This document shows, one piece after another, positions 1-64,000 of a stretch of 64,000 nt of DNA. Each line of letters opens with the position of its first letter. The stretch's first letter is position 1. The DNA comes from a virus, in IMG/VR virus record IMGVR_UViG_3300021963_000105, positions 1-64,000 of that record; one strand, 5' to 3'. The position numbers were made by a program, and so were the translations under genes. Below the pieces are notes generated by a model. The model had not been told where the DNA came from, did no database searches, and saw only the letters and a list, made by a program, of their open reading frames with translations.

Positions 1-181
1 GCTTTGATTTTCTACCTGATTTGTTTTCTTTTAGGTAATCAGCACTCCATTTGATTTCTACCGATACAGGTCCATTTTGGAATTTGTTGGTATCATACTT
101 CCATACCATAGTACAATCCTCATCTTTATAAGTTCTTTCAAATTGAGTTGCATTTGGTACTTCTATTAGTTTTTTAGCCAT
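1..181 (-). CDS. Hypothetical protein, 3' end outside window
   Basis: An ATG at 181 opens a frame that reads 60 codons without a stop to the window edge. The visible part begins MAKKLIEVPN and is rich in Lys, Glu and aromatic residues; I recognise no family. It lies just downstream of the Mom-like gene (stop at 199). A host-type promoter -7 box ends only 4 nt before the ATG, so this gene probably has its own nearly leaderless transcript. Confidence 0.6.
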   Translation of the reverse strand, partial: MAKKLIEVPNATQFERTYKDEDCTMVWKYDTNKFQNGPVSVEIKWSADYLKENKSGRKSK

Positions 182-185
182 AATA

Positions 186-216
186 CAAAGTTACGAAATT
201 AATTTGATATTTCCAA
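186..216 (-). promoter_or_regulatory. Bacteroidota-type promoter, nearly leaderless
   Basis: On the minus strand the -33 TTG (214-216) is separated by 20 nt from TAACTTTG (186-193), which fits the Bacteroidota housekeeping consensus TTG/TAnnTTTG. The box ends 4 nt before the ATG at 181. The -33 part lies inside the end of the upstream Mom-like gene. The same element and spacing occur at five other places in this window. Confidence 0.7.
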
Positions 217-972
217 ATTTACAGGTTCCATTTTATGAATCTCATCAATGATATCTAACTCTACTTTTGGGTATGGGAATACCTCATGTTTAAGTGAGTT
301 TACCAATGCTTTCTTTTCTTTCTTATCTTTGGTTAGAATATACACATATCGGTGTTTTCGAGGTTCTCTTTTAATCCAAAATGGAGATGTTACCATTGTC
401 TGAATTATCTTCGGGTCATTTGTTCCGTATTTCACATAAGATGTTCTACTATGATGCCACTCATCTTCCTCACTCCACTTAAAACTCCAACTATCACTCC
501 ATCTGATTTTGTTACCCTGATATATCCAATTGGTAGCTTGATATACAGTTCCTAAATGTCCGGCGTTTGGGTCTGAATATGATATAAGTGCTTTGATACG
601 AGGTACATTCTTTCTTAACCAATCAAAAGTTTGTCCAACGAACCAACTTTCAATGTTAGAACCATATCCATCAAATACAAACAATCGTGTCAATTCTAAC
701 ACACCATCTCTTGGTAGTAATTCGGAAATAGATGCTCCGGCATTTCTACCAACCGGGTCACCATAACAGGCAACTCCAACAAGTTGTTCATTCACTCCAC
801 TAAAAAATGAATGCTCATCTTCGGAAATATAAAACAATCCCAAAGCATAGGATACCTTCGTCCATATCCCACTATAATGGTTATTGACAATGATATCCTT
901 TGCTATGTTTTTGTTTATCTCTCTAATTGAAAATTTAGAGATATCGCAATATTGTTTACCTTCTACTTTCAT
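199..972 (-). CDS. Mom-like DNA base-modification enzyme (GNAT fold)
   Basis: This 257-aa protein resembles phage Mu Mom, a GNAT-fold enzyme that converts adenine in phage DNA to a methylcarbamoyl derivative and so protects it from restriction. The features seen are an NHYSGIW segment (31-37), ELTRLFV (93-99), and the Mom-like signature running from SYSDP (131-135) through GHLGT (138-142) to YQATNWIYQG (144-153). Its start overlaps the stop of the upstream HTH gene in an ATGA arrangement, implying translational coupling. Unlike Mu mom, it lies next to the nucleotide metabolism operon. The exact chemistry is inferred from family resemblance; another acyl transfer onto a base is possible. Confidence 0.8.
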   Translation of the reverse strand: MKVEGKQYCDISKFSIREINKNIAKDIIVNNHYSGIWTKVSYALGLFYISEDEHSFFSGVNEQLVGVACYGDPVGRNAGASISELLPRDGVLELTRLFVFDGYGSNIESWFVGQTFDWLRKNVPRIKALISYSDPNAGHLGTVYQATNWIYQGNKIRWSDSWSFKWSEEDEWHHSRTSYVKYGTNDPKIIQTMVTSPFWIKREPRKHRYVYILTKDKKEKKALVNSLKHEVFPYPKVELDIIDEIHKMEPVNLEISN

Positions 973-1172
973 AAACTACCAGACCAAAATTCGTTTAGAT
1001 GAGTCCAAGTTTTACGTTGGATAATTTTTAACACATTTGATGGTGATACTTTATTGTTTCGGGCAATCACTTTAATATTTCTATGACCCATTTGCCATAG
1101 TCTTCTAATTTGTAACACCTGCTCATCCGTAAGTTTAGCAGATGGGTGCGTTTGACCCCTTAATATTCCCAT
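969..1172 (-). CDS. Small helix-turn-helix DNA-binding protein
   Basis: This 67-aa basic protein has a helix-turn-helix pattern: AKLTDEQVLQIRRLW (about 12-26), IKVIARNNKVSPSNVLKII (33-51), then KTWTHL. This resembles the HTH often attached to HNH homing endonucleases and phage regulators, here without a nuclease domain. It contains no cysteine, so it is not a Com-type zinc finger, yet it holds the position that com holds before mom in phage Mu. Its stop overlaps the Mom-like start by 4 nt. A TATATTTG box ends 4 nt before its ATG, suggesting a nearly leaderless mRNA. A role in controlling the Mom-like gene is inferred from position only. Confidence 0.7.
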   Translation of the reverse strand: MGILRGQTHPSAKLTDEQVLQIRRLWQMGHRNIKVIARNNKVSPSNVLKIIQRKTWTHLNEFWSGSL

Positions 1173-1176
1173 GTAA

Positions 1177-1207
1177 CAAATATAACACTTTTATTTGGAT
1201 TTTCCTA
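1177..1207 (-). promoter_or_regulatory. Probable Bacteroidota-type promoter for the HTH-Mom pair
   Basis: TATATTTG (1177-1184, minus strand) fits TAnnTTTG and ends 4 nt before the ATG at 1172, as at two other sites here. Twenty nt upstream the triplet is TAG rather than TTG, so the -33 element is one mismatch from consensus. The site occupies the short gap after the thioredoxin gene. Confidence 0.5.
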
Positions 1208-1212
1208 ATTTT

Positions 1213-1476
1213 TTATCCTAAATTTTCATTTATTGCGGTTTCATATACCGATTTAGAATTAGCTCCTACAATTCTTTTTACTTCTTTACCATCTTTAACT
1301 AATAATACAGTTGGTACTGAACGGATTCCGAATTGAGATGCTACATCTGAACTATCATCAATATCATATTCACTAAACAATACACCACTAAATGAGTTTT
1401 TTACCTCATTAAATGTTGGTGCTAATGTTTTGCACGGACCACACCAACTTGCTGAAAATTTCTTAACTTCTAACAT
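1213..1476 (-). CDS. Thioredoxin
   Basis: An 87-aa thioredoxin-fold protein with the canonical active site WCGPCK (residues 11-16) and the cis-proline loop SVPT (Pro55). It is shorter than cellular thioredoxins (about 105 aa), mainly at the N-terminus. It follows nrdA after 20 nt in the same direction, so it is probably the reductant that regenerates the C-terminal cysteine pair of the phage ribonucleotide reductase in the cytoplasm. Phage T4 likewise encodes a redox protein (NrdC) for its reductase. Confidence 0.93.
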   Translation of the reverse strand: MLEVKKFSASWCGPCKTLAPTFNEVKNSFSGVLFSEYDIDDSSDVASQFGIRSVPTVLLVKDGKEVKRIVGANSKSVYETAINENLG

Positions 1477-1496
1477 AATTTTATTTGTTTAATTGT

Positions 1497-3278
1497 TTAT
1501 CCTTCACAACTTACACAGTCTGGGTCAGTTGCTCTTGCTGCAATATCTCCTCTTAATACTGATTCGGTTCTCATATAATATAGAGTTTTTACTCCTTGCT
1601 TCCAAGCTTCCATAGTTACTTGGTTAATCCATTTAGGGTCAGCCGTTGATGGGAATGCTAAGTTTAGAGATACTGCCTGGTCAATGTATTGTTGTCTTAC
1701 ACCTGCCTGCTTTACCAAATCCAATTGGTTAATCTCTTTAAATGTACGGAATACATCTTTAACTGAATTACATCTATGTTGATGCTCCTCCGCAGTTACT
1801 TCGTTACATTGTACTAACTTACTATCTAAGAAACACCACTCATCTAAAAATGCCAAATCTTGTACCGAACCACCATCTTCTAATATTTTATCCCAAGTTT
1901 CTTTTGTATTCTTTCCAATTTTCTTTAGAACTTTTTCTAATTCAGGATTCTTACGGATAAATGTTCCCTTTGCAGTTTGTTCCGTAAATACGTTAGCTGC
2001 CCAAGGTTCAATACCACTACTAACATTACCACTCAATTTAGAGTTTGATACCGTAGGTGCTACTGCTCGTAAGTGAGTATTTCTGAAACCCGTATCTCTA
2101 CACCACAATGGTTCTCCTAATTCAGCTGCCATATCTCTACTTGCTCTCTCCGATTCAATTTTAATTTGAGAGAATATCTTACGAGTTTCAAATTGTGCTT
2201 GCAAACCTTCAAACGGAATACCCTTTTGTTGTAGGTATGTATGCCATCCTAAAACTCCCAATCCTAATGCTCTTCCTTTTACCGCTGAACGAACGGAATT
2301 CTCAAATCCAACCAATCCCTTAGCTCTTTGGATAAACTCCTCTAAAACACCATCTAAAAACATCGTAGAAGTGTACACTAAATCAGTATCTTTCCACTCA
2401 TCGTATTTAGCAAGATTAAGTGATGAAAGACAACATACAAATGAGTGAGATTCATCCGTATGTAGAACAATCTCCGAACAAATGTTAGTCATAAACACCT
2501 TTAATCCGTTCTTCTTATATGCTTCTGGATTTTGTTTGTTTACATTACCTTTGTACATAATGTATGGTTCACCAGTTGCTTTTCTCTTTTGTAATAATTT
2601 ACCCCACTTTCTTCTTGCTTCAGGTTCTCCCTCTTGCAACTTTCTCATAAACTTATCACCTACTACCGCACATTGGTGCATGTTTAGTGATTGTCTATTA
2701 ACATCTCCTTTTGGTTCTCTAATCTCCAACCAATCTTCAAAATCTTTGTGTTCGATGTTCATATTCACCGAAGCTGCGCCTCTACGAACTGAACCCTGAT
2801 TTGTAGCTAGGATAGTTGAATCATAAATCTTACAAAATGGAACTACACCATCTGATGTTCCGTTACCAGTAATCTTTGAACCAGCGGGTCTAATCTGATT
2901 AATACCAATACCAACTCCACCTCCGTGCTTTGCTAATAACATCAACTCCAAATTCTTATATCCAATCTCATAGATACTATCACCCACATCAATACCAAAA
3001 CAAGAGATTGGTAAACCTCTATCAGTACCAGTGTTTGAAAGCACCGGCGTTGCTAAACACAACCAACCTTTCCAAATATAATCAAAAAACTTTGTAGCAA
3101 GTTGTGGTTTACCCAATCTTTGTGCTACTTTTGTTGCAACTCTCCAATAAGCATCTTTTGGTTTTTCACCAGCTAATAGATAACCTTTTGAGATAGTTTT
3201 AACATATATCTCCGTATTTCCCCAAGAGGGATAATCAACATCGATTTCCCAACCGAATTCTTCTCCGTAATGCTTCAT
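1497..3278 (-). CDS. nrdA: Ribonucleoside-diphosphate reductase, large subunit (class I)
   Basis: A 593-aa catalytic subunit that reduces ribonucleoside diphosphates to deoxyribonucleotides with NrdB. Visible catalytic elements are the redox cysteine in SCFGI (C93), the N-x-C-x-E triad in NICSEI (N265, C267, E269), the partner cysteine in CCLSSLNL (C282 by alignment), the radical-transfer tyrosine pair in TLYYMRT (Y567, Y568) and a C-terminal CVSC pair (C588, C591) reduced by thioredoxin. The protein starts close to the catalytic core, so the usual N-terminal ATP-cone (overall activity site) is absent, as in some phage enzymes; it may therefore escape dATP inhibition. It lies between nrdB (11-nt gap) and thioredoxin. 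Confidence 0.96.
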   Translation of the reverse strand: MKHYGEEFGWEIDVDYPSWGNTEIYVKTISKGYLLAGEKPKDAYWRVATKVAQRLGKPQLATKFFDYIWKGWLCLATPVLSNTGTDRGLPISCFGIDVGDSIYEIGYKNLELMLLAKHGGGVGIGINQIRPAGSKITGNGTSDGVVPFCKIYDSTILATNQGSVRRGAASVNMNIEHKDFEDWLEIREPKGDVNRQSLNMHQCAVVGDKFMRKLQEGEPEARRKWGKLLQKRKATGEPYIMYKGNVNKQNPEAYKKNGLKVFMTNICSEIVLHTDESHSFVCCLSSLNLAKYDEWKDTDLVYTSTMFLDGVLEEFIQRAKGLVGFENSVRSAVKGRALGLGVLGWHTYLQQKGIPFEGLQAQFETRKIFSQIKIESERASRDMAAELGEPLWCRDTGFRNTHLRAVAPTVSNSKLSGNVSSGIEPWAANVFTEQTAKGTFIRKNPELEKVLKKIGKNTKETWDKILEDGGSVQDLAFLDEWCFLDSKLVQCNEVTAEEHQHRCNSVKDVFRTFKEINQLDLVKQAGVRQQYIDQAVSLNLAFPSTADPKWINQVTMEAWKQGVKTLYYMRTESVLRGDIAARATDPDCVSCEG

Positions 3279-3289
3279 AAAATTTTTAA

Positions 3290-4303
3290 TTAAAATATAT
3301 CAGACCAATCTTCACCCTCATTTGCTTTACTGTAATCAGTAGGTCTCATAGCAAAGAAGTCGGTATGGGTTACTCCACCAGTTAAGTGGTAGAACCAATC
3401 TAATTGTGATGCGGATTCCGAATCATATTCAAAATAATCATCTCCACCTGCTATTGGATTATATCCCAATTCAGCAAGTTTCTCATTGGTACGTTTTGTA
3501 ATAAAGTGTTTCAAATCATCTTTTTTAAGATTTTCCAAATCACCCATTTCAAACATTTTATCAATGAATTTGTGTTCTAATTCTTTTACCAAATTAGCTG
3601 CTTCATAGATATCCTTTTTAGCTTCCTCTAATAATTCAGGAAACTCCGTACACATATGTCTGAATAATTGACATCCCATCTTTGAATGTAGGGATTCATC
3701 TCTCACACTCCATTTCATTTGTTGTCCAATTCCTTTTAATAGGTTTCTCATTTGGAATGAATAAAGAACTGCAAATGATGAATAAAGTGCCACACCCTCT
3801 GCAAATGCCGAAAAGATAGCAAGTGAACGAGCAACCTCTTTTCTAGCAATTGGATTTGTATCCAAATCAGTTGGTGTCCAATCTGCGGTAGTTTGTGTTA
3901 ATAATTCAAAACGCTCTTTTGTAGCAGGTTCGTGTAAAAATGCTTCAAAATCTTCTAAACCCAAAGTTTCGTTTAAGTATGAATAAGCAGTAGCATGAAT
4001 TGTTTCTTGTGAACCAAATGCCATTGCCATTTGTTTGATTTCGTGTTTTGGAAACCATTTAGTTACCATTCCAGTCCAATAATCGGAAACTGCACATTCA
4101 GTTTGAGCAAAACCCAAAAGAATGTTTCCTACTAAATGTTTTTCTGATGGTGATAATTTTTCGTTCCAGTCCTTAACATCACCCTGCATTGGGATTTCGG
4201 TATGTAACCAAAATGCCTGCATTTGTTTCAACCACCCTTCGGTGTAATAATCTGGATATTCAAATGGTTTGTACGCTATTCTTTCTGTAAATAAATTGCT
4301 CAT
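3290..4303 (-). CDS. nrdB: Ribonucleoside-diphosphate reductase, radical-generating small subunit
   Basis: A 337-aa R2 subunit that makes the radical used by NrdA. Metal-ligand positions are readable with E. coli spacing: E69, E100, H103 (ETIHATAY), E169 (FAEG), E203 and H206 (RDESLH). Y107, four residues after H103, matches the radical tyrosine. The first ligand is Glu rather than the Asp typical of class Ia/Ib, a substitution known from class Ic enzymes, which however lack the tyrosine. The C-terminus, EDWSDIF, is a typical tail for docking to the large subunit. It is the first gene of an nrdB-nrdA-thioredoxin group; the 112-nt gap upstream carries promoter-like motifs. Confidence 0.95.
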   Translation of the reverse strand: MSNLFTERIAYKPFEYPDYYTEGWLKQMQAFWLHTEIPMQGDVKDWNEKLSPSEKHLVGNILLGFAQTECAVSDYWTGMVTKWFPKHEIKQMAMAFGSQETIHATAYSYLNETLGLEDFEAFLHEPATKERFELLTQTTADWTPTDLDTNPIARKEVARSLAIFSAFAEGVALYSSFAVLYSFQMRNLLKGIGQQMKWSVRDESLHSKMGCQLFRHMCTEFPELLEEAKKDIYEAANLVKELEHKFIDKMFEMGDLENLKKDDLKHFITKRTNEKLAELGYNPIAGGDDYFEYDSESASQLDWFYHLTGGVTHTDFFAMRPTDYSKANEGEDWSDIF

Positions 4304-4335
4304 ATGTAATCTTCTTTTTGTATGCTTTAGGTTTT

Positions 4336-4355
4336 AATAAATACAACCAAACTTA
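4336..4355 (-). promoter_or_regulatory. Promoter-like motifs upstream of nrdB
   Basis: The 112-nt gap before nrdB holds TAAGTTTG (4348-4355), fitting the host -7 consensus but with ATG rather than TTG 20 nt upstream, and TATTTATT (4336-4343), a one-base variant of the putative late motif, 32 nt before the ATG. A 7-bp hairpin (about 4363-4380) has no T-run and is not a convincing terminator. Either motif could restart transcription after the replication operon. Confidence 0.35.
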
Positions 4356-4415
4356 ACTTCTCATACAAAAAATTGCATGTTTTTTTAACTTTTTATTTTT
4401 ATATTTTTATATATC

Positions 4416-5813
4416 TTATCCTAGTCCAGATACCGGCTTTACTGCCCCACCTAACGGCATAGTATCCATATATTTTTTGTGTAATAATTGTCTTTCTTCT
4501 TCAGCTCCACTATTACTTTCTTTCCGTGCAATGATACCATCTGCTGAATTTGCATCATACACTTCGATGATTCCTTTGTTAGTATCCATTTTAGTTGGGA
4601 ATGTGATACCATCCATACCAAAACGATTTTTCATAACGTGAACCCTAGCAGTATTGTTTAGTTTATCCTTTGATTTTCTACTAACACTCATAATAAAATC
4701 AGCATTCATTACTTTAGCGTAACTATCTGCAATCTTATCAGCTTCAATAACCTCTGAATCAATACCACTTCTATTTGTTTGTGATGCAGTCCAAATTGGA
4801 ATGCCCAATTCACCACCCATTCCTCTCAATTCAATATACACACCACCTTGCTCTCCATATGTACTATCATTCTTATTTGAATGTGATAGTAGTAAATCGG
4901 CATAATCTACAATGATTAAATCGGGTTTATTACCAGCCGCTGTCATCTTCTCAATGTGTGCTTCAATCTTTTTGGATGATATACCTCTTGGTGGGAAATA
5001 CTTAATCAATAACTTACCTGCTAATGATTTAATTTTCTTATGTACCAATTCTCTATTATCAACCAAATCCGCAGATGGGATGCTGGTAAATATTGTATCG
5101 TATCTCTCTCCCACATAGTTTTCGGATAACTCTAATGAGTAGTGAACAACACTCTTACCTGCTTTAACTGCAGCCGCTCCGATTGCAGCAAGAACCCAAG
5201 TCTTACCAACCCCAGAAGGTGCCACTACAACCCCCAACTCACCCGGTCCTAAACCTCCGTTCATTAATTCGGTAATAACCTCCCACGGAGTAGCAATGGT
5301 ATCTCTTTTCTCATCCTCAATACGAGCCATATAATCCAATAGATAATCATGCCCCAAATCAGTTTCAATACCAACTTTCATTGCCTTATCTACCAAATCC
5401 TTAATCCTATCATAGTTACCTGCTTTGAGTAAATCTACGGATTGAATAATTACCTCTTTCAGATTCTGATTGATACAAAATGATGAGAATTCTTTCTTCA
5501 CATAATCCATATCTTCTTGTCCAACTTGCGTATAAACTACTTTAAGTTGTTCAACTATGGTTTTTTGTAAAGATGGATTATCTACTTTGGATATTTCTGA
5601 TTTGAATACATCCAATGTAGGTTCTTTCTTAAACTCATCAAAATAATCTTTTATTGTTTCAACTATCCATTTATTAGCTTCCGATTCGAAAAACTTCTTA
5701 TGGATAATATCACTTAATGAATCCAAAAGTTTAGCATCGGTTAATAATGCAGATATTACTTTTGATTGAAACGATTGACCGTATTTAGATAATGTATCTA
5801 ATGCTTCTGCCAT
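4416..5813 (-). CDS. DnaB-type replicative helicase (T4 gp41-like)
   Basis: A 465-aa hexameric helicase of the DnaB/gp41 family that would unwind the fork. An alpha-helical N-terminal domain (about 1-150) is followed by a RecA-like core with Walker A APSGVGKT (198-205), Walker B LIIVDYADLL (299-308) and the sensor motif SQTNRSG (344-350). The length matches T4 gp41 (475 aa). It is the last gene of the SSB-UvsX-RNase H-helicase operon, with 6 nt separating it from the nuclease gene. No primase domain is fused and no primase gene is in the window. Confidence 0.92.
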   Translation of the reverse strand: MAEALDTLSKYGQSFQSKVISALLTDAKLLDSLSDIIHKKFFESEANKWIVETIKDYFDEFKKEPTLDVFKSEISKVDNPSLQKTIVEQLKVVYTQVGQEDMDYVKKEFSSFCINQNLKEVIIQSVDLLKAGNYDRIKDLVDKAMKVGIETDLGHDYLLDYMARIEDEKRDTIATPWEVITELMNGGLGPGELGVVVAPSGVGKTWVLAAIGAAAVKAGKSVVHYSLELSENYVGERYDTIFTSIPSADLVDNRELVHKKIKSLAGKLLIKYFPPRGISSKKIEAHIEKMTAAGNKPDLIIVDYADLLLSHSNKNDSTYGEQGGVYIELRGMGGELGIPIWTASQTNRSGIDSEVIEADKIADSYAKVMNADFIMSVSRKSKDKLNNTARVHVMKNRFGMDGITFPTKMDTNKGIIEVYDANSADGIIARKESNSGAEEERQLLHKKYMDTMPLGGAVKPVSGLG

Positions 5814-5819
5814 TTATTT

Positions 5820-6863
5820 TTATTTAACTATAATGTTTGAAAATGTTGATTTTAACCAATCGTTAATATCACTCCAATTTTGTAGGATTTTGTATTTGGC
5901 TCCTACTTTAAAGAACTCCATCTTTTCAAACTTCTTATTTGGTTCTCTAAACCTATCTAAAATTTTCATCTTTTCATTGGTGGAAATTATAGGTTCGGCT
6001 AATTGCATTAATTGTTGATTTCTTAAAATAACATCTTTGTTAGCTACAATATCGGAATACAATTTAGATTCTTTAATTTTGGTTTCCGCAATATCAAAAA
6101 ACTCATCAAATTCTATCTTTCTATCTTCACTTAATTCAGGGAATCTTTTTAGTACAGTCTTCAATCCACAACCTTTCACACCCGGAATATTATCCGAATT
6201 ATCGCCATCCAGCGTTCTGAATAAAAGTAGATTTTGTGGATATAAGCCATACTCTTCAAATACCGCTTTCCTATCATATGTTTTCTTTTTAGTTGGAGAA
6301 TAGACTGTGACCTTATCATTTACCAATTGTAGGAAATCCTTATCAGTAGATACAATTACACACTCTTCATCCTCACCCAATAGTTGTGTAGTGATGTGTC
6401 CAATAACATCATCTGCTTCGATTCCATCATACACCATTGTTGTAACAGGCAAACTATCTAATATATCCACTAACCAAACGAATTGCCGTTTCATAGATAC
6501 CTGTTCATCTTCTTGGGTCATCATTTCGGGATATTGTCTATTAACTCTGAAACGATTCTTACCTCTTTCAGATTTATACCCCTCATAAATCTTTTTTCTA
6601 CCATTAGAACCACCCTTACCATCAAAAGTAAGGATAACTCTTGTAGGGTTAAATTGGCGAATACCAAACCCTATTGATTTTAATGAACCAATAACTCCAC
6701 CCGTATGGTCACCATCCTCATTCATTGTAGGATTAGTTGTCCAGCTACGGATGAAGGTATTTAGTCCATCAATGATAAGAACTCTACTATTTCTCACTCT
6801 TTTGGAGTTTGAGTCGTGTTCCGTTTCTACTTCATTGAGTAATTTTTTGTAAAGTTCTTTCAT
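5820..6863 (-). CDS. 5'-3' exonuclease / flap endonuclease (T4 RNase H-like)
   Basis: A 347-aa FEN-family nuclease that removes RNA primers and flaps during lagging-strand synthesis. Acidic metal ligands appear in the family order: D32 (LIIDGLN), D81 (LTFDGKG), the E-A-D-D cluster (149-152), and STDKDF (D174, D176). The helix-hairpin segment DGDNSDNIPGVKGCG (219-233) binds duplex DNA. T4 RNase H is 305 aa, so this one is slightly longer. It sits between uvsX and the helicase gene in the replication operon. Confidence 0.92.
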   Translation of the reverse strand: MKELYKKLLNEVETEHDSNSKRVRNSRVLIIDGLNTFIRSWTTNPTMNEDGDHTGGVIGSLKSIGFGIRQFNPTRVILTFDGKGGSNGRKKIYEGYKSERGKNRFRVNRQYPEMMTQEDEQVSMKRQFVWLVDILDSLPVTTMVYDGIEADDVIGHITTQLLGEDEECVIVSTDKDFLQLVNDKVTVYSPTKKKTYDRKAVFEEYGLYPQNLLLFRTLDGDNSDNIPGVKGCGLKTVLKRFPELSEDRKIEFDEFFDIAETKIKESKLYSDIVANKDVILRNQQLMQLAEPIISTNEKMKILDRFREPNKKFEKMEFFKVGAKYKILQNWSDINDWLKSTFSNIIVK

Positions 6864-6886
6864 TTTGTTTGTAACATATTAGTTAA

Positions 6887-8008
6887 TTAATCTCCAATAA
6901 CCTGCGAATCTACGAATAATTCATCTGAATCCAACGAACCACCTTTTTTGTATTGTAAGATTGTTGCCTCACAAATACGCTTGTAGATTTGGTCTTTAAC
7001 CGAGTCATTAGTTTCCAATAATTCAGGAAAATCCTTTGATTGGAACTTAATTTCCTCACCAGTATCCGTATCCACATAAGTGTACCAAGCACCAGATTGT
7101 TTAAGTAAGTTATTGTCTTTCATACTGCCCAACCAAGCTCCGTAGTTATCAATACCTCTATCAAAGAAGATATCAAAATCTGCCGAACGCAATGGCGGAC
7201 CCATACGATTCTTTACAACTTGACAACGAACTTTAATTCCTACAATTTGTTCATTTCCGTTCTTGTCTTTTGCTTTAATCGTTCCCATACTCTTTAATCG
7301 TAAACGAACCGAAGCATGGAAAGCAATTGCTTTACCACCAGAAGTTGTCCACGGGTCAGAGAATGGCATAGCGTTCATCTTCTGTCTTAACTGATTTGTA
7401 AAAACCAAAGTGATTTTCTGTCTACCAATTAAGTTAGTGATTTTACGCATTGCTTTTGAGATAATGATTGCCTTATCGGTAGCGTATCCATCTTTATCGT
7501 AATCAGCATCCATCTCCTTTTTAGTTGATGCTGCTGCTACTGAATCCACTACAATAGTTACATACTTATCTTTTGATGCAGTTCTAACTTTTTCGATAAT
7601 TGTTTCGGTAAATTCAAAACACTCTTCCACAGTTTCAGCTGCTACATAAAGCATTTTAGATACATCTACTCCAATTGCGTGTAAGAACTCCGCACTTACT
7701 GCATTTTCAGTATCAATTAATACTGCCAATCCACCTAATTTTTGCGTTTCGGCAAGAAGGTGGGCGGATAGGAGTGATTTACCACTCTGCTCCAACCCAG
7801 TAACTTCGGTAATTCTACCAACAGGCAATCCACCATAAGGGCGATTGGAGATAGCCACATCCAACAATGATGCTCCGGTTGATACCCAACCCTCTACATT
7901 TGTAGGTGCTTCATCCGAATCCAAAAAGAATGCCACTTTCTGGTCTTTAGATTGTTTGTTTAGAGATTCAGCAAGTATATCTGCTAACTCTATTTCCTTT
8001 TTTGCCAT
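6887..8008 (-). CDS. uvsX: UvsX/RecA-family recombinase
   Basis: A 373-aa strand-exchange recombinase. The Walker A motif is GLEQSGKS (71-78), and the ATPase core continues with LIDTENA, VVDSVAA (Walker B) and FTNQLRQK, the RecA L2-region glutamine motif. GKAIAFHASVRLRLK follows, as in phage RecA homologues. Length and position beside the SSB and fork proteins match T4 UvsX (391 aa), which drives recombination-dependent replication. It starts 11 nt after the SSB gene. Confidence 0.94.
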   Translation of the reverse strand: MAKKEIELADILAESLNKQSKDQKVAFFLDSDEAPTNVEGWVSTGASLLDVAISNRPYGGLPVGRITEVTGLEQSGKSLLSAHLLAETQKLGGLAVLIDTENAVSAEFLHAIGVDVSKMLYVAAETVEECFEFTETIIEKVRTASKDKYVTIVVDSVAAASTKKEMDADYDKDGYATDKAIIISKAMRKITNLIGRQKITLVFTNQLRQKMNAMPFSDPWTTSGGKAIAFHASVRLRLKSMGTIKAKDKNGNEQIVGIKVRCQVVKNRMGPPLRSADFDIFFDRGIDNYGAWLGSMKDNNLLKQSGAWYTYVDTDTGEEIKFQSKDFPELLETNDSVKDQIYKRICEATILQYKKGGSLDSDELFVDSQVIGD

Positions 8009-8019
8009 AATAACTTATT

Positions 8020-8874
8020 TTAGTTGTTGAAAAGGTCATCAAATGCAGATGTTACGTCATCCAACTTTGGTGCTTTATGTGCTGGTGTTTCGATTGGTCC
8101 TCCCAAATCGTGCGATTCAGCTTTTGCTGTTGGTGTTGGTATTACAGATTCCGCAGGTGATGCCGTTGAAGATAATGTTTGAGCTGATACTGATGTTTCT
8201 AATTCATCATCACCAGTTGCCGATGGGTTTAACCATCCCTCTAACACACTTTTCAACTCTGAATAAGTTAATTCTTGATAAAGGTCTGTGATTTCCATTT
8301 GGTTTGTAAGGAATTTCTTAGTTTCCTCCGCTGATTCAACCAATGGTGTTTCTTTTGGTTTTACTCTGATTGTTGTAACAGGGTATGATGTACCACTATC
8401 TTCAGCCGATACAATCTCAACAGTGATATCTCTACCAGTTGTTGGGTCAGTAATATCGCCGTAGTCTGGGTCAGCCATATATCCTAAGATTTCTTGGTAA
8501 ACAGTCTTACCAAATCCCCAAAAACGAACACCTTCTCCTTCTTCACCTCTTACCAATACAGGTACGAATGTACGAAGTTTCGGCTCCATCTTTTTCGCTG
8601 CTTTCCAATCTTCCTTATCACCCATACGTTTTAATTTGTCAGCGAACTCAACAATTGGGTCAGGTCTGCCAAATGACATTGGAGATAAATAAGATTTGTT
8701 GTTAATGTTGTAATGAAAATAAAGTTCGATAAAAGGATTTTCTTCGTTGAACTTATATGGGACTAATCGGATTTGATGTTTGCCCGGTGCTGGTTTCCAC
8801 AATTCTACTTTCTTCGATGTGGTTGATTGCAGTTTGTTCAGTCTGCCTCTGATAGCATCTAAATTAATAGCCAT
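8020..8874 (-). CDS. Single-stranded DNA-binding protein (T4 gp32-like)
   Basis: A 284-aa gp32-type SSB. A basic N-terminal arm (RGRLNKLQ, used for cooperativity in gp32) precedes an OB-type core with LWKPAPGKHQIRLVPYK and the aromatic RFWGFGKTVYQEIL segment seen in phage gp32 proteins. A Ser/Thr/Pro-rich linker leads to an acidic end (DDVTSAFDDLFNN), the usual protein-interaction tail. The protein has no cysteines, so the zinc site of T4 gp32 is missing. It is first in the replication operon, behind two tandem host-type promoters. Confidence 0.88.
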   Translation of the reverse strand: MAINLDAIRGRLNKLQSTTSKKVELWKPAPGKHQIRLVPYKFNEENPFIELYFHYNINNKSYLSPMSFGRPDPIVEFADKLKRMGDKEDWKAAKKMEPKLRTFVPVLVRGEEGEGVRFWGFGKTVYQEILGYMADPDYGDITDPTTGRDITVEIVSAEDSGTSYPVTTIRVKPKETPLVESAEETKKFLTNQMEITDLYQELTYSELKSVLEGWLNPSATGDDELETSVSAQTLSSTASPAESVIPTPTAKAESHDLGGPIETPAHKAPKLDDVTSAFDDLFNN

Positions 8875-8942
8875 TTCTTTTAAGTTTTAAGAGTTTATGA
8901 TTTATGGTTTTATTTTGGTGTCTTTCCTACACCGACGTCTTA

Positions 8943-8950
8943 TATAAATA
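8943..8950 (-). promoter_or_regulatory. Late-type motif TATTTATA in the SSB leader
   Basis: TATTTATA on the coding strand, 68 nt before the SSB start and downstream of both host-type promoters. It could let the replication operon also be read late, or be a chance match in AT-rich leader sequence. Confidence 0.3.
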
Positions 8951-8961
8951 TTACGTTCTTA

Positions 8962-8992
8962 CAAAGATACAAAGAATATTTGAGATTACCAA
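8962..8992 (-). promoter_or_regulatory. Bacteroidota-type promoter P2 of the replication operon
   Basis: The -7 box TATCTTTG (8962-8969) and the -33 TTG (8990-8992) are separated by exactly 20 nt on the minus strand. It lies 87 nt before the SSB ATG and is the downstream member of a tandem pair. Confidence 0.8.
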
Positions 8993-9041
8993 ATGTTTTT
9001 TTAAACTTTTTTTCAATCATATATTTTTCGTATAATTGTAA

Positions 9042-9072
9042 CAAAGATAGTAATAATTTGTTACAAATCCAA
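9042..9072 (-). promoter_or_regulatory. Bacteroidota-type promoter P1 of the replication operon
   Basis: TATCTTTG (9042-9049) with TTG (9070-9072) 20 nt upstream on the minus strand. The -33 element abuts the T-run of the preceding terminator, so termination and initiation are back to back. Together with P2 it would give strong early transcription by the host polymerase. Confidence 0.8.
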
Positions 9073-9104
9073 ACAAAAAAGGGAAAACTTTCGTTCTCCC
9101 TTTT
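9071..9104 (-). terminator. Intrinsic terminator after the 381-aa gene
   Basis: The arms 9077-9088 and 9093-9104 form a 12-bp stem with one mismatch. On the transcript it is capped by a GAAA tetraloop and followed by a U-run. It begins 3 nt after the stop codon of the 381-aa gene and ends the endolysin-containing block. Confidence 0.85.
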
Positions 9105-9106
9105 GT

Positions 9107-10252
9107 TTATCGTATGATTGATTCTTTTACCAATTGTTGTAGTTGATTAACTGCCAACCTAGCTTCATTTTGTGTGATTCCTTCACCACCTTTTTCTTCT
9201 TTTTCTTTATTATATGATTCAACTGCTTTTGCAATTATATCTACCGGTATATCTTCTTTTGCTACTTTTTCAGCAATTGCATCCATAAACTTTTGAATTG
9301 CTTCATCTTCCTTACCACTATTCATATCCAATGGTCCTGCAAATACTGCGGCTTTAGCAATACCAGCTAATACAGTTTCTCCAACAATGTGAGGTACAAA
9401 TTCTGTCATTATGTGTCCTATAAATGGCATTACACCATGCGATAATCCACCAGTTAGTACACCCAATACACCTGCTACTACTACTTTTTTAGCAACTGAT
9501 TTCATTGCATCAGTTTGTTCATCAGTTAATGGCATTCCGTTTGCCCACATTACTACACCCTCACCTGCTTTTTTGAATGTTTCAACTTCGTGTTGTGCTC
9601 CTTTCTTAATAGCATGCCATGCACCAACTGCCTTATCTTTTAGAGCTTGACCCCAACTTCTTCTTTTTGGAGTATCTCCTTTGTGTACTTTTTCTTTGAA
9701 GAACTCTTTTTCATCTTCTTTCCAATCTTTGATACCATCTTTGATTGCTCTAACATATACTTTAGGTTTTGCTACTGCCGTTTTAGCATTTTTTCTCCAA
9801 CCTGCTTTACTTTTATCAACTCCATGCCCACCATCATGCGAATGGTCATCATGCGAATCACCTGCTATTTTAGCTTGTGTTGCTTTTTCTTTACCCATTC
9901 TAGCTGCCATAGCAGGGTCTGCTGTGAACAATTGAGCTTGAGTAGTTTTTTGTTGTTGGGCTTGAGCTGATGAAGATGCTTGAGTATCATCACCACCTTT
10001 TGCCGCAGATGATTTATCTCCTTTTGGTTCGGGTGTAGATTTACTACTACCTTTAGATGTTTGTTTATCTGCTTTTGGTTTTACTTTTACCATTTTTTGT
10101 GCAGCAATTCTACCAGGGTGGTCTTTAGGTAATCTTAATAAATTACGGACAACACCTTGCTTATCTTCACCCTTTTTGTTTTTATATTTTACTGTTTTAT
10201 CCAACGCAGGGTCAGTATTTGCTTCATCAAGTAAATTTGTTAATTTAATCAT
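9107..10252 (-). CDS. Unknown protein sharing an N-terminal module with the 1404-aa protein
   Basis: 381 aa. Residues about 10-55, including the run NLLRLPKDHPGR, match residues 55-100 of the 1404-aa protein. After a low-complexity Ser/Gln/Lys linker both proteins carry ADPAMAARM. A His/Asp-rich patch (HDDHSHDGGHG) and a Lys-rich stretch precede a Gly/Ala-rich hydrophobic region (about 250-305) that could be membrane-active or buried. The C-terminus is highly charged. Its start overlaps the endolysin stop (TAATG), and a terminator follows directly. I do not recognise the family. Being an internal head, injected or lysis-related protein is possible but unproven. Confidence 0.75.
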   Translation of the reverse strand: MIKLTNLLDEANTDPALDKTVKYKNKKGEDKQGVVRNLLRLPKDHPGRIAAQKMVKVKPKADKQTSKGSSKSTPEPKGDKSSAAKGGDDTQASSSAQAQQQKTTQAQLFTADPAMAARMGKEKATQAKIAGDSHDDHSHDGGHGVDKSKAGWRKNAKTAVAKPKVYVRAIKDGIKDWKEDEKEFFKEKVHKGDTPKRRSWGQALKDKAVGAWHAIKKGAQHEVETFKKAGEGVVMWANGMPLTDEQTDAMKSVAKKVVVAGVLGVLTGGLSHGVMPFIGHIMTEFVPHIVGETVLAGIAKAAVFAGPLDMNSGKEDEAIQKFMDAIAEKVAKEDIPVDIIAKAVESYNKEKEEKGGEGITQNEARLAVNQLQQLVKESIIR

Positions 10253-11127
10253 TATGCTAATAAGTTATAGTACTCTTTAAAATGTTTGATTCTGTCTGCC
10301 AAACCAATTGTACCTCCGTTTACTCTTTTAGTAATCTTTGTTACAACTGCATCTGAACTCCCTTCATCTGCTATTTTATGTAATCCGTTTTTAGAAAAGA
10401 ACCAAGCTGCTGATAATAATGCATATGGACCAGATACTTTATCCTGATTAACTGTCATATCCTCACCGATTGATTTACCAAATGCAGTATAGTTTTCTTT
10501 TCCAGTCAATTGGATATATCCTCTTCCTCTGAATTTGTAGCCTTCACCACTACTTTCAGGACCATTACCCATTCTACCACCATATACTCTATTTGCAATC
10601 TTTTCCGGCTTTCTCTCATAAGCTGCTGCTAAAGCTGCAGTTGGGAAATACTTTTTGAATATGCCCATCAAACCTTTTGCAGAATAGTTTAGGTTTTCTT
10701 GCGTTGCACGGAATCCTCCACTTTCGTGTCCACATTGTGCAAGGAAGTGTGCTAATCTTAATGGTGTATTAATTTGGAATTTAGCTGCAGTATCAGGAAT
10801 CATTGCGATTACATTATCAGGAATGTGTCCTTTTAATTTTGCTAAATTCAATCCAGCTACATTTGCCACCGGAACCGCAGGTGGTGGTGTTGCTGGTGAT
10901 GGTACAGGAGCGGTTGGTTGTGCTACTGGTTTTGGAACTTGAGTAATACCCATAATTTTGTTCCAAGTATTAGGTCCAACAATACCATCAGCAGTCAAAC
11001 CATTCTTTGCTTGCCAAGCTTTTACAGCTTCTTCCGTTTTAGGACCGAAATTACCAATTGGTTCTAAACCCAATTTGGCTTGTAATTTCTTTACATCTTC
11101 GTTATTATCTCCTCTTTTCAATAACAT
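10252..11127 (-). CDS. Endolysin: peptidoglycan-binding domain plus GH19 glycosidase
   Basis: 291 aa from the ATG at 11127. I prefer this start to an upstream ATG at 11169 because that one would overlap the previous gene and add 14 residues before the first domain. Residues 1-60 are a PG_binding_1 repeat (QAKLGL, NFGPKTEEAVKAWQ, GIVGPNTW). A Pro/Val/Ala-rich linker (about 64-87) leads to a GH19 chitinase-type domain with the catalytic Glu in GHESGGF (E135), LNYSAKGLM and FRGRGYIQLTG. It would cleave glycan strands to release virions. It has no signal peptide, so it probably needs a holin, none of which is recognised nearby. Confidence 0.92.
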   Translation of the reverse strand: MLLKRGDNNEDVKKLQAKLGLEPIGNFGPKTEEAVKAWQAKNGLTADGIVGPNTWNKIMGITQVPKPVAQPTAPVPSPATPPPAVPVANVAGLNLAKLKGHIPDNVIAMIPDTAAKFQINTPLRLAHFLAQCGHESGGFRATQENLNYSAKGLMGIFKKYFPTAALAAAYERKPEKIANRVYGGRMGNGPESSGEGYKFRGRGYIQLTGKENYTAFGKSIGEDMTVNQDKVSGPYALLSAAWFFSKNGLHKIADEGSSDAVVTKITKRVNGGTIGLADRIKHFKEYYNLLA

Positions 11128-11131
11128 AGTT

Positions 11132-11902
11132 TTAATATTTTTTAATTTCTTTGTATTCCAAAATTTCATTTGGTACTATAACTATTTCATTCCATAGGGC
11201 TGTTTTATTATCTTTACAATCCTCTATGTTACGGCAAAGATTACTCTCATTGCCAGGATACGATAACCTAAACATATTAACTGCTTTGTTCCCTCTATCG
11301 GTTGCAAAGGTTTTAGCATCCGATTTGAATGCCGCTACTAATGTTCCTTTTAACTTTACTAATATATTACTTTCCGGTCTAAAAAAATCTTTAGCTTGTG
11401 TTGTGAATGTTGATACTGAAAATTTGTATCCATTCTTAACACTATCAGCTAAATTAATCAAACCTTCTTTTGAAGTCCAATGTAATGTGGTTACTTCCTC
11501 ATCAACAGTACCATAAGTATCCATTGTGAATTGTTTATCTAATAATAAATATGGTTCAGTTGCGCCTCTTGAATAAAAAAATGCAATTTTATCATTATCT
11601 ATATTAACTAAATAATCTTTATATTCTTCTCTTAAAGACCAAACTCTATGATTTACAAAATCTTCAATAAAATCCAATACTTTTTTACGAGTTTGGTCTG
11701 GAAATTGTTGAGTTTCAATATATAGTTGGTACGAAAAGTGTTTATTTATTAAATCTATAAGTTGAGGACTATAATCAATTTGCCCACCTCTCGTATCAAA
11801 TCCGTTCTGCTCCAAACCCAAAAATTCATAGCAAATCATCTCCCACTCTTCAATTGTGTGGAATGCATTTTCCGGTTTGAAGTATCCTCTAACTTTGTAC
11901 AT
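11132..11902 (-). CDS. Unknown 256-aa protein, possibly ADP-ribosyltransferase-like
   Basis: I do not recognise a family with confidence. The N-terminal half is acidic and rich in aromatic residues. The C-terminal half has HWTSKEG, GYKFSVSTFT, ILVKLKGTLVAAF and ALWNEIVIVP, an order loosely reminiscent of ADP-ribosyltransferases (a first polar-aromatic motif, an S-T-S strand, then an E-x-(I/V) catalytic strand). That reading is weak. It ends 4 nt before the endolysin start and is preceded by a TATTTATA motif only 6 nt from the ATG. Confidence 0.7.
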   Translation of the reverse strand: MYKVRGYFKPENAFHTIEEWEMICYEFLGLEQNGFDTRGGQIDYSPQLIDLINKHFSYQLYIETQQFPDQTRKKVLDFIEDFVNHRVWSLREEYKDYLVNIDNDKIAFFYSRGATEPYLLLDKQFTMDTYGTVDEEVTTLHWTSKEGLINLADSVKNGYKFSVSTFTTQAKDFFRPESNILVKLKGTLVAAFKSDAKTFATDRGNKAVNMFRLSYPGNESNLCRNIEDCKDNKTALWNEIVIVPNEILEYKEIKKY

Positions 11903-11908
11903 ATCAGA

Positions 11909-11916
11909 TATAAATA
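11909..11916 (-). promoter_or_regulatory. TATTTATA motif before the 256-aa gene
   Basis: Lies between the stop of the 137-aa gene and the ATG at 11902, which is only 6 nt away. It fits the recurrent motif but its spacing is atypical, so it may be coincidental. Confidence 0.3.
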
Positions 11917-12330
11917 TTACTCACTTTTATTTTCATCTCCAAATGAGATTACTTCAAAAACACGAGTTTGTATCTTTTTAGTACCGGTTGCGTTTGTAAG
12001 TATAATTGAGTTTTTGAACTTTGGCCAATCAATCACAAAGTTGGAGTTTAGAACTCCACCATTCTCCTCTTTAACTAATTCATTAAGAGCATTGATTGTA
12101 TATAAAGTATTAGATTCTTTCTTTCTATGAATAAGAATTGTGTTCTCTAATGGTGTAGATGGTTGAAACGCAGTATCTATATTATACGTTATAAACAACT
12201 CATCCAAACTGGATTTATTTTGTAAAATATAGATATAATTGTAAACTATATGATATATTTCTCTAATTTGTTGTAGAGTATTTTGTAACTCTTCTTTTGT
12301 TGTAAACGTGCAAAGTAACTGTGTCTTCAT
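11917..12330 (-). CDS. Conserved-looking hypothetical protein
   Basis: 137 aa, beginning MKTQLLCTFT, with a helical segment (KEELQNTLQQIREIYHIVYN), then IYILQNKSS and a central IHRKKESNTLYTINALNEL stretch, then an I-D-W-x-K-F segment. No catalytic motif, signal peptide or membrane span is evident. The even composition argues for a real folded protein. It is transcribed with the 256-aa and endolysin genes, and a TATTTATT motif lies 33 nt upstream. Confidence 0.7.
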   Translation of the reverse strand: MKTQLLCTFTTKEELQNTLQQIREIYHIVYNYIYILQNKSSLDELFITYNIDTAFQPSTPLENTILIHRKKESNTLYTINALNELVKEENGGVLNSNFVIDWPKFKNSIILTNATGTKKIQTRVFEVISFGDENKSE

Positions 12331-12363
12331 CCTTCTTTCTTTGTATTATTTTGATATTCTTTT

Positions 12364-12371
12364 AATAAATA
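12364..12371 (-). promoter_or_regulatory. Late-type motif variant TATTTATT
   Basis: A one-base variant of the recurrent late motif on the coding strand, 33 nt before the ATG at 12330, in a 71-nt gap after the 1404-aa gene. Confidence 0.35.
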
Positions 12372-12401
12372 TCAAATTAGGATTGAAACATAGTTTTGGA
12401 G

Positions 12402-15400
12402 TTATTTTTTAGCTTTATTTTGTAAACACTCTCTAACATCCTTTCCAAAATAACTTGCTACTTTTTGAGTAGTACCAGCAGTTCTCCATTGGTCATTAAA
12501 TAATTCAACTTCTTTACCTTCATTCATTACACTAACTTTTTCACCACCAGGTGTTACTCTTGATTTTTTCAAAAGATGTTCTTTAAGTCCTTTTTTACCT
12601 TCTGGTGTATTCGTATCACCTTTATATCCACTTTGTTCAGCTATACAATTTCTAATCATAGATGCTTTAACTCCATTAAAACCCATTTGTATTAAAATTG
12701 CATCATCATCAGCATCATCTAAATCTATGTAAGTTCCTAAATGCATTGCATCCATCACACCAGAAATATAAGCTTGTGTATGTTTTCCGTTATCCGCATC
12801 TGGTCTTTCAGTAGGATGATATCCATCCGGAGCATCATCTTCAAATAATTTTTCAGTTACTTTTGTATGAACAGCCGTTACAATATCTTTTTCAGTTTGC
12901 TTTATGGCTTTAGTTTCTTCATTTACACCAAATTCTCCTAATTTAATTGCTATCTTTCCAAAAGGTTCGTATGGCAATCCTATTTGACCTAAACTTTTGA
13001 TAGGTCCAATTTCTTTTCCACTATCATCTTTATAAAAAGTTCCCTCCTCCTTTTCTATAAGTCTTGAGTTTCCATCTTTGTCATATAATCTACTATTAGA
13101 ATATTCTTTCATTAATTCTAATTTTTCTTTAGTAGATAACTTTTCCCAATCTTTACCTTTACTTTGAATGTATTTTGAAAATCTATGCTTACCATCAGTA
13201 GCAATAGTATTCAAAGTATCCATATAATTTTTCATTTTTGGAGATTCGCATGCAGAAACTACACTATCATCAATTTTCATTTTAGCTTGGCTTTTTACCG
13301 TAGCTGCAGCTGCATTAGAAACTTCTAAAATACCTTCCTCAATTGTTTTAGAAACACCTTCAGATACATCATCACCAAATTTGATTTGCATTAATCTTAA
13401 TCTTTGAGCTGGAGTTGTATTATTTTGAGGGTCTTTAATTTCCGAATCTTTTTTGTTTGAAATACTAACTATTGCAGTTCTTCCGTTTTTATCTTTTCCG
13501 ATTGCAAATGTGTCGTGATATGTTTTAAATTTTTTAAATAATTTTAATTGATGCTCATAATATTTCTTATCATCACCTTCGGATTTTTCAACCATATCTT
13601 CCAAATGAGCTTGAACTGCATCATTTAATTCTGTTGTTGATTGTACAACCTTATATGGTTGCGTAGTATCTAATTTAGATTCATTTAATCTATTAATAGT
13701 TGATAATCCACCAGCGTATGCAGCTTTCATCCATTGTGTGTAAGCTTCTATATTTTCTGCAAATCCTGTTTTTCCTGGTTTGTAAAATACACTATTATCT
13801 TTATCAGCCATTGCCTTTTCTAAATTAACTTCAGCAAATACCGCTCGTTCAGCTAATATTCTTAAAAACTCATCACTTTTTACGTCCAATCCCAAAGAAC
13901 TAGCAAACTTTTTCTCTTCTGCATTTAATCCTTTACCTCTCAATTCTTCCGTTTTTGCTTGTATTTTTTCAGAATTTTCAGTTTTGAATGTATCTAAATT
14001 ATTAATTGCATGGCAAAATTTAGATTCACCCTCACTTGCCACAGGACCACCAGCACCAGCTATACCTTTTTCCCTATTAGATTCAACTTCATTTTGATAT
14101 TTAGTTATTGTATCTAAATTACCTTCATTCAAATCATCCAATATTTCTTGTTGAGTAGGTCCATTTGGTGCATCTTTGTAATTCTTATTTTTATTATCAA
14201 ACCCACTTCTGTCAACATTTACAGATTCTATATTAGATTGTGATTGTTGTTGTGATGCAATGTCATCAGCTGCATCTTTTCTATCTTTTTCAGGTATTTC
14301 TTTAAATTTACCAGATTTACCACCCTCAACATCCGCAGAAAACTCTGCTTCAAATATTAATAAAAATGCCTTTTCATCACCTTCAAAAAATGCTTTTTTA
14401 GCAATAGTTTCCGTTCTAATAAATTTAGGCTCACCATTAGGTCTATCTGAATAGTATCCACCACCTACACTATATAATGTTTTACCAGATGGGGTTTTTG
14501 CAGTTTTACCTTTTTCATCTTCCACTTTTGGTACACTAGCTATATCCGATTTAGGTCCTTCTTGATTTGCATCTGCTTTTTTAGCAGCAACACCTTGCTC
14601 TTCCGCAAATTTGTTAGCCATTGGTATGATATCTTTTGCATCCATATCAATAACCCTAACTTTCATATTAGCAGGTTCTCCGTTTTTAATTGCCGCAGAT
14701 GTTACAGCTGCCCATCTATGATGACCATCTACCACATATCCATCTCTACTTACATAAATTGGTGCAGTTATTGATGGGTGATTAGGGTCTTTTTCCAATG
14801 CTTTCGTCATACCAGCTACCTTTGAACCAACTAATTCTGATTGAGTTGCTTTTAGGGAATCTGATGGGATTTCAGTATCCAATACTTTAATACCTCTATC
14901 TGCCAACATTTGTTTGAATAATGGTTCGGTATCCACTTCACCATTTTTATCAACAGGCATATCAGCCGCCGGAGTTCCAGGTTGTGGTTTACCTTTGAAT
15001 TGTGGCATATCCTCTCTTGGTATTCCTAAATTGTTATCACAATATAAGTTTGTACCGGGAACTGTCACTTGGCATAAGTTATAATTTGGAGCTTTTTCAC
15101 CTTTTGCTATTGCATCTTTAGTCATTTTATCCAACGCATCAATTTTCATTGAGATTTCTTTTTGCTCTTGTGGTGTTATTTTATCAATATCAGATTGCCC
15201 ACTAAATGCAGCAGAATCTGCTTTTGGCATTTCTTTTGTTACATCATTTGGTTCTACGGGTTGGAAATCGGAATCAGGTTTGGATGCTTTTTGCATCATT
15301 TTATCTACCAACTCAACATGGCTTTCACCTGCAATAGTAATTGGTATTTTTCCTTGTGATTGTAGTTTTTTTGTTTTTTCTATAAGATTTTCATCTCTGA

Positions 15401-16616
15401 TTTCATTAAAAGCAACTTGAATATCGTTTATTTTTGTTTCTTTATCACCATAATCTTCTGGGAATGATAATCTATATAGTGTATCAATATCTCTATCGGT
15501 TGGTTCATCCCAATTCTCTATTGGCGGAAATCCGGCGTTTACTGCTTCATCTTGTATAAACTTTTTACCTTCATCATCTAAATAATCATTAGGAGACATG
15601 GTATCAGTTCCTTCACCCTGTCCAATCATACTTGCCCAGTTTCCAGCATTAACCTGTGATTGATTGAACCCTGTTTTCTCCATCTGTCTTTTGTATAGTT
15701 TGGATTGGTCATTATGTACATCTAATTCATCACCATCCCAAGTATCAATCCCAGCACCTAATTCTTTAAATTTAGGAGCAGCATATCTCATTTCATCGTG
15801 AAATACTATCTCACCATTTTTTCCAGTCGAACCACCCTCCCCAACAAATACAATATCTTTCCATCTTTCTTGTGGAATATTTGCTTTAACATCGTTGATA
15901 ATATCATCAACCATTTTTTTATTTCTATGAACAGTACCATATATCTGCCCACCACCTTCCATTGGTATTGTTTGAATATCTTTACCCGATAGTTTACCTT
16001 TGAATTGTTTTGCCTTTGAATTTGGGTCTTTACTAACCGGTTCTAACTTTGTAGGTTCATCCACCTCATCACCTTTTGCTAATTTATCAAGAGTTTGTTT
16101 TTCAGCATCCATTCTAGCTGCCATAGCAGGGTCTGCTTTTGGGTCAAACATTGCATGTGGTTCTTCTTTTGGTTTTTCTTCACCACCACTACTAGCCTTT
16201 GGTTGAGTATCACCACCTTTTTTGGTATTATGTGCCGATGGTACTGATTTTCCATCTTTTTCAGCACCTAATGATTTATTTAATGCTTTTCTTTCAGGAG
16301 TTCCAGCTTTTGGTAACATTGCTTCTGCAGCTTTTCTACCGGGATGGCTAGCGGGTAATCTTAAAAGGTTTCCAATTGGTGCTTCTTTCTTTTCTCCTTT
16401 TTCGTTTTGATATGAAATTACTTTATTTAAAAGAGGGTTACTGAATTGCTTATCAGCTTCAGTTAGATTTTGTATTAACTCATCTTTTATCTCATATAAT
16501 CCCATTTCGGTTAATATTTGAGATAATTCATTAATATGATTTGGATTAGATGGATTTGGCATACCATTATCCACTCTATAAGCCCACTCTTCTAATATAT
16601 TATTAATTAAAGACAT
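12402..16616 (-). CDS. Large multidomain protein with ParB-like DGHHRW motif
   Basis: 1404 aa, hydrophilic, no signal peptide. A short helical start (1-50) precedes the module shared with the 381-aa protein (about 55-170, including NLLRLPASHPGR and ADPAMAARM). Residues about 250-440 contain DIVFVGEGGSTG and PITIAGESHVELV, faintly recalling TraB/ChaN-like folds. Residues 585-675 look like a ParB/sulfiredoxin fold with the phosphate-binding signature DGHHRWAA (630-637), which in relatives hydrolyses NTPs or acts as a nuclease. The long C-terminal part is charged and unrecognised. It begins 2 nt after the nuclease gene. An injected or internal head protein is one possibility. Confidence 0.75.
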   Translation of the reverse strand: MSLINNILEEWAYRVDNGMPNPSNPNHINELSQILTEMGLYEIKDELIQNLTEADKQFSNPLLNKVISYQNEKGEKKEAPIGNLLRLPASHPGRKAAEAMLPKAGTPERKALNKSLGAEKDGKSVPSAHNTKKGGDTQPKASSGGEEKPKEEPHAMFDPKADPAMAARMDAEKQTLDKLAKGDEVDEPTKLEPVSKDPNSKAKQFKGKLSGKDIQTIPMEGGGQIYGTVHRNKKMVDDIINDVKANIPQERWKDIVFVGEGGSTGKNGEIVFHDEMRYAAPKFKELGAGIDTWDGDELDVHNDQSKLYKRQMEKTGFNQSQVNAGNWASMIGQGEGTDTMSPNDYLDDEGKKFIQDEAVNAGFPPIENWDEPTDRDIDTLYRLSFPEDYGDKETKINDIQVAFNEIRDENLIEKTKKLQSQGKIPITIAGESHVELVDKMMQKASKPDSDFQPVEPNDVTKEMPKADSAAFSGQSDIDKITPQEQKEISMKIDALDKMTKDAIAKGEKAPNYNLCQVTVPGTNLYCDNNLGIPREDMPQFKGKPQPGTPAADMPVDKNGEVDTEPLFKQMLADRGIKVLDTEIPSDSLKATQSELVGSKVAGMTKALEKDPNHPSITAPIYVSRDGYVVDGHHRWAAVTSAAIKNGEPANMKVRVIDMDAKDIIPMANKFAEEQGVAAKKADANQEGPKSDIASVPKVEDEKGKTAKTPSGKTLYSVGGGYYSDRPNGEPKFIRTETIAKKAFFEGDEKAFLLIFEAEFSADVEGGKSGKFKEIPEKDRKDAADDIASQQQSQSNIESVNVDRSGFDNKNKNYKDAPNGPTQQEILDDLNEGNLDTITKYQNEVESNREKGIAGAGGPVASEGESKFCHAINNLDTFKTENSEKIQAKTEELRGKGLNAEEKKFASSLGLDVKSDEFLRILAERAVFAEVNLEKAMADKDNSVFYKPGKTGFAENIEAYTQWMKAAYAGGLSTINRLNESKLDTTQPYKVVQSTTELNDAVQAHLEDMVEKSEGDDKKYYEHQLKLFKKFKTYHDTFAIGKDKNGRTAIVSISNKKDSEIKDPQNNTTPAQRLRLMQIKFGDDVSEGVSKTIEEGILEVSNAAAATVKSQAKMKIDDSVVSACESPKMKNYMDTLNTIATDGKHRFSKYIQSKGKDWEKLSTKEKLELMKEYSNSRLYDKDGNSRLIEKEEGTFYKDDSGKEIGPIKSLGQIGLPYEPFGKIAIKLGEFGVNEETKAIKQTEKDIVTAVHTKVTEKLFEDDAPDGYHPTERPDADNGKHTQAYISGVMDAMHLGTYIDLDDADDDAILIQMGFNGVKASMIRNCIAEQSGYKGDTNTPEGKKGLKEHLLKKSRVTPGGEKVSVMNEGKEVELFNDQWRTAGTTQKVASYFGKDVRECLQNKAKK

Positions 16617-16618
16617 TA

Positions 16619-17248
16619 TTATTTAAATTTAAATCCAGTCAATTTTTCTATTTGTGCTACCGGTACTTCGTTATTTTGAAATCCATCTGGATTTGATGTA
16701 TCGTTATTAAATAGGTATGCATGATATTTTCCCGCTACATGAACTACTTTCCAACATTGAGTAGGAACTGATACTGAACCTATTTTCTTTTGTTCTCCAA
16801 CTGAACCACTCCATACCTTTACTTTTGAACTAATCAATGCCCAATCACGAGTTGCAGTTTCTAATGATTTCCAATCTCCCGCATTTAATCTATGTGTTTG
16901 CGCTACCATATTACTAAAGTAGAAACATTCGTCTTGAACCGCAGGTGTTTGGCAAAGGTTATCAGCTGCTGGCATTACGTGTCCTCTATCATATCCACTT
17001 TTTACATAATCTGCTCCTATATTTGTTTCAGCAGGTAATTGTGGGTCTGGCTTAAAATTATCTTTTCTTTTTAGTGGAGTTGGGCAACCTACCATTGCTT
17101 TTGTTGTTTCCCATTCTACTAATACTGGGTATCTTTTTGATTTACTGAAGTGTGTTGTGTAGTTTGTGTGTTTGATTACTACGATGTCTTGTGCTCTTAC
17201 AACAATTAATGTAAAAAAGAACAATAGAGATAAACCTAATTTTTTCAT
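16619..17248 (-). CDS. Exported DNA/RNA non-specific endonuclease (DRGH family)
   Basis: 209 aa. A clear signal peptide (MKK, hydrophobic core LGLSLLFFFTLIVV, then RAQ around residue 20) predicts export. The mature part carries the Serratia-type nuclease motif DRGH (87-90; H90 is the general base) followed by the metal-binding Asn and the Glu in RLNAGDWKSLE (N122, E130). Four or more cysteines could form disulfides in the periplasm. A secreted nuclease is unusual for a phage. It could degrade DNA outside the cytoplasm, block superinfecting genomes, or help release progeny. It precedes the 1404-aa gene by 2 nt and has a TATTTATA motif 26 nt upstream. Confidence 0.88.
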   Translation of the reverse strand: MKKLGLSLLFFFTLIVVRAQDIVVIKHTNYTTHFSKSKRYPVLVEWETTKAMVGCPTPLKRKDNFKPDPQLPAETNIGADYVKSGYDRGHVMPAADNLCQTPAVQDECFYFSNMVAQTHRLNAGDWKSLETATRDWALISSKVKVWSGSVGEQKKIGSVSVPTQCWKVVHVAGKYHAYLFNNDTSNPDGFQNNEVPVAQIEKLTGFKFK

Positions 17249-17274
17249 ATGTTATAGTATTGTTTTGTATATAC

Positions 17275-17282
17275 TATAAATA
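17275..17282 (-). promoter_or_regulatory. Late-type motif TATTTATA before the nuclease gene
   Basis: Coding-strand TATTTATA 26 nt before the ATG at 17248, in the 41-nt gap after the polymerase gene. Confidence 0.5.
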
Positions 17283-17289
17283 TGTTTTT

Positions 17290-18576
17290 TTACACTTTTC
17301 CATAATCCAAACCCCAACTTGCTTTGATAGGAAACCCACCCTCTTCAATCATTTCCTTCAAATTCTTAATCATACTCTTATCCACATCCATAGGAACATC
17401 AAATAGAAAAGAGTCATAAGTATATAAAATAAAACGGATTTCACTCCCTCTAATATAATCCAATATCTTACGCATCTTATCAATGTTCATTTCAGTTTCT
17501 AGGGCTTGTAGGAGATAGTTAAACACCTTTTGTGGATTTGCTCCTTCAATCCAACTTAGGGGTATTCTACGATATTGAGTTTGTAAATACCCATTCTTTT
17601 GTGTTTCAATCCACAACTCATCTATGTAATCAGCTACCCCGTTTAGATATGGGATTTGACGGAATGTATCATCGATTCCACCATATAGTAATTGGAATGT
17701 AATACCCTTACCCTCATTCACATCACATCCATATTGTTCGGCTAACCACTCATGTACATTCCCATCCGGCATTTGGAATCCTATCAACTTACCAATAAGA
17801 CGGGGGTGATATGCGTTATAATCCATTTGTAAGAATATTCCATCCGATACAAAACACTCCCTACTACCATCCGATTTATTGAGAGCGGCATAGTTCACAC
17901 CACCATGTCGATTGGATGGTCTACCCGTTACCGTAAATGGATTGTATTCGGAATATACTAAATTATCGGGTGAAAGATGTTTTTGAGCTTGAGGCCATCT
18001 ATCAATAAATTTTTTCCTATCGACCCGAATCCCATATCGTTCCATTTCTGAAAGGGTGGATATGAATGTTTCATTGTACCACTTATATGTTTGTGTAGAA
18101 GATTCATTATGGAAGTACTTACCAAATAAGGGGTCTATAACCTCCACAATCTTCATTAGAGGAATTGATTGAATTAAGTCATCTCTATACCCTTTATGAG
18201 TTAGCGTTGATAAGAGAGGATTTAAAGCCCCTTCATAGTCAATTACTTCACCACTCTTAATAAAGTATGAAGAATCTACATCATATAGGTTTACCAAAAC
18301 TTTAAGTGATTGTAATAATTTCTTCTTTTGGAATACCCACTTATCACCTCCAGTGTTTAGGATTGATTGAATATCTTTAAGAGAGAGTGAGAGAGCATCT
18401 GCGTGCTGAATAGGTAAAACATATAATCCATCTACACATCGTACTAATATAAGAGATAGATTAGTTCGTAGGGGATGCTTTGTGTTATCCACCCACATAG
18501 GATACCATATGGATACTTCACTTTCCAGCTTCTTTTGTAACTCATTTACTTCCTCTATGGATTCTACAACCTTCAT
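17290..18576 (-). CDS. Compact family A DNA polymerase-like protein
   Basis: 428 aa from the ATG at 18576. An in-frame ATG at 18603 lies upstream of the -7 promoter box and is rejected. The C-terminal half reads like a PolA palm and fingers: NPFTVTGRPSNRHGGVNYAAL, motif A LQMDYNAYHPRL (catalytic Asp), an O-helix-like GKGITFQLLYGG with the conserved Lys, and motif C ILYTYDSFLFDVP, where PolA has HDE. The N-terminal half aligns with no obvious exonuclease and lacks recognisable exonuclease motifs. At 428 aa it is shorter than a Klenow fragment (about 600 aa). Whether it is the replicase, a repair enzyme or half of a split polymerase cannot be told here. Confidence 0.8.
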   Translation of the reverse strand: MKVVESIEEVNELQKKLESEVSIWYPMWVDNTKHPLRTNLSLILVRCVDGLYVLPIQHADALSLSLKDIQSILNTGGDKWVFQKKKLLQSLKVLVNLYDVDSSYFIKSGEVIDYEGALNPLLSTLTHKGYRDDLIQSIPLMKIVEVIDPLFGKYFHNESSTQTYKWYNETFISTLSEMERYGIRVDRKKFIDRWPQAQKHLSPDNLVYSEYNPFTVTGRPSNRHGGVNYAALNKSDGSRECFVSDGIFLQMDYNAYHPRLIGKLIGFQMPDGNVHEWLAEQYGCDVNEGKGITFQLLYGGIDDTFRQIPYLNGVADYIDELWIETQKNGYLQTQYRRIPLSWIEGANPQKVFNYLLQALETEMNIDKMRKILDYIRGSEIRFILYTYDSFLFDVPMDVDKSMIKNLKEMIEEGGFPIKASWGLDYGKV

Positions 18577-18580
18577 TTTA

Positions 18581-18611
18581 CAAAGATACAAAAAAAATCC
18601 CACAAATCCAA
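18581..18611 (-). promoter_or_regulatory. Bacteroidota-type promoter for the polymerase gene, nearly leaderless
   Basis: TATCTTTG (18581-18588) with TTG (18609-18611) 20 nt upstream. The box ends 4 nt before the ATG at 18576. The -33 element sits in the loop of the upstream tmRNA terminator, and the terminator T-run forms part of the spacer. Confidence 0.8.
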
Positions 18612-18626
18612 ATGGAAAAGTGGGAT
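18590..18626 (-). terminator. Intrinsic terminator of the tmRNA gene
   Basis: Arms 18597-18603 and 18620-18626 form the stem ATCCCAC/GTGGGAT on the transcript, followed by eight U (18590-18597). An inner TCC/GGA pairing may extend it. It starts one nt after the encoded CCA end of the tmRNA. Confidence 0.85.
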
Positions 18627-19007
18627 TGGTGGAGATGGCGGGATTCGAACCCGCGTCCAGATAAGTTTCTAATGTAAATCGTTCACAAGTTTAGGATAGT
18701 GTTTTATCTTACTAACACTCCAAAAGAATTGGGGCCGAATGGTTAATTCAGCAGATTCCACCAACCGATTTAGAGTTTCGGTAAACTTAAAATGTTCACT
18801 TCTTTTTAATTCCCATGAGTGATACGGGAACGATTAGGCAGCTACTGCGTAATCGAATGAGTTCATCCATGCCATAGCATCTTCGAACGTCATAGTAGAT
18901 AATTCTACGTCTGCACTTATTGTTTGATAGGTCTTCAAAGGTTTCCATCTAACCTTACTTGCATCAATACAACCAGTCTTCATACCTGTCAAAAGCCGGT
19001 CATCCCC
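18627..19007 (-). ncRNA. ssrA: tmRNA (trans-translation RNA)
   Basis: 381 nt with both tRNA-like halves. The 5' end GGGGATG pairs with CATCTCC at the 3' end (one G-U), followed by discriminator A and an encoded CCA. The 5' half continues with ACCGGCTTTTGACAGG, and the 3' half has the T-arm GCGGGTTCGAATCCCGC. A tag reading frame ends at a TAA (18834-18836) with the C-terminal residues NSFDYAVAA, matching the hydrophobic degradation signal of known tags (compare YALAA). The resume codon cannot be fixed by eye; a Gly/Ala/Asp start around 18881 would give about 15 residues. It has its own promoter and terminator. It could rescue stalled ribosomes or retune proteolysis during infection. Confidence 0.95.
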
Positions 19008-19026
19008 ATATTTTAAAGAACTTTTA

Positions 19027-19057
19027 CAAATATACAATAAATATTTTATATTTCCAA
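19027..19057 (-). promoter_or_regulatory. Bacteroidota-type promoter for tmRNA
   Basis: TATATTTG (19027-19034) with TTG (19055-19057) 20 nt upstream on the minus strand. It overlaps the end of the 122-aa gene. The mature tmRNA 5' end lies 20 nt past the box, leaving a short leader that RNase P would remove. Confidence 0.8.
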
Positions 19058-19414
19058 ATTTTCTTTATGAAATTGTAAAAGATTTGGTAAATACAATTTT
19101 AAAGAAGGCATTTTTTCATACGAAAGATTTATTGATTTTTTATTTGAATTTATAACTTCATTTTCTGTTCCTTTTATTCTCCAAGTAAGTTGGACAGCTA
19201 CATAAAAAGGATTTTCAGCAAAATCAATAAAAGATGATTCATTTATTTCATAAATATATCCATCCTCATCATTTGCTTTTTGCACAAAGTATCTCACAAT
19301 ATATCCAATTCTATAATTATCATTTGTTGGGGTTGGAATGTAAGTTTTAAATTTAGGCAAATCAAATGTATTACCTATTTTATTTACTTTGTTATAATCA
19401 TAAATACTTACCAT
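19046..19414 (-). CDS. Hypothetical protein of the baseplate gene cluster
   Basis: 122 aa, beginning MVSIYDYNKVNKIGN. A beta-rich pattern with YRIGYIVRYFVQKAND and FYVAVQLTWRIKG alternating hydrophobic and polar residues suggests a small virion protein. It follows the probable hub gene by 4 nt and is the last gene of the tail/baseplate block. No specific family is recognised; a baseplate component is inferred from position. Confidence 0.7.
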   Translation of the reverse strand: MVSIYDYNKVNKIGNTFDLPKFKTYIPTPTNDNYRIGYIVRYFVQKANDEDGYIYEINESSFIDFAENPFYVAVQLTWRIKGTENEVINSNKKSINLSYEKMPSLKLYLPNLLQFHKENLEI

Positions 19415-19418
19415 AATA

Positions 19419-22247
19419 TTATTTTATTTCTTGAATAAATTGTCTATACTTACCAGTAACAGAGGTAGTCCACAATGAATCCGACACACTTTGTTCCAAT
19501 TCAGTTATTTGAAACACTCCATTTTTTTTATATTTATCAGGTATTCCATCTATAACAAACATATCACCTCTTCTTAATCCACTAATTCCCATAGTTTTAA
19601 ATCGATATGTTATTGGTAATGGATGTGATAATTGATATTGTTTTTCATCACGTTTAGCAGCAAATGCATTTTGCTTTAACATATCAAAATAAGGTACATC
19701 TGTTAAACAATATGACCTAAAGAAAGTTCTAAGTTTTGTCAAATCTTGCATTGCCTCTCCTACTTGCACCGATGAAATATTTTTTTCTTCAGGATTTGGT
19801 ACTACATCTATTTTTCTAAGATTTTCACTAGCCGTACCTTTTGCTGCATTTGCTTTTCTTTGAGCTATTTCTCCTTGAATTTTAATTCCAGTAAATCCGG
19901 TTATTTTTTGAAAATCCTCTTCTGCTTTTGTTTGCCTATCTCTTAATATTTTTGCCTGAGCTTCAACCGCAGCGTCATCAAATGCATAATAATATTCCAA
20001 TTCACCAGATGTATTATATCTTGTTTGCTGAGATTGCTTATGTTTAGCTTCCAATTCAGCAAGTTTTTGTCCAGCATCTTCATATTCTTTAATAAGTGCA
20101 TCTTTTTTTGCATCATCAGCTGGCGTTGCTGGAGTAGGTGGTGGTGGTGGACCGGATGCATCTTTTGGAGCTCGTACCGAACTTAAAAATAAATCGGTAG
20201 TTGAATCAAAAAAAGAACCACCTTGGGCAAATTGAGAATCGGGATTACTTGAATAAGATAATCTACTCATAATTAATTTATTCGCCATTTCCGCTGGTAT
20301 GGATAAATCTAAATTACTTTCTAAAAACGGAGATTGCCTTCCAGAATGATAAAAAGATTTTCGTACACTTTTATTGTCAGGCTTTCCGACAAAATTTTCA
20401 TCAACTACAGTTAAAACAATATCACCTTTTTTTAAACCTTTTTCCGCATCACCTACTTTAAGTTTAGTTTCTACTATTTGAAAATTCCAATATGAATTTA
20501 CTGCACTTGACATTTCATTTAAAATATCCAATAATACTTCACTAATTGTTTTATTAGATTGTTTTATTTTTGAATTAAACATATCAAAATTTACATACAA
20601 ATCTTTTAAGTATCCCCAATGATTTGCACCTTCTCTATATGGTATTACTGCAGGAGTTTCTACTTTTTGTACAAAACTAACACCACTTATGCTATTATCA
20701 ACTGGTTTTAAAATATTACCATCTATTACTATATATTCCGCATGAAACGCTCCACCTTCGGTAGCACCTAATGTAATATTATTTGCATTTAAAAAAAATG
20801 CCATAAAATCAGGTTGTTCACCAGGTACAATAAGTTTCCCAGGGTCTGTTGAAAACATATATTTAAAAGCTCCACATATAGAACTATCTATGTTTATTCT
20901 AACAGATACATTATTACCGCCCATATTTAATCCCTCAACAGCATTGTTAGAATTTAATATTTTTACAGCTAAATCCATTTTTATGTATCTGTTATTTGAA
21001 AATAAATCTTTTTTATCTATTTCAACTTTTGTACCTTTACTATCAGTTACTTCAATAACATCATAGTTCCAAAGTTGTGAAATATTACCCGTAGCAATAA
21101 CATTTTTAACTATTTCAAGTCCACCCGGTCTCACATAGTTACCTATATTTGTTTGAATTGTTTTATCAAAATTAATAAAACGAGTTAAACTGACTAATGG
21201 ATTATTATTTATTTCTAATTTTTTTACCTCCTCAATCTGTCTTTGCTCAGCTAAATCATTAAACATATATTTAAATCTTTGCTTTGCTTTAAATACAGGA
21301 TCTGTTGTAGCGGTAGCATCTTTAGAGTCTTCCAATTCCTCACCTTTATAGGACAAATAATTAGCACTTCCAGTAATCATACCAGAACTATCTAATTTAT
21401 TAACTTTATGTTGTCCTTGTAAATAAGTTGGTAAACCAGGTTGACCTCTTAAAGTTATACTTACATTAAATACCTCATTTTCACTACTTACACTACCACC
21501 TACTATAAATCCAAGAAAACAATCAAAATTACCATCCGAATTTAATCTTACTTCATGCAAATGGTCATAATTTAACCCACGCTTAGCCGCTTCCGTTATT
21601 ATTGCATTTTGGTTTGTATTAGGTGCGGTTATGGGTCCTACTAAATTCGGTGTATTCCACCCATATTCTATATACAAAGTATAACCTGGCTCCATAAAAT
21701 AAGTTTGTATCATTTCCAATTGCCCCAATGTAAAACATTTAATATTCATTGTACATTCTCTTGAGATTTGGTCCTGTCCTTCTTTAATTTCCAATCCAGT
21801 AATAATTGGAGATGGTCTTAACAACCTATCTGGAACCGAAAGTGGTGTTTCTTTTTCTTTTCCTGTTAAACTAATACCAATTGTACCACTTCTTGGGTTA
21901 TTAATATTTGCATTTCCATAATAACTGTTTTTACGGTTAGCTTTAGTAGCTTTTCCTTTTTCATTTTTTTCAGTAACTGAAAAATCTTTATCAAACTCTT
22001 CCCAATCTTGTATGGATTTTAATATCATACCATCACTTTGTCCATATTTACCTCTTGCACCCGATATTGCTTTAACCCATGTATTTAATTTTGAAGTTTC
22101 TAATAAACCACTTGTTTGGGCAATTGCTTCATAGTCAGATTCTTTTCCTCCGAAATTAGTTACTGCTAATTTAGCATTTATACTATTTGCTCTTGATTGG
22201 ATTCTGTAATAAATCTTATCTTCTATATCTGATAATTGTGGAAACAT
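19419..22247 (-). CDS. Probable baseplate hub / virion structural protein
   Basis: 942 aa. The N-terminal third contains TMNIKCFTLGQLEMIQTYFM and YTLYIEYGWN, a pattern seen in baseplate proteins of T4-like phages. The C-terminus has LRRGDMFVIDGIPDKYKKNG then VFQITELEQSVSD, typical of hub-type proteins that cap the tail tube. Around residue 700 a Pro-rich linker (GPPPPPTPATPAD) leads to a charged coiled coil. Its position after the tape measure, the probable tube cap and the LysM-like gene matches a gp27/gpD-like hub. No lysozyme domain is visible. The assignment is from order, length and C-terminal pattern. Confidence 0.65.
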   Translation of the reverse strand: MFPQLSDIEDKIYYRIQSRANSINAKLAVTNFGGKESDYEAIAQTSGLLETSKLNTWVKAISGARGKYGQSDGMILKSIQDWEEFDKDFSVTEKNEKGKATKANRKNSYYGNANINNPRSGTIGISLTGKEKETPLSVPDRLLRPSPIITGLEIKEGQDQISRECTMNIKCFTLGQLEMIQTYFMEPGYTLYIEYGWNTPNLVGPITAPNTNQNAIITEAAKRGLNYDHLHEVRLNSDGNFDCFLGFIVGGSVSSENEVFNVSITLRGQPGLPTYLQGQHKVNKLDSSGMITGSANYLSYKGEELEDSKDATATTDPVFKAKQRFKYMFNDLAEQRQIEEVKKLEINNNPLVSLTRFINFDKTIQTNIGNYVRPGGLEIVKNVIATGNISQLWNYDVIEVTDSKGTKVEIDKKDLFSNNRYIKMDLAVKILNSNNAVEGLNMGGNNVSVRINIDSSICGAFKYMFSTDPGKLIVPGEQPDFMAFFLNANNITLGATEGGAFHAEYIVIDGNILKPVDNSISGVSFVQKVETPAVIPYREGANHWGYLKDLYVNFDMFNSKIKQSNKTISEVLLDILNEMSSAVNSYWNFQIVETKLKVGDAEKGLKKGDIVLTVVDENFVGKPDNKSVRKSFYHSGRQSPFLESNLDLSIPAEMANKLIMSRLSYSSNPDSQFAQGGSFFDSTTDLFLSSVRAPKDASGPPPPPTPATPADDAKKDALIKEYEDAGQKLAELEAKHKQSQQTRYNTSGELEYYYAFDDAAVEAQAKILRDRQTKAEEDFQKITGFTGIKIQGEIAQRKANAAKGTASENLRKIDVVPNPEEKNISSVQVGEAMQDLTKLRTFFRSYCLTDVPYFDMLKQNAFAAKRDEKQYQLSHPLPITYRFKTMGISGLRRGDMFVIDGIPDKYKKNGVFQITELEQSVSDSLWTTSVTGKYRQFIQEIK

Positions 22248-22251
22248 AACT

Positions 22252-22533
22252 TTATAATTGAGTTAATATTGATGATATATCTTTTGGTATTCTTAATATT
22301 GTACCGTCTTCAAATCCAAAAGATGCATTGTGTATATTATTAGCAGATGCGATTAACCATCCAAATGTGGAATCTCCATAGAATTGGTAAGCTAATGTAT
22401 CCAATCTATCACCCGTTTCAGTTGCAATATACACATCACTATCTTTTAATGGAATATTAGGATATATTTTTGGTCTATATACCTCTCTTCCATCTTTTTC
22501 TTTTTTCGTACCGTTTGTATAATATCTATTCAT
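22252..22533 (-). CDS. LysM/gpX-like small baseplate protein
   Basis: 93 aa. The pattern YIATETGDRLDTLAYQFYGD followed by FGWLIASANNI and a C-terminal GTILRIP matches the LysM-like fold of tail protein X and similar small baseplate proteins in contractile-tailed phages, which stabilise the hub. It starts 9 nt after the preceding 701-aa gene and lies 4 nt before the hub gene. Confidence 0.8.
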   Translation of the reverse strand: MNRYYTNGTKKEKDGREVYRPKIYPNIPLKDSDVYIATETGDRLDTLAYQFYGDSTFGWLIASANNIHNASFGFEDGTILRIPKDISSILTQL

Positions 22534-22542
22534 AATAAACTA

Positions 22543-24648
22543 TTAAGGGGTTGGTGGGTCTTCTTCTCTTGCAGAATTGGCTGTACTTGGTACAAAATCT
22601 TCTCCACCATCTGGACCAGGTTGTGCGGTATTTGAACTTTTATTTTCAACAGGACCCGCAGGAGCTCCAGTTACTGCACCACCTGCTCCTCCCGATGCAG
22701 ATGGTGTTGGTGTAGGTGTTCCTCCTGCTATTGCTTTATCAGCTCCTTTTTCTTGAACAGGTAATTTGGATAATATATTACCTACAAAATTAGGTTCTTT
22801 CATAGCATATAAAACTTTAACACCTTTATTTGAGTCGGTAAGACCATGTGTTGAACCAGGTGTTTCTACTAATTTAAGTGTCATTGCAACTTCTATAAAT
22901 TTTGGTAATAGATAACTTTCTTTATTATCTCTTTTTTGTGTTAATGCTGATATATAATAATCTTTTACCTGTGGTGTTGTTGGGTCTTCACTTTCATAAG
23001 CTACATTTACTTGTTCCAATCCCGTTTCCCAAGGAGAATTATCATCAATCGTATATGTTAAAGATTCAATAAACGCAGGTTTGTTACGATACATATCACC
23101 TAATGAAAATTCAATAAATGGAGGGGTTACATAGTTAAGATTTACATATGATTGAGGATACACTAATGAGCTTAAAAAAGATAATCTAGTCCAAGCTGCT
23201 TTATGTTCTTCATAGTTTAAAGAAAACACTTTAAAAGTAAAAGTTACACTTCGTTCAATACCACTATATGTATAAAAACTAAATGGATTTCCAACAAATT
23301 TATTACTTTCCCAAGATGGAGTAAATGTTTCACTTAATCCACTTATAGTTGCTCTAAATCTAACACTCTTCTTTGTTGCCACAGAATAAAATTTTAAAGG
23401 TGCAAAATCATAATCATCTAAAGTTTTATCATTAGCTAATTTTACATCATCTGTTGGTTCTAATATTGTTTTTGAATTTAGCTCATCTGAAAATGTATTC
23501 ATTCCTCTGTATGCTTCTAAACTCAAATCTTTAGAAAAAACTTTATTGCCTCTAGCATCAGTTTTATTTTCTAATAAAGTTGATGTATATTTATAAGCTA
23601 CTACACCATTACCATCAGTTTTTATATTACCTGTATATTTTGATTTTTCTCTTTTCGTAAGTGAACTTTTATCAAAATCATATATAAATCCATTTCCAGT
23701 TAATATTTTTTTATCATAACCCTGCGTTAAAAAATTTGGGTCATTTTCATCTGTTATAGTCTTTCCGTTTAATATTTCATTTAACTTTCCTGCTAAATCA
23801 TTTCTATCATTAAGTTCAACATTTGAATCTTTTTTTAATTGTTTAGTATATTTTAAATCATCAGTATCAAACGATAATGTAAGATATCTAAGTAATTCAA
23901 CCGGAGTTCCGTTTTTACTAAAATTATTATTTCTAACAACGATTTGTGTATTTGAAGTTGTGTTTGTTTTATTTGGGGTTATACCTTTTGGCGATGTTAG
24001 TTTTTTTAACGCATCAATTGGATGTAAGGCTAATTGAAGTAATAATTGTTCAGGTGTACCTCTAAGTTTTGAAAATAATTTAGGCTTTTGTATTATTTTA
24101 CCTTTTCTAAATTCATCATTAAGAAATAGTCCGGTTGGTGTATAAATTGTAGGTTGTATTGTTTTTGCAACTTGTACTGCCGTTTCATAATCATATGTAC
24201 CTAATTTCATTTTTTCGGTAGACTTAGCTTCTTTTGCAGTAATTTTTACTATATCAGTACCATATAAAACAGGTTGAGATAACAATTGCAAAGGTCTTAA
24301 TCCAGTTAATTCTTCTTCTAAAAACGATTCTCCATCTTTTTGTGCTAACTTACTTGCTTTTAATTTATTTACTAATGGGAATGATGTATTTTTTAAAAAT
24401 ATATTTTTAGTTTCTATTTTAGAAAAAGGTCTATTATTTACATTTGTAGTAAATGCCGCCGTTTTTCCATCTTTCAATTGTAATGTATTAAACGCACGGA
24501 TTGGACCCGATATATCAGTACCATCGGTTGCAACATTATTTATTGTATATGATTTCTTTTGAGAATCTGCACTTTTTTCAGCAGTTTCTGATAATCCATT
24601 CGGAGTCTCAATTTGTTTACTACTAAATAATTCTAATATTGTTGGCAT
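22543..24648 (-). CDS. Probable tail-tube cap / baseplate protein
   Basis: 701 aa. The first about 400 residues are polar and unrecognised. Residues about 420-570 include FRATISGLSETFTPSWESN, FKVFSLNYEEHKAAW, LSSLVYPQSY and GDMYRNKPAFIESLTYTID, which resemble the tube-like domain of baseplate proteins at the tube-baseplate junction (gp48/gp54-type). The C-terminal 60 residues are a Gly/Pro/Thr-rich tail. The gene directly follows the tape measure (11-nt gap), as tube-cap genes do in T4-like phages. The function is inferred from order plus this domain. Confidence 0.65.
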   Translation of the reverse strand: MPTILELFSSKQIETPNGLSETAEKSADSQKKSYTINNVATDGTDISGPIRAFNTLQLKDGKTAAFTTNVNNRPFSKIETKNIFLKNTSFPLVNKLKASKLAQKDGESFLEEELTGLRPLQLLSQPVLYGTDIVKITAKEAKSTEKMKLGTYDYETAVQVAKTIQPTIYTPTGLFLNDEFRKGKIIQKPKLFSKLRGTPEQLLLQLALHPIDALKKLTSPKGITPNKTNTTSNTQIVVRNNNFSKNGTPVELLRYLTLSFDTDDLKYTKQLKKDSNVELNDRNDLAGKLNEILNGKTITDENDPNFLTQGYDKKILTGNGFIYDFDKSSLTKREKSKYTGNIKTDGNGVVAYKYTSTLLENKTDARGNKVFSKDLSLEAYRGMNTFSDELNSKTILEPTDDVKLANDKTLDDYDFAPLKFYSVATKKSVRFRATISGLSETFTPSWESNKFVGNPFSFYTYSGIERSVTFTFKVFSLNYEEHKAAWTRLSFLSSLVYPQSYVNLNYVTPPFIEFSLGDMYRNKPAFIESLTYTIDDNSPWETGLEQVNVAYESEDPTTPQVKDYYISALTQKRDNKESYLLPKFIEVAMTLKLVETPGSTHGLTDSNKGVKVLYAMKEPNFVGNILSKLPVQEKGADKAIAGGTPTPTPSASGGAGGAVTGAPAGPVENKSSNTAQPGPDGGEDFVPSTANSAREEDPPTP

Positions 24649-24659
24649 CTTATTATATT

Positions 24660-27068
24660 TTATGCTAATGCAAAGTTATTTCTATTACTTTTTTCAGTCA
24701 CACTTTTTAAATTTGATGAAACTTTTGAGCCATCCAAATATGTATCCTTATTTGCTGAAACTGCTGCTATCATTGCGTCCATTCTCTCAATCAATTTAGA
24801 ATTGTAATTTGTTCCAATATTAGTTTGAATTTGAGATAATCCAGCACCCTGTCTTTTTGATTCTAACGAGCTTATTAAATTAGGAGCGGCTACTACATCA
24901 TCGTTTGCAGATAAACTAAGTAAACCACCTTCTTTAGTTGATATTTTTGTTTTGCCATTGGCAGGAGACATAACATCACCAGCATGCACTTCAGAATCAG
25001 CTTTACTAAGACTTGAAAACAATCCAACAGTCATAGCACCAGCTAATGCCAATCCAACTCCAAATGGAATTTGTCCTAAACTGGAAAATATAGCAGAAAC
25101 AGCTGTTTTTATACTATTATAAGCCATACCAGCTAATACAGCAGCTAATGCAATTGCAGGTGCTTTTGCTTGCGCAATACCTTCAGCTAACCATGCAACA
25201 CCTTCAGCTGCTTTTGTTATTGGCCATAATGCATATTTTAAAACAGGAGCTAATGCCGATATGATTGGCATCAAAGCACCACCTACTGTTTCTGTAATTC
25301 CAGCAAATTGATTTTTCATGTCATCCAATTGACCAGTTATTCTTTGGTTTTCTGCAAATTCAGCTGTTTTATTTTTTAATTGTTCATCCGTTAAATTAGT
25401 TACATCTAATCCAGCCTCAGCCGCTTCCATAGCTAATTTTTTATCTTTTTCACTTAAATGAGCAAGTCTTTCTTGCATATTAAGTTGTTTAGTTATTTCT
25501 TCAACCTCCATACCAGAAGCTGCTGCTAATTGCTTTTGTGTAAAATAATCTTGCTTTCTAAAATCACCACTTCTTTGTATTTGTGCTAATGTTTCTTCTT
25601 GAGCTTCTGCTAATTTACCCTCCATAGCCAATGCTCTAGCTCTTGATAAATTAAATTGCCCTCCAACAAAAGTAGATGCCACCAATTCTTCTTCTATACC
25701 ACTTTCAAAATCTAATAATTTTTCTGATGTCTTTGCAAGTGTTGTTAATGTAGTACCTAATCTATTAGCTTGAATTGCTTGCTGCTTTAATAAATTTATA
25801 TCACCTTTAAAAAATTTAGATGTAATTGCTGCACTATCAGCTATATCATCTAATACTTCTTTTGGAGCCGCTCCTGCTTGCTGAGCTAAAGCCGCTACTT
25901 GCATTTGCATACTTGCCGCAGTTTCAGCACTAACACCACCAACACTTTCAAATACACTTTGTACTTTTGCTGCGTTTTCGGCTGTTGTACCTGTTCTAGC
26001 TACAATAGTTGATAATGCTCCTAATGTTTCTGTTGAAAAATGAGCAACATTACTAAAACTATTACCAAGTTGTTCGGATATATCATATACAGTTTTTGCC
26101 TCAACACCAATTGACCTGTATTCCATTGCTATTTCATGCACTTGGTGGTCAAGATGTTCGGTTTGTTTTACAGTTAAACCCGTATTTTCTCTATATTTAG
26201 ATGCAGCTTCATCCAATTCAACAAAAGCATGTACAGCTGCTGCTAATCCAGCAACCATCAATAGTAAAGGTCCGGCTGCCATACCAGCTGCTGCTAATGT
26301 TCTACCAAAACCAATTGCACCTTTTACACTTTCTTGTAATTCTTCAGGAACTGCATGGAACAATTCATGTTGCTTTTCGGCTATTTCATTTATTGCTTCG
26401 GTTCTTTCTGCTAATTTTTCATTATAATGAATTGCATGTAATATATTTTCTTCTTGTCTTTTTGTTATTTCCCCTCGTTCTCTTAATAATTTTATTTCTC
26501 TTATTTTAAAATCAATTTCTTTCATCCCATGTAATTCACCAAGAGCTCTATCAGCATCTTCGGCTTGTGTCATCATTTCGGATGATAGACTATTCATTAT
26601 GTCTAATCGTTTATTTGCTCTGTCTAAAGCGGCTCCTTCACTATTTTTAGCAACAGCTCGTTCTCTAGCCATTTCCGCATTTAATGCAATATATGCTTGA
26701 CCTTTTGTTTTATCTAATTCTAATTGTTTTTTTATGTAAGGTTCTAAATTTTTATAAGATTTAGCAAATGAGTTAAATTCTTTTGTAGAATCTTTTTGAA
26801 TGGCTTTATGTCTTTCTAATCTTGTTAGTCTTTTAGTTTCTTGCGCTACTATTTGCTCTAAATTAGATGCATGTTGCTTTTCTAATTCAATTATTTTCTT
26901 TTCAGTATCTATTAATTTCTTTTTACCGGGTAGATATTTATTTTCTTGAATATCGGCAATACGTTTTTCAGCCTCTTCAATTTTAGCAAGAGATTTCAAA
27001 CGATTTGCATCGGCAGAATCGATTTGTTTTTGAGTACTTTTTATTTTATCATTTAAATCTTGAGCCAT
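24660..27068 (-). CDS. Tail tape measure protein
   Basis: 802 aa with the tape measure profile. The first about 230 residues are a charged, heptad-rich helical stretch. Two hydrophobic Gly/Ala-rich regions follow (about 265-290 around GPLLLMVAGLAAAVHAF, and about 625-690 around IALAAVLAGMAYNSI and VGLALAGAMTVGLF), separated by long helices, then a short C-terminus. It sets tail length and is ejected ahead of DNA. The gene lies after the tail assembly chaperone genes and before the tube-cap and hub genes, as in most long-tailed phages. Confidence 0.9.
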   Translation of the reverse strand: MAQDLNDKIKSTQKQIDSADANRLKSLAKIEEAEKRIADIQENKYLPGKKKLIDTEKKIIELEKQHASNLEQIVAQETKRLTRLERHKAIQKDSTKEFNSFAKSYKNLEPYIKKQLELDKTKGQAYIALNAEMARERAVAKNSEGAALDRANKRLDIMNSLSSEMMTQAEDADRALGELHGMKEIDFKIREIKLLRERGEITKRQEENILHAIHYNEKLAERTEAINEIAEKQHELFHAVPEELQESVKGAIGFGRTLAAAGMAAGPLLLMVAGLAAAVHAFVELDEAASKYRENTGLTVKQTEHLDHQVHEIAMEYRSIGVEAKTVYDISEQLGNSFSNVAHFSTETLGALSTIVARTGTTAENAAKVQSVFESVGGVSAETAASMQMQVAALAQQAGAAPKEVLDDIADSAAITSKFFKGDINLLKQQAIQANRLGTTLTTLAKTSEKLLDFESGIEEELVASTFVGGQFNLSRARALAMEGKLAEAQEETLAQIQRSGDFRKQDYFTQKQLAAASGMEVEEITKQLNMQERLAHLSEKDKKLAMEAAEAGLDVTNLTDEQLKNKTAEFAENQRITGQLDDMKNQFAGITETVGGALMPIISALAPVLKYALWPITKAAEGVAWLAEGIAQAKAPAIALAAVLAGMAYNSIKTAVSAIFSSLGQIPFGVGLALAGAMTVGLFSSLSKADSEVHAGDVMSPANGKTKISTKEGGLLSLSANDDVVAAPNLISSLESKRQGAGLSQIQTNIGTNYNSKLIERMDAMIAAVSANKDTYLDGSKVSSNLKSVTEKSNRNNFALA

Positions 27069-27077
27069 TTTTTAATA

Positions 27078-27302
27078 TTAATAATCAAGACCAGCATCTT
27101 TAAACATTTTTCTCAATTGAGGACTTCTTCTTATTGTTTCGGCAGCTGCTCTGTTTATATCACCTAATTCTCTATCAATTTTAGCTAATTTAGGGTCCGA
27201 TGCAATTATATCATCAATATTTTTAGGTCTATCATCTTTTTTTATACCAAAAAAAGAAAGAAATTTATCAAAATTACCTTCTGATATTTTATACTTTGCC
27301 AT
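27078..27302 (-). CDS. Small hypothetical protein before the tape measure
   Basis: 74 aa, helical and charged: NFDKFLSFFGIKK, then KIDRELGDINRAAAETIRRS and a C-terminal FKDAGLDY. No family recognised. It starts behind a terminator plus a TATTTATA motif and precedes the tape measure gene by 9 nt, so the two are probably co-transcribed. A tape-measure partner or head-tail protein is possible. Confidence 0.75.
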   Translation of the reverse strand: MAKYKISEGNFDKFLSFFGIKKDDRPKNIDDIIASDPKLAKIDRELGDINRAAAETIRRSPQLRKMFKDAGLDY

Positions 27303-27327
27303 ATTGTTAAATTTATAGTTATACTAC

Positions 27328-27335
27328 TATAAATA
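27328..27335 (-). promoter_or_regulatory. Late-type motif TATTTATA before the tape-measure operon
   Basis: Coding-strand TATTTATA 25 nt before the ATG at 27302 and just past a strong terminator, the arrangement expected of a promoter. Confidence 0.6.
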
Positions 27336-27340
27336 TGATA

Positions 27341-27391
27341 TAAAAGAAAAAGTTAGGATTTTTGAGTATTATCTCTTAATCCTAACTTTTG
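27341..27391 (-). terminator. Intrinsic terminator after the chaperone extension
   Basis: Arms 27348-27360 and 27378-27390 form a perfect 13-bp stem with a 17-nt loop, followed on the transcript by a U-rich stretch. It overlaps the last codons of the chaperone extension frame (stop at 27369). Confidence 0.85.
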
Positions 27392-27635
27392 ATGGTTTAG
27401 CTGAACTTGATTGCTTATTAGCTTCATTTTCTTTTTCTTTTGCTTCCACTAACTTATTGTAATAGAATCTTCGTAGGTATGTTGGCATTTTGTACAATTC
27501 CATCATACTAAATCCGTTACCATAATTACACATTTCAAATATTTGAGTGTGTAAATTGCTACTATGATTAATTGGAAGGCCAAAAAAAGCTAACACCAAG
27601 TGTAACAGGTGCCTCCTCCACCTCCCCATTCTCAT
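27369..27635 (-). CDS. Tail assembly chaperone extension (T-like), probably made by frameshift
   Basis: The open frame runs 88 codons and overlaps the chaperone gene by 68 nt in another frame. The part inside the overlap (MRMGRWRRHLLHLVLAFF) does not look like a normal protein start. From GLPINHSS onward the sequence is protein-like, with QIFEMCNYGNGF, MMELYKMPTYLRRFYYNKL and a Lys/Glu-rich basic tail. It sits between chaperone and tape measure exactly where lambda T extends G. Expression is more likely by slipping on a T7 run (27582-27588), giving a fusion of about 317 residues, than by its own start. An internal ATG at 27536 is a weaker alternative. Confidence 0.7.
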   Translation of the reverse strand: MRMGRWRRHLLHLVLAFFGLPINHSSNLHTQIFEMCNYGNGFSMMELYKMPTYLRRFYYNKLVEAKEKENEANKQSSSAKPSKVRIKR

Positions 27636-28323
27636 GGGTATATTCCACTTTCATATTTACATCAGGAGTGATTGATTTTACATATTCTCTAAATGCTCTA
27701 CTATCTCTAGCTAACATTCCATTTATATACTTACCAATGTGTGATATATCCGAATTACCATCTACTGCGATAATCATATGTCTTAATCTTGTTGTAATAT
27801 CATAAGAAACATCTTTATTTACTTTTTGTAATGCTTCAATATCTTTATCAATTAATTTTTCATCACCATGCGTAAGTATTTTAAATGTAATTTTATTTTT
27901 ACCAATTGGTGTAATAAATTCAAAACTATTTTTATTGTTAAAAATAGATGTATCAACTTCTTTAATTTTAATTGCTGATAAATCTATATTAGCTTCCACA
28001 ACATCACCAATTACTGATGAATAAAAACTTGATTTATATTCAGGTCCATAACCTAATAATCTTGTTGCTAATAATATTGCGTTCTTATCACCAATTACAA
28101 TATCATCTGGATTTATTTTGTCCACAATAATAGATTCAAATAGTTTATCCAACACAACACCTTTTCTAATAAGGTTTTGAGAAGAAAGAATATCTTCTTC
28201 TTTTGCTGTCATATACTTTATTGTGATTTTTCCAGATGCCAATGGATGGTCTTTTGGATATAATTTACCTTCCGATGGTAAATCTAATACTTCCGTTGGA
28301 AAATCGTATTCTCTTTCTGCCAT
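27568..28323 (-). CDS. Tail assembly chaperone / gp26-like protein
   Basis: 251 aa. MAEREYDFPTEVLDLPSEGK and YPKDHPLASG at the start, YMTAKEEDIL, and LLATRLLGYGPEYKSS resemble the T4-type baseplate-hub/tail chaperone proteins (gp26-like) that act with the tape measure. It lies between tube and tape measure genes. The last codons read through TTT TTT TGG and stop 12 nt later, and a second frame continues past the stop. A TATTTATA motif precedes it by 27 nt, and a terminator separates it from the tube gene, allowing lower expression than tube or sheath. Confidence 0.75.
   Translation of the reverse strand: MAEREYDFPTEVLDLPSEGKLYPKDHPLASGKITIKYMTAKEEDILSSQNLIRKGVVLDKLFESIIVDKINPDDIVIGDKNAILLATRLLGYGPEYKSSFYSSVIGDVVEANIDLSAIKIKEVDTSIFNNKNSFEFITPIGKNKITFKILTHGDEKLIDKDIEALQKVNKDVSYDITTRLRHMIIAVDGNSDISHIGKYINGMLARDSRAFREYVKSITPDVNMKVEYTHENGEVEEAPVTLGVSFFWPSN
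27582..27588 (-). other. Candidate programmed frameshift site (T7 run)
   Basis: Seven consecutive T on the coding strand (AGC TTT TTT TGG in the chaperone frame), 12 nt before the chaperone stop. A +1 or -2 slip enters the T-like extension frame at GGC; a -1 slip reaches an unrelated short frame. Frameshifted G/GT-type chaperone pairs are established in lambda-like and Mu-like phages; Mu uses -2. Confidence 0.6.
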
Positions 28324-28350
28324 AACTTTTCTAATGTTTAAGTTTGTATA

Positions 28351-28358
28351 TATAAATA
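28351..28358 (-). promoter_or_regulatory. Late-type motif TATTTATA before the chaperone gene
   Basis: Coding-strand TATTTATA 27 nt before the ATG at 28323, just downstream of the tube terminator. Confidence 0.6.
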
Positions 28359-28381
28359 CATAAAAAGTAAAAAATTAGAAA

Positions 28382-28412
28382 CAAAAAAAAGGGATAACCT
28401 TTCGGAAATCCC
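28382..28412 (-). terminator. Intrinsic terminator after the tail tube gene
   Basis: The transcript reads GGGAT, inner CC, a GAAA tetraloop, GG, ATCCC and then eight U. It lies 23 nt after the tube stop codon. Two U-U mismatches interrupt the stem. Confidence 0.8.
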
Positions 28413-28435
28413 TCTTCTTATATAATTAGCGAATA

Positions 28436-28933
28436 TTAGTACTCTAAGATAGCGTAATCGTATGTTAAAGTTAATGTAATGTTAGCTGGGTCAGTAGCGT
28501 TACTCCAATCCAAATCACCAAAGTTAGCTGATTGAATGAATGCTCCTACCAATTTCCACTCTTCGATTACATCACCAACAGGTCCTAACATTTTGATAGT
28601 TACATCTTTCTTATAGAAGTCAGCGTATCCATCTCTACCAGTTACCGATTCATGTGATAAACGAACCCATTCCATTACTGCTTGTGCAGCAGAAGGTACA
28701 ATTGGGTCATAAAGAGTTACCTCTAAATCTTGCCATTCACCTTTACCTTTCAATTGTCTTTTAACATTGATGTGGTCCATTGTTACCTTTTCAAATGTAA
28801 TTGATGGTCTATTTGCCGCTTTTACAGTGTATGCTTGGATTCCAGTACCAGTGAATTCCATCACAAAGCGGTTTTTCATTTTCGGTTCGAAATTCTGAAA
28901 GAAAATCTTATTGTATTCTAATATTTCTGCCAT
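28436..28933 (-). CDS. Tail tube protein (T4 gp19-like)
   Basis: 165 aa, the length of T4 gp19 (163 aa). The family pattern is visible: KMKNRFVMEFTGTGI near the start, ANRPSITFEKVTMDHINVKR, the YDPIVPSAAQAVMEW turn, and a final beta segment ITLTLTYDYAILEY. It polymerises into the inner tube through which DNA passes. It follows the sheath gene and is bounded by its own terminator, consistent with high expression. Confidence 0.93.
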   Translation of the reverse strand: MAEILEYNKIFFQNFEPKMKNRFVMEFTGTGIQAYTVKAANRPSITFEKVTMDHINVKRQLKGKGEWQDLEVTLYDPIVPSAAQAVMEWVRLSHESVTGRDGYADFYKKDVTIKMLGPVGDVIEEWKLVGAFIQSANFGDLDWSNATDPANITLTLTYDYAILEY

Positions 28934-28954
28934 TTTGTTAGTCTCTATTTAGTA

Positions 28955-28962
28955 ATAATAAA
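28955..28962 (-). promoter_or_regulatory. Late-type motif variant TATTTATT before the tube gene
   Basis: Coding-strand TATTTATT 21 nt before the ATG at 28933, in the gap after the sheath gene. Confidence 0.5.
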
Positions 28963-28986
28963 TATTGTTTTTTTGTTTTTTCTATA

Positions 28987-31323
28987 TTATGCTGTAAACG
29001 ATGCTCCGGTTGGTAAGATGTTGAAATCAATTACGATGAATTCAGCAGTCTTTGCCGGTTGTAAGAATATCTGTCCAGCTAATATATTTCTATCAATTAC
29101 ATCAGGAGTGTTGTTAGTTTCATCCATTACCACTCTAAATGCGTATAAACCTTGCTTCTTTTGGATGTTTTCCAAATATGGATTTACCGTTGCTAAGAAA
29201 CTAGCTCTAGTCGTTGATGTGTTTTGTTCGAACACTAAATAACGAGATGTAGAAGCGATGTATTTCTTAACAGTGATTAACAATCTTCTTACATTGATTC
29301 TATCCAAAGCAGATGCTCTATCTTGCAATGTTTTTTGTCCAAATGCTACAATACCTTGTCCAGGGAATGCTGCAATTGGGTTTACTTTGTTCTCATAAAG
29401 AGTATCTCTTTCAGAGTGAGTTAATCTATTCAATACACTAACTGCTCCAGTGATACCACCTCTATTCAAACCAGCAGGTGCAAACCATTCAGCTGCCAAT
29501 CTATCGTTTTGTGCAAATACTGCAGGTAATAATACCGATGGCGGAACACTCATTAATTTGTTTGTGTTACTATCAATAGTCTTAACCCAAGGGTAGTAAG
29601 TTGCTACATAGTTTGAATCTACTGAATTAGCTTGTTCAGTTGCATCAGTAATTGTGTCATCCGAAGAGTTGAAATCTGCGATGTAGAAACAATCTTGTCT
29701 ATCTTCACACATATCAATTGCTCTTGTAGTAATCGATGGGTGTAATCTTCTTATAATACCAGGAGTTACAACCATATTGATATCCCACTCATCAGGATTA
29801 GATACAGCGTTGATTGCTTTAGCGTATGCTACTGAACCAGATGCTGCAGATGTTGAACAATTAAATCCTTGTACATTAGCTGCACTGATATCAGCTCCTA
29901 AATTAACAGTAGTTGTTGGATTAGTACCATCAAATCCGTTTTGGAATGCTAATACAAATTGTCTCTTAACCATGTCAGATGAAACTGAACCAGTCATTAC
30001 ATAATTTAATTGAGAATCAAATGCAAATGCTACATTGGAACCAGTCTCAGCGTTTACAGGAATTGGTTTTAAATATTGTTTGTTATCTTTTGATATTCCA
30101 GTAGTTTCAAAATCAAATCCAGCATAATAAATTGGAGATGATGATGTGTTTCCAGTTGAATTTGTTTGGAAAGTTACTGCTGGGAATTGTCTAGCTTCAG
30201 CGTTGCTATTTGCTTTAATTGGATTTGTATATGCTCCATGTCCAAATGGTGCTGCTGATATTGGGAATGAACCCTGAGCTGATACTTCAACTCTTACATA
30301 TTTTGATTTGTTTGAGTAATCACCATATTCAGTAATTTTACCATCACCATCAATAGTCATATATCTATCACCAATTCTTCTTGCAATATAGTTTGGAGAA
30401 GCAGGGTCTAAATTTACATTGTTGTAAGTTTCCAAAACAACCTTTCTCTTATCAGTATCACTATAAGAACGAATTGTTACAGTAAATACAGAGTAATCAG
30501 TTGCTCCATCTTCACCAGCTGCTTTTACATTAGAAATACCAACTTTAAATTTAGTATTGTATAATGTACCATCACCTAAAGTTACAAATTTAAATAAATC
30601 GTATCTTTCACCACTAATCAATTGCGATTGTACCATTGGTGTTTCGGCAGCTTGTGCATCATATGCATAATCTTGAGTTGGTAATGGAATTGCATCAACT
30701 CTATTTAATCCAGACCCGGTGTAAGAAGCACTTACAGTGTTTTCTAAATAAATGTAAGAGTATGCTTTCTTTGAGCCAAATGGAGATTCACCAAATACAT
30801 CACCTAAATCATTTACAGCTGTTGAAAATATACTACCACTTATAGATGCTGCTGATGAACCAGAAGAGAAGAATCCAGTCAATACAAATGAACCAGAAGT
30901 TGCTAATCCGCTACCTGTTATTGATGTGCTAGCTGCTTGAAATCCAACAGTAGTTCCACCCGAATATCCAACTTTAGTAGAATATAAAACTCCTACTATT
31001 TTAGAGTTTCCATTAATATCTACACCTTTAATTGCTAATGGAGATGGTTGCTGATATCCACCAACACCAGCTACTCTTACAATAGTTGCTGTTCCAGCTT
31101 CTCTAAGGTAGTTTTGTACTGCATATTCAGTATAATATGTTCCATCGGGTGTTCCGAAGATTTCTTCAAATTCCGATTGAGTTCTTACAATCGTTGGAAC
31201 GAATGCTGGTCCTTGTTTAAAAGGACCTATAAATGCTGCGCCGATTTCACCGATTCCTTGCGTTAAGAAGGATAAATCGTTTTCTCTTGTGAATACACCG
31301 GGTGATACAATTCTTTCTGCCAT
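28987..31323 (-). CDS. Tail sheath protein (T4 gp18-like)
   Basis: 778 aa. The N-terminus ERIVSPGVFTRENDLSFL with GAAFIGPFKQGPA is the classic gp18-type sheath start that embraces the tube. The C-terminal region contains LNRGGITGAVSVLNRLTHSE, VNPIAAFPGQGIVAFGQKTL and RINVRRLLITVKKYI, the conserved core of contractile sheaths. The middle carries variable Ser/Gly-rich insertions, and the protein is longer than T4 gp18 (659 aa). It is the motor of tail contraction. A hairpin plus a TATTTATA motif lie upstream. Confidence 0.95.
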   Translation of the reverse strand: MAERIVSPGVFTRENDLSFLTQGIGEIGAAFIGPFKQGPAFVPTIVRTQSEFEEIFGTPDGTYYTEYAVQNYLREAGTATIVRVAGVGGYQQPSPLAIKGVDINGNSKIVGVLYSTKVGYSGGTTVGFQAASTSITGSGLATSGSFVLTGFFSSGSSAASISGSIFSTAVNDLGDVFGESPFGSKKAYSYIYLENTVSASYTGSGLNRVDAIPLPTQDYAYDAQAAETPMVQSQLISGERYDLFKFVTLGDGTLYNTKFKVGISNVKAAGEDGATDYSVFTVTIRSYSDTDKRKVVLETYNNVNLDPASPNYIARRIGDRYMTIDGDGKITEYGDYSNKSKYVRVEVSAQGSFPISAAPFGHGAYTNPIKANSNAEARQFPAVTFQTNSTGNTSSSPIYYAGFDFETTGISKDNKQYLKPIPVNAETGSNVAFAFDSQLNYVMTGSVSSDMVKRQFVLAFQNGFDGTNPTTTVNLGADISAANVQGFNCSTSAASGSVAYAKAINAVSNPDEWDINMVVTPGIIRRLHPSITTRAIDMCEDRQDCFYIADFNSSDDTITDATEQANSVDSNYVATYYPWVKTIDSNTNKLMSVPPSVLLPAVFAQNDRLAAEWFAPAGLNRGGITGAVSVLNRLTHSERDTLYENKVNPIAAFPGQGIVAFGQKTLQDRASALDRINVRRLLITVKKYIASTSRYLVFEQNTSTTRASFLATVNPYLENIQKKQGLYAFRVVMDETNNTPDVIDRNILAGQIFLQPAKTAEFIVIDFNILPTGASFTA

Positions 31324-31381
31324 TTTTTTATCTCTAAAATTCTATGTTTGTTATTGTGTAAAAGGTTTTCCAATTTACACA

Positions 31382-31389
31382 TATAAATA
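31382..31389 (-). promoter_or_regulatory. Late-type motif TATTTATA before the sheath gene
   Basis: Coding-strand TATTTATA immediately past a hairpin and 58 nt before the sheath ATG, in a 142-nt gene-free gap. Confidence 0.55.
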
Positions 31390-31396
31390 TAAACAA

Positions 31397-31442
31397 AATA
31401 CCCAAAACATAAATTTTATATTAAATATATGCTTTGGGTATT
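31397..31442 (-). terminator. Probable terminator upstream of the sheath gene
   Basis: Arms 31397-31410 and 31428-31442 pair AATACCCAAA with TTTGGGTATT plus weaker inner pairs. The following transcript is U-rich but interrupted (UUUUGUUU). It lies 24 nt after the stop at 31466. Confidence 0.65.
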
Positions 31443-31465
31443 AAAAATAATAATTTGTAGTACTA

Positions 31466-31864
31466 TTAGTAATCTTTAGCCAATGGGTCAGGTGTTACTG
31501 AACCACTTGTTGGTGACCAGGGTAAACTAATATCACTAACTTCGGTAAATGATAATTTACTTCTAGTAATTTGTTTATCCATTTGTGTTTGAATGTGGTC
31601 CCAATAGTTAGTCATTCGATTTGAACCACTCACTACATTTTTAATCCATCCCAATACTTGCGTTTCGGTTAAATCAGAATATGCTGTAAAACTACCCGTA
31701 TCTATTGTGTGTAAATCAAACGGAGTTGCTCCATTAAATTCACCAGTATTTCCATCTTCATCAGTACAAATAACTTTCCATCTTGTACCAATTACAGCCT
31801 CATCTATATTTTCTGAATTTACTTTTTTAATTCCGGTCACAGACCATTCGTATGTATATCCCAT
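31466..31864 (-). CDS. Small phage protein, paralogue of the 115-aa neighbour
   Basis: 132 aa. It shares with its neighbour the order YTYEWSVTGI, W-K-V-x-x-TDEDGN, a TGSFTAYSDLTE segment and QVLGWI, so the two are paralogues from tandem duplication. The C-terminus ends in a Pro-rich tail (SLPWSPTSGSVTPD). I do not know the function; proteins of this type occur in T4-like marine phages next to fibre genes. A terminator-like hairpin follows it and a TATTTATA motif lies 22 nt upstream. Confidence 0.75.
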   Translation of the reverse strand: MGYTYEWSVTGIKKVNSENIDEAVIGTRWKVICTDEDGNTGEFNGATPFDLHTIDTGSFTAYSDLTETQVLGWIKNVVSGSNRMTNYWDHIQTQMDKQITRSKLSFTEVSDISLPWSPTSGSVTPDPLAKDY

Positions 31865-31886
31865 TTTTTATTCGTTTATTATATAT

Positions 31887-31894
31887 TATAAATA
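31887..31894 (-). promoter_or_regulatory. Late-type motif TATTTATA
   Basis: Coding-strand TATTTATA 22 nt before the ATG at 31864, in the short gap between the paralogous genes. Confidence 0.5.
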
Positions 31895-31910
31895 TAGTTA
31901 TTTTTAATTT

Positions 31911-32258
31911 TTATTGATTCCAAGGCAAATCATTAATATGGTTTGTGTTTGGTTGAGAATAATTTCTAGTCAATGCCATATCTATTCCAAATTTCATAGA
32001 ATCGGTATCAGCTGCTTCATCAATCCAATTTACAACTTGATTTTCACTTACATTACTATATGGTGTAAAACTTCCAGTATGTTTTGACATAAATTTTACA
32101 AAAGTTGTTATACTTGGAACTATTTCAACATTTCCGTTTTCATCGGTTGCTTTTAAATCCCAATGAATAGCCCTAATTGTATTAGGAAATTCTTGCTTAT
32201 TAATTCTAGCAGTATCCGTAGATACTCCCTTTATAATGTATTCGTATGTAATTGCCAT
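31911..32258 (-). CDS. Small phage protein, paralogue of the 132-aa neighbour
   Basis: 115 aa: ITYEYIIKGVSTD, IRAIHWDLKATDENGNVE, HTGSFTPYSNVSENQVVNWI and a C-terminal INDLPWNQ. It aligns along most of its length with the next gene. It follows the long fibre gene by 21 nt. No catalytic motif or membrane segment is seen; a virion or fibre-associated role is inferred from context only. Confidence 0.75.
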   Translation of the reverse strand: MAITYEYIIKGVSTDTARINKQEFPNTIRAIHWDLKATDENGNVEIVPSITTFVKFMSKHTGSFTPYSNVSENQVVNWIDEAADTDSMKFGIDMALTRNYSQPNTNHINDLPWNQ

Positions 32259-32279
32259 ATTATTTACTTATAACTTTAA

Positions 32280-35200
32280 TTATTGGTTTTCTAAATTTTG
32301 AATTCTTGCTTCCAATTGCTCCAATCTACTTTCTAATGCTGCAACTCTATCTTCTAATGTATCGTGGTATCCTTTTAATTCTTTAATACCCTGAACAGTC
32401 AATCCATGTACACCATTATAGTTAAGAGTTTTGAAGTATCTATTGTATTCACCACCAACCCAGTCTTCATCAACCAATACAGGTAATACTGCTTCAACTT
32501 CTTGCGCTATTAAACCAGCTCCATGTGTTCTTTCCTCAATATCGTTGTTTCTATATGGAGAATCTTCAGTAAATTCATAAGTGTAACCACTAATTTGTGA
32601 TATTTTTTCTAATGCGTTATCAATAACCTGTAAGTTGGTTTTTAAGTCTGCATCAGAGAAACCATTCCACTCCCATTGTGCACCTCTTGTTCTCAAGTGA
32701 CCAGATTCATCCAAATCCATCATTTTGGTGTATCCACAATACCACTCATATTTACGAGCGTTGGAAACAAAACCAGCAGATGTCCAGTCACCATTACCAT
32801 TCACACTTACCTCAAATGTTGCGTTTGCACCATTATCAGAGTTTGAAATACCAAATCCTTCGTATGCGTTCCATCCATTGGAAACACCCATACGATACAT
32901 ATGTGATAAAGGAACAAAGAATGCATCCAAACCAGCAGTTCTTGATACATCACCAGGGTCCACATACCAACTTGTATTTGCTCTATCGTAGATAATGTTA
33001 AGACGAACATCGTTCATCTGCGATACACTATTAGGGTCTAAATAGTATCCAGTATCATCTCTATCGTAGATAAAGTTTGTTCTGATTTCATATAGATACG
33101 TTCTATTACCAGAATAGTGGTTAATATAAGTTTCATATCCATTACGGCAATCCAAGTGTAAGTTACCATTTGTAGTAACAACAGATGCCCAACCATCAGG
33201 TCTACCATTTGAACCAGCCCACATATATGCTCCCCACGATGGATTAGGTCCGTAGAATGTACCACCTCTAATTCTCATTGCTGAATCAGATGTACTATTT
33301 GGGTCCATATAGTATCCCGTATCATCCGAATCGTAGAATCTATTTGCGTAGAATGAACGATTGGTATGTGCATTGTTATCATACATTGCAACTTTGAACC
33401 AACCACTATTGCTACTCCAGCTATGTCTCCACCATAATGAATCGGTTACACCACCCATCATCTGCCATCCGTATCCACTATTGTATCCGTTTACATAGTG
33501 ATATGTTTGAATACCAACCCAGTGAGATGTATCACCAGGGTTGTTTGCACCAGGTCCCCAACTATCAAAGAATCCACTACCCCATGTCATTACGGTATTG
33601 AAGTCCGTAGTACCCCAACCCATTTGTCCTGTCCAATAGTTAGTATCTCCAGTTATATAAGGTCTCCAATAGTTGTATTTGTAAGTAATACCAGTCTTAG
33701 CTTGTGAATCTGAAGTCCATCCGTTAATATTTGTACTTCTATCAGACGCAGGGTCTACTCTATATCCACTATTATTATTATCATAGAATACATTAGCATA
33801 TAATTCGTTTACTTCATATATACCATATCCACTATGGTAATTGTGTCCGTAATGTCTAATTGGTCTATTTGAATAGTAGTTTAGATAGATATCAAGACCA
33901 TTAAGTGCATCTATATGTAAGTTACCAGAAAGATAAATTCTACCATTACCATTGTTTGCATATAAATAATCTACTACATTTATTCTATTAAATACAGATG
34001 TACCATTAGGGTCTGAATAATATCCAGTATTTTGTGCGTCATAAACTATGTTAGCTTGGAAGTTTTGTGCCCATGCCGTACTACCATTATCCCATCTTAA
34101 ATTCCAACCAACCTGTGAAGTAGTAGAACCATATCCCAATCTCCAATCGTTTGCACCATAGTTCCACATCAATCCCCAATAGGTAGATGCGTTGTTCATT
34201 GCAAATCCACCATTGTTATTGTATGCGTTTGATTGGAATGAGTTTCCGTTTGCAGCAATTACATAAGTAAGGTTTGATGTTCCATTAGGGTCACAATAGT
34301 ATCCAGTATTATTATAATCGTAGAATATTGGTGCTCTTGAAGAACCATATCCATATGATATACTACTTGCAATAATATCACCACTAATGTACATACCACC
34401 AGCAAAACCTATACGAGAATAAGTTGAACCATTGTTTCTTAATGCAAGGTGATGGTCGTATCCACTTCCATATTCATAACCAATACCATACATATTACCC
34501 AACGGCCAGCTTTCACCAATTGTCCAAATTACTTTAGATGATGTACCATTAACATTGTAATCACCCATCAAACCACCAGCATTTCTACTTACAAGATAAT
34601 CCGAATACCACATTCTACCCGCAAAGTTTCCTTGGTTAAAGTTTGAATAAGAGTTAGGGTCTACATAATATCCTGTATTATTTGAATCGTAAAATATTGG
34701 TGCTCTAAATGAACTTACTTCGGTAGTATTATCACTATATGTGTATAATCTATCGTTTCCGTTATATTGTGTTCTAACACCAGGGTTTGTACTACCACCA
34801 TCAACAGTAGTTGAGTTAAGAATAATAAAACCACCTCTAATTAAGATAGAATCATCCGCATCATTTTCAGTTCGGATAACTAATCTTGATGTTTCACCAG
34901 ATGAAAGGTTAGTTGCCGTTTCATAGTAGATTTGTGCACCATCCGATGGATAGTTTACACCACTTCTAAAATCAATAGTAGCTCTACCATATGTACTTTC
35001 TGCTAATAATACTAAGTTAGCAGTACCAGAACCATATGAACTTCTACCTGTGGATACATTTGCTGCTAATGTTAATCCACCTAAATTTGATGTACCATTG
35101 GGGTCTAAATAATATCCAGTATTTGAATATTCATAGAATATAGCGGAACGCATTGAACTATCATGGTACATTAAATCACTACCAACTCTATAATATTCGG

Positions 35201-38200
35201 TACTAGCTCTCAATGCTCTATATGCATATGTGTGAGATGATGCCATTTGTGCATCAATACCATAATCAAGGTTACCAGTTATTTGAATAGCCCAGTCATT
35301 ATTATTTGGTTTATTAATCCAAAGAATAGAATCCCCACCAGAAGCTTGATTATCAATACCATCCAAACGAAGTCCACTCATTACAGATGTATTTCTTGGG
35401 TCTACATAATATGCAGTATTATTTCTATCACGGAATGTATCTGCATCTAAATTTCCAACAAACATACCCCCACCACCAAAAGTTGCGTAGTTTGTTTCCA
35501 AACTTAACTCTAATGGCCAATATCCGTTGTAAGTTGCCCAAGATGTACTATCATTACCACTACCTCTTAATACATAAAATATATTAGAGTTATTATGAAT
35601 CATTGCAGAACGATGGTCTGTATCTCTCAAATATATTGTTGGCGATGTATTTCTTAAAAATAAATTACCAGTTGTTGATAAATCGGATGTAATACCTCCA
35701 CTAAATGATACACTACCCTGAAATGTTCTATTACCAGGTACACTTACTTTTATTACTTTCCAACCACTAATGTATGTAGTTCCACCACCGGTATAGTTAA
35801 ATAATGCCTGCGGTGTCCAATATTTTGTTCCACTTCTAAATTGTCCAGTAGATGTACCAAATCCTGAAATATATCCGGTTACTTTAGTCCAAGAAGTACC
35901 AGGGTTGGTATTTGACATTGTCCAATACCCAAACGAACCAGGGTTACCACCTAATGAACTAAATCCTTCATTATAATCAATAGAACCCATATAGTGAGTG
36001 TTTGTACCAGATACGTTTCGTATCCAACACTCCATATAGTAAACATCATTTGTATCTACCGTAATATAAGGGAATCCACTTCCATATACACCGCCAACAT
36101 TTACACTACCAGCTATTGATATTGCATATCCACCAGGGGCAGTTGAATCATTTACCCAACTTACATTACCACTATTAAAGTATGCCTGCAATTGAGTATT
36201 ATTCCAAGTTGGGTCAAATTCAAATACAGTCTCACCAGTTGTGTAATGTCCAATAGGATATCTACTACTATCAACTCTTGATTGGTCTAATGCTAAACTA
36301 CTAAATCTACTATAAGAAGCTGGGTCCAAATAGTATGCGGAGTTAGAATAATCATAATAAGCATTGGCGTATATACCATTTGAGAATATTTGCATTACCT
36401 CTGAACCATTTGTGAATATTCTAAATGATTCATCCGTATTTCTATATCTTATTCTACCAGCATAATCGCCACCATTTGCTTTACTAAAATCAATCCAACT
36501 ACCTTCACCAGTTGATGTGGAAAGGTCAATAAATGCATATGCACCAGCATATACACCAATATTTGCAGATACTGCAGATGGTGTATTTGATGCTTGCCCA
36601 GCACCAGTAAAGTATCCACCTCCACCTAAATAACCATTAGTTGCTGATATTGTACTTGGTGTACTTACTGAAGTTCCAAATGTAAATGTACCATTGTTAT
36701 CACCAGAATTGAAAGCTAAATTACCACCAGTTGCTTTTATATTCCAAGAACGAGTTCCAGATTGGTCAAAACCTAATCTATCACCACTTGTCACCAATAT
36801 ACCAGGATCACCAGTACTATTTATGTTTGAAGAATTTCTGAATATACCATTTGTTGTTAGATTACCAGAAGTATCTAACGTCATTTTTGATGTACCGCTA
36901 CCATTTGTATAAAAATACAAACCATATCCAGTTTCAGCCCATAGACCAGGGTCATAATTTGCATTACCTTCCCACAATCCTCTACGAGTAAATCCACCAA
37001 CATTTGCACTATTTGCAGCATTTCTCAATCTAAATCCACTACTTGCTTGTGCACTATAATATGATGTTGCAGTTACATCACCAGTAACAGTTAATAAACT
37101 ACCATCAAAAGTTAAATTAGCTTCTGCATTTATTGTATTTGCACTAACCGCAGTTAATACTCTATTATCAGCTGGATTGGTGAATGAAGTGATACCTGCG
37201 TTTACACCAGAAGAACCTGATGAACCAGACGAACCACTACTTCCAGATGAACCACTTGTACCAGAAGTACCAGATGTTCCACTAGCGCCAGGTGAACCTG
37301 GTGCACCAGCAGCTCCACTACTTCCACTACTTCCACTACTTCCAGAAGAACCACTTGAACCCGATGTTCCAGAAGTTCCTCTTGTACCAGAAGTACCCGA
37401 TGTTCCACTTGTTCCTGATGTGCCTGATGTGCCTGATGTGCCTGATGTTCCTGATGTGCCACTTGTACCAGAAGTACCCGATGTACCAGAAGTACCCGAT
37501 GTACCGCTTGTACCACCAGTACCAGCAGTTCCCATTGTTCCACTACTTCCAGAAGTTCCACTACTTCCAGAAGTTCCAGAAGTACCAGAAGTACCGCTTG
37601 TACCAGACGTTCCACTACTTCCAGATGAACCAGACGTACCAGATGTACCAGCTGAACCAGATGTTCCAGCTGCGGCTAACCAAGTTGTACCATTATATCG
37701 ATATATGTTGGTATCTGAAGTATTGTAATATATTTGTCCAGCTTTTGTACCAACAGGGTTAGATGAGAATGCTGGAATTGTTATTGAATCTTTAATTTCA
37801 ACCGAACCAGTAAATTCTTGCTTATCATTTGTTGCATCTCCAAATATATTACTACCACTTGCGTAGATTAAAGATGCGGAAATGTATTGTACAAATATTT
37901 GCTGTGCTCTAATTGTACCACCAACAGTTAAATTACCACTAAGGGTTTCATTTCCAGTTACGGTTAAAGTTGTACCATCAAATTTAAGATTTGTTTCAGC
38001 AGTTACGTTTGGTGCAGTTCCATTAAGAGTAATTACACCATTATCAGTTGTACCACTTATCGTTAATGCACCAGAAGTTCCAGAAGTACCAGATGTACCA
38101 GCTGAGCCAGATGAACCAGTTGCACCAGCCGAACCAGATGTTCCAGACGTACCAGAAGTACCAGAAGTACCGCTTGTACCAGAAGTACCCGATGTACCAT

Positions 38201-39785
38201 TTGTACCAGAAGTACCCGATGTTCCGCTTGTACCTGATGTACCAGATGTACCACCACTACCAGCAGTTCCCATTGTACCACTTGTACCAGAAGTTCCGCT
38301 TGTACCAGATGTTCCACTCGTTCCAGAAGTACCAGATGTTCCGCTTGTACCAGATGTTCCGCTTGTACCAGATGTACCACCACTACCTGATGTACCACTT
38401 CCACCACCAGCACCAGTTACACCACTTGAACCAGAAGTTCCAGATGTACCACCACTACCCCCACTACCAGATGTACCAGACGAACCGGTTGTACCACCAC
38501 TACCACTACTTCCAGAAGAACCAGATGAACCCGAAGAACCCGATGAACCACCAGCTCCAGTTATACCACTTGTTCCGCTTGTACCAGAAGTACCACTTGT
38601 ACCAGATGTACCAGAAGTTCCAGAAGTTCCACTTGAACCAGTTGTTCCGGATGAACCTGTTGTACCAGCCGAACCAGTTGTACCAGCAGAACCCGTTGTA
38701 CCAGCAGAACCAGTCGAACCACTACTTCCACTTGTTCCACTTGTTCCAGAAGAACCTCCACTACCAGATGTTCCAGATGAACCAGAAGTACCAGAAGTTC
38801 CGCTTGTTCCAGAAGTACCAGAAGTACCACTTGAACCAGTTGTACCAGCTGAACCTGTTGTACCTGCTGAACCAGACGAGCCAGAAGAACCCGATGTTCC
38901 TCCACTACCACTTGTTCCAGATGTACCAGATGTACCAGAAGTTCCAGATGTACCACCACTACCAGATGTTCCACCACTACCGCTTGTTCCACCACTACCA
39001 GAAGTACCATCCGAACCAGTTGTACCAGATGAACCTGTTGTACCGCTTGAACCAGTTGTACCAGATGTACCACTTGTTCCAGAAGTACCAGAAGATGCAG
39101 CTGCATACTTTCTACCAATTCTACCTGTGGTTGTGTTTAATACCAATACTTCATCGGTAGTAACATCAGTTGCTATTGTATTTCCAGTTACAAATATTGA
39201 ACCACTAATACCAACACTTCCAGTAAATTCGTGTTTATCAACTACATTATCACCAAATTTATTACTTCCACTTGCAAAAATAATAGAAGACGATATATAA
39301 GTTGCTTTTAATTCAGTTGTATTTATTGTACCAGCTACACTTAAATCTCCTCTAAAAATACCACTACCAGTTACAACTAAAAAGTCTTTTACTGTCAATG
39401 ATGTTTGTATTTCTAGCCCTTTGTTTGGTGAGATTATTGCCTGTGCTGAACCTGATTTTAATCTATCAATATCACCAATTGAAGATGCTGGAATATTTGT
39501 TATACCACTACCATCTCCAACAAAAGTATTTGCAACTACAGAAGATGCAGAAACCGATGATGATACTAATAAAGAACCTGTTATTTTTACATTGTTTTGA
39601 ATGGATAATGTTCCCCCATTTGGAGAATTTATCTTTGAAGTTTGAACACCAGATGCCGTAATATCAGTTAAGACATTTACCGATTGGGGTGATACATTTA
39701 TTACAGCCCCACCACTTACATATAGTGATAATAAACTTGCACTTAATTGATTTAAACCATCAGGACTTTTACCGTTGAATACCAT
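32280..39785 (-). CDS. Long tail fibre with collagen-like regions and S74 chaperone
   Basis: 2501 aa. The N-terminus has one copy of the SGSAQAIISPNKG module found many times in the 3268-aa protein. Two Gly-Thr-Ser triplet regions follow (nt 38071-39092 and 37208-37672), separated by a globular module. The C-terminal half carries about ten copies of a motif like YDSNNTGYYVDPN spaced along beta-type domains. The last 126 residues are a peptidase S74 intramolecular chaperone: FSDADLKTNL (Ser2377 at the expected self-cleavage site), GLIAQEVE (about 2424-2431) and a final coiled coil. Trimerisation and autocleavage are expected. It is probably a host-recognition fibre. Confidence 0.9.
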   Translation of the reverse strand: MVFNGKSPDGLNQLSASLLSLYVSGGAVINVSPQSVNVLTDITASGVQTSKINSPNGGTLSIQNNVKITGSLLVSSSVSASSVVANTFVGDGSGITNIPASSIGDIDRLKSGSAQAIISPNKGLEIQTSLTVKDFLVVTGSGIFRGDLSVAGTINTTELKATYISSSIIFASGSNKFGDNVVDKHEFTGSVGISGSIFVTGNTIATDVTTDEVLVLNTTTGRIGRKYAAASSGTSGTSGTSGTTGSSGTTGSSGTTGSDGTSGSGGTSGSGGTSGSGGTSGTSGTSGTSGTSGSGGTSGSSGSSGSAGTTGSAGTTGSSGTSGTSGTSGTSGTSGSSGTSGSGGSSGTSGTSGSSGSTGSAGTTGSAGTTGSAGTTGSSGTTGSSGTSGTSGTSGTSGTSGTSGTSGITGAGGSSGSSGSSGSSGSSGSGGTTGSSGTSGSGGSGGTSGTSGSSGVTGAGGGSGTSGSGGTSGTSGTSGTSGTSGTSGTSGTSGTSGTSGTSGTMGTAGSGGTSGTSGTSGTSGTSGTNGTSGTSGTSGTSGTSGTSGTSGSAGATGSSGSAGTSGTSGTSGALTISGTTDNGVITLNGTAPNVTAETNLKFDGTTLTVTGNETLSGNLTVGGTIRAQQIFVQYISASLIYASGSNIFGDATNDKQEFTGSVEIKDSITIPAFSSNPVGTKAGQIYYNTSDTNIYRYNGTTWLAAAGTSGSAGTSGTSGSSGSSGTSGTSGTSGTSGTSGSSGTSGSSGTMGTAGTGGTSGTSGTSGTSGTSGTSGTSGTSGTSGTSGTSGTSGTSGTSGTRGTSGTSGSSGSSGSSGSSGSSGAAGAPGSPGASGTSGTSGTSGSSGSSGSSGSSGSSGVNAGITSFTNPADNRVLTAVSANTINAEANLTFDGSLLTVTGDVTATSYYSAQASSGFRLRNAANSANVGGFTRRGLWEGNANYDPGLWAETGYGLYFYTNGSGTSKMTLDTSGNLTTNGIFRNSSNINSTGDPGILVTSGDRLGFDQSGTRSWNIKATGGNLAFNSGDNNGTFTFGTSVSTPSTISATNGYLGGGGYFTGAGQASNTPSAVSANIGVYAGAYAFIDLSTSTGEGSWIDFSKANGGDYAGRIRYRNTDESFRIFTNGSEVMQIFSNGIYANAYYDYSNSAYYLDPASYSRFSSLALDQSRVDSSRYPIGHYTTGETVFEFDPTWNNTQLQAYFNSGNVSWVNDSTAPGGYAISIAGSVNVGGVYGSGFPYITVDTNDVYYMECWIRNVSGTNTHYMGSIDYNEGFSSLGGNPGSFGYWTMSNTNPGTSWTKVTGYISGFGTSTGQFRSGTKYWTPQALFNYTGGGTTYISGWKVIKVSVPGNRTFQGSVSFSGGITSDLSTTGNLFLRNTSPTIYLRDTDHRSAMIHNNSNIFYVLRGSGNDSTSWATYNGYWPLELSLETNYATFGGGGMFVGNLDADTFRDRNNTAYYVDPRNTSVMSGLRLDGIDNQASGGDSILWINKPNNNDWAIQITGNLDYGIDAQMASSHTYAYRALRASTEYYRVGSDLMYHDSSMRSAIFYEYSNTGYYLDPNGTSNLGGLTLAANVSTGRSSYGSGTANLVLLAESTYGRATIDFRSGVNYPSDGAQIYYETATNLSSGETSRLVIRTENDADDSILIRGGFIILNSTTVDGGSTNPGVRTQYNGNDRLYTYSDNTTEVSSFRAPIFYDSNNTGYYVDPNSYSNFNQGNFAGRMWYSDYLVSRNAGGLMGDYNVNGTSSKVIWTIGESWPLGNMYGIGYEYGSGYDHHLALRNNGSTYSRIGFAGGMYISGDIIASSISYGYGSSRAPIFYDYNNTGYYCDPNGTSNLTYVIAANGNSFQSNAYNNNGGFAMNNASTYWGLMWNYGANDWRLGYGSTTSQVGWNLRWDNGSTAWAQNFQANIVYDAQNTGYYSDPNGTSVFNRINVVDYLYANNGNGRIYLSGNLHIDALNGLDIYLNYYSNRPIRHYGHNYHSGYGIYEVNELYANVFYDNNNSGYRVDPASDRSTNINGWTSDSQAKTGITYKYNYWRPYITGDTNYWTGQMGWGTTDFNTVMTWGSGFFDSWGPGANNPGDTSHWVGIQTYHYVNGYNSGYGWQMMGGVTDSLWWRHSWSSNSGWFKVAMYDNNAHTNRSFYANRFYDSDDTGYYMDPNSTSDSAMRIRGGTFYGPNPSWGAYMWAGSNGRPDGWASVVTTNGNLHLDCRNGYETYINHYSGNRTYLYEIRTNFIYDRDDTGYYLDPNSVSQMNDVRLNIIYDRANTSWYVDPGDVSRTAGLDAFFVPLSHMYRMGVSNGWNAYEGFGISNSDNGANATFEVSVNGNGDWTSAGFVSNARKYEWYCGYTKMMDLDESGHLRTRGAQWEWNGFSDADLKTNLQVIDNALEKISQISGYTYEFTEDSPYRNNDIEERTHGAGLIAQEVEAVLPVLVDEDWVGGEYNRYFKTLNYNGVHGLTVQGIKELKGYHDTLEDRVAALESRLEQLEARIQNLENQ
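37208..37672 (-). repeat. Collagen-like Gly-Thr-Ser triplet region 2 of the fibre gene
   Basis: Codes for about 150 residues of uninterrupted G-X-Y, mostly GTS and GSS. Unlike most bacterial collagens it has almost no Pro. Synonymous codons vary, so the DNA is periodic but not identical. Confidence 0.9.
38071..39092 (-). repeat. Collagen-like Gly-Thr-Ser triplet region 1 of the fibre gene
   Basis: Codes for about 340 residues of G-X-Y triplets (GTS, GSS, GTT, GAG variants). It presumably forms a long, thin, trimeric shaft. Confidence 0.9.
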
Positions 39786-39804
39786 TCAATTTATATTTTT
39801 ATTT

Positions 39805-40137
39805 TTATGTTAATTCCAATGCTGATATAATTACATCAGCCGATGAAGCTAGTGAAGATGTTACCGAAAGAAAATCATTTGCTTCCATTACCACTTTTTG
39901 CTCCCCACCAACTAAAATAGTAGAACCACCTTGTACAATTAGTGCATCTTTTACCAAATATACTGCTTTATTTGCAGAACTATCTCTTAACATTACACTA
40001 ACTGATATATTTTGTGAAGCTACATTAGCCACATTTACACCAATTACAGTTGTTGTAGTTGCTGATGGTACTTGATATGCTATCACACCATTTGTACCAA
40101 TTGAACCAGTTATACTATTTTTAAATATGTTTGCCAT
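39805..40137 (-). CDS. Small virion-type protein
   Basis: 110 aa, beta-rich: MANIFKNSITGSIGTNGVIA, then TTTTVIGVNVANVASQNISV, VYLVKDALIVQGGSTILVGG and a final SADVIISALELT. This small virion protein type accompanies fibre genes in T4-like phages of aquatic bacteria. It contains no enzyme motif. It lies 19 nt before the long fibre gene and just after another small fibre-module protein. Confidence 0.75.
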   Translation of the reverse strand: MANIFKNSITGSIGTNGVIAYQVPSATTTTVIGVNVANVASQNISVSVMLRDSSANKAVYLVKDALIVQGGSTILVGGEQKVVMEANDFLSVTSSLASSADVIISALELT

Positions 40138-40141
40138 TTTT

Positions 40142-40471
40142 TTATCCTAATGCTATTGAATATGCCAAAGCTGTATCCAATACGTTTACACCATCTACTT
40201 GTACCTGTCCTCCATTTATTACATTAACATTACCTTGCACAGTTTCCGAACCACTTAATAACATAGAACCTGTTACTTTTTGTATATCGTTTGAAAATGT
40301 ACCCAAAGTTAAAGTTCTTGTTACAACTAAATTTTCAAAAGTAGCTTGATTTACTTCAATTTCACCCTTAAATGAACCAGTAAAAGACCCAGTGAATGAA
40401 CCACTTAAATTTGCGTAGGCATTTGCCGATTGAATTATCGAACCCGAAAATATAGGACTTTGTATTTTCAT
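40142..40471 (-). CDS. Short fibre-module protein
   Basis: 109 aa. It contains SGSFTGSFTGSFKGEIEVNQ and a repeat-like LLSGSETVQGNVNVINGGQV, matching the Ser/Gly beta modules at the N-terminus of the 3268-aa protein. It may be a connector or trimerising base for fibres, or a duplicated fragment of the larger gene. A TATTTATA motif precedes it by 23 nt. Confidence 0.7.
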   Translation of the reverse strand: MKIQSPIFSGSIIQSANAYANLSGSFTGSFTGSFKGEIEVNQATFENLVVTRTLTLGTFSNDIQKVTGSMLLSGSETVQGNVNVINGGQVQVDGVNVLDTALAYSIALG

Positions 40472-40494
40472 TTAATAGTTTGTAATGTTATAGA

Positions 40495-40502
40495 TATAAA
40501 TA
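40495..40502 (-). promoter_or_regulatory. Late-type motif TATTTATA
   Basis: Coding-strand TATTTATA 23 nt before the ATG at 40471, in the gap after the 147-aa gene. Confidence 0.55.
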
Positions 40503-40517
40503 TAAGTTATCTATCTT

Positions 40518-40961
40518 TTATGGTTTCTCCGGCCAAACTATATTAAAAGGGTCTGATTGGGATGTAATATCTCTCAAATCTTGTCTATATGATTGGTAGG
40601 AAGTTTTAATACTTTCAGAAACATCTCCTAATTGTGTCCAATCACACTCTGATAATAACTGATTTCTTAATTCTCTAATTTCACTCCACTTTATTGCTAA
40701 TCTTAATTCTTTTTCAGAATCAGATGTATTTGTTTGTACCCAATTTTGATAATAAATGCCATCCGTTAAAATTGGAGTTCCTTCCGATATATTTTTTGTA
40801 TAATCGTTTGGCTTTTGGGTTTGTGTTACTTCAAATACACCAAACTCATTTAATGTTTCAGTAGGTATGTTTAACGGAAATGTATAAGTCTTATTATCTA
40901 CTCTAAATTGTTGTAAAGAGTATGGGTATGTTATTTCGTTATCTATTATTCTTAAATACAT
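40518..40961 (-). CDS. Probable tail fibre assembly chaperone-like protein
   Basis: 147 aa. The C-terminal 60 residues, RNQLLSECDWTQLGDV, SYQSYRQDLRDIT and NIVWPEKP, match the C-terminal domain common in phage tail fibre assembly (APC-type) proteins. The N-terminal part is beta-rich. It starts one codon after the leucine-rich adhesin gene, consistent with helping to fold that or the neighbouring fibre. Confidence 0.78.
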   Translation of the reverse strand: MYLRIIDNEITYPYSLQQFRVDNKTYTFPLNIPTETLNEFGVFEVTQTQKPNDYTKNISEGTPILTDGIYYQNWVQTNTSDSEKELRLAIKWSEIRELRNQLLSECDWTQLGDVSESIKTSYQSYRQDLRDITSQSDPFNIVWPEKP

Positions 40962-40962
40962 A

Positions 40963-41865
40963 TTATTTGAAAGTTGATGGTATTGATGCGTAATTAGTTA
41001 AACCAGTACAATTTCTAAATGCACCGGTTCCAAACGGAGTTGGTGTTCTTAACCAAATTGTAGGAGCAGTTCCACTAATACTATTTGTAGTTGAACTCAT
41101 ATAATACACATTTTGAAATGTTGAAACCGATGTATTATAAGTAAATTGAATTACACCAGATGTTATTGCTGCACATTGTCTAAATGTTTGTGAAAAGTTT
41201 ACTACATCAGGACATGCATCAAATAAAGTTAGAGGTACAGTTGTTAATGATGTACATCCATAAAATGTAGATGTAAAATCAACTGCCAATGGTACACTAT
41301 TAAATAATCCAGACGGAACTGAAGTTATTGGTGAAAATGAAAATGCTGAATTAAATAATTGTGAATTTGGGGAATAATTAAACATATCCGATGGAATTGT
41401 TGTTAATCCAGTTCTTGACATAAATCCCGTCCAATCAATCAATTCATCCAATCCATCATATCCACCAACTGCCGATAAAGATGCAGATGATGGTATTGAT
41501 GTTAAAAGATTACAACCTTGAAAATTTAATCTTCTCAATCCGTTTATACCAAATTGTATTATAGCAGTATATAATCCACGATTAGTTGAACTATTATTTA
41601 CAGTAAATGCAGGCATAAACCCACTTATACTAATCTGATAAGTATTTGCAGTTACATATGTATGTGTTAATGCTATATCGGATGATGATGTTATTACATC
41701 ACTACTACCATCTCCCCAATCTACAACAATATTAGGTGTTAATCCCTCATAATCATAAATAGGCAATCTAAATGCTTTATTAGCCGTTGTAGTTGTTATT
41801 TCAAATTTAAACGGATATAATGTACTACCTTCTCCCTGTGTTGTTAATCTTCTAAATATTCCCAT
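40963..41865 (-). CDS. PKD plus BspA-like leucine-rich protein
   Basis: 300 aa. VDWGDGS (48-54) followed by THTYVTANTYQISISG is a PKD-type beta domain. From about residue 100 a series of about 25-residue leucine-rich repeats of the BspA/DUF285 type follows (LRRLNFQGCNLLTSIPSS, MFNYSPNSQLFNSAFSFSP, GCTSLTTVPLTLFDAC). Such repeats bind host surfaces in Bacteroidota and protists and are sometimes borrowed by phages. It is tightly packed between the large fibre gene (4-nt gap) and the assembly-chaperone gene, so a receptor-binding role is likely. Confidence 0.8.
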   Translation of the reverse strand: MGIFRRLTTQGEGSTLYPFKFEITTTTANKAFRLPIYDYEGLTPNIVVDWGDGSSDVITSSSDIALTHTYVTANTYQISISGFMPAFTVNNSSTNRGLYTAIIQFGINGLRRLNFQGCNLLTSIPSSASLSAVGGYDGLDELIDWTGFMSRTGLTTIPSDMFNYSPNSQLFNSAFSFSPITSVPSGLFNSVPLAVDFTSTFYGCTSLTTVPLTLFDACPDVVNFSQTFRQCAAITSGVIQFTYNTSVSTFQNVYYMSSTTNSISGTAPTIWLRTPTPFGTGAFRNCTGLTNYASIPSTFK

Positions 41866-41869
41866 AACT

Positions 41870-44800
41870 TTAATTCATATTTAATCCGGTCACAAATCCA
41901 TAATAAGATGTGCCACCATCAAATGTGTAAAATACTAATATATCTTCACCAGATGAAGTTAAGATTGGTGGTGTACCACCTACCCAATTCACACCACTCC
42001 AAGCCAATGAATATGCTCCTGCGTTTACTGCTAATAATGTAAATCCAAATGCTTTTCCAGCAGGTGCATTTGAGAATGATATTGAACCATTTCCAGTGAA
42101 AGTTCTCTTAAAGTTGTTTGCAGTTGATAAATCAATTGATGCACCACTACCACTACCCAAATCAGAATATGTTTCTCTGAAAGTTGTTGATGTTGTAAAT
42201 CCAGTTGTAGATAAACTAGTAGATAGATTTACACCATTTGTTGCAATTATATTTAATGATGTTGGTGAAGTCAAATTAGGAGTTCCACCAGTATAAATGT
42301 TAAATGCTGATGCGGATACAGGTCCAGTTGCCTGAATTACTCCAGTTACTGTCAATGTACTACCATCAAAAGTTAAATTACTTTCAACCGCTGCGTTTGG
42401 TGCTGCTCCATTTAGGGTAATTAAACCATTATCAGTTGTTCCAGTCAATGTTAATAAACCAGACGAACCAGAAGTACCAGCTCCAGAAGTTCCAGAAGTT
42501 CCAGATGTTCCAGAAGTACCCGAAGAACCAAAATTTGTACCATCCAAACCAGAAGTTCCAGACGTTCCAGACGTTCCATCCGTACCAATAGCACCAGATG
42601 TACCCGATGTTCCTGAAGTTCCAGCTTCTCCAGATGTTCCCGAAGAACCAAAATATGTACCATCTAAACCAGATGTACCAGAAGAACCAGAAGTTCCATC
42701 CGTACCAGTTGAACCAGATGTTCCAGAAGTTCCTGATGTACCCGATGTACCACTACTACCAAATAAAGTTCCATCTAAACCAGATGTTCCCGATGTTCCA
42801 GATGAACCAGACGTTCCAGCAAATCCAGATGTACCAGATGTTCCACTTTCTCCACTTGTACCAGATGTACCACTACTACCAAAGAACGTACCATCTAAAC
42901 CAGATGTTCCGCTTATTCCGCTTGTTCCAGAAGTACCAGATGTTCCAGCTCCAGAAGTTCCCGATGTACCATCGAAACCAGAAGTACCCGATGAACCAAA
43001 GAATGTACCATCTACTCCACTTGTTCCAGAAGTTCCACTTGTTCCCGATGTACCAGCACCAGAAGTTCCCGATGTACCATCAAAACCAGATGTACCACTA
43101 CTACCAAAATATGTCCCATCTAAACCAGATGTACCGCTTGTACCAGAAGTACCCGATGTACCAGAAGTTCCAGATGTACCATCGCTTCCAGAAGTACCGC
43201 TTGTTCCAGACGAACCAAAATATGTTCCATCTAAACCAGATGTACCAGATGTTCCGTTTGTTCCAGTTGAACCAGAACTACCCGATGAACCAGATGTTCC
43301 AGATGTACCAGAAGTTCCACTACTACCAAAATATGTTCCGTCTAAACCAGATGTTCCGCTTGTACCAGATGAACCCGATGTTCCATCTAATCCAGATGTT
43401 CCAGATGTACCATCACTTCCGCTTGTACCAGAAGTTCCACTACTTCCGAAGTATGTACCATCTTTTCCGGATGTTCCACTTTCTCCACTTGTGCCAGACG
43501 TACCATCAATACCACTTGTACCAGAAGTACCGCTTGTTCCAGAAGTACCCGATGTACCACTACTTCCAAAGAAAGTTCCGTCTATACCACTTGTTCCAGA
43601 TGTTCCATCTGCACCAGCTACTCCACTACTTCCACTAACACCACTACTACCACTTGCACCAGAAGTTCCATCTATACCAGATGTTCCACTTGTCCCAGAT
43701 GTACCAGATGAACCAAAGTAAGTACCATCTAAACCACTTGTGCCAGATGTACCAGATGTTCCCGAAGTTCCATCAGTTCCACTTGTTCCGGAAGTTCCAG
43801 ATGTGCCACTTGTCCCAGATGTACCATCAGTACCAACTCCGCTTGTACCAGAACTACCCGATGTTCCGCTTGTTCCAGAAGTACCAGAAGTACCATCGCT
43901 TCCAGAAGTACCGCTTGTTCCAGATGTACCAGATGAACCTTCAGCTGATGTACCAGATGAACCAGCTGTTCCAGATGTACCATCCGAACCATTTGTACCA
44001 TCTAAACCAGATGTACCACTTGTTCCATCACTTCCAGATGTTCCGCTTGTTCCAGAAGTACCGCTTGTGCCCGAAGTTCCAGAAGTTCCATCAGTACCAG
44101 ATGTTCCAGAAGTTCCGTCCGTACCAGATGTTCCGCTTGTACCATCAATTCCAGATGTTCCGCTTGTACCAGAAGTACCTTCAGAACCATCAGTTCCAGA
44201 AGTACCGCTTGTGCCCGAAGTTCCATCAGTTCCAGAAGTACCGCTTGTTCCGCTTGTACCAGAAGTTCCAGAAGTACCTGTTGTACCACTTGTACCGCTT
44301 GTACCCGATGTACCAGACGTTCCATCAGTTCCAGATGTACCGCTTGTTCCAGAAGTACCAGATGTACCATCCGAACCTGTTGTACCACTACTACCACTTG
44401 TACCGCTTGTACCAGAAGTTCCATCAGTTCCAGAAGTACCACTTGTACCAGATGTACCAGATGTACCGCTTGTTCCAGAAGTTCCACTACTACCACTTGA
44501 ACCAGAAGTACCATTAGTTCCAGATGTACCGCTTGTACCAGATGTTCCAGAAGTACCAGATGAACCTGTTGTACCGCTTGAACCGGTTGTACCAGAAGTA
44601 CCAGATGTTCCAGAAGTACCAGATGAACCGGAAGTACCAGCTAAACCAGCCGTACCAGATGAACCAGATGAACCAGATGTACCAGAAGTACCAGAAGTAC
44701 CAGAAGTACCATCCAAACCGCTTGTACCAGATGTTCCATCTGCTCCAGATGTACCAGCAGAACCCCCACTACCAGCTGAACCAGATGTTCCGCTTGTTCC

Positions 44801-47800
44801 AGAAGTACCAGAAGTTCCAGAACTACCGCTTGTTCCATCTATACCACTTGAACCAGAAGTTCCACTTGAACCAGTTGTACCAGAGGTTCCAGAAGTTCCA
44901 GAAGTACCACCGCTACCAGCAGTTCCAGTTGAACCAGCTGAACCAGAAGTTCCAGATGTACCAGATGTTGCGGATGTTCCAGAAGTTCCAGATGTACCAC
45001 TTGTACCGGCACTACCTCTAGTACCACTACTTCCCGATGTTCCCGATGTCCCACCACTACCGCTTGTTCCAGAAGTACCAGAAGTACCAGAAGTACCAGA
45101 TGTACCGCTTGAACCAGAAGTTCCAGATGTACCATCCGTACCAGTAGAACCAGATGAACCCGAAGTACCACCACTACCAGATGAACCACTTGAACCAGAT
45201 GAGCCGCTTGAACCAGATGAACCGCTTGAACCAGATGAACCCGATGAGCCTGAAGTACCAGATGTACCATCAATTCCAGATGTTCCAGATGTACCAGAAG
45301 TACCGCTTGTTCCATCTATACCACTTGTTCCAGATGTACCAGATGTTCCCGATGTTCCAGAAGTACCAGAAGTACCATCTGAACCAGTTGTACCAGAAGT
45401 ACCTGATGTACCAGATGTACCAGACGTACCTGCTGCCTGTTGAACATCTCTTGTTTCTAATTTTTTGGTAGTTGGGTCCCAAGTTACAACTAATTGAGAG
45501 TTTGAACCTGTGTAAAATTCAGCTACTAATACACTACCAGTAATATCTAAACTACCAGTTATTACCAAACTACCACTAAATCTCTGATTTCCTTTGTTTA
45601 GTAAGAATGAACCAGTATCAATACTTTGTGCATTTAGTGCGTATTGTGCAATTGATGCAAATGATGATGAGTAAACATACATTGATGCAGTTTGCTCATT
45701 TTTAATAAATCCTTCCGCAGTTAATGCTCCACCTAATACATAAGATGCAGTTAATGCATATGATGCGGAAACTGCTAATGAAGCAGTGCCAACTAACATT
45801 GATGCAGTTTGTGCGTTTTGTACAAAGTTTGCCGTATCTACATTTGATGCGTTTTGCGCAAATAATGCGTAAGAAGCAGTTCTAGCATACGATGCACTTA
45901 ATACGGTCATCGATGCAGTTTGTGAATTCAGTACAAATTGTCCAGCATTTGCAGATGCAGATACTAATGCTTCTAAAGATGCTGTATTTAATCCCAATAC
46001 ACTACCAGCTATTGTTGCGTAATTAGCAGTTATCGCATGTGATGAAGAAAGTACAGTTCCAATTACTCTATCAGCTTGGATTGTTCCATTTATTAACGAA
46101 CCACCACTACCAATTACGATATGTCCACTTGTCAATCCACTAAATGTTACTTGAACAGTGTTATTATCAATTGCTAAGATAGATGCTGGGAGAATCATTT
46201 CATCTTGCGAACCAGTTCCATACACCTGTACCATTGGGTATCTAATATCCAAATTATGTACAATTGTCACCGAACTTGCGTTACTAAATGGAACAGTCTC
46301 CGTTAATGATGTTTCAGGTTGAGGAATATAATATCCTCTATTTGTATCGTATCTTAAAGTATTGTATTCAGCAGATGCTTCAATACCAGCTCCGTTGAAT
46401 GTATATGTACCATTAAACGAACCACTCCAATGTGGAGAATATGCAAAACTTGCAGTTAATTCAGGTGTTGTTATGAAATCAGAATAAGTTCTACCATATA
46501 TACTTGCTGATGTATTAACAACAAATCCTTTATCAGGTGAAATCGATGCAGTATATGAACCCGATTTCATTATAAATGTTTCAAATGATAGGTTTGCAAT
46601 ATTAATGTTATTTAAACCACTACCATCTCCAACAAATCTACTACCACTTTGAACAATTATACTACCACTTTGAACAACAATTGAACCAGTTACATGCAAT
46701 GAACCACTTTCTATTGAAGTATCGGTGTTTATTTCCAATCCTCTATTTGGAGATATGATAGCAGATACCGAACCAGATTGGATTCTATCTAATTTAAGGT
46801 CTTGTAAAGCGTTAGCAGGAATATTAAATAATCCACCACCATCTCCAGCAAAATATGATGCCGTTACAGTTACATTTACATTTAATTTTTGTGGGTCAAT
46901 GATTGCTCTACCAGACCCTGATTGAATTCTATCTAATTGTAGGTTTGTTAATGCTTCAGCAGGAATGTTAAATAATCCTCTACCATCTCCATAATAAAGT
47001 GATGCTGAAATTGAACCACTTAATAATGTACTACCACTAACAATTAAACTACCAGAAGCATTTCCAGCCGTAATTGTCATTGGTACATTTGATACTAATC
47101 CTAAATTTGGAGAAATAGAAGCAGTTGCACTACCACTAGCAATACGAGGTGTATCACCAGAACGCTCTGCAATTACACCTGTCAATTGAGAACCATCTCC
47201 AAAATATGTAAATGCTCTTACCGAACCACTTACCACAACACTTCCACTAAATGTTGAACCACTTACTACCGATGTTACTAAGAATCCAGTATCAGGTGCT
47301 ACCGAAGCAGTTACTGAACCACTTTGGATTCTTGGTGCAGCTGCTGCTTGAACATTTTGTAAATTAGAACCATCTCCGTAATATGTAAATGCAGCAACAC
47401 TACCACTTACAACAGTACTTCCACTTAAAATTATACCATATCCACTTACTTGCGAACCACTATAATCAGGAGATATTACTTTAAATCCATAATCAGGTGA
47501 AGTTGATGCTGTTACCGAACCACTACCAATTAAAGTTGCTACTAATGCATCAGGTGTTAATGCTGAACGAGGAATATCAAATAAACCAGCACCACTACCA
47601 CTAAATACCGATGCGGTTACTACACCAACAACTCTAGTATCACCAACTAATTTTATTTCAGATGGAATGTATATAGCATCTACTACATTAATAGTACCAG
47701 CCATTGCTACATCATTTTCGCTGTTGTAATAAAGAGTGTTTGGTGCATCTTCGGGAACAACTAATGTAATTGGAGTTCCAGATGATACTCCATTATTTGT

Positions 47801-50800
47801 TGCGTAATAATTATATCCGTTTGAGTTACCAACTGCACTTGCGGTGTTAATCCAGAATGGGTGCCCAATTGCATTTATATTAAAAATATAATATCCACCT
47901 CTTACTACCGTCAAATTTGGATTTGAACCACTAGCTGCACCACTAAACCAATAAGCAGAACTTCCATCATTTATTACATCAAATGTATTTGGTAATTCAT
48001 CTAATGGTGTAGGTCTAGCCGATGATGAAACTACAAAACTACCACTAATAGTAGTAAATGTATTTACAACCAATCCTTTATTTGGTGAAATAGATGCAGT
48101 TGCCGAACCACTTGCTATTTGATTGGAAACCTGTGCGTCAAGGGTTAAAGCTGAACGAGGTATATCAAATAATCCAGCACCACTACCACTAAACATTGAT
48201 GCTGATATTGAATATTCAAAAAATGCTGGTGCATTTACTAATAAACCAGTATTAGGTGCTACTGATGCGGTTACACTTCCACTAGCAATACGGAATACCT
48301 CACTTGCTAATGCTGATTGTGGGATATCAAACAATCCTTTACCACTACCACTAAACATAGAAGCCGATACTGTATTGGTAAAGAATGCAGGTACATTTAC
48401 ATTAAATCCTTCAACAGGTGAAATAGATGCCGTAGCACTTCCACTAAATATTTTTGTTGAATCAATTGCTAAATTAGCTAATGTTATGTTGGAAAGATAT
48501 CTACCATCTCCAACAAAATATGAAGAACTTGGTACAGTTATATTATTTTTTACAACCAAACTACCACTTACAACAGTATCACCTATAAATTTAATTGTAG
48601 GGTCAATTTGATATTTTTCTTTTATAATAATTTGCCCAGCCATTCCACTATGGAATTGGCAAATATAATATAAATTAGAAGGAGAACCAGTTGGGGGAGT
48701 AAATGTTATTGTAGCGTTTGCAGCTCCATTATTTACTACACCTAAATCGTATGTATTTCCAGTTCCAGTTGTAGGTGCTGTTTTTATCCAAAATGGATGA
48801 CCTGTTGCTGCAATATTAAATGTATATGGTACACCTTGATATAAAACTAAAGTTGGATTTGAACCACTAGCTGCTCCACTAAACCAATATGCAGATGCCC
48901 CATCATTTATTACATTAAATGTAGTGTTTAATGAAGATGTTGATAATTCCCAACCAGATGATGATACTATTAAACTACCACTAATTGTTGATATTGAATT
49001 TACTACAAATCCATCTATTGGGTCTACCGATGCTGTTACCGAACCAGTTGCGATTCTATATCCTTCTTTTGATAACGCAGATAATGGAATATTAAATAAA
49101 CCCTCACCACTACCAGTAAATGCCGATGCTGATACATTGTTTGTAAAGAATGCATCAACATTTACGTTAAACCCATAATCAGGTGAGATAGATGCAGTTG
49201 CCGAACCACTAAATATCTTTGTTGAATCAATTGCTAAATTGGCAAGAGTAATATTAGAAAGATATCTACCATCTCCAACAAAGTATGAACCACTATTAAT
49301 AGTTACACTACCACTTATATCAACACTTCCACTTATTTTAGAACCTTTATCAACCGATTCTACAACAAATCCTCTATCAGGCAATGCTGATGCGGTTACT
49401 GAACCAGATGCTATTCTAAATACTTCTTGAGATAATGCGGATAATGGTAAATCAAATAAACCTTTACCACTACCAGTAAACATCGATGCTGATACTGAAT
49501 ATTCAAAATTAGCAAATGTATTAACTACAAATCCAGTATCAGGTGCAATTGATGCAGTTGCCGAACCACTTGCTATTTTATTTATTTGGAATGCAAGAGC
49601 TGATTGCGGGATATCAAATAAACCAGCACCACTACCAGAAAAAATACCAGAACCAGTTGGTATTACTATATTTCCACTAACAAATAAGCTACCACTAAAT
49701 GTAGAACCACTTGCTACGGAAGTAACTAATAATCCAGTATTAGGTGCCACCGAAGCAGTTACCGAACCCGATTTAATTTCGTTAGATATTAAAGCATCTA
49801 ATGTTAATGCCGAACGAGGTATATCTTTTAATCCGGCTCCACTTCCACTAAAGAATGAACCAGTTTCAACTTGTATGTTACCACCACTTACAAATAAACT
49901 ACCACTAAAAATAGAGCCATATTGAACTGATGTTACAACAAATCCAGCATCAGGACTTACCGAAGCAGTTACACTACCACTTGCTATTAAAGTTGCTGTT
50001 AATGCGGGTATATTAAATAGTTGAGAACCATCTCCAATAAAGAAAGATGCAGATACACTACCACTTACAGCTACATTTCCAATAAATGTAGAACCACTTT
50101 CTGCCGATTTAACAACAAATCCAGTATTAGGTGCTACTGAAGCAGTTACTGAACCTGATTTGATTTCGGTTGATATTAATGCATCCGATGTTAATGCCGA
50201 ACGAGGTATATCACTTAAACCAGCACCGCTACCACTAAAATACCCACTACCAGTTGGTATAGTTATATTTCCAACAACAGTAACACTTCCACTAAATGTA
50301 GAACCACTTTCAATTGATGTTACCAAAAACCCATTTTCAGGAGTTACAGATGCCGTTACACTAGCACTTGCTATTAAAGTTGATAGTAATGCATCCGGCG
50401 TTAAAGCTGAACGAGGTATGTCAAATAATCTAGCTCCACTACCACTATATGATGAACCTGAATTTATTTCAATTCCACCACTTACAAATAACGAACCAGT
50501 AAAATGAGAACCACTTTCAGCCGATTGTACTACAAATCCCTTATTAGGACTTACAGAAGCAGTTACACTACCACTTGCAATTCGACTAGCATCACCAGAT
50601 AAATTTGAAATAGGTATATCAAATAATCCTCTACCACTACCACTAAACATTGAAGCAGATACAGGAAATTCAAACAAAGAAAATGTATTAACTACAAAAC
50701 CAGTGTTTGGTGCAATTGATGCAGTTGCCGAACCACTTGCTATTCTACTTGCTACCAGCGATTCTACATTAAGTGCAGATAAAGGTATATTAAATAATCC

Positions 50801-51676
50801 CTCACCACTACCGCTAAAATATCCACTTCCAGAAGGAATAACTATATTTCCACTTACAAATAAAGAACCAGTAAATGTAGAACCACTTGCAGCAGAAGTT
50901 ACTAAAAATCCAATATTTGGCGAAACAGACGCAGTTACACTACCGCTTGATATTAATGTTGCTAATGGTGCTTTTGGTAAATTAAATAAATTTGAGCCAT
51001 CTCCATAAAAAGAACCAGTAAACGAACCACTAAATGATGAACCAGATACAATATTTGCTACTAATACATCTCTTATTCCAACACTACCAGTAAATTCTTG
51101 CTTATCAGTTGATTGGTCACCAAATATATTAGAACCAGATGAATAAATTATTGATGATGATATATACGATACTATAAGAGATTCCGCATATATTGATTCA
51201 GATACATATAAATTACCTTGGATTGTTGTATCCGTATTTACAACTAATCCTAAATTTGGTGAAATTGATGCGGTTGCACTACCACTAGAAATACGAGGTG
51301 ATGTTACAGATGGTACATTTATTAATTGAGAACCATCTCCAGTAAATGAACCTGTAAATAAACCACCAAATAAACCACCAAATGAACCAGAAAGTACAGC
51401 AGTTCCTAAAAATGAACCACTAAATGAACCAGAAAGGTCAGCAATACCTTTAAATGAAGATGTTATTTCACTTAATACAATTTTTTGTGCAAATCCTCTA
51501 TTACCATCACTATCCGAAACTAAAATAGCCGGATTTGATTCTAAAGATGCCGAAAATGAAGGAACACCAAAGTTTGGTTCAACTTGGGATAAATCTACAA
51601 ATTCGTATCTGTCTGATGTTACATTTTTAGGTCCTTTTAATCGAACTCTACCACTTAATAGATTGCTTATTGCCAT
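41870..51676 (-). CDS. Giant fibre-like virion protein with cupredoxin-like domains
   Basis: 3268 aa. An N-terminal head, MAISNLLSGRVRLKGPKNV, leads to about 21 copies of a module beginning SGSVTASVSPNTGFVV and continuing FSGSLFVSG and SGAGLFDIPRSAL. Two cupredoxin-like domains are inserted (nt 48610-48960 and 47670-48000). A roughly 1000-residue Gly-Thr-Ser collagen-like shaft (nt 42458-45430) is broken by LDGTYFGSS-type inserts. The C-terminus has a module shared with the 2501-aa fibre (TTDNGLITLNGAAPN) and a 150-residue globular end. It is probably a very long tail fibre or whisker. No S74 domain is present. Confidence 0.85.
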   Translation of the reverse strand: MAISNLLSGRVRLKGPKNVTSDRYEFVDLSQVEPNFGVPSFSASLESNPAILVSDSDGNRGFAQKIVLSEITSSFKGIADLSGSFSGSFLGTAVLSGSFGGLFGGLFTGSFTGDGSQLINVPSVTSPRISSGSATASISPNLGLVVNTDTTIQGNLYVSESIYAESLIVSYISSSIIYSSGSNIFGDQSTDKQEFTGSVGIRDVLVANIVSGSSFSGSFTGSFYGDGSNLFNLPKAPLATLISSGSVTASVSPNIGFLVTSAASGSTFTGSLFVSGNIVIPSGSGYFSGSGEGLFNIPLSALNVESLVASRIASGSATASIAPNTGFVVNTFSLFEFPVSASMFSGSGRGLFDIPISNLSGDASRIASGSVTASVSPNKGFVVQSAESGSHFTGSLFVSGGIEINSGSSYSGSGARLFDIPRSALTPDALLSTLIASASVTASVTPENGFLVTSIESGSTFSGSVTVVGNITIPTGSGYFSGSGAGLSDIPRSALTSDALISTEIKSGSVTASVAPNTGFVVKSAESGSTFIGNVAVSGSVSASFFIGDGSQLFNIPALTATLIASGSVTASVSPDAGFVVTSVQYGSIFSGSLFVSGGNIQVETGSFFSGSGAGLKDIPRSALTLDALISNEIKSGSVTASVAPNTGLLVTSVASGSTFSGSLFVSGNIVIPTGSGIFSGSGAGLFDIPQSALAFQINKIASGSATASIAPDTGFVVNTFANFEYSVSASMFTGSGKGLFDLPLSALSQEVFRIASGSVTASALPDRGFVVESVDKGSKISGSVDISGSVTINSGSYFVGDGRYLSNITLANLAIDSTKIFSGSATASISPDYGFNVNVDAFFTNNVSASAFTGSGEGLFNIPLSALSKEGYRIATGSVTASVDPIDGFVVNSISTISGSLIVSSSGWELSTSSLNTTFNVINDGASAYWFSGAASGSNPTLVLYQGVPYTFNIAATGHPFWIKTAPTTGTGNTYDLGVVNNGAANATITFTPPTGSPSNLYYICQFHSGMAGQIIIKEKYQIDPTIKFIGDTVVSGSLVVKNNITVPSSSYFVGDGRYLSNITLANLAIDSTKIFSGSATASISPVEGFNVNVPAFFTNTVSASMFSGSGKGLFDIPQSALASEVFRIASGSVTASVAPNTGLLVNAPAFFEYSISASMFSGSGAGLFDIPRSALTLDAQVSNQIASGSATASISPNKGLVVNTFTTISGSFVVSSSARPTPLDELPNTFDVINDGSSAYWFSGAASGSNPNLTVVRGGYYIFNINAIGHPFWINTASAVGNSNGYNYYATNNGVSSGTPITLVVPEDAPNTLYYNSENDVAMAGTINVVDAIYIPSEIKLVGDTRVVGVVTASVFSGSGAGLFDIPRSALTPDALVATLIGSGSVTASTSPDYGFKVISPDYSGSQVSGYGIILSGSTVVSGSVAAFTYYGDGSNLQNVQAAAAPRIQSGSVTASVAPDTGFLVTSVVSGSTFSGSVVVSGSVRAFTYFGDGSQLTGVIAERSGDTPRIASGSATASISPNLGLVSNVPMTITAGNASGSLIVSGSTLLSGSISASLYYGDGRGLFNIPAEALTNLQLDRIQSGSGRAIIDPQKLNVNVTVTASYFAGDGGGLFNIPANALQDLKLDRIQSGSVSAIISPNRGLEINTDTSIESGSLHVTGSIVVQSGSIIVQSGSRFVGDGSGLNNINIANLSFETFIMKSGSYTASISPDKGFVVNTSASIYGRTYSDFITTPELTASFAYSPHWSGSFNGTYTFNGAGIEASAEYNTLRYDTNRGYYIPQPETSLTETVPFSNASSVTIVHNLDIRYPMVQVYGTGSQDEMILPASILAIDNNTVQVTFSGLTSGHIVIGSGGSLINGTIQADRVIGTVLSSSHAITANYATIAGSVLGLNTASLEALVSASANAGQFVLNSQTASMTVLSASYARTASYALFAQNASNVDTANFVQNAQTASMLVGTASLAVSASYALTASYVLGGALTAEGFIKNEQTASMYVYSSSFASIAQYALNAQSIDTGSFLLNKGNQRFSGSLVITGSLDITGSVLVAEFYTGSNSQLVVTWDPTTKKLETRDVQQAAGTSGTSGTSGTSGTTGSDGTSGTSGTSGTSGTSGTSGIDGTSGTSGTSGTSGIDGTSGTSGSSGSSGSSGSSGSSGSSGSSGSSGSGGTSGSSGSTGTDGTSGTSGSSGTSGTSGTSGTSGTSGSGGTSGTSGSSGTRGSAGTSGTSGTSGTSATSGTSGTSGSAGSTGTAGSGGTSGTSGTSGTTGSSGTSGSSGIDGTSGSSGTSGTSGTSGTSGSAGSGGSAGTSGADGTSGTSGLDGTSGTSGTSGTSGSSGSSGTAGLAGTSGSSGTSGTSGTSGTTGSSGTTGSSGTSGTSGTSGTSGTNGTSGSSGSSGTSGTSGTSGTSGTSGTSGTDGTSGTSGTSGSSGTTGSDGTSGTSGTSGTSGTDGTSGTSGTSGTSGTTGTSGTSGTSGTSGTSGTDGTSGTSGTSGTDGSEGTSGTSGTSGIDGTSGTSGTDGTSGTSGTDGTSGTSGTSGTSGTSGTSGSDGTSGTSGLDGTNGSDGTSGTAGSSGTSAEGSSGTSGTSGTSGSDGTSGTSGTSGTSGSSGTSGVGTDGTSGTSGTSGTSGTSGTDGTSGTSGTSGTSGLDGTYFGSSGTSGTSGTSGIDGTSGASGSSGVSGSSGVAGADGTSGTSGIDGTFFGSSGTSGTSGTSGTSGTSGIDGTSGTSGESGTSGKDGTYFGSSGTSGTSGSDGTSGTSGLDGTSGSSGTSGTSGLDGTYFGSSGTSGTSGTSGSSGSSGSTGTNGTSGTSGLDGTYFGSSGTSGTSGSDGTSGTSGTSGTSGTSGTSGLDGTYFGSSGTSGFDGTSGTSGAGTSGTSGTSGTSGVDGTFFGSSGTSGFDGTSGTSGAGTSGTSGTSGISGTSGLDGTFFGSSGTSGTSGESGTSGTSGFAGTSGSSGTSGTSGLDGTLFGSSGTSGTSGTSGTSGSTGTDGTSGSSGTSGLDGTYFGSSGTSGEAGTSGTSGTSGAIGTDGTSGTSGTSGLDGTNFGSSGTSGTSGTSGTSGAGTSGSSGLLTLTGTTDNGLITLNGAAPNAAVESNLTFDGSTLTVTGVIQATGPVSASAFNIYTGGTPNLTSPTSLNIIATNGVNLSTSLSTTGFTTSTTFRETYSDLGSGSGASIDLSTANNFKRTFTGNGSISFSNAPAGKAFGFTLLAVNAGAYSLAWSGVNWVGGTPPILTSSGEDILVFYTFDGGTSYYGFVTGLNMN
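42458..45430 (-). repeat. Very long Gly-Thr-Ser collagen-like region
   Basis: About 990 residues of G-X-Y triplets dominated by GTS and GSS. Short inserts such as LDGTYFGSS recur about 15 times in the C-terminal half. Codons are varied, so direct DNA identity is limited. Confidence 0.9.
47670..48000 (-). other. Cupredoxin-like domain, copy 2 (ligands lost)
   Basis: Encodes a domain from FDVINDGSSAYWFSG to GTINVVDA. It keeps GHPFWI, but at the copper-ligand loop reads YYNSENDVAMAG, lacking Cys and His. It is probably purely structural. Confidence 0.7.
48610..48960 (-). other. Cupredoxin-like domain, copy 1 (full ligand set)
   Basis: Encodes FNVINDGASAYWFSG, a GHPFWIK segment (His) and YYICQFHSGMAGQI, where Cys-x2-His-x2-Met has the amicyanin-type spacing. 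All four type-1 copper ligands are thus available. Confidence 0.7.
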
Positions 51677-51695
51677 TAGTACTTTCTAGCTTTGA

Positions 51696-51723
51696 TATAA
51701 ATATTCACAATTACATATAAATA
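51696..51723 (-). promoter_or_regulatory. Two late-type motifs TATTTATA before the giant fibre gene
   Basis: Coding-strand TATTTATA at 51696-51703 (19 nt before the ATG) and again at 51716-51723 (39 nt before it), both in the 66-nt gap after the 290-aa gene. Confidence 0.55.
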
Positions 51724-51742
51724 TAATTGATTAATATTATCG

Positions 51743-52615
51743 TTATTCGTTAGCGCTTTCTAATAAAGAAAGAATTACACTTAAATCCGATGAGCCAGAA
51801 ACTATAAAACCATATGTTTGCTCTAATACTAATTTACCAGACACAACAGGCGAAAGTGAATCCGCAGGTGGTACTAATACATTAGTTACTAATTGAATTG
51901 GTGGTTGTGCTACTAATACAGGATTTTCAATTGTATTAATAATTACATCTTTTAATTTACCAATTAAATACCCAGAAGAACTAATTTCTGAAGCAGTTGG
52001 TGTGATGGATGTATTAAATGATTGTGTAACTGCATTTTGGTATATTGTACTAACTGATGTTGAACCAGTTATAGATTGATTTTTAATTATTTGTTGTGCT
52101 AATGTATTTGCATATTCTATTGTAAGTAGTGATGCACTATATTCAGTTGAATCAATTACACTAACACCATTTTTTGTAAAGAATGATTTTGCAAACTTAT
52201 TTGTTCTAATTGTTGTGTTATTTTTTATATCATATGCAAATGCATCAATTTCATCCAATGCATAATTTTCAAATAAAGATGATGTAAAAGAAAATGGAGT
52301 TTCCGATAAATTATTTTGATATTGAACATATGCAGCTGTTTCCTTTCTAATAAATTGTCTATTAAGAGTTAATAAAGCAGATGCGGATACATAACTACCC
52401 GTTGCTTCAATTCCCTCAAAATTTGGTATAGGTAATTCTTTATTAGATGTTACAAAAATAGTTACAGGTTGATTTTGATAACTATTGTTTGTTATTTGAC
52501 AAGATAATACAATAGATGAAACTCCAGAAGGAGTTACATATATTTCATCTTGCTCACCAGTCAGAGTTGCTACTACTGACTGAAACCTATTAAGAGGTAC
52601 GAATACTTGTGCCAT
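51743..52615 (-). CDS. Virion structural protein with fragment of the giant repeat
   Basis: 290 aa. The start, MAQVFVPLNRFQSVVATLTG, and VSSIVLSCQITNN resemble small baseplate or fibre-base proteins of T4-like phages. The middle, DEIDAFAYDIKNNTTIRTNKF followed by IEYANTLAQQIIKNQ, resembles the linker between repeats of the adjacent giant protein. It lies 20 nt after that giant gene. An adaptor between baseplate and fibres is a reasonable guess. Confidence 0.7.
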   Translation of the reverse strand: MAQVFVPLNRFQSVVATLTGEQDEIYVTPSGVSSIVLSCQITNNSYQNQPVTIFVTSNKELPIPNFEGIEATGSYVSASALLTLNRQFIRKETAAYVQYQNNLSETPFSFTSSLFENYALDEIDAFAYDIKNNTTIRTNKFAKSFFTKNGVSVIDSTEYSASLLTIEYANTLAQQIIKNQSITGSTSVSTIYQNAVTQSFNTSITPTASEISSSGYLIGKLKDVIINTIENPVLVAQPPIQLVTNVLVPPADSLSPVVSGKLVLEQTYGFIVSGSSDLSVILSLLESANE

Positions 52616-52635
52616 TTTCTTTTATTTTATCTTTT

Positions 52636-55600
52636 TTATATTTGTAGTGCTAATGAGAACGGAGTTACTAATGAGAACAATGATTTACTAAATGTTCTAC
52701 CAACTAAAGTTCCAGTAGCTTGGTTGATACTTAATCCAGTACCAATTCTAAAGTCACCATCCTGATTACCAGATGTGAAGTAAATTCTACCACCACCCAA
52801 TTGAGTGATTTCGTATGCCGGATTTGCAACACCACTACCACCTTGATTTGGAGGTAATGCTTTAAATGTTACACCTGCTCCGTTATATGAGTAGTCAATA
52901 CCCGTTGCCACAATTAGTGAACCAAATGATTCTAAAGGTGCTCCCGCCGCAATAAACTCTGCTCTTGTTCTTAAATATCTATTAGTTTCCAAAGTCTCTA
53001 ATAGTTGGTCTCTAGTCACTGCAATTGCACTTCCGTATTGACCATTATAGTAAGATGATGCTGCCGCAATTGCTCTTTCATTTCCACCATATAATAAATC
53101 GGTTGCACACGCATCTACAATTAAACCAGTATCACGCGAACAACTTGCCTCATTATATACTAAATATGGGAATGCTCCATTTGTGTATCCGATTGCTTTA
53201 TCTTTTAATTCTTGCTTTGAACCTCTTAACCTTGCAACAGCTGCTTTGCGTTTTGTACCAGGGAATACTAATTGAGTTTGAGTTACAATTTTCTCTGAAA
53301 TACCTTTAGCATAATTAATACCATCCACAGTTTGTTTTTTCTGTCCAATCTGTCCGTTATCAGTATAAGATGGTTGGATTGCTACTGAAGGTATCTTATA
53401 ATAGTAAGAACCTGCCTCAATACTTCTTTCGTTACCACCATAGATTAAATCAGTTGCTACCGCATCTATAATAAATCCTAAGTCACGCGAACAACTTATT
53501 TCGTTGTATTGTAATGTACTCCAAGACGAAGATAAGAACAATAATGTTTCTTTTTGGATAAATGATTTGTTAGCTACCAATAATTTCTTACCATATTCCG
53601 CAGATGCTGATGGAATTAAGAATGTTGGGTTAGTTACAATTTTAGTTGATAATCTACCAGCATATCTTACACCAGTTACCGTTGGGTCTAATTGATTTTG
53701 CGTTGATGGAACTCCCTTATTAGTTGCATTTGATGGGAATAAATAGTAGTAAGTTCCAGCAGTTATTGCTCTTTCTTGTCCACCATATAATACATCCGTT
53801 GCTGCCGCATCTATTAGGTATCCAACATCTCTACTACAAGAAGCTTGGTTGTAATAAACACCACTCCAAGATGAAGAAACATACTCAATTACTTCAGCTG
53901 CAATAAACTTCTTATTCTTTCTTAATAAATCAAATGATGCAGATGCTGCAGTTGTTGGTGTTACAAATGTAGTACCACTTACAACCTTTTGTGCAATTCT
54001 ACTTGCGTATTCAATACCATCTATTGTTTGTCCTAATTGTCCTACACTATCACCATCACCCAATAAAGTTGCTTTTGATGGATATTTGAAATAGAACTCA
54101 CCACTCATTACACTTCTTTCGTTTCCTCCGTATAATAAATCAGTTGCTACACCATCTACAATGTATCCAATATCTCTTCTACACTTATCTTTGTTGTAAT
54201 CAAATGTACTCCAACTTGCTGTTAGGTAGTTCATTGTTTCCTCCTGAATAAATGTTCTATTGTTTCTTAATAATGTTACAGATGCTGAAACAATAGTTGT
54301 TGGGTTTACAAATGTTTTACTTTGTGCTAATTTAGTTGTCAAACCTTTAGCGTAATCTACCGCAGTTACAGTTGGTTCTAATTCAGCCGATGTTGCGTTA
54401 GATGGATATTTGTAATAGAATATACCAGCTAATGCACTTCTCTCATTTCCACCATATAATAAATCGGTAGAAACCGCATCTACAATGTATCCTAAATCTC
54501 TAGCACAAGTTGCTTGTGAATAAGTAAACTCATTCCAAGACGAACTAACAAATGCTAAACTTTCACTTTGGATAAATGATTTGTTATTTCTAATCAAATT
54601 GTATGATTGAGATACTACTAATGAAGCAGTTTGGAATACTACATTTTGTAATACCTTTTGTGCTAAATTACTTGCGTATCTAATACCATCTAATGTTTGA
54701 TTAAATTGTGATGATGTTGCAAATGATGCTGATTCAAAATAGAACTTACCATTTACAATTGAAGCGGATGCTACACCAAATAACATATCTTCCGCTGCTC
54801 CACTAATAATCAAACCAACATCTCTCTTACATTTATCCTGGTCATATTGGAATCCACTCCAAGACGAACTCATATATGCAATAGTTTCATCTTTAATAAA
54901 CTCAATGTTCTCCTTCAATAAGTTATATGCGTAATATACATTTGAAGCTGTTGATGGAGTTGAATAATTTGTTGGAGTTGGTATAGATGAACCAGTAGTT
55001 TCAACAATATTATAAGTTATTGCAATTGATGCTGAAATTAATGATGCTTCGTAAGCAGTTCCAACTTCAGAACCAGTTACATATTGAGGTGTATTTGTCA
55101 CCTTAATATTATTGTAAGTATTATTTCTTACCAATGGTTCTGGGATTGTAATACTATTGATTACCGATGTTGATAATCTTCCAGCATATTTAATACCCTC
55201 AATTGTTTCAACCGATTGAGAATCAGTAGCTTGTGATGGATATTTATAGTAGAAGTATCCAGCTTTTGAACTTCTTTCGTTACCACCATACAATAAATCA
55301 GTTGCTACTGCATCTACAATATATCCCAAATCTCTAGCACACTTAGTTGATGAGTAATCTAAATTTGGATATTTTGCATCAATGAATGCAATACTCTCAC
55401 TTTGGATAAATCTCTTATTATCCAACAATAAGTTGTAAGCCGTAAGATTTCCAGCAGATGGAGATGTGTATGTTACATTATTTACCACATTTAATGCAGT
55501 TCCTTTTGCAAATCTCACACCATCTAATGTTGGGTCTAATTGTGCCGTTGTAGCTTGTGATGGATAATCATAGTAATATCTACCAGCAACAATACTTCTT

Positions 55601-58600
55601 TGGTTTCCACCATATAAAAGGTCAGTTGCTACCGCATCTACGATATAACCAATATCTCTACTACAACTTGCTTCATTGTATTCAAACTCACTCCAAGAAG
55701 AAGATAAGTAAGCAATACTTTCACTTTGTATGAATCCTTTGTTAGCTTTTAATACTACAAATGATGCTGATGTTTGTAATGATGCGGATATGTGAGTTAA
55801 TTTAATGTTTTGTACTACATTTTCAGCAATTCCACTAGCAAATTTCAAGGCTGTGATTGTTTGGTCTAATTGAGAACCATTAGCTTGTGATGGATACTCT
55901 AAATAGAATTTACCATTTACTAATGATGCCGAATTACCACCATATAATAAGTCAAATGCCGAACCACTAATGATTATACTTAAATCTCTTTCACATTTTG
56001 TTTGGTTGTAATCAAATCCACTCCAAGATGAACTCATATATGCAATTGTTTCATCAATAATCATTTGTTGATTACCAACTAACAAATTGTAAGCGGAAGT
56101 TATTTTAGGATTTCCGTTTGCGTTTGGATATGATGATGGTACATAAGTTTGAGAACCACTTCCGTTAGTAATTACATCAATTACCAATGCAAATGATGAT
56201 GAAATCAATTTACTTTGTAATCTAGCCGATGCACTACCACTAATAAGTTGTGGAGTTTCAGTTACCTTAATACCACCAGCATTATTTGATACATAAGTTG
56301 GTGCTACGGATGTTCCGTTTTCAATTATGTTCAATATTGTAGCAAATGATGCTGAAATTGTAGTATCGTTTGCATCACTACTTCCAGTTGATGATGGTAT
56401 TGGACTTAATCCACTATTTGTAATTCCACCAAATGTATTTTCAACCAATGTAGGTATAGAACCAGTTCCATTTCCTATAATATCAGTAACAATACCATAA
56501 GATGAACTTACACTAGCTGTTTCCGAATTATAAGTACCAGCTCCCAATGTTTGAGATACTGAACTTATGTGTAATAATGTTGGAGTTTCTAACTCAAATC
56601 CATAGTTAAAGTTTCCAGCCAATGCATCAGGTAATGAATCAGCTCCACCATAAATGATATCTCTGATTAAATTAAATGATGATGTTATTACACCAACCTC
56701 AACTGAACTAGCTGATATTGATGATGAATATTGTGTTACGTTTGTTACTTTAACCAAACTTTCAACATTTGATATAGTTGTTGGTTTAGCAGTTAATCCA
56801 CCCTCAATAATTTTAGTTACAATACTAAATGATGAAGATACATTAGTTACTTCAGTAGAACTTCCACTATTAGCAGATGTGAATTGAGTTACACCAGATA
56901 CTTTTATGTTACCATCCGTATTTGATGTAATTACAGGAGAACTTAAAAGTATATTTTGTGCTACTTTCTTAGCTACCGCTTTAGCGTAATTAACACCATC
57001 AACAGTTTCTCTAACTTGAACTGCTTTAGTTGCTAATGATGGGAATCTATAATAGTAATCACCTGCAATAGAACCTCTTTCGTTACCGCCGTATAATAAA
57101 TCGGTAGAAACTGCATCTACAATGTATCCAACATCTCTTCTACATTTTGTTCTATTGTAAACTAAATCAGGATAAACTGCATCTATGTATTGGATTGCTT
57201 CGTCCTGAATGAATGATTTGTTCTTTCTTAATAATTCAACCGAAGATGAAACATAGTAAGAAGCAGTTACCAATAATGTGTTACTAATTACTTTCTGTCC
57301 TAATCCAGCTGCAAACTTAATACCACTTATTGTTTGGTCTAATTGTGCATCAGGTGAAGCAAATCCTACAACAGTTGCTTTTGATGGATATAAGTAATAG
57401 TACTCACCAGCTTTTGAACTTCTTTGGTTTCCACCATATTTCAAGTCAGTTGCTACTGCATCTAAAATATATCCTACATCACGAGAACAACTTGCCTCAT
57501 TATAGTAGAATCCATCCACACCACTCCAAGAAGAACTTACATATTGAATTACTTCTTTTTGTATTAATGGTTTGTTTCTGAATAATAAATCATATCCAGC
57601 TAATTCAGAAGTTGTTGGTGTTGATAATAAAGTATTTCTTACAATTTTTTGTGCAATACCTTTAGCGTAATCAATACCTTCTAATGTTTGATTTAATTGC
57701 CCACCAGTATCCCCATCGTTTCCAACAGTTGCTTGTGATGGATATAAGTAATAGTATTCACCAGCTTCTCTAACTCTTTCGTTTCCTCCGTAAAGAATAT
57801 CAGTTGCTACCGCATCTACAATATATCCAGTATCTCTACTACAACTTGCTTCGTTATAGTAGAACCCACTCCAACTAGCCGATACATATGCGATTGTTTC
57901 AGCTTGGATTAATGATTTGTTTTGGAATAGTAAATCGTAAGCAGTTTGTTTTGATAAAGATGCTGATGTGAATGTTACATTTTGTAATACTCTTTCAGTA
58001 ATTCCTTTAGCGTATTTGATACCACTTAATGTAGGTCCTAATTGAACATTGGTTGCGGTTGATGGGTATCTATAATAGAATTCACCAGCTTCAATTGCTC
58101 TTTCGTTTCCTCCATATACTAAATCGGTTGCTACTGCATCTAAAATATATCCAACATCTCTCTTACAAGTTGTTTCGTTGTAATCAAACTCACTCCAACT
58201 TGCCGATACATATGCAATTACCTCATCTGCGATAAAATCTTTGTTTTCGTAGATAAGTTGTTTAGCTTGTAATTTATTTTGAGTTACTTTTTGGAATTGC
58301 CCACCTCTTAATATTTTCTCCGCAAGATTTTTAGCGTATTGAACACCTGTCACAGTTTCTCTAATTTGAGAACCAGTTGCTTGCGATGGATATAAATAGT
58401 AGAATTTACCAGCAGTTATACTTCTTTCGTTACCACCCCACTTGAAATCAGTTGCTACCGCATCTATGATATAACCAACATCTCTCTTACAAGTTGTTTG
58501 GTCATATTCTTTTGTACTCCAAGAAGAACTAATATAAGCAATAGTTTCATTTTGAATAAATTGTTTATTACTTACCAATAAATCATATGCTCTAATAGTT

Positions 58601-61600
58601 TGAGCTGATGGAGAAACAAAAGGTGTATTTGTTATTAATTTTTGTGCTAATCTACTTGCGTAAATTACACCATCCAATGTTTGATTTAATTGTGCTCCTT
58701 GCGCTTGAGATGGATATTCATAATAATATTTAGCACTTACAACTGATGCTGAATTTGAGTTGAATACCAAATCCTCCATTGCTCCACTAATAATCAATCC
58801 AATATCTCTTCTACATTTACTTTCATCATATGAAGCAGTACTCCAAGAAGATGATAAGTAAGCAATGGTTTCATCCTGAATAAATGTTAAGTTATTTTTT
58901 AATATTCCATATGCTACCCACTTATTTGTATTATTGGTTGGTAGAATATAAGATGAAGTTGGTAATGCTAAATTACCTAATGTATTTGTAGTACCATTTG
59001 CTATTACATTTGTTACAATTGAAATAGATGCCGATATTAAACCAACTTCCGTTGCAGTTGCAGATGAACCAGAAATATACTGCGGAGTTGCAGTTGTTTT
59101 AATGTTCAAATATGTATTATTTGTAATAGTTGGTAATGAACCAGTTCCGTTTTCTAAAATGTTAATAACATAGTTGAAACTTGATGTTACACTTTTAGCT
59201 ATTGATGAAGATATTGCAAATGATGAAGAGTATTGAACACTATCGGTTAATTTAACCAATCCGTTTACACTCTTAACCAAATTAGGTGTTGAACCAGTTC
59301 CAAATTCAACAATATCTAATACAATATCAAAACTATCGTTTGAACCACTTATTAAATTATTAGATATTGAAGCAGTTGTAATAAATTGTGTAGTATTAGT
59401 TTGCTTTGTTGCAGATGTTGCGTTTGTTACAATAGTTGGTAGTGAACCAGTTCCGTTTTCAACAACATTTAATACAATATCAAACCCACTATCTACTTTA
59501 TTTATTTCAGTAATTTGTGGTGTTATGAATGAAGTAGTTTGCGTACCACCAGTTATATTAACACCTTTATTTGTATTTTTTACAATAGTTGGTAATGAAC
59601 CAGTTCCATTTAATACAATGTTTATTACATTTGCAAATGATGCAGATACAATAGTTTTATCGGATGATGTTGCTGAATTGGAAGATGTATATTGAGTTTC
59701 CGAAGTTACTTTAATTCCTTTTTGAGTGTTTTCAACTATTGTAGGAATTGCAGAACTTCCACTTAGGATTACTTTACTTACAATATCAAAACTTCTTTCA
59801 ATTGCTATATCACCAATTGATGCTAATTTAGCCAATTCTTTAGCGTATCTTAAACTATCAATTGTTTCAAATGCTTGAGAATCCGTAGCTTGGGATGGGT
59901 ATAAGAAATAGAATCTACCAGCAGTTATACTTCTTTCATTTCCACCATATACCAAATCAGTTAATACATTATCTAAAATAAATCCAACATCTCTTCTGCA
60001 TTTAGCTGTATTGTATTGTAATGCAGGATATGTATCTGAAATGTAATCGATTGTATTTTGTTGGATATAATCTCTATTTTCAAACACTAATGCTTTTGCA
60101 TCCAATACCGCTTGAGATGGTTTAGAGAATACATTATTTACAACAACCTTTTGCGATAAAGCATTTGCTCTTTCAATACCAGTAATCGTTGGGTCTAATT
60201 GTTGAGTTGCCGATGGTACACCACCAACAGTTGCTGCAGATGGATATAAGTAATAGAATTCACCAGCTTTTGATGTTCTTTCGTTACCACCATAAACCAA
60301 ATCAGTTCTAACTGCATCTATGATATATCCTACATCTCTCTTACATTTAGTTTCATCATATTGAACACCGCTCCAAGAAGAACTTACATAGGCAACTACC
60401 TCTTCAGCTATAAATGTTTTGTTTAGAGATAGTAAATTACTTGCGTTTAATTTATTACTATCAGCAGATGTAAATGTTTGACCAACAACAATCTTTTGTG
60501 CCAATTTAGATGCGTAATTTATTGCATCAGTTGTTTGGATTAATTGTGAACCAGTTGCTTGAGATGGGTATTTGTAATAGTAAACACCAGCTACTCTACT
60601 TCTTTCATTTCCACCATAATATACATCCGTTGCAACCGCATCTAAAATGTATCCTAAATCTCTTCTACAAGTTGCCTCATTATAGTCAAATGAACCCCAA
60701 GAAGAACTCATGTAAGCGATTGTTTCATCCTTAATGAACTCTTTGTTGTTTTTCAATAAAACTGCCGCATTTTGGTTAGCATTTGGTGCCGCAACAAATG
60801 TTACATTTTGAATTATTTTTTGTGCTAATTTACTTGCGTAATTGATACCATCTAATGTTTGGTCTAATTGCCCATCGGTAGCTTGTGATGGATATTCATA
60901 ATAGTATTGTCCATTTACTACCGATGCCGAATTTGCGTTAAATAAGAAATCTTCAGCTGCTCCACTAATAATTAAACCAACATCTCTTCTACACTTAGTT
61001 TCATCGTATTGGAATCCACTCCAAGAAGAAGATAAATATGCAATTGTTTCAGCCTGAATAAACTCAATATTATTTTTTAATGTAGTGTAAACTAATGCTG
61101 AATTAGTTGCTGATACATAATTTGATTTAGGATATTCAGTATTTCCTGTTTCAATAATTTGAGTTACAATAGAAATAGATTGTGAAATAAAGTTTACATC
61201 TTCTAAACTACCGCTTGTTGATGTTTGAGTTTCATTACTTACTTTTCTATGAGCAGTAACATTATCTACCAATGTAGGAACTACACCTAATCCATTTGTA
61301 ATAATATCAATAATAGTACCCATTGAAGAACTAATTGAAGCACTTTGAGCTCCAGTAGCTGCCGTTGATGATACTAATGATGTTGCTGTTACTTTTATGT
61401 TTCCAGCCGCAGATGATGTTATAGGTTGAATTGAACCTGTACCATTACTTATAATTCTAGCTACATAAGCAAATGATGATGAAATTGATGATGTTTGTGC
61501 AGTACTTGCAGTAGAACCAGTAGTTTGTAAACTATCAGTTACTTTTATTAATCCATTTATTGATGATGTAAATACAGGTTCTGCTGCAATTCCACCATCT

Positions 61601-64000
61601 ATAATTTTATTTACAATTTCAAAATTTCTATCAATTACATTTACTTCATTTGGTGTTGTATATCCATTTTGTATTTGAGTAATAGAACCAACATGCAATG
61701 GATTATTTGTATTCCAAACTTGAGAACTATTTTGAGCTACCAATGATGGAATTGCAGATACACCCCTTTTAATAATTCCTTCTATAATAGAGAATGAACT
61801 ACTAATTGAATTTTGATTTGCAGTATTACCAGAGAATGTAGATGTTACATTTGTTTCATTTGATACTTTTATTCCTCTTTCGGTATTTGTAATAATTTTT
61901 GGAGTATCTAACAACTGATTTGTAACAATATAATCTGCTAATATTTTTGCATATTTAACACCAGCTATTGTTTCTTTCTTTTGTTGTGTAGTTGCTATTG
62001 ATGGAATATCATAGTAATATCTACCTGAAGTTACACCTCTTTCAATACCTCCATATAATAAATCCGTTGCAACTCCATCTATAATATATCCAACATCTCT
62101 TCTACATTTTGTTTGATTGTATTTTAGGGATGGGTAAACTACATTAATGTATTGAATTGTTTCGTTTTGAATCAATTCTTTATTATCCAATAATAAGTTA
62201 TATGCCGATATTGTTGATGAATTTGCAGATACGAATGTACTATTCATTGCTAAATTCTTAATCAAACCAGCCGCATATCTTACACCAGTTATAGTTTGCT
62301 CGGATTGAGTTGAAGTAGCTTGAGATGGATATTTGTAATAAAATTCTCCAGCTTGAATACTTCTTTCATTTCCACCATATTTGATATCAGTTGCTACCGC
62401 ATCTAAAATGTATCCAACATCTCTTCTGCATTTAGCTTCGTTATAATTAAATCCATCAAATCCACTCCAAGAAGAAGATAAAAATGCAATTGTTTCGTCT
62501 TGAACAAATTGTTTATTATCTCTTATGTTATCCCAAACTTCATAATTATCAGTTTGTGGTGAAGTGTATGTTTTACCATTTAATAAGTTTATAGCCATTC
62601 CAGCTGCGTATTTAACAGCAGTTGTTGTTGGTGCTAATTGAGTTGTAGTTGCTTCGGATGGAATTGTGTAATAAGTAATACCAGCTCTGATACTCTCTTC
62701 GTTACCACCATATAAAAGGTCTTTTGCAACACCATCTATAATGTACCCAACATCTCTTCTACAAGTTGTTTCATCATATACAAAATCAGCCCAAGAAGAA
62801 TTAACAAATTCAATAACTTCTTCCTGAATGAATGATTTATTGTTTGTAAGAATTTCATATGCTTTAACTGTGTGAATATCGGTTTTAGCGATTGAACTAC
62901 TAGCTATTGTTAAAGGATATGTTAATGTATTTTGTATTAAATATTCGGGTGTTGTTGATGAATTTACAATATCAAATGTACCCACCATATCTTGCGAATT
63001 ATCCGCAACATAATATAATTTAGATGGTGCATTATATGGAACTTGGAATGTTATATTTCCAACACTATCTCCATTATTTATTACACCATTCATATAATCA
63101 TACGCATCCGTAATTCCACTAATTGGTGCAGTTCTTATAAAAAATGGATAATTGTTTGGACCTACTGCCTCCGATGCCGAAACATAGAATTTGTAAGTTT
63201 CCCCTCTAAATAATTTTATTGTAGGATTACCCTCAACCCCATCCCATGCATATGATGAACTATTAACATTTGTTATAGTGTATGCTCTTTTATGATTGGT
63301 AGGAATTACTTCTATATTGCTCCCAGTACCATTTGCTAATATATTGTAAATTGTACTAAAACTTGCACTAACTTCATTTGTTTTTGCTAATGAAGATGAT
63401 ACACCCAGCATAACTTGCTGAACATTTCCAGCATAAATTGTATTTTCATTATTAGAAACTAATGTTGGAATTGCACTTAATCCATTTTTAATAATATTTT
63501 GTATAATTCCAAAAGATGAACTAATTGAACCAGTCAAATTAGCTTTAGGAGTACCTATCGATATTGGTGATGTTTGTGTTGTTTTTATTAAATCAGCATT
63601 ATTTGATTTAAAATTATACGAACCAGTACCATTGTTTAATATACTGATTGTTGCCGCAATTGATGCACTTATTTGAGTTAAATCGGAATTAGATGCATTA
63701 ATTGAAGAAGTGATTTGAGTTGCTCCTAAAATATTGTATGGAGATTCTGCACTATATCCTTTATTTGAACTTTTTGCTAATAGAGTTGGGAAATTTGATG
63801 TTCCGTTTTCTACAATAGCACTAATCAAATTATAATCAGCCATTATCTCCGCAGTTTCGGATGCAGAGGCAGTGTATGATACATTTGTTAAACCAGCATT
63901 TGATTGAGATATAGTTGTATTAACTCTAATACCTTCTGCTGTATTTAAGGTTGTTATAGTTGGTAATCCTTCTTCTAACCCACCTTTATTAAGAACATCA
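52636..64000 (-). CDS. Giant repeat virion protein, 5' end outside window
   Basis: At least 3787 aa. The frame stays open past the ATG at 63843 to the window edge (52 more codons with the same repeat style), so that ATG is internal. It contains 22 copies of an about 90-residue repeat with core YNEASCSRDVGYIVDAVATD, then LLYGGNERSI-AG-YYYKYPSQAT, and many shorter repeats like SSSFSIVTNIIENGTGS. A degenerate cupredoxin-like domain lies at nt 62960-63290. The C-terminus (ATGIDYSYNGAGVTFKALPP, then GGRIYFTSGNQDGDFRIGTG) is the conserved end of large virion proteins in T4-like cyanophages. It probably forms a tail or capsid-surface fibre. Confidence 0.85.
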   Translation of the reverse strand, partial: DVLNKGGLEEGLPTITTLNTAEGIRVNTTISQSNAGLTNVSYTASASETAEIMADYNLISAIVENGTSNFPTLLAKSSNKGYSAESPYNILGATQITSSINASNSDLTQISASIAATISILNNGTGSYNFKSNNADLIKTTQTSPISIGTPKANLTGSISSSFGIIQNIIKNGLSAIPTLVSNNENTIYAGNVQQVMLGVSSSLAKTNEVSASFSTIYNILANGTGSNIEVIPTNHKRAYTITNVNSSSYAWDGVEGNPTIKLFRGETYKFYVSASEAVGPNNYPFFIRTAPISGITDAYDYMNGVINNGDSVGNITFQVPYNAPSKLYYVADNSQDMVGTFDIVNSSTTPEYLIQNTLTYPLTIASSSIAKTDIHTVKAYEILTNNKSFIQEEVIEFVNSSWADFVYDETTCRRDVGYIIDGVAKDLLYGGNEESIRAGITYYTIPSEATTTQLAPTTTAVKYAAGMAINLLNGKTYTSPQTDNYEVWDNIRDNKQFVQDETIAFLSSSWSGFDGFNYNEAKCRRDVGYILDAVATDIKYGGNERSIQAGEFYYKYPSQATSTQSEQTITGVRYAAGLIKNLAMNSTFVSANSSTISAYNLLLDNKELIQNETIQYINVVYPSLKYNQTKCRRDVGYIIDGVATDLLYGGIERGVTSGRYYYDIPSIATTQQKKETIAGVKYAKILADYIVTNQLLDTPKIITNTERGIKVSNETNVTSTFSGNTANQNSISSSFSIIEGIIKRGVSAIPSLVAQNSSQVWNTNNPLHVGSITQIQNGYTTPNEVNVIDRNFEIVNKIIDGGIAAEPVFTSSINGLIKVTDSLQTTGSTASTAQTSSISSSFAYVARIISNGTGSIQPITSSAAGNIKVTATSLVSSTAATGAQSASISSSMGTIIDIITNGLGVVPTLVDNVTAHRKVSNETQTSTSGSLEDVNFISQSISIVTQIIETGNTEYPKSNYVSATNSALVYTTLKNNIEFIQAETIAYLSSSWSGFQYDETKCRRDVGLIISGAAEDFLFNANSASVVNGQYYYEYPSQATDGQLDQTLDGINYASKLAQKIIQNVTFVAAPNANQNAAVLLKNNKEFIKDETIAYMSSSWGSFDYNEATCRRDLGYILDAVATDVYYGGNERSRVAGVYYYKYPSQATGSQLIQTTDAINYASKLAQKIVVGQTFTSADSNKLNASNLLSLNKTFIAEEVVAYVSSSWSGVQYDETKCKRDVGYIIDAVRTDLVYGGNERTSKAGEFYYLYPSAATVGGVPSATQQLDPTITGIERANALSQKVVVNNVFSKPSQAVLDAKALVFENRDYIQQNTIDYISDTYPALQYNTAKCRRDVGFILDNVLTDLVYGGNERSITAGRFYFLYPSQATDSQAFETIDSLRYAKELAKLASIGDIAIERSFDIVSKVILSGSSAIPTIVENTQKGIKVTSETQYTSSNSATSSDKTIVSASFANVINIVLNGTGSLPTIVKNTNKGVNITGGTQTTSFITPQITEINKVDSGFDIVLNVVENGTGSLPTIVTNATSATKQTNTTQFITTASISNNLISGSNDSFDIVLDIVEFGTGSTPNLVKSVNGLVKLTDSVQYSSSFAISSSIAKSVTSSFNYVINILENGTGSLPTITNNTYLNIKTTATPQYISGSSATATEVGLISASISIVTNVIANGTTNTLGNLALPTSSYILPTNNTNKWVAYGILKNNLTFIQDETIAYLSSSWSTASYDESKCRRDIGLIISGAMEDLVFNSNSASVVSAKYYYEYPSQAQGAQLNQTLDGVIYASRLAQKLITNTPFVSPSAQTIRAYDLLVSNKQFIQNETIAYISSSWSTKEYDQTTCKRDVGYIIDAVATDFKWGGNERSITAGKFYYLYPSQATGSQIRETVTGVQYAKNLAEKILRGGQFQKVTQNKLQAKQLIYENKDFIADEVIAYVSASWSEFDYNETTCKRDVGYILDAVATDLVYGGNERAIEAGEFYYRYPSTATNVQLGPTLSGIKYAKGITERVLQNVTFTSASLSKQTAYDLLFQNKSLIQAETIAYVSASWSGFYYNEASCSRDTGYIVDAVATDILYGGNERVREAGEYYYLYPSQATVGNDGDTGGQLNQTLEGIDYAKGIAQKIVRNTLLSTPTTSELAGYDLLFRNKPLIQKEVIQYVSSSWSGVDGFYYNEASCSRDVGYILDAVATDLKYGGNQRSSKAGEYYYLYPSKATVVGFASPDAQLDQTISGIKFAAGLGQKVISNTLLVTASYYVSSSVELLRKNKSFIQDEAIQYIDAVYPDLVYNRTKCRRDVGYIVDAVSTDLLYGGNERGSIAGDYYYRFPSLATKAVQVRETVDGVNYAKAVAKKVAQNILLSSPVITSNTDGNIKVSGVTQFTSANSGSSTEVTNVSSSFSIVTKIIEGGLTAKPTTISNVESLVKVTNVTQYSSSISASSVEVGVITSSFNLIRDIIYGGADSLPDALAGNFNYGFELETPTLLHISSVSQTLGAGTYNSETASVSSSYGIVTDIIGNGTGSIPTLVENTFGGITNSGLSPIPSSTGSSDANDTTISASFATILNIIENGTSVAPTYVSNNAGGIKVTETPQLISGSASARLQSKLISSSFALVIDVITNGSGSQTYVPSSYPNANGNPKITSAYNLLVGNQQMIIDETIAYMSSSWSGFDYNQTKCERDLSIIISGSAFDLLYGGNSASLVNGKFYLEYPSQANGSQLDQTITALKFASGIAENVVQNIKLTHISASLQTSASFVVLKANKGFIQSESIAYLSSSWSEFEYNEASCSRDIGYIVDAVATDLLYGGNQRSIVAGRYYYDYPSQATTAQLDPTLDGVRFAKGTALNVVNNVTYTSPSAGNLTAYNLLLDNKRFIQSESIAFIDAKYPNLDYSSTKCARDLGYIVDAVATDLLYGGNERSSKAGYFYYKYPSQATDSQSVETIEGIKYAGRLSTSVINSITIPEPLVRNNTYNNIKVTNTPQYVTGSEVGTAYEASLISASIAITYNIVETTGSSIPTPTNYSTPSTASNVYYAYNLLKENIEFIKDETIAYMSSSWSGFQYDQDKCKRDVGLIISGAAEDMLFGVASASIVNGKFYFESASFATSSQFNQTLDGIRYASNLAQKVLQNVVFQTASLVVSQSYNLIRNNKSFIQSESLAFVSSSWNEFTYSQATCARDLGYIVDAVSTDLLYGGNERSALAGIFYYKYPSNATSAELEPTVTAVDYAKGLTTKLAQSKTFVNPTTIVSASVTLLRNNRTFIQEETMNYLTASWSTFDYNKDKCRRDIGYIVDGVATDLLYGGNERSVMSGEFYFKYPSKATLLGDGDSVGQLGQTIDGIEYASRIAQKVVSGTTFVTPTTAASASFDLLRKNKKFIAAEVIEYVSSSWSGVYYNQASCSRDVGYLIDAAATDVLYGGQERAITAGTYYYLFPSNATNKGVPSTQNQLDPTVTGVRYAGRLSTKIVTNPTFLIPSASAEYGKKLLVANKSFIQKETLLFLSSSWSTLQYNEISCSRDLGFIIDAVATDLIYGGNERSIEAGSYYYKIPSVAIQPSYTDNGQIGQKKQTVDGINYAKGISEKIVTQTQLVFPGTKRKAAVARLRGSKQELKDKAIGYTNGAFPYLVYNEASCSRDTGLIVDACATDLLYGGNERAIAAASSYYNGQYGSAIAVTRDQLLETLETNRYLRTRAEFIAAGAPLESFGSLIVATGIDYSYNGAGVTFKALPPNQGGSGVANPAYEITQLGGGRIYFTSGNQDGDFRIGTGLSINQATGTLVGRTFSKSLFSLVTPFSLALQI
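53000..62900 (-). repeat. 22 copies of the C-RD-G-I-DA-LYGGNE repeat in five blocks
   Basis: The copies are grouped in blocks of 3, 4, 6, 3 and 6, separated by runs of the shorter NGTGS repeat. The first copy of blocks 2 to 5 is a variant with LIISGA and SASVVNGKYYYEYPSQA. The conserved Cys and Arg-Asp are kept in every copy I read. Confidence 0.85.

Follow-up and report, generated by a model that had tools for sequence, protein, structure and literature searches.

Does the tail chaperone gene of this virus encode one protein, or two proteins linked by a programmed frameshift? The stretch of DNA analysed here, referred to as the window, comprises 64,000 nt of the virus record IMGVR_UViG_3300021963_000105 (69.3 kb; GC 34.6%). 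The sheath, tube, chaperone, extension and tape measure genes all lie on the minus strand and are transcribed in that order, so that the chaperone and its extension occupy the position of a G/GT-type pair, between the tail tube and tape measure genes. The features of the locus are as follows.

31323-28987, minus strand: tail sheath protein (PF04984/PF17482, phrog_23)
28933-28436, minus strand: tail tube protein of the gp19 family (PF06841, phrog_4542), immediately 5' of the chaperone
28323-27568, minus strand: gp26-like tail/baseplate-hub chaperone ORF in the zero frame, G-like, 251 aa (PF12322, phrog_150)
28323-27369, minus strand: predicted GT-like fusion of chaperone and extension, 317 aa, translated with a +1 step
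27635-27369, minus strand: ATG-initiated extension ORF, sharing 68 nt with the chaperone ORF
27591-27589, minus strand: codon AGC preceding the T7 run, third base not T
27588-27582, minus strand: putative slip site T7, read TTT TTT T(GG), from the sequence and its homologues
27581-27369, minus strand: T-like C-terminal extension predicted after a +1 slip, 70 aa, GGC CTT CCA ... AAG AGA TAA
27570-27568, minus strand: zero-frame stop TAA, 11 nt past the run
27302-27078, minus strand: 74-aa ORF past the extension and ahead of the tape measure; ten near relatives have a homologue at this position
27068-24660, minus strand: tail tape measure protein, 802 aa, called by a BLASTP match

The tape measure call rests on a BLASTP hit (E=4e-17) to the protein that is annotated as tape measure in Flavobacterium phage immuto. 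The 74-aa ORF has no family match; phages phiM12 and HTVC008M carry a small ORF at the corresponding position. Elsewhere in the window, a complete tmRNA gene lies at 18627-19007 on the minus strand (Rfam RF00023, 96.8 bits), its tag as called by ARAGORN being the unusually long ADVELSTMTFEDAMAWMNSFDYAVAA, and no tRNA genes were found in the 64,000 nt. An ORF of 2501 aa at 32280-39785 (minus strand), which contains long GTSGTSG repeats as well as repeats of the NTGYYVDPN type, is probably a tail fibre or adhesin.

The chaperone frame ends in GTT AGC TTT TTT TGG CCT TCC AAT TAA. Its T7 run is codon-aligned (TTT TTT TGG) and is the sole run of at least six identical bases within 27369-28323; the distance from the run to the stop, first given as 12 nt, is 11 nt. 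The extension frame is +1 relative to the chaperone, and the 68-nt overlap claimed for the extension ORF and the chaperone frame is borne out by the sequence. A +1 slip would produce the 317-aa fusion, which contains VSFFGLPINHSS and ends in GLPINHSSNLHTQIFEMCNYGNGFSMMELYKMPTYLRRFYYNKLVEAKEKENEANKQSSSAKPSKVRIKR, and a -2 slip would produce the same fusion with one additional Phe (SFFFGLP as compared to SFFGLP). The -1 frame at the window's run meets a stop after 28 codons, short of the conserved extension, and since the third base of AGC is not T, no -1 heptamer is formed there. The expectation of a fusion of about 317 residues by +1 or -2 slipping, and not by -1, therefore holds. Taken by itself, the window has ATG codons in the extension frame at 27635 and 27629, neither of which is conserved in homologues. 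Searches with the extension alone against PHROGs, Pfam and, by tblastn, phages returned nothing significant, the query being too short.

The chaperone of the window matches PF12322 (T4_baseplate; E=1.1e-6, 28.9 bits, above the gathering cut-off of 24.5) and the baseplate hub family phrog_150. An AlphaFold2 model of the chaperone alone has a mean pLDDT of 89.6, and its matches in BFVD include T4-type baseplate hub proteins. A structure search of the PDB with this model gave no significant match; among the PDB matches listed, the highest probability was that of the HK97 tail assembly chaperone 2ob9, a weak match (0.35, E=1.6). No sequence match of the chaperone to any solved structure was found.

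To place this junction among its relatives, it was compared with those of two near contigs (L002 and L003), 80 IMG/VR loci and phages of named hosts. Far-T4 contigs, LR756508 and named isolates (Flavobacterium immuto, Microcystis Mel-JY01, Rhodothermus RM378, Bacillus SP-15, Listeria LIS04 and Streptococcus SagM-GXN1) make up what we call the +1 group. Once sequences with over 90% identity around the site had been dropped, this group numbered 78 loci, a few of them on contigs that stop inside the extension; these loci are related, and counts of sites are thus not counts of independent events. The extension lies in the +1 frame and departs from the same Phe-Phe (FF/FL) codon pair in 78 of 78 loci, and the slippery sequence is conserved as TTT TTT T in 67, as TTT CTT TGG in six and as five single variants. 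The alignment of homologues that had been proposed as a check therefore confirms both the slip site and the frame relation.

Selection also appears to have acted on the base that precedes the run. The third base of the codon before it is C in 45 loci, G in 27 and A in 6, and it is T in none of the 78, as compared to an expectation of 38.2 based on the codon use of each gene itself (log10P -25.8 if the loci are treated as independent, which they are not). A T at this position would give T TTT TTT, a -1 heptamer, and its absence therefore looks like selection against slipping in the wrong direction. A +1-frame stop lies 2 nt ahead of the site in 17/78 loci and a zero-frame stop lies 12 nt past the second codon of the pair in 48/78, so that stops on either side pin the switch point to a few codons. 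Among near relatives the median dN/dS is 0.16 for the extension and 0.21 for the chaperone, ratios by which both are under purifying selection. Because L002, L003 and dozens more non-redundant loci keep the frame relation and the site, the arrangement of the two frames is, on comparative grounds, more than chance.

In another set of T4-type relatives the frame of the extension is -1, again at the same Phe-Phe: P-SSM2, S-PM2, KVP40, HTVC008M, phiM12, phiW-14, Aeh1 and phage 65, and likewise the jumbo phages Atu_ph07, PA5oct and RAS14. All 37 non-redundant members of this -1 group, a count that leaves out Aeh1 and phage 65, have the heptamer T TTT TTY (TTT TTC in 34, TTT TTT in 3). In 30 of 34 members a GGAGG-like motif occurs upstream, at a distance of at most 18 nt, against a background of 12%, and the downstream 60 nt show more RNA structure than other parts of the gene (mean z -2.66). 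Strong downstream hairpins of unrelated sequence were found in P-SSM2, S-PM2, Atu_ph07 and PA5oct, and no significant downstream structure in HTVC008M, phiW-14 or phage 65. Covariation in the stem of the cyanophage hairpin was considered and rejected, as the sequences are 88% identical and a frequent change from GCTC/GAGT to GCAC/GCGT breaks a pair.

Profile comparison indicates that the two groups share both parts of the fusion. Their chaperone profiles are homologous (E=2.3e-19), their extension profiles alone match each other (hhalign E=1.1e-9, 96.4%), and the profiles of the whole fusions align across the junction (E=1.2e-26); twenty reversed or shuffled extension controls reached at most 11.3, as compared to 52.8, and at most 0.4%. 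A tree of 43 chaperones needs two changes of frame between +1 and -1, its deep order being unsure because of several long branches. The original prediction had set T4 relatives, as phages usually annotated with separate genes, against phages with an established G/GT frameshift. The annotation is as described; the contrast falls away, since most of the relatives examined have the -1 arrangement.

In the records of P-SSM2, S-PM2, KVP40 and phiM12, the annotated start of 'gp51' or of a small ORF lies just past the gp26 stop, and the annotator of KVP40 recorded a resemblance of the small ORF to 40 residues of the gp51 C-terminus. The ATG annotated in P-SSM2 falls inside the predicted hairpin stem, which makes the annotated starts doubtful. 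The huge phage LR756511 (L010), from 3796 onward, has a -1 extension whose ATG overlaps the chaperone stop (TAATGG) and which has extra residues after the FFFP motif; this extension may be a true separate gene.

Which event would join the two frames, and in which direction, was judged against several other explanations. A ribosome slipping by -2 on the T run, in the manner of phage Mu, would leave one extra Phe at the junction; this is compatible with the frames, and at the T7 sites, taken alone, TTT can re-pair with the TTT two bases back. Re-pairing of the P-site tRNA one base 3' is possible at all eight site types, whereas re-pairing in -2 fails at TTC TTT TAC (L051), TTC TTT CGT (L008) and TTT CTA TTC (L007), so that +1 is favoured over -2. 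The downstream RNA structure that is usual for backward slips is, moreover, not seen in the +1 group (z -0.36). A -2 slip is therefore unlikely, and the comparison of sites points to +1 as the most likely direction. No clear stimulator of a +1 slip came to light in this group: upstream of the sites an SD-like motif is present in only 31/76. The codon after the slip pair, a position at which a rare codon or a stop would be slow to decode, is TGG or TAY. T runs can also provoke transcriptional slippage, and an RNA polymerase, rather than a ribosome, slipping on the T7 run would give an identical fusion. However, the runs are six or seven T long at most, and the frame relation is kept in homologues where a C breaks the run (TTTCTTT, TTCTTTT, TTTCTA), which makes this origin of the fusion highly improbable.

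The extension could instead be an independent small protein, translated from its own start or by re-initiation past the chaperone stop. It is so annotated in many T4 relatives, and an ATG lies a few nt past the stop in KVP40 (TAATG), phiW-14 (TGATG) and P-SSM2 (ATG at +5), to which the overlapping TAATGG of LR756511 can be added. Yet phage 65 has no ATG where the extension begins and HTVC008M has none until 53 nt on. In the +1 group, the stretch of the +1 frame from the upstream stop to 45 nt past the slip contains no ATG, GTG or TTG in 25/78 loci and no ATG in 60/78. The conserved part of the extension opens at the slip site and not at a Met, and a separate protein would leave unexplained why the wobble base ahead of the run is under selection. 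Homologues that lacked the slippery run and kept a conserved start of their own for the extension, named in the original prediction as the finding that would speak against it, did not emerge, and we give very little credence to independent translation. A homopolymer within a metagenome-derived contig might likewise suggest a pseudogene, or an error made in sequencing or assembly. The homologues refute this reading, as the arrangement recurs in several isolate genomes and in dozens of contigs obtained from different samples, and the purifying selection on chaperone and extension speaks against a pseudogene; its probability is negligible. Taken together, these sequence comparisons make it highly probable that a programmed frameshift yields the chaperone and the chaperone-extension fusion from one gene.

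We propose that a single mRNA would give rise to two chaperones. Most ribosomes would stop at TAA and release the 251-aa gp26-like, G-like protein. In a minority, the Phe tRNA on UUU in UUU UUU U would slip one base forward and re-pair with the overlapping UUU, and these ribosomes would read on in the +1 frame to make the 317-aa, GT-like fusion with its 70-aa basic C-terminal tail. By analogy with lambda G/GT, abundant short copies may coat the tape measure, and few long copies may recruit tail-tube or hub proteins. We infer the slipping itself, its efficiency, its direction (+1 rather than -2) and the roles of both proteins from sequence, the G/GT-like roles specifically from the order of the genes, their architecture and their homology with the T4 hub chaperones.

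The relation to T4 bears directly on this proposal. G-T frameshifting is described as widely conserved 'except T4' (Atkins et al. 2016, PMC5009743), and gp26 and gp51 are known as hub assembly chaperones, gp51 being of unknown function (Leiman et al. 2010, PMC3004832). Both T4 proteins match PF12322 and phrog_150, gp26 covering positions 14-235 and gp51 positions 13-280 of a profile of 282. The fusion profile of the -1 group aligns with gp51 over 232 columns, extension included (96.4%), and with gp26 to its penultimate residue (98.8%), and the extension profile alone matches the C-terminus of gp51 (16.3 bits, best domain) and not gp26. A direct match of the +1 extension to T4 gp51 was not significant (hhalign 0.3%), and the two are linked only via the -1 group, which matches both. 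T4 gp26 has no slippery site, its 3' end reading GAG TTC TTT GAG TTA CTA TAA.

Phages 44RR and 133, like T4, have both paralogues, gp26 as the chaperone alone and gp51 as chaperone plus extension, whereas Aeh1 and phage 65 have one chaperone and an out-of-frame extension. Duplication therefore seems, from this distribution, to have taken over from frameshifting within Straboviridae. We consider it likely that a G/GT system is ancestral in T4-type phages, that its direction was switched at one Phe-Phe codon pair by wobble bases, between -1 (T TTT TTY) and +1 (TTT TTT T after a base other than T), and that T4 duplicated the gene, with gp26 corresponding to G and gp51 to GT. In the open-access literature, subscription papers being outside the scope of the search, we found no proposal of gp26/gp51 as a G/GT pair or of a frameshift in this family. 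If true, the proposal would explain the 'except T4' as a case in which relatives of T4 frameshift and T4 has split the products into gp26 and gp51, and it would make the roles of gp26 and gp51 testable by classical T4 genetics. In the genomes examined, the extension is recorded as a gene of its own, 'gp51' or hypothetical, with a start codon that is probably wrong.

Several known systems can be set beside the window. Lambda G/GT shares with it the order of tube, chaperone, extension and tape measure, a short and a long product from one gene, and an extension without its own start; lambda shifts -1, whereas the window group is +1 throughout and the window's chaperone belongs to PF12322. T4 gp26/gp51 has a homologous chaperone family, and the C-terminal extension of gp51 is homologous to that of the -1 group; unlike the window, T4 has two genes and no frameshift. 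Closer in layout are the gp26/gp51 systems of the cyanophages, KVP40, Aeh1, phage 65 and HTVC008M (phrog_634), with homologous chaperone and extension and the same Phe-Phe; they differ in the -1 frame behind T TTT TTY, often with a downstream hairpin, and in being annotated as separate genes. The +1 shift of prfB (RF2) at CUU U resembles the proposed slip of the window group in that a tRNA on YUU in the P site shifts to an overlapping UUU, and its CTT T is exactly present in six loci of the +1 group; the codon that follows in the window group is TGG or TAY rather than a stop, and there is no clear Shine-Dalgarno sequence close upstream. A tail gene of the haloarchaeal myovirus HSTV-2 very likely uses a +1 frameshift (PMC5009743); this archaeal case, which we know from the literature only, is likely a +1 version of G/GT like the window's. 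If the proposal is right, the same two codons form a natural series across the T4-type phages, tuned for -1, for +1 or for no slip, from which one could learn what sets the direction of a frameshift.
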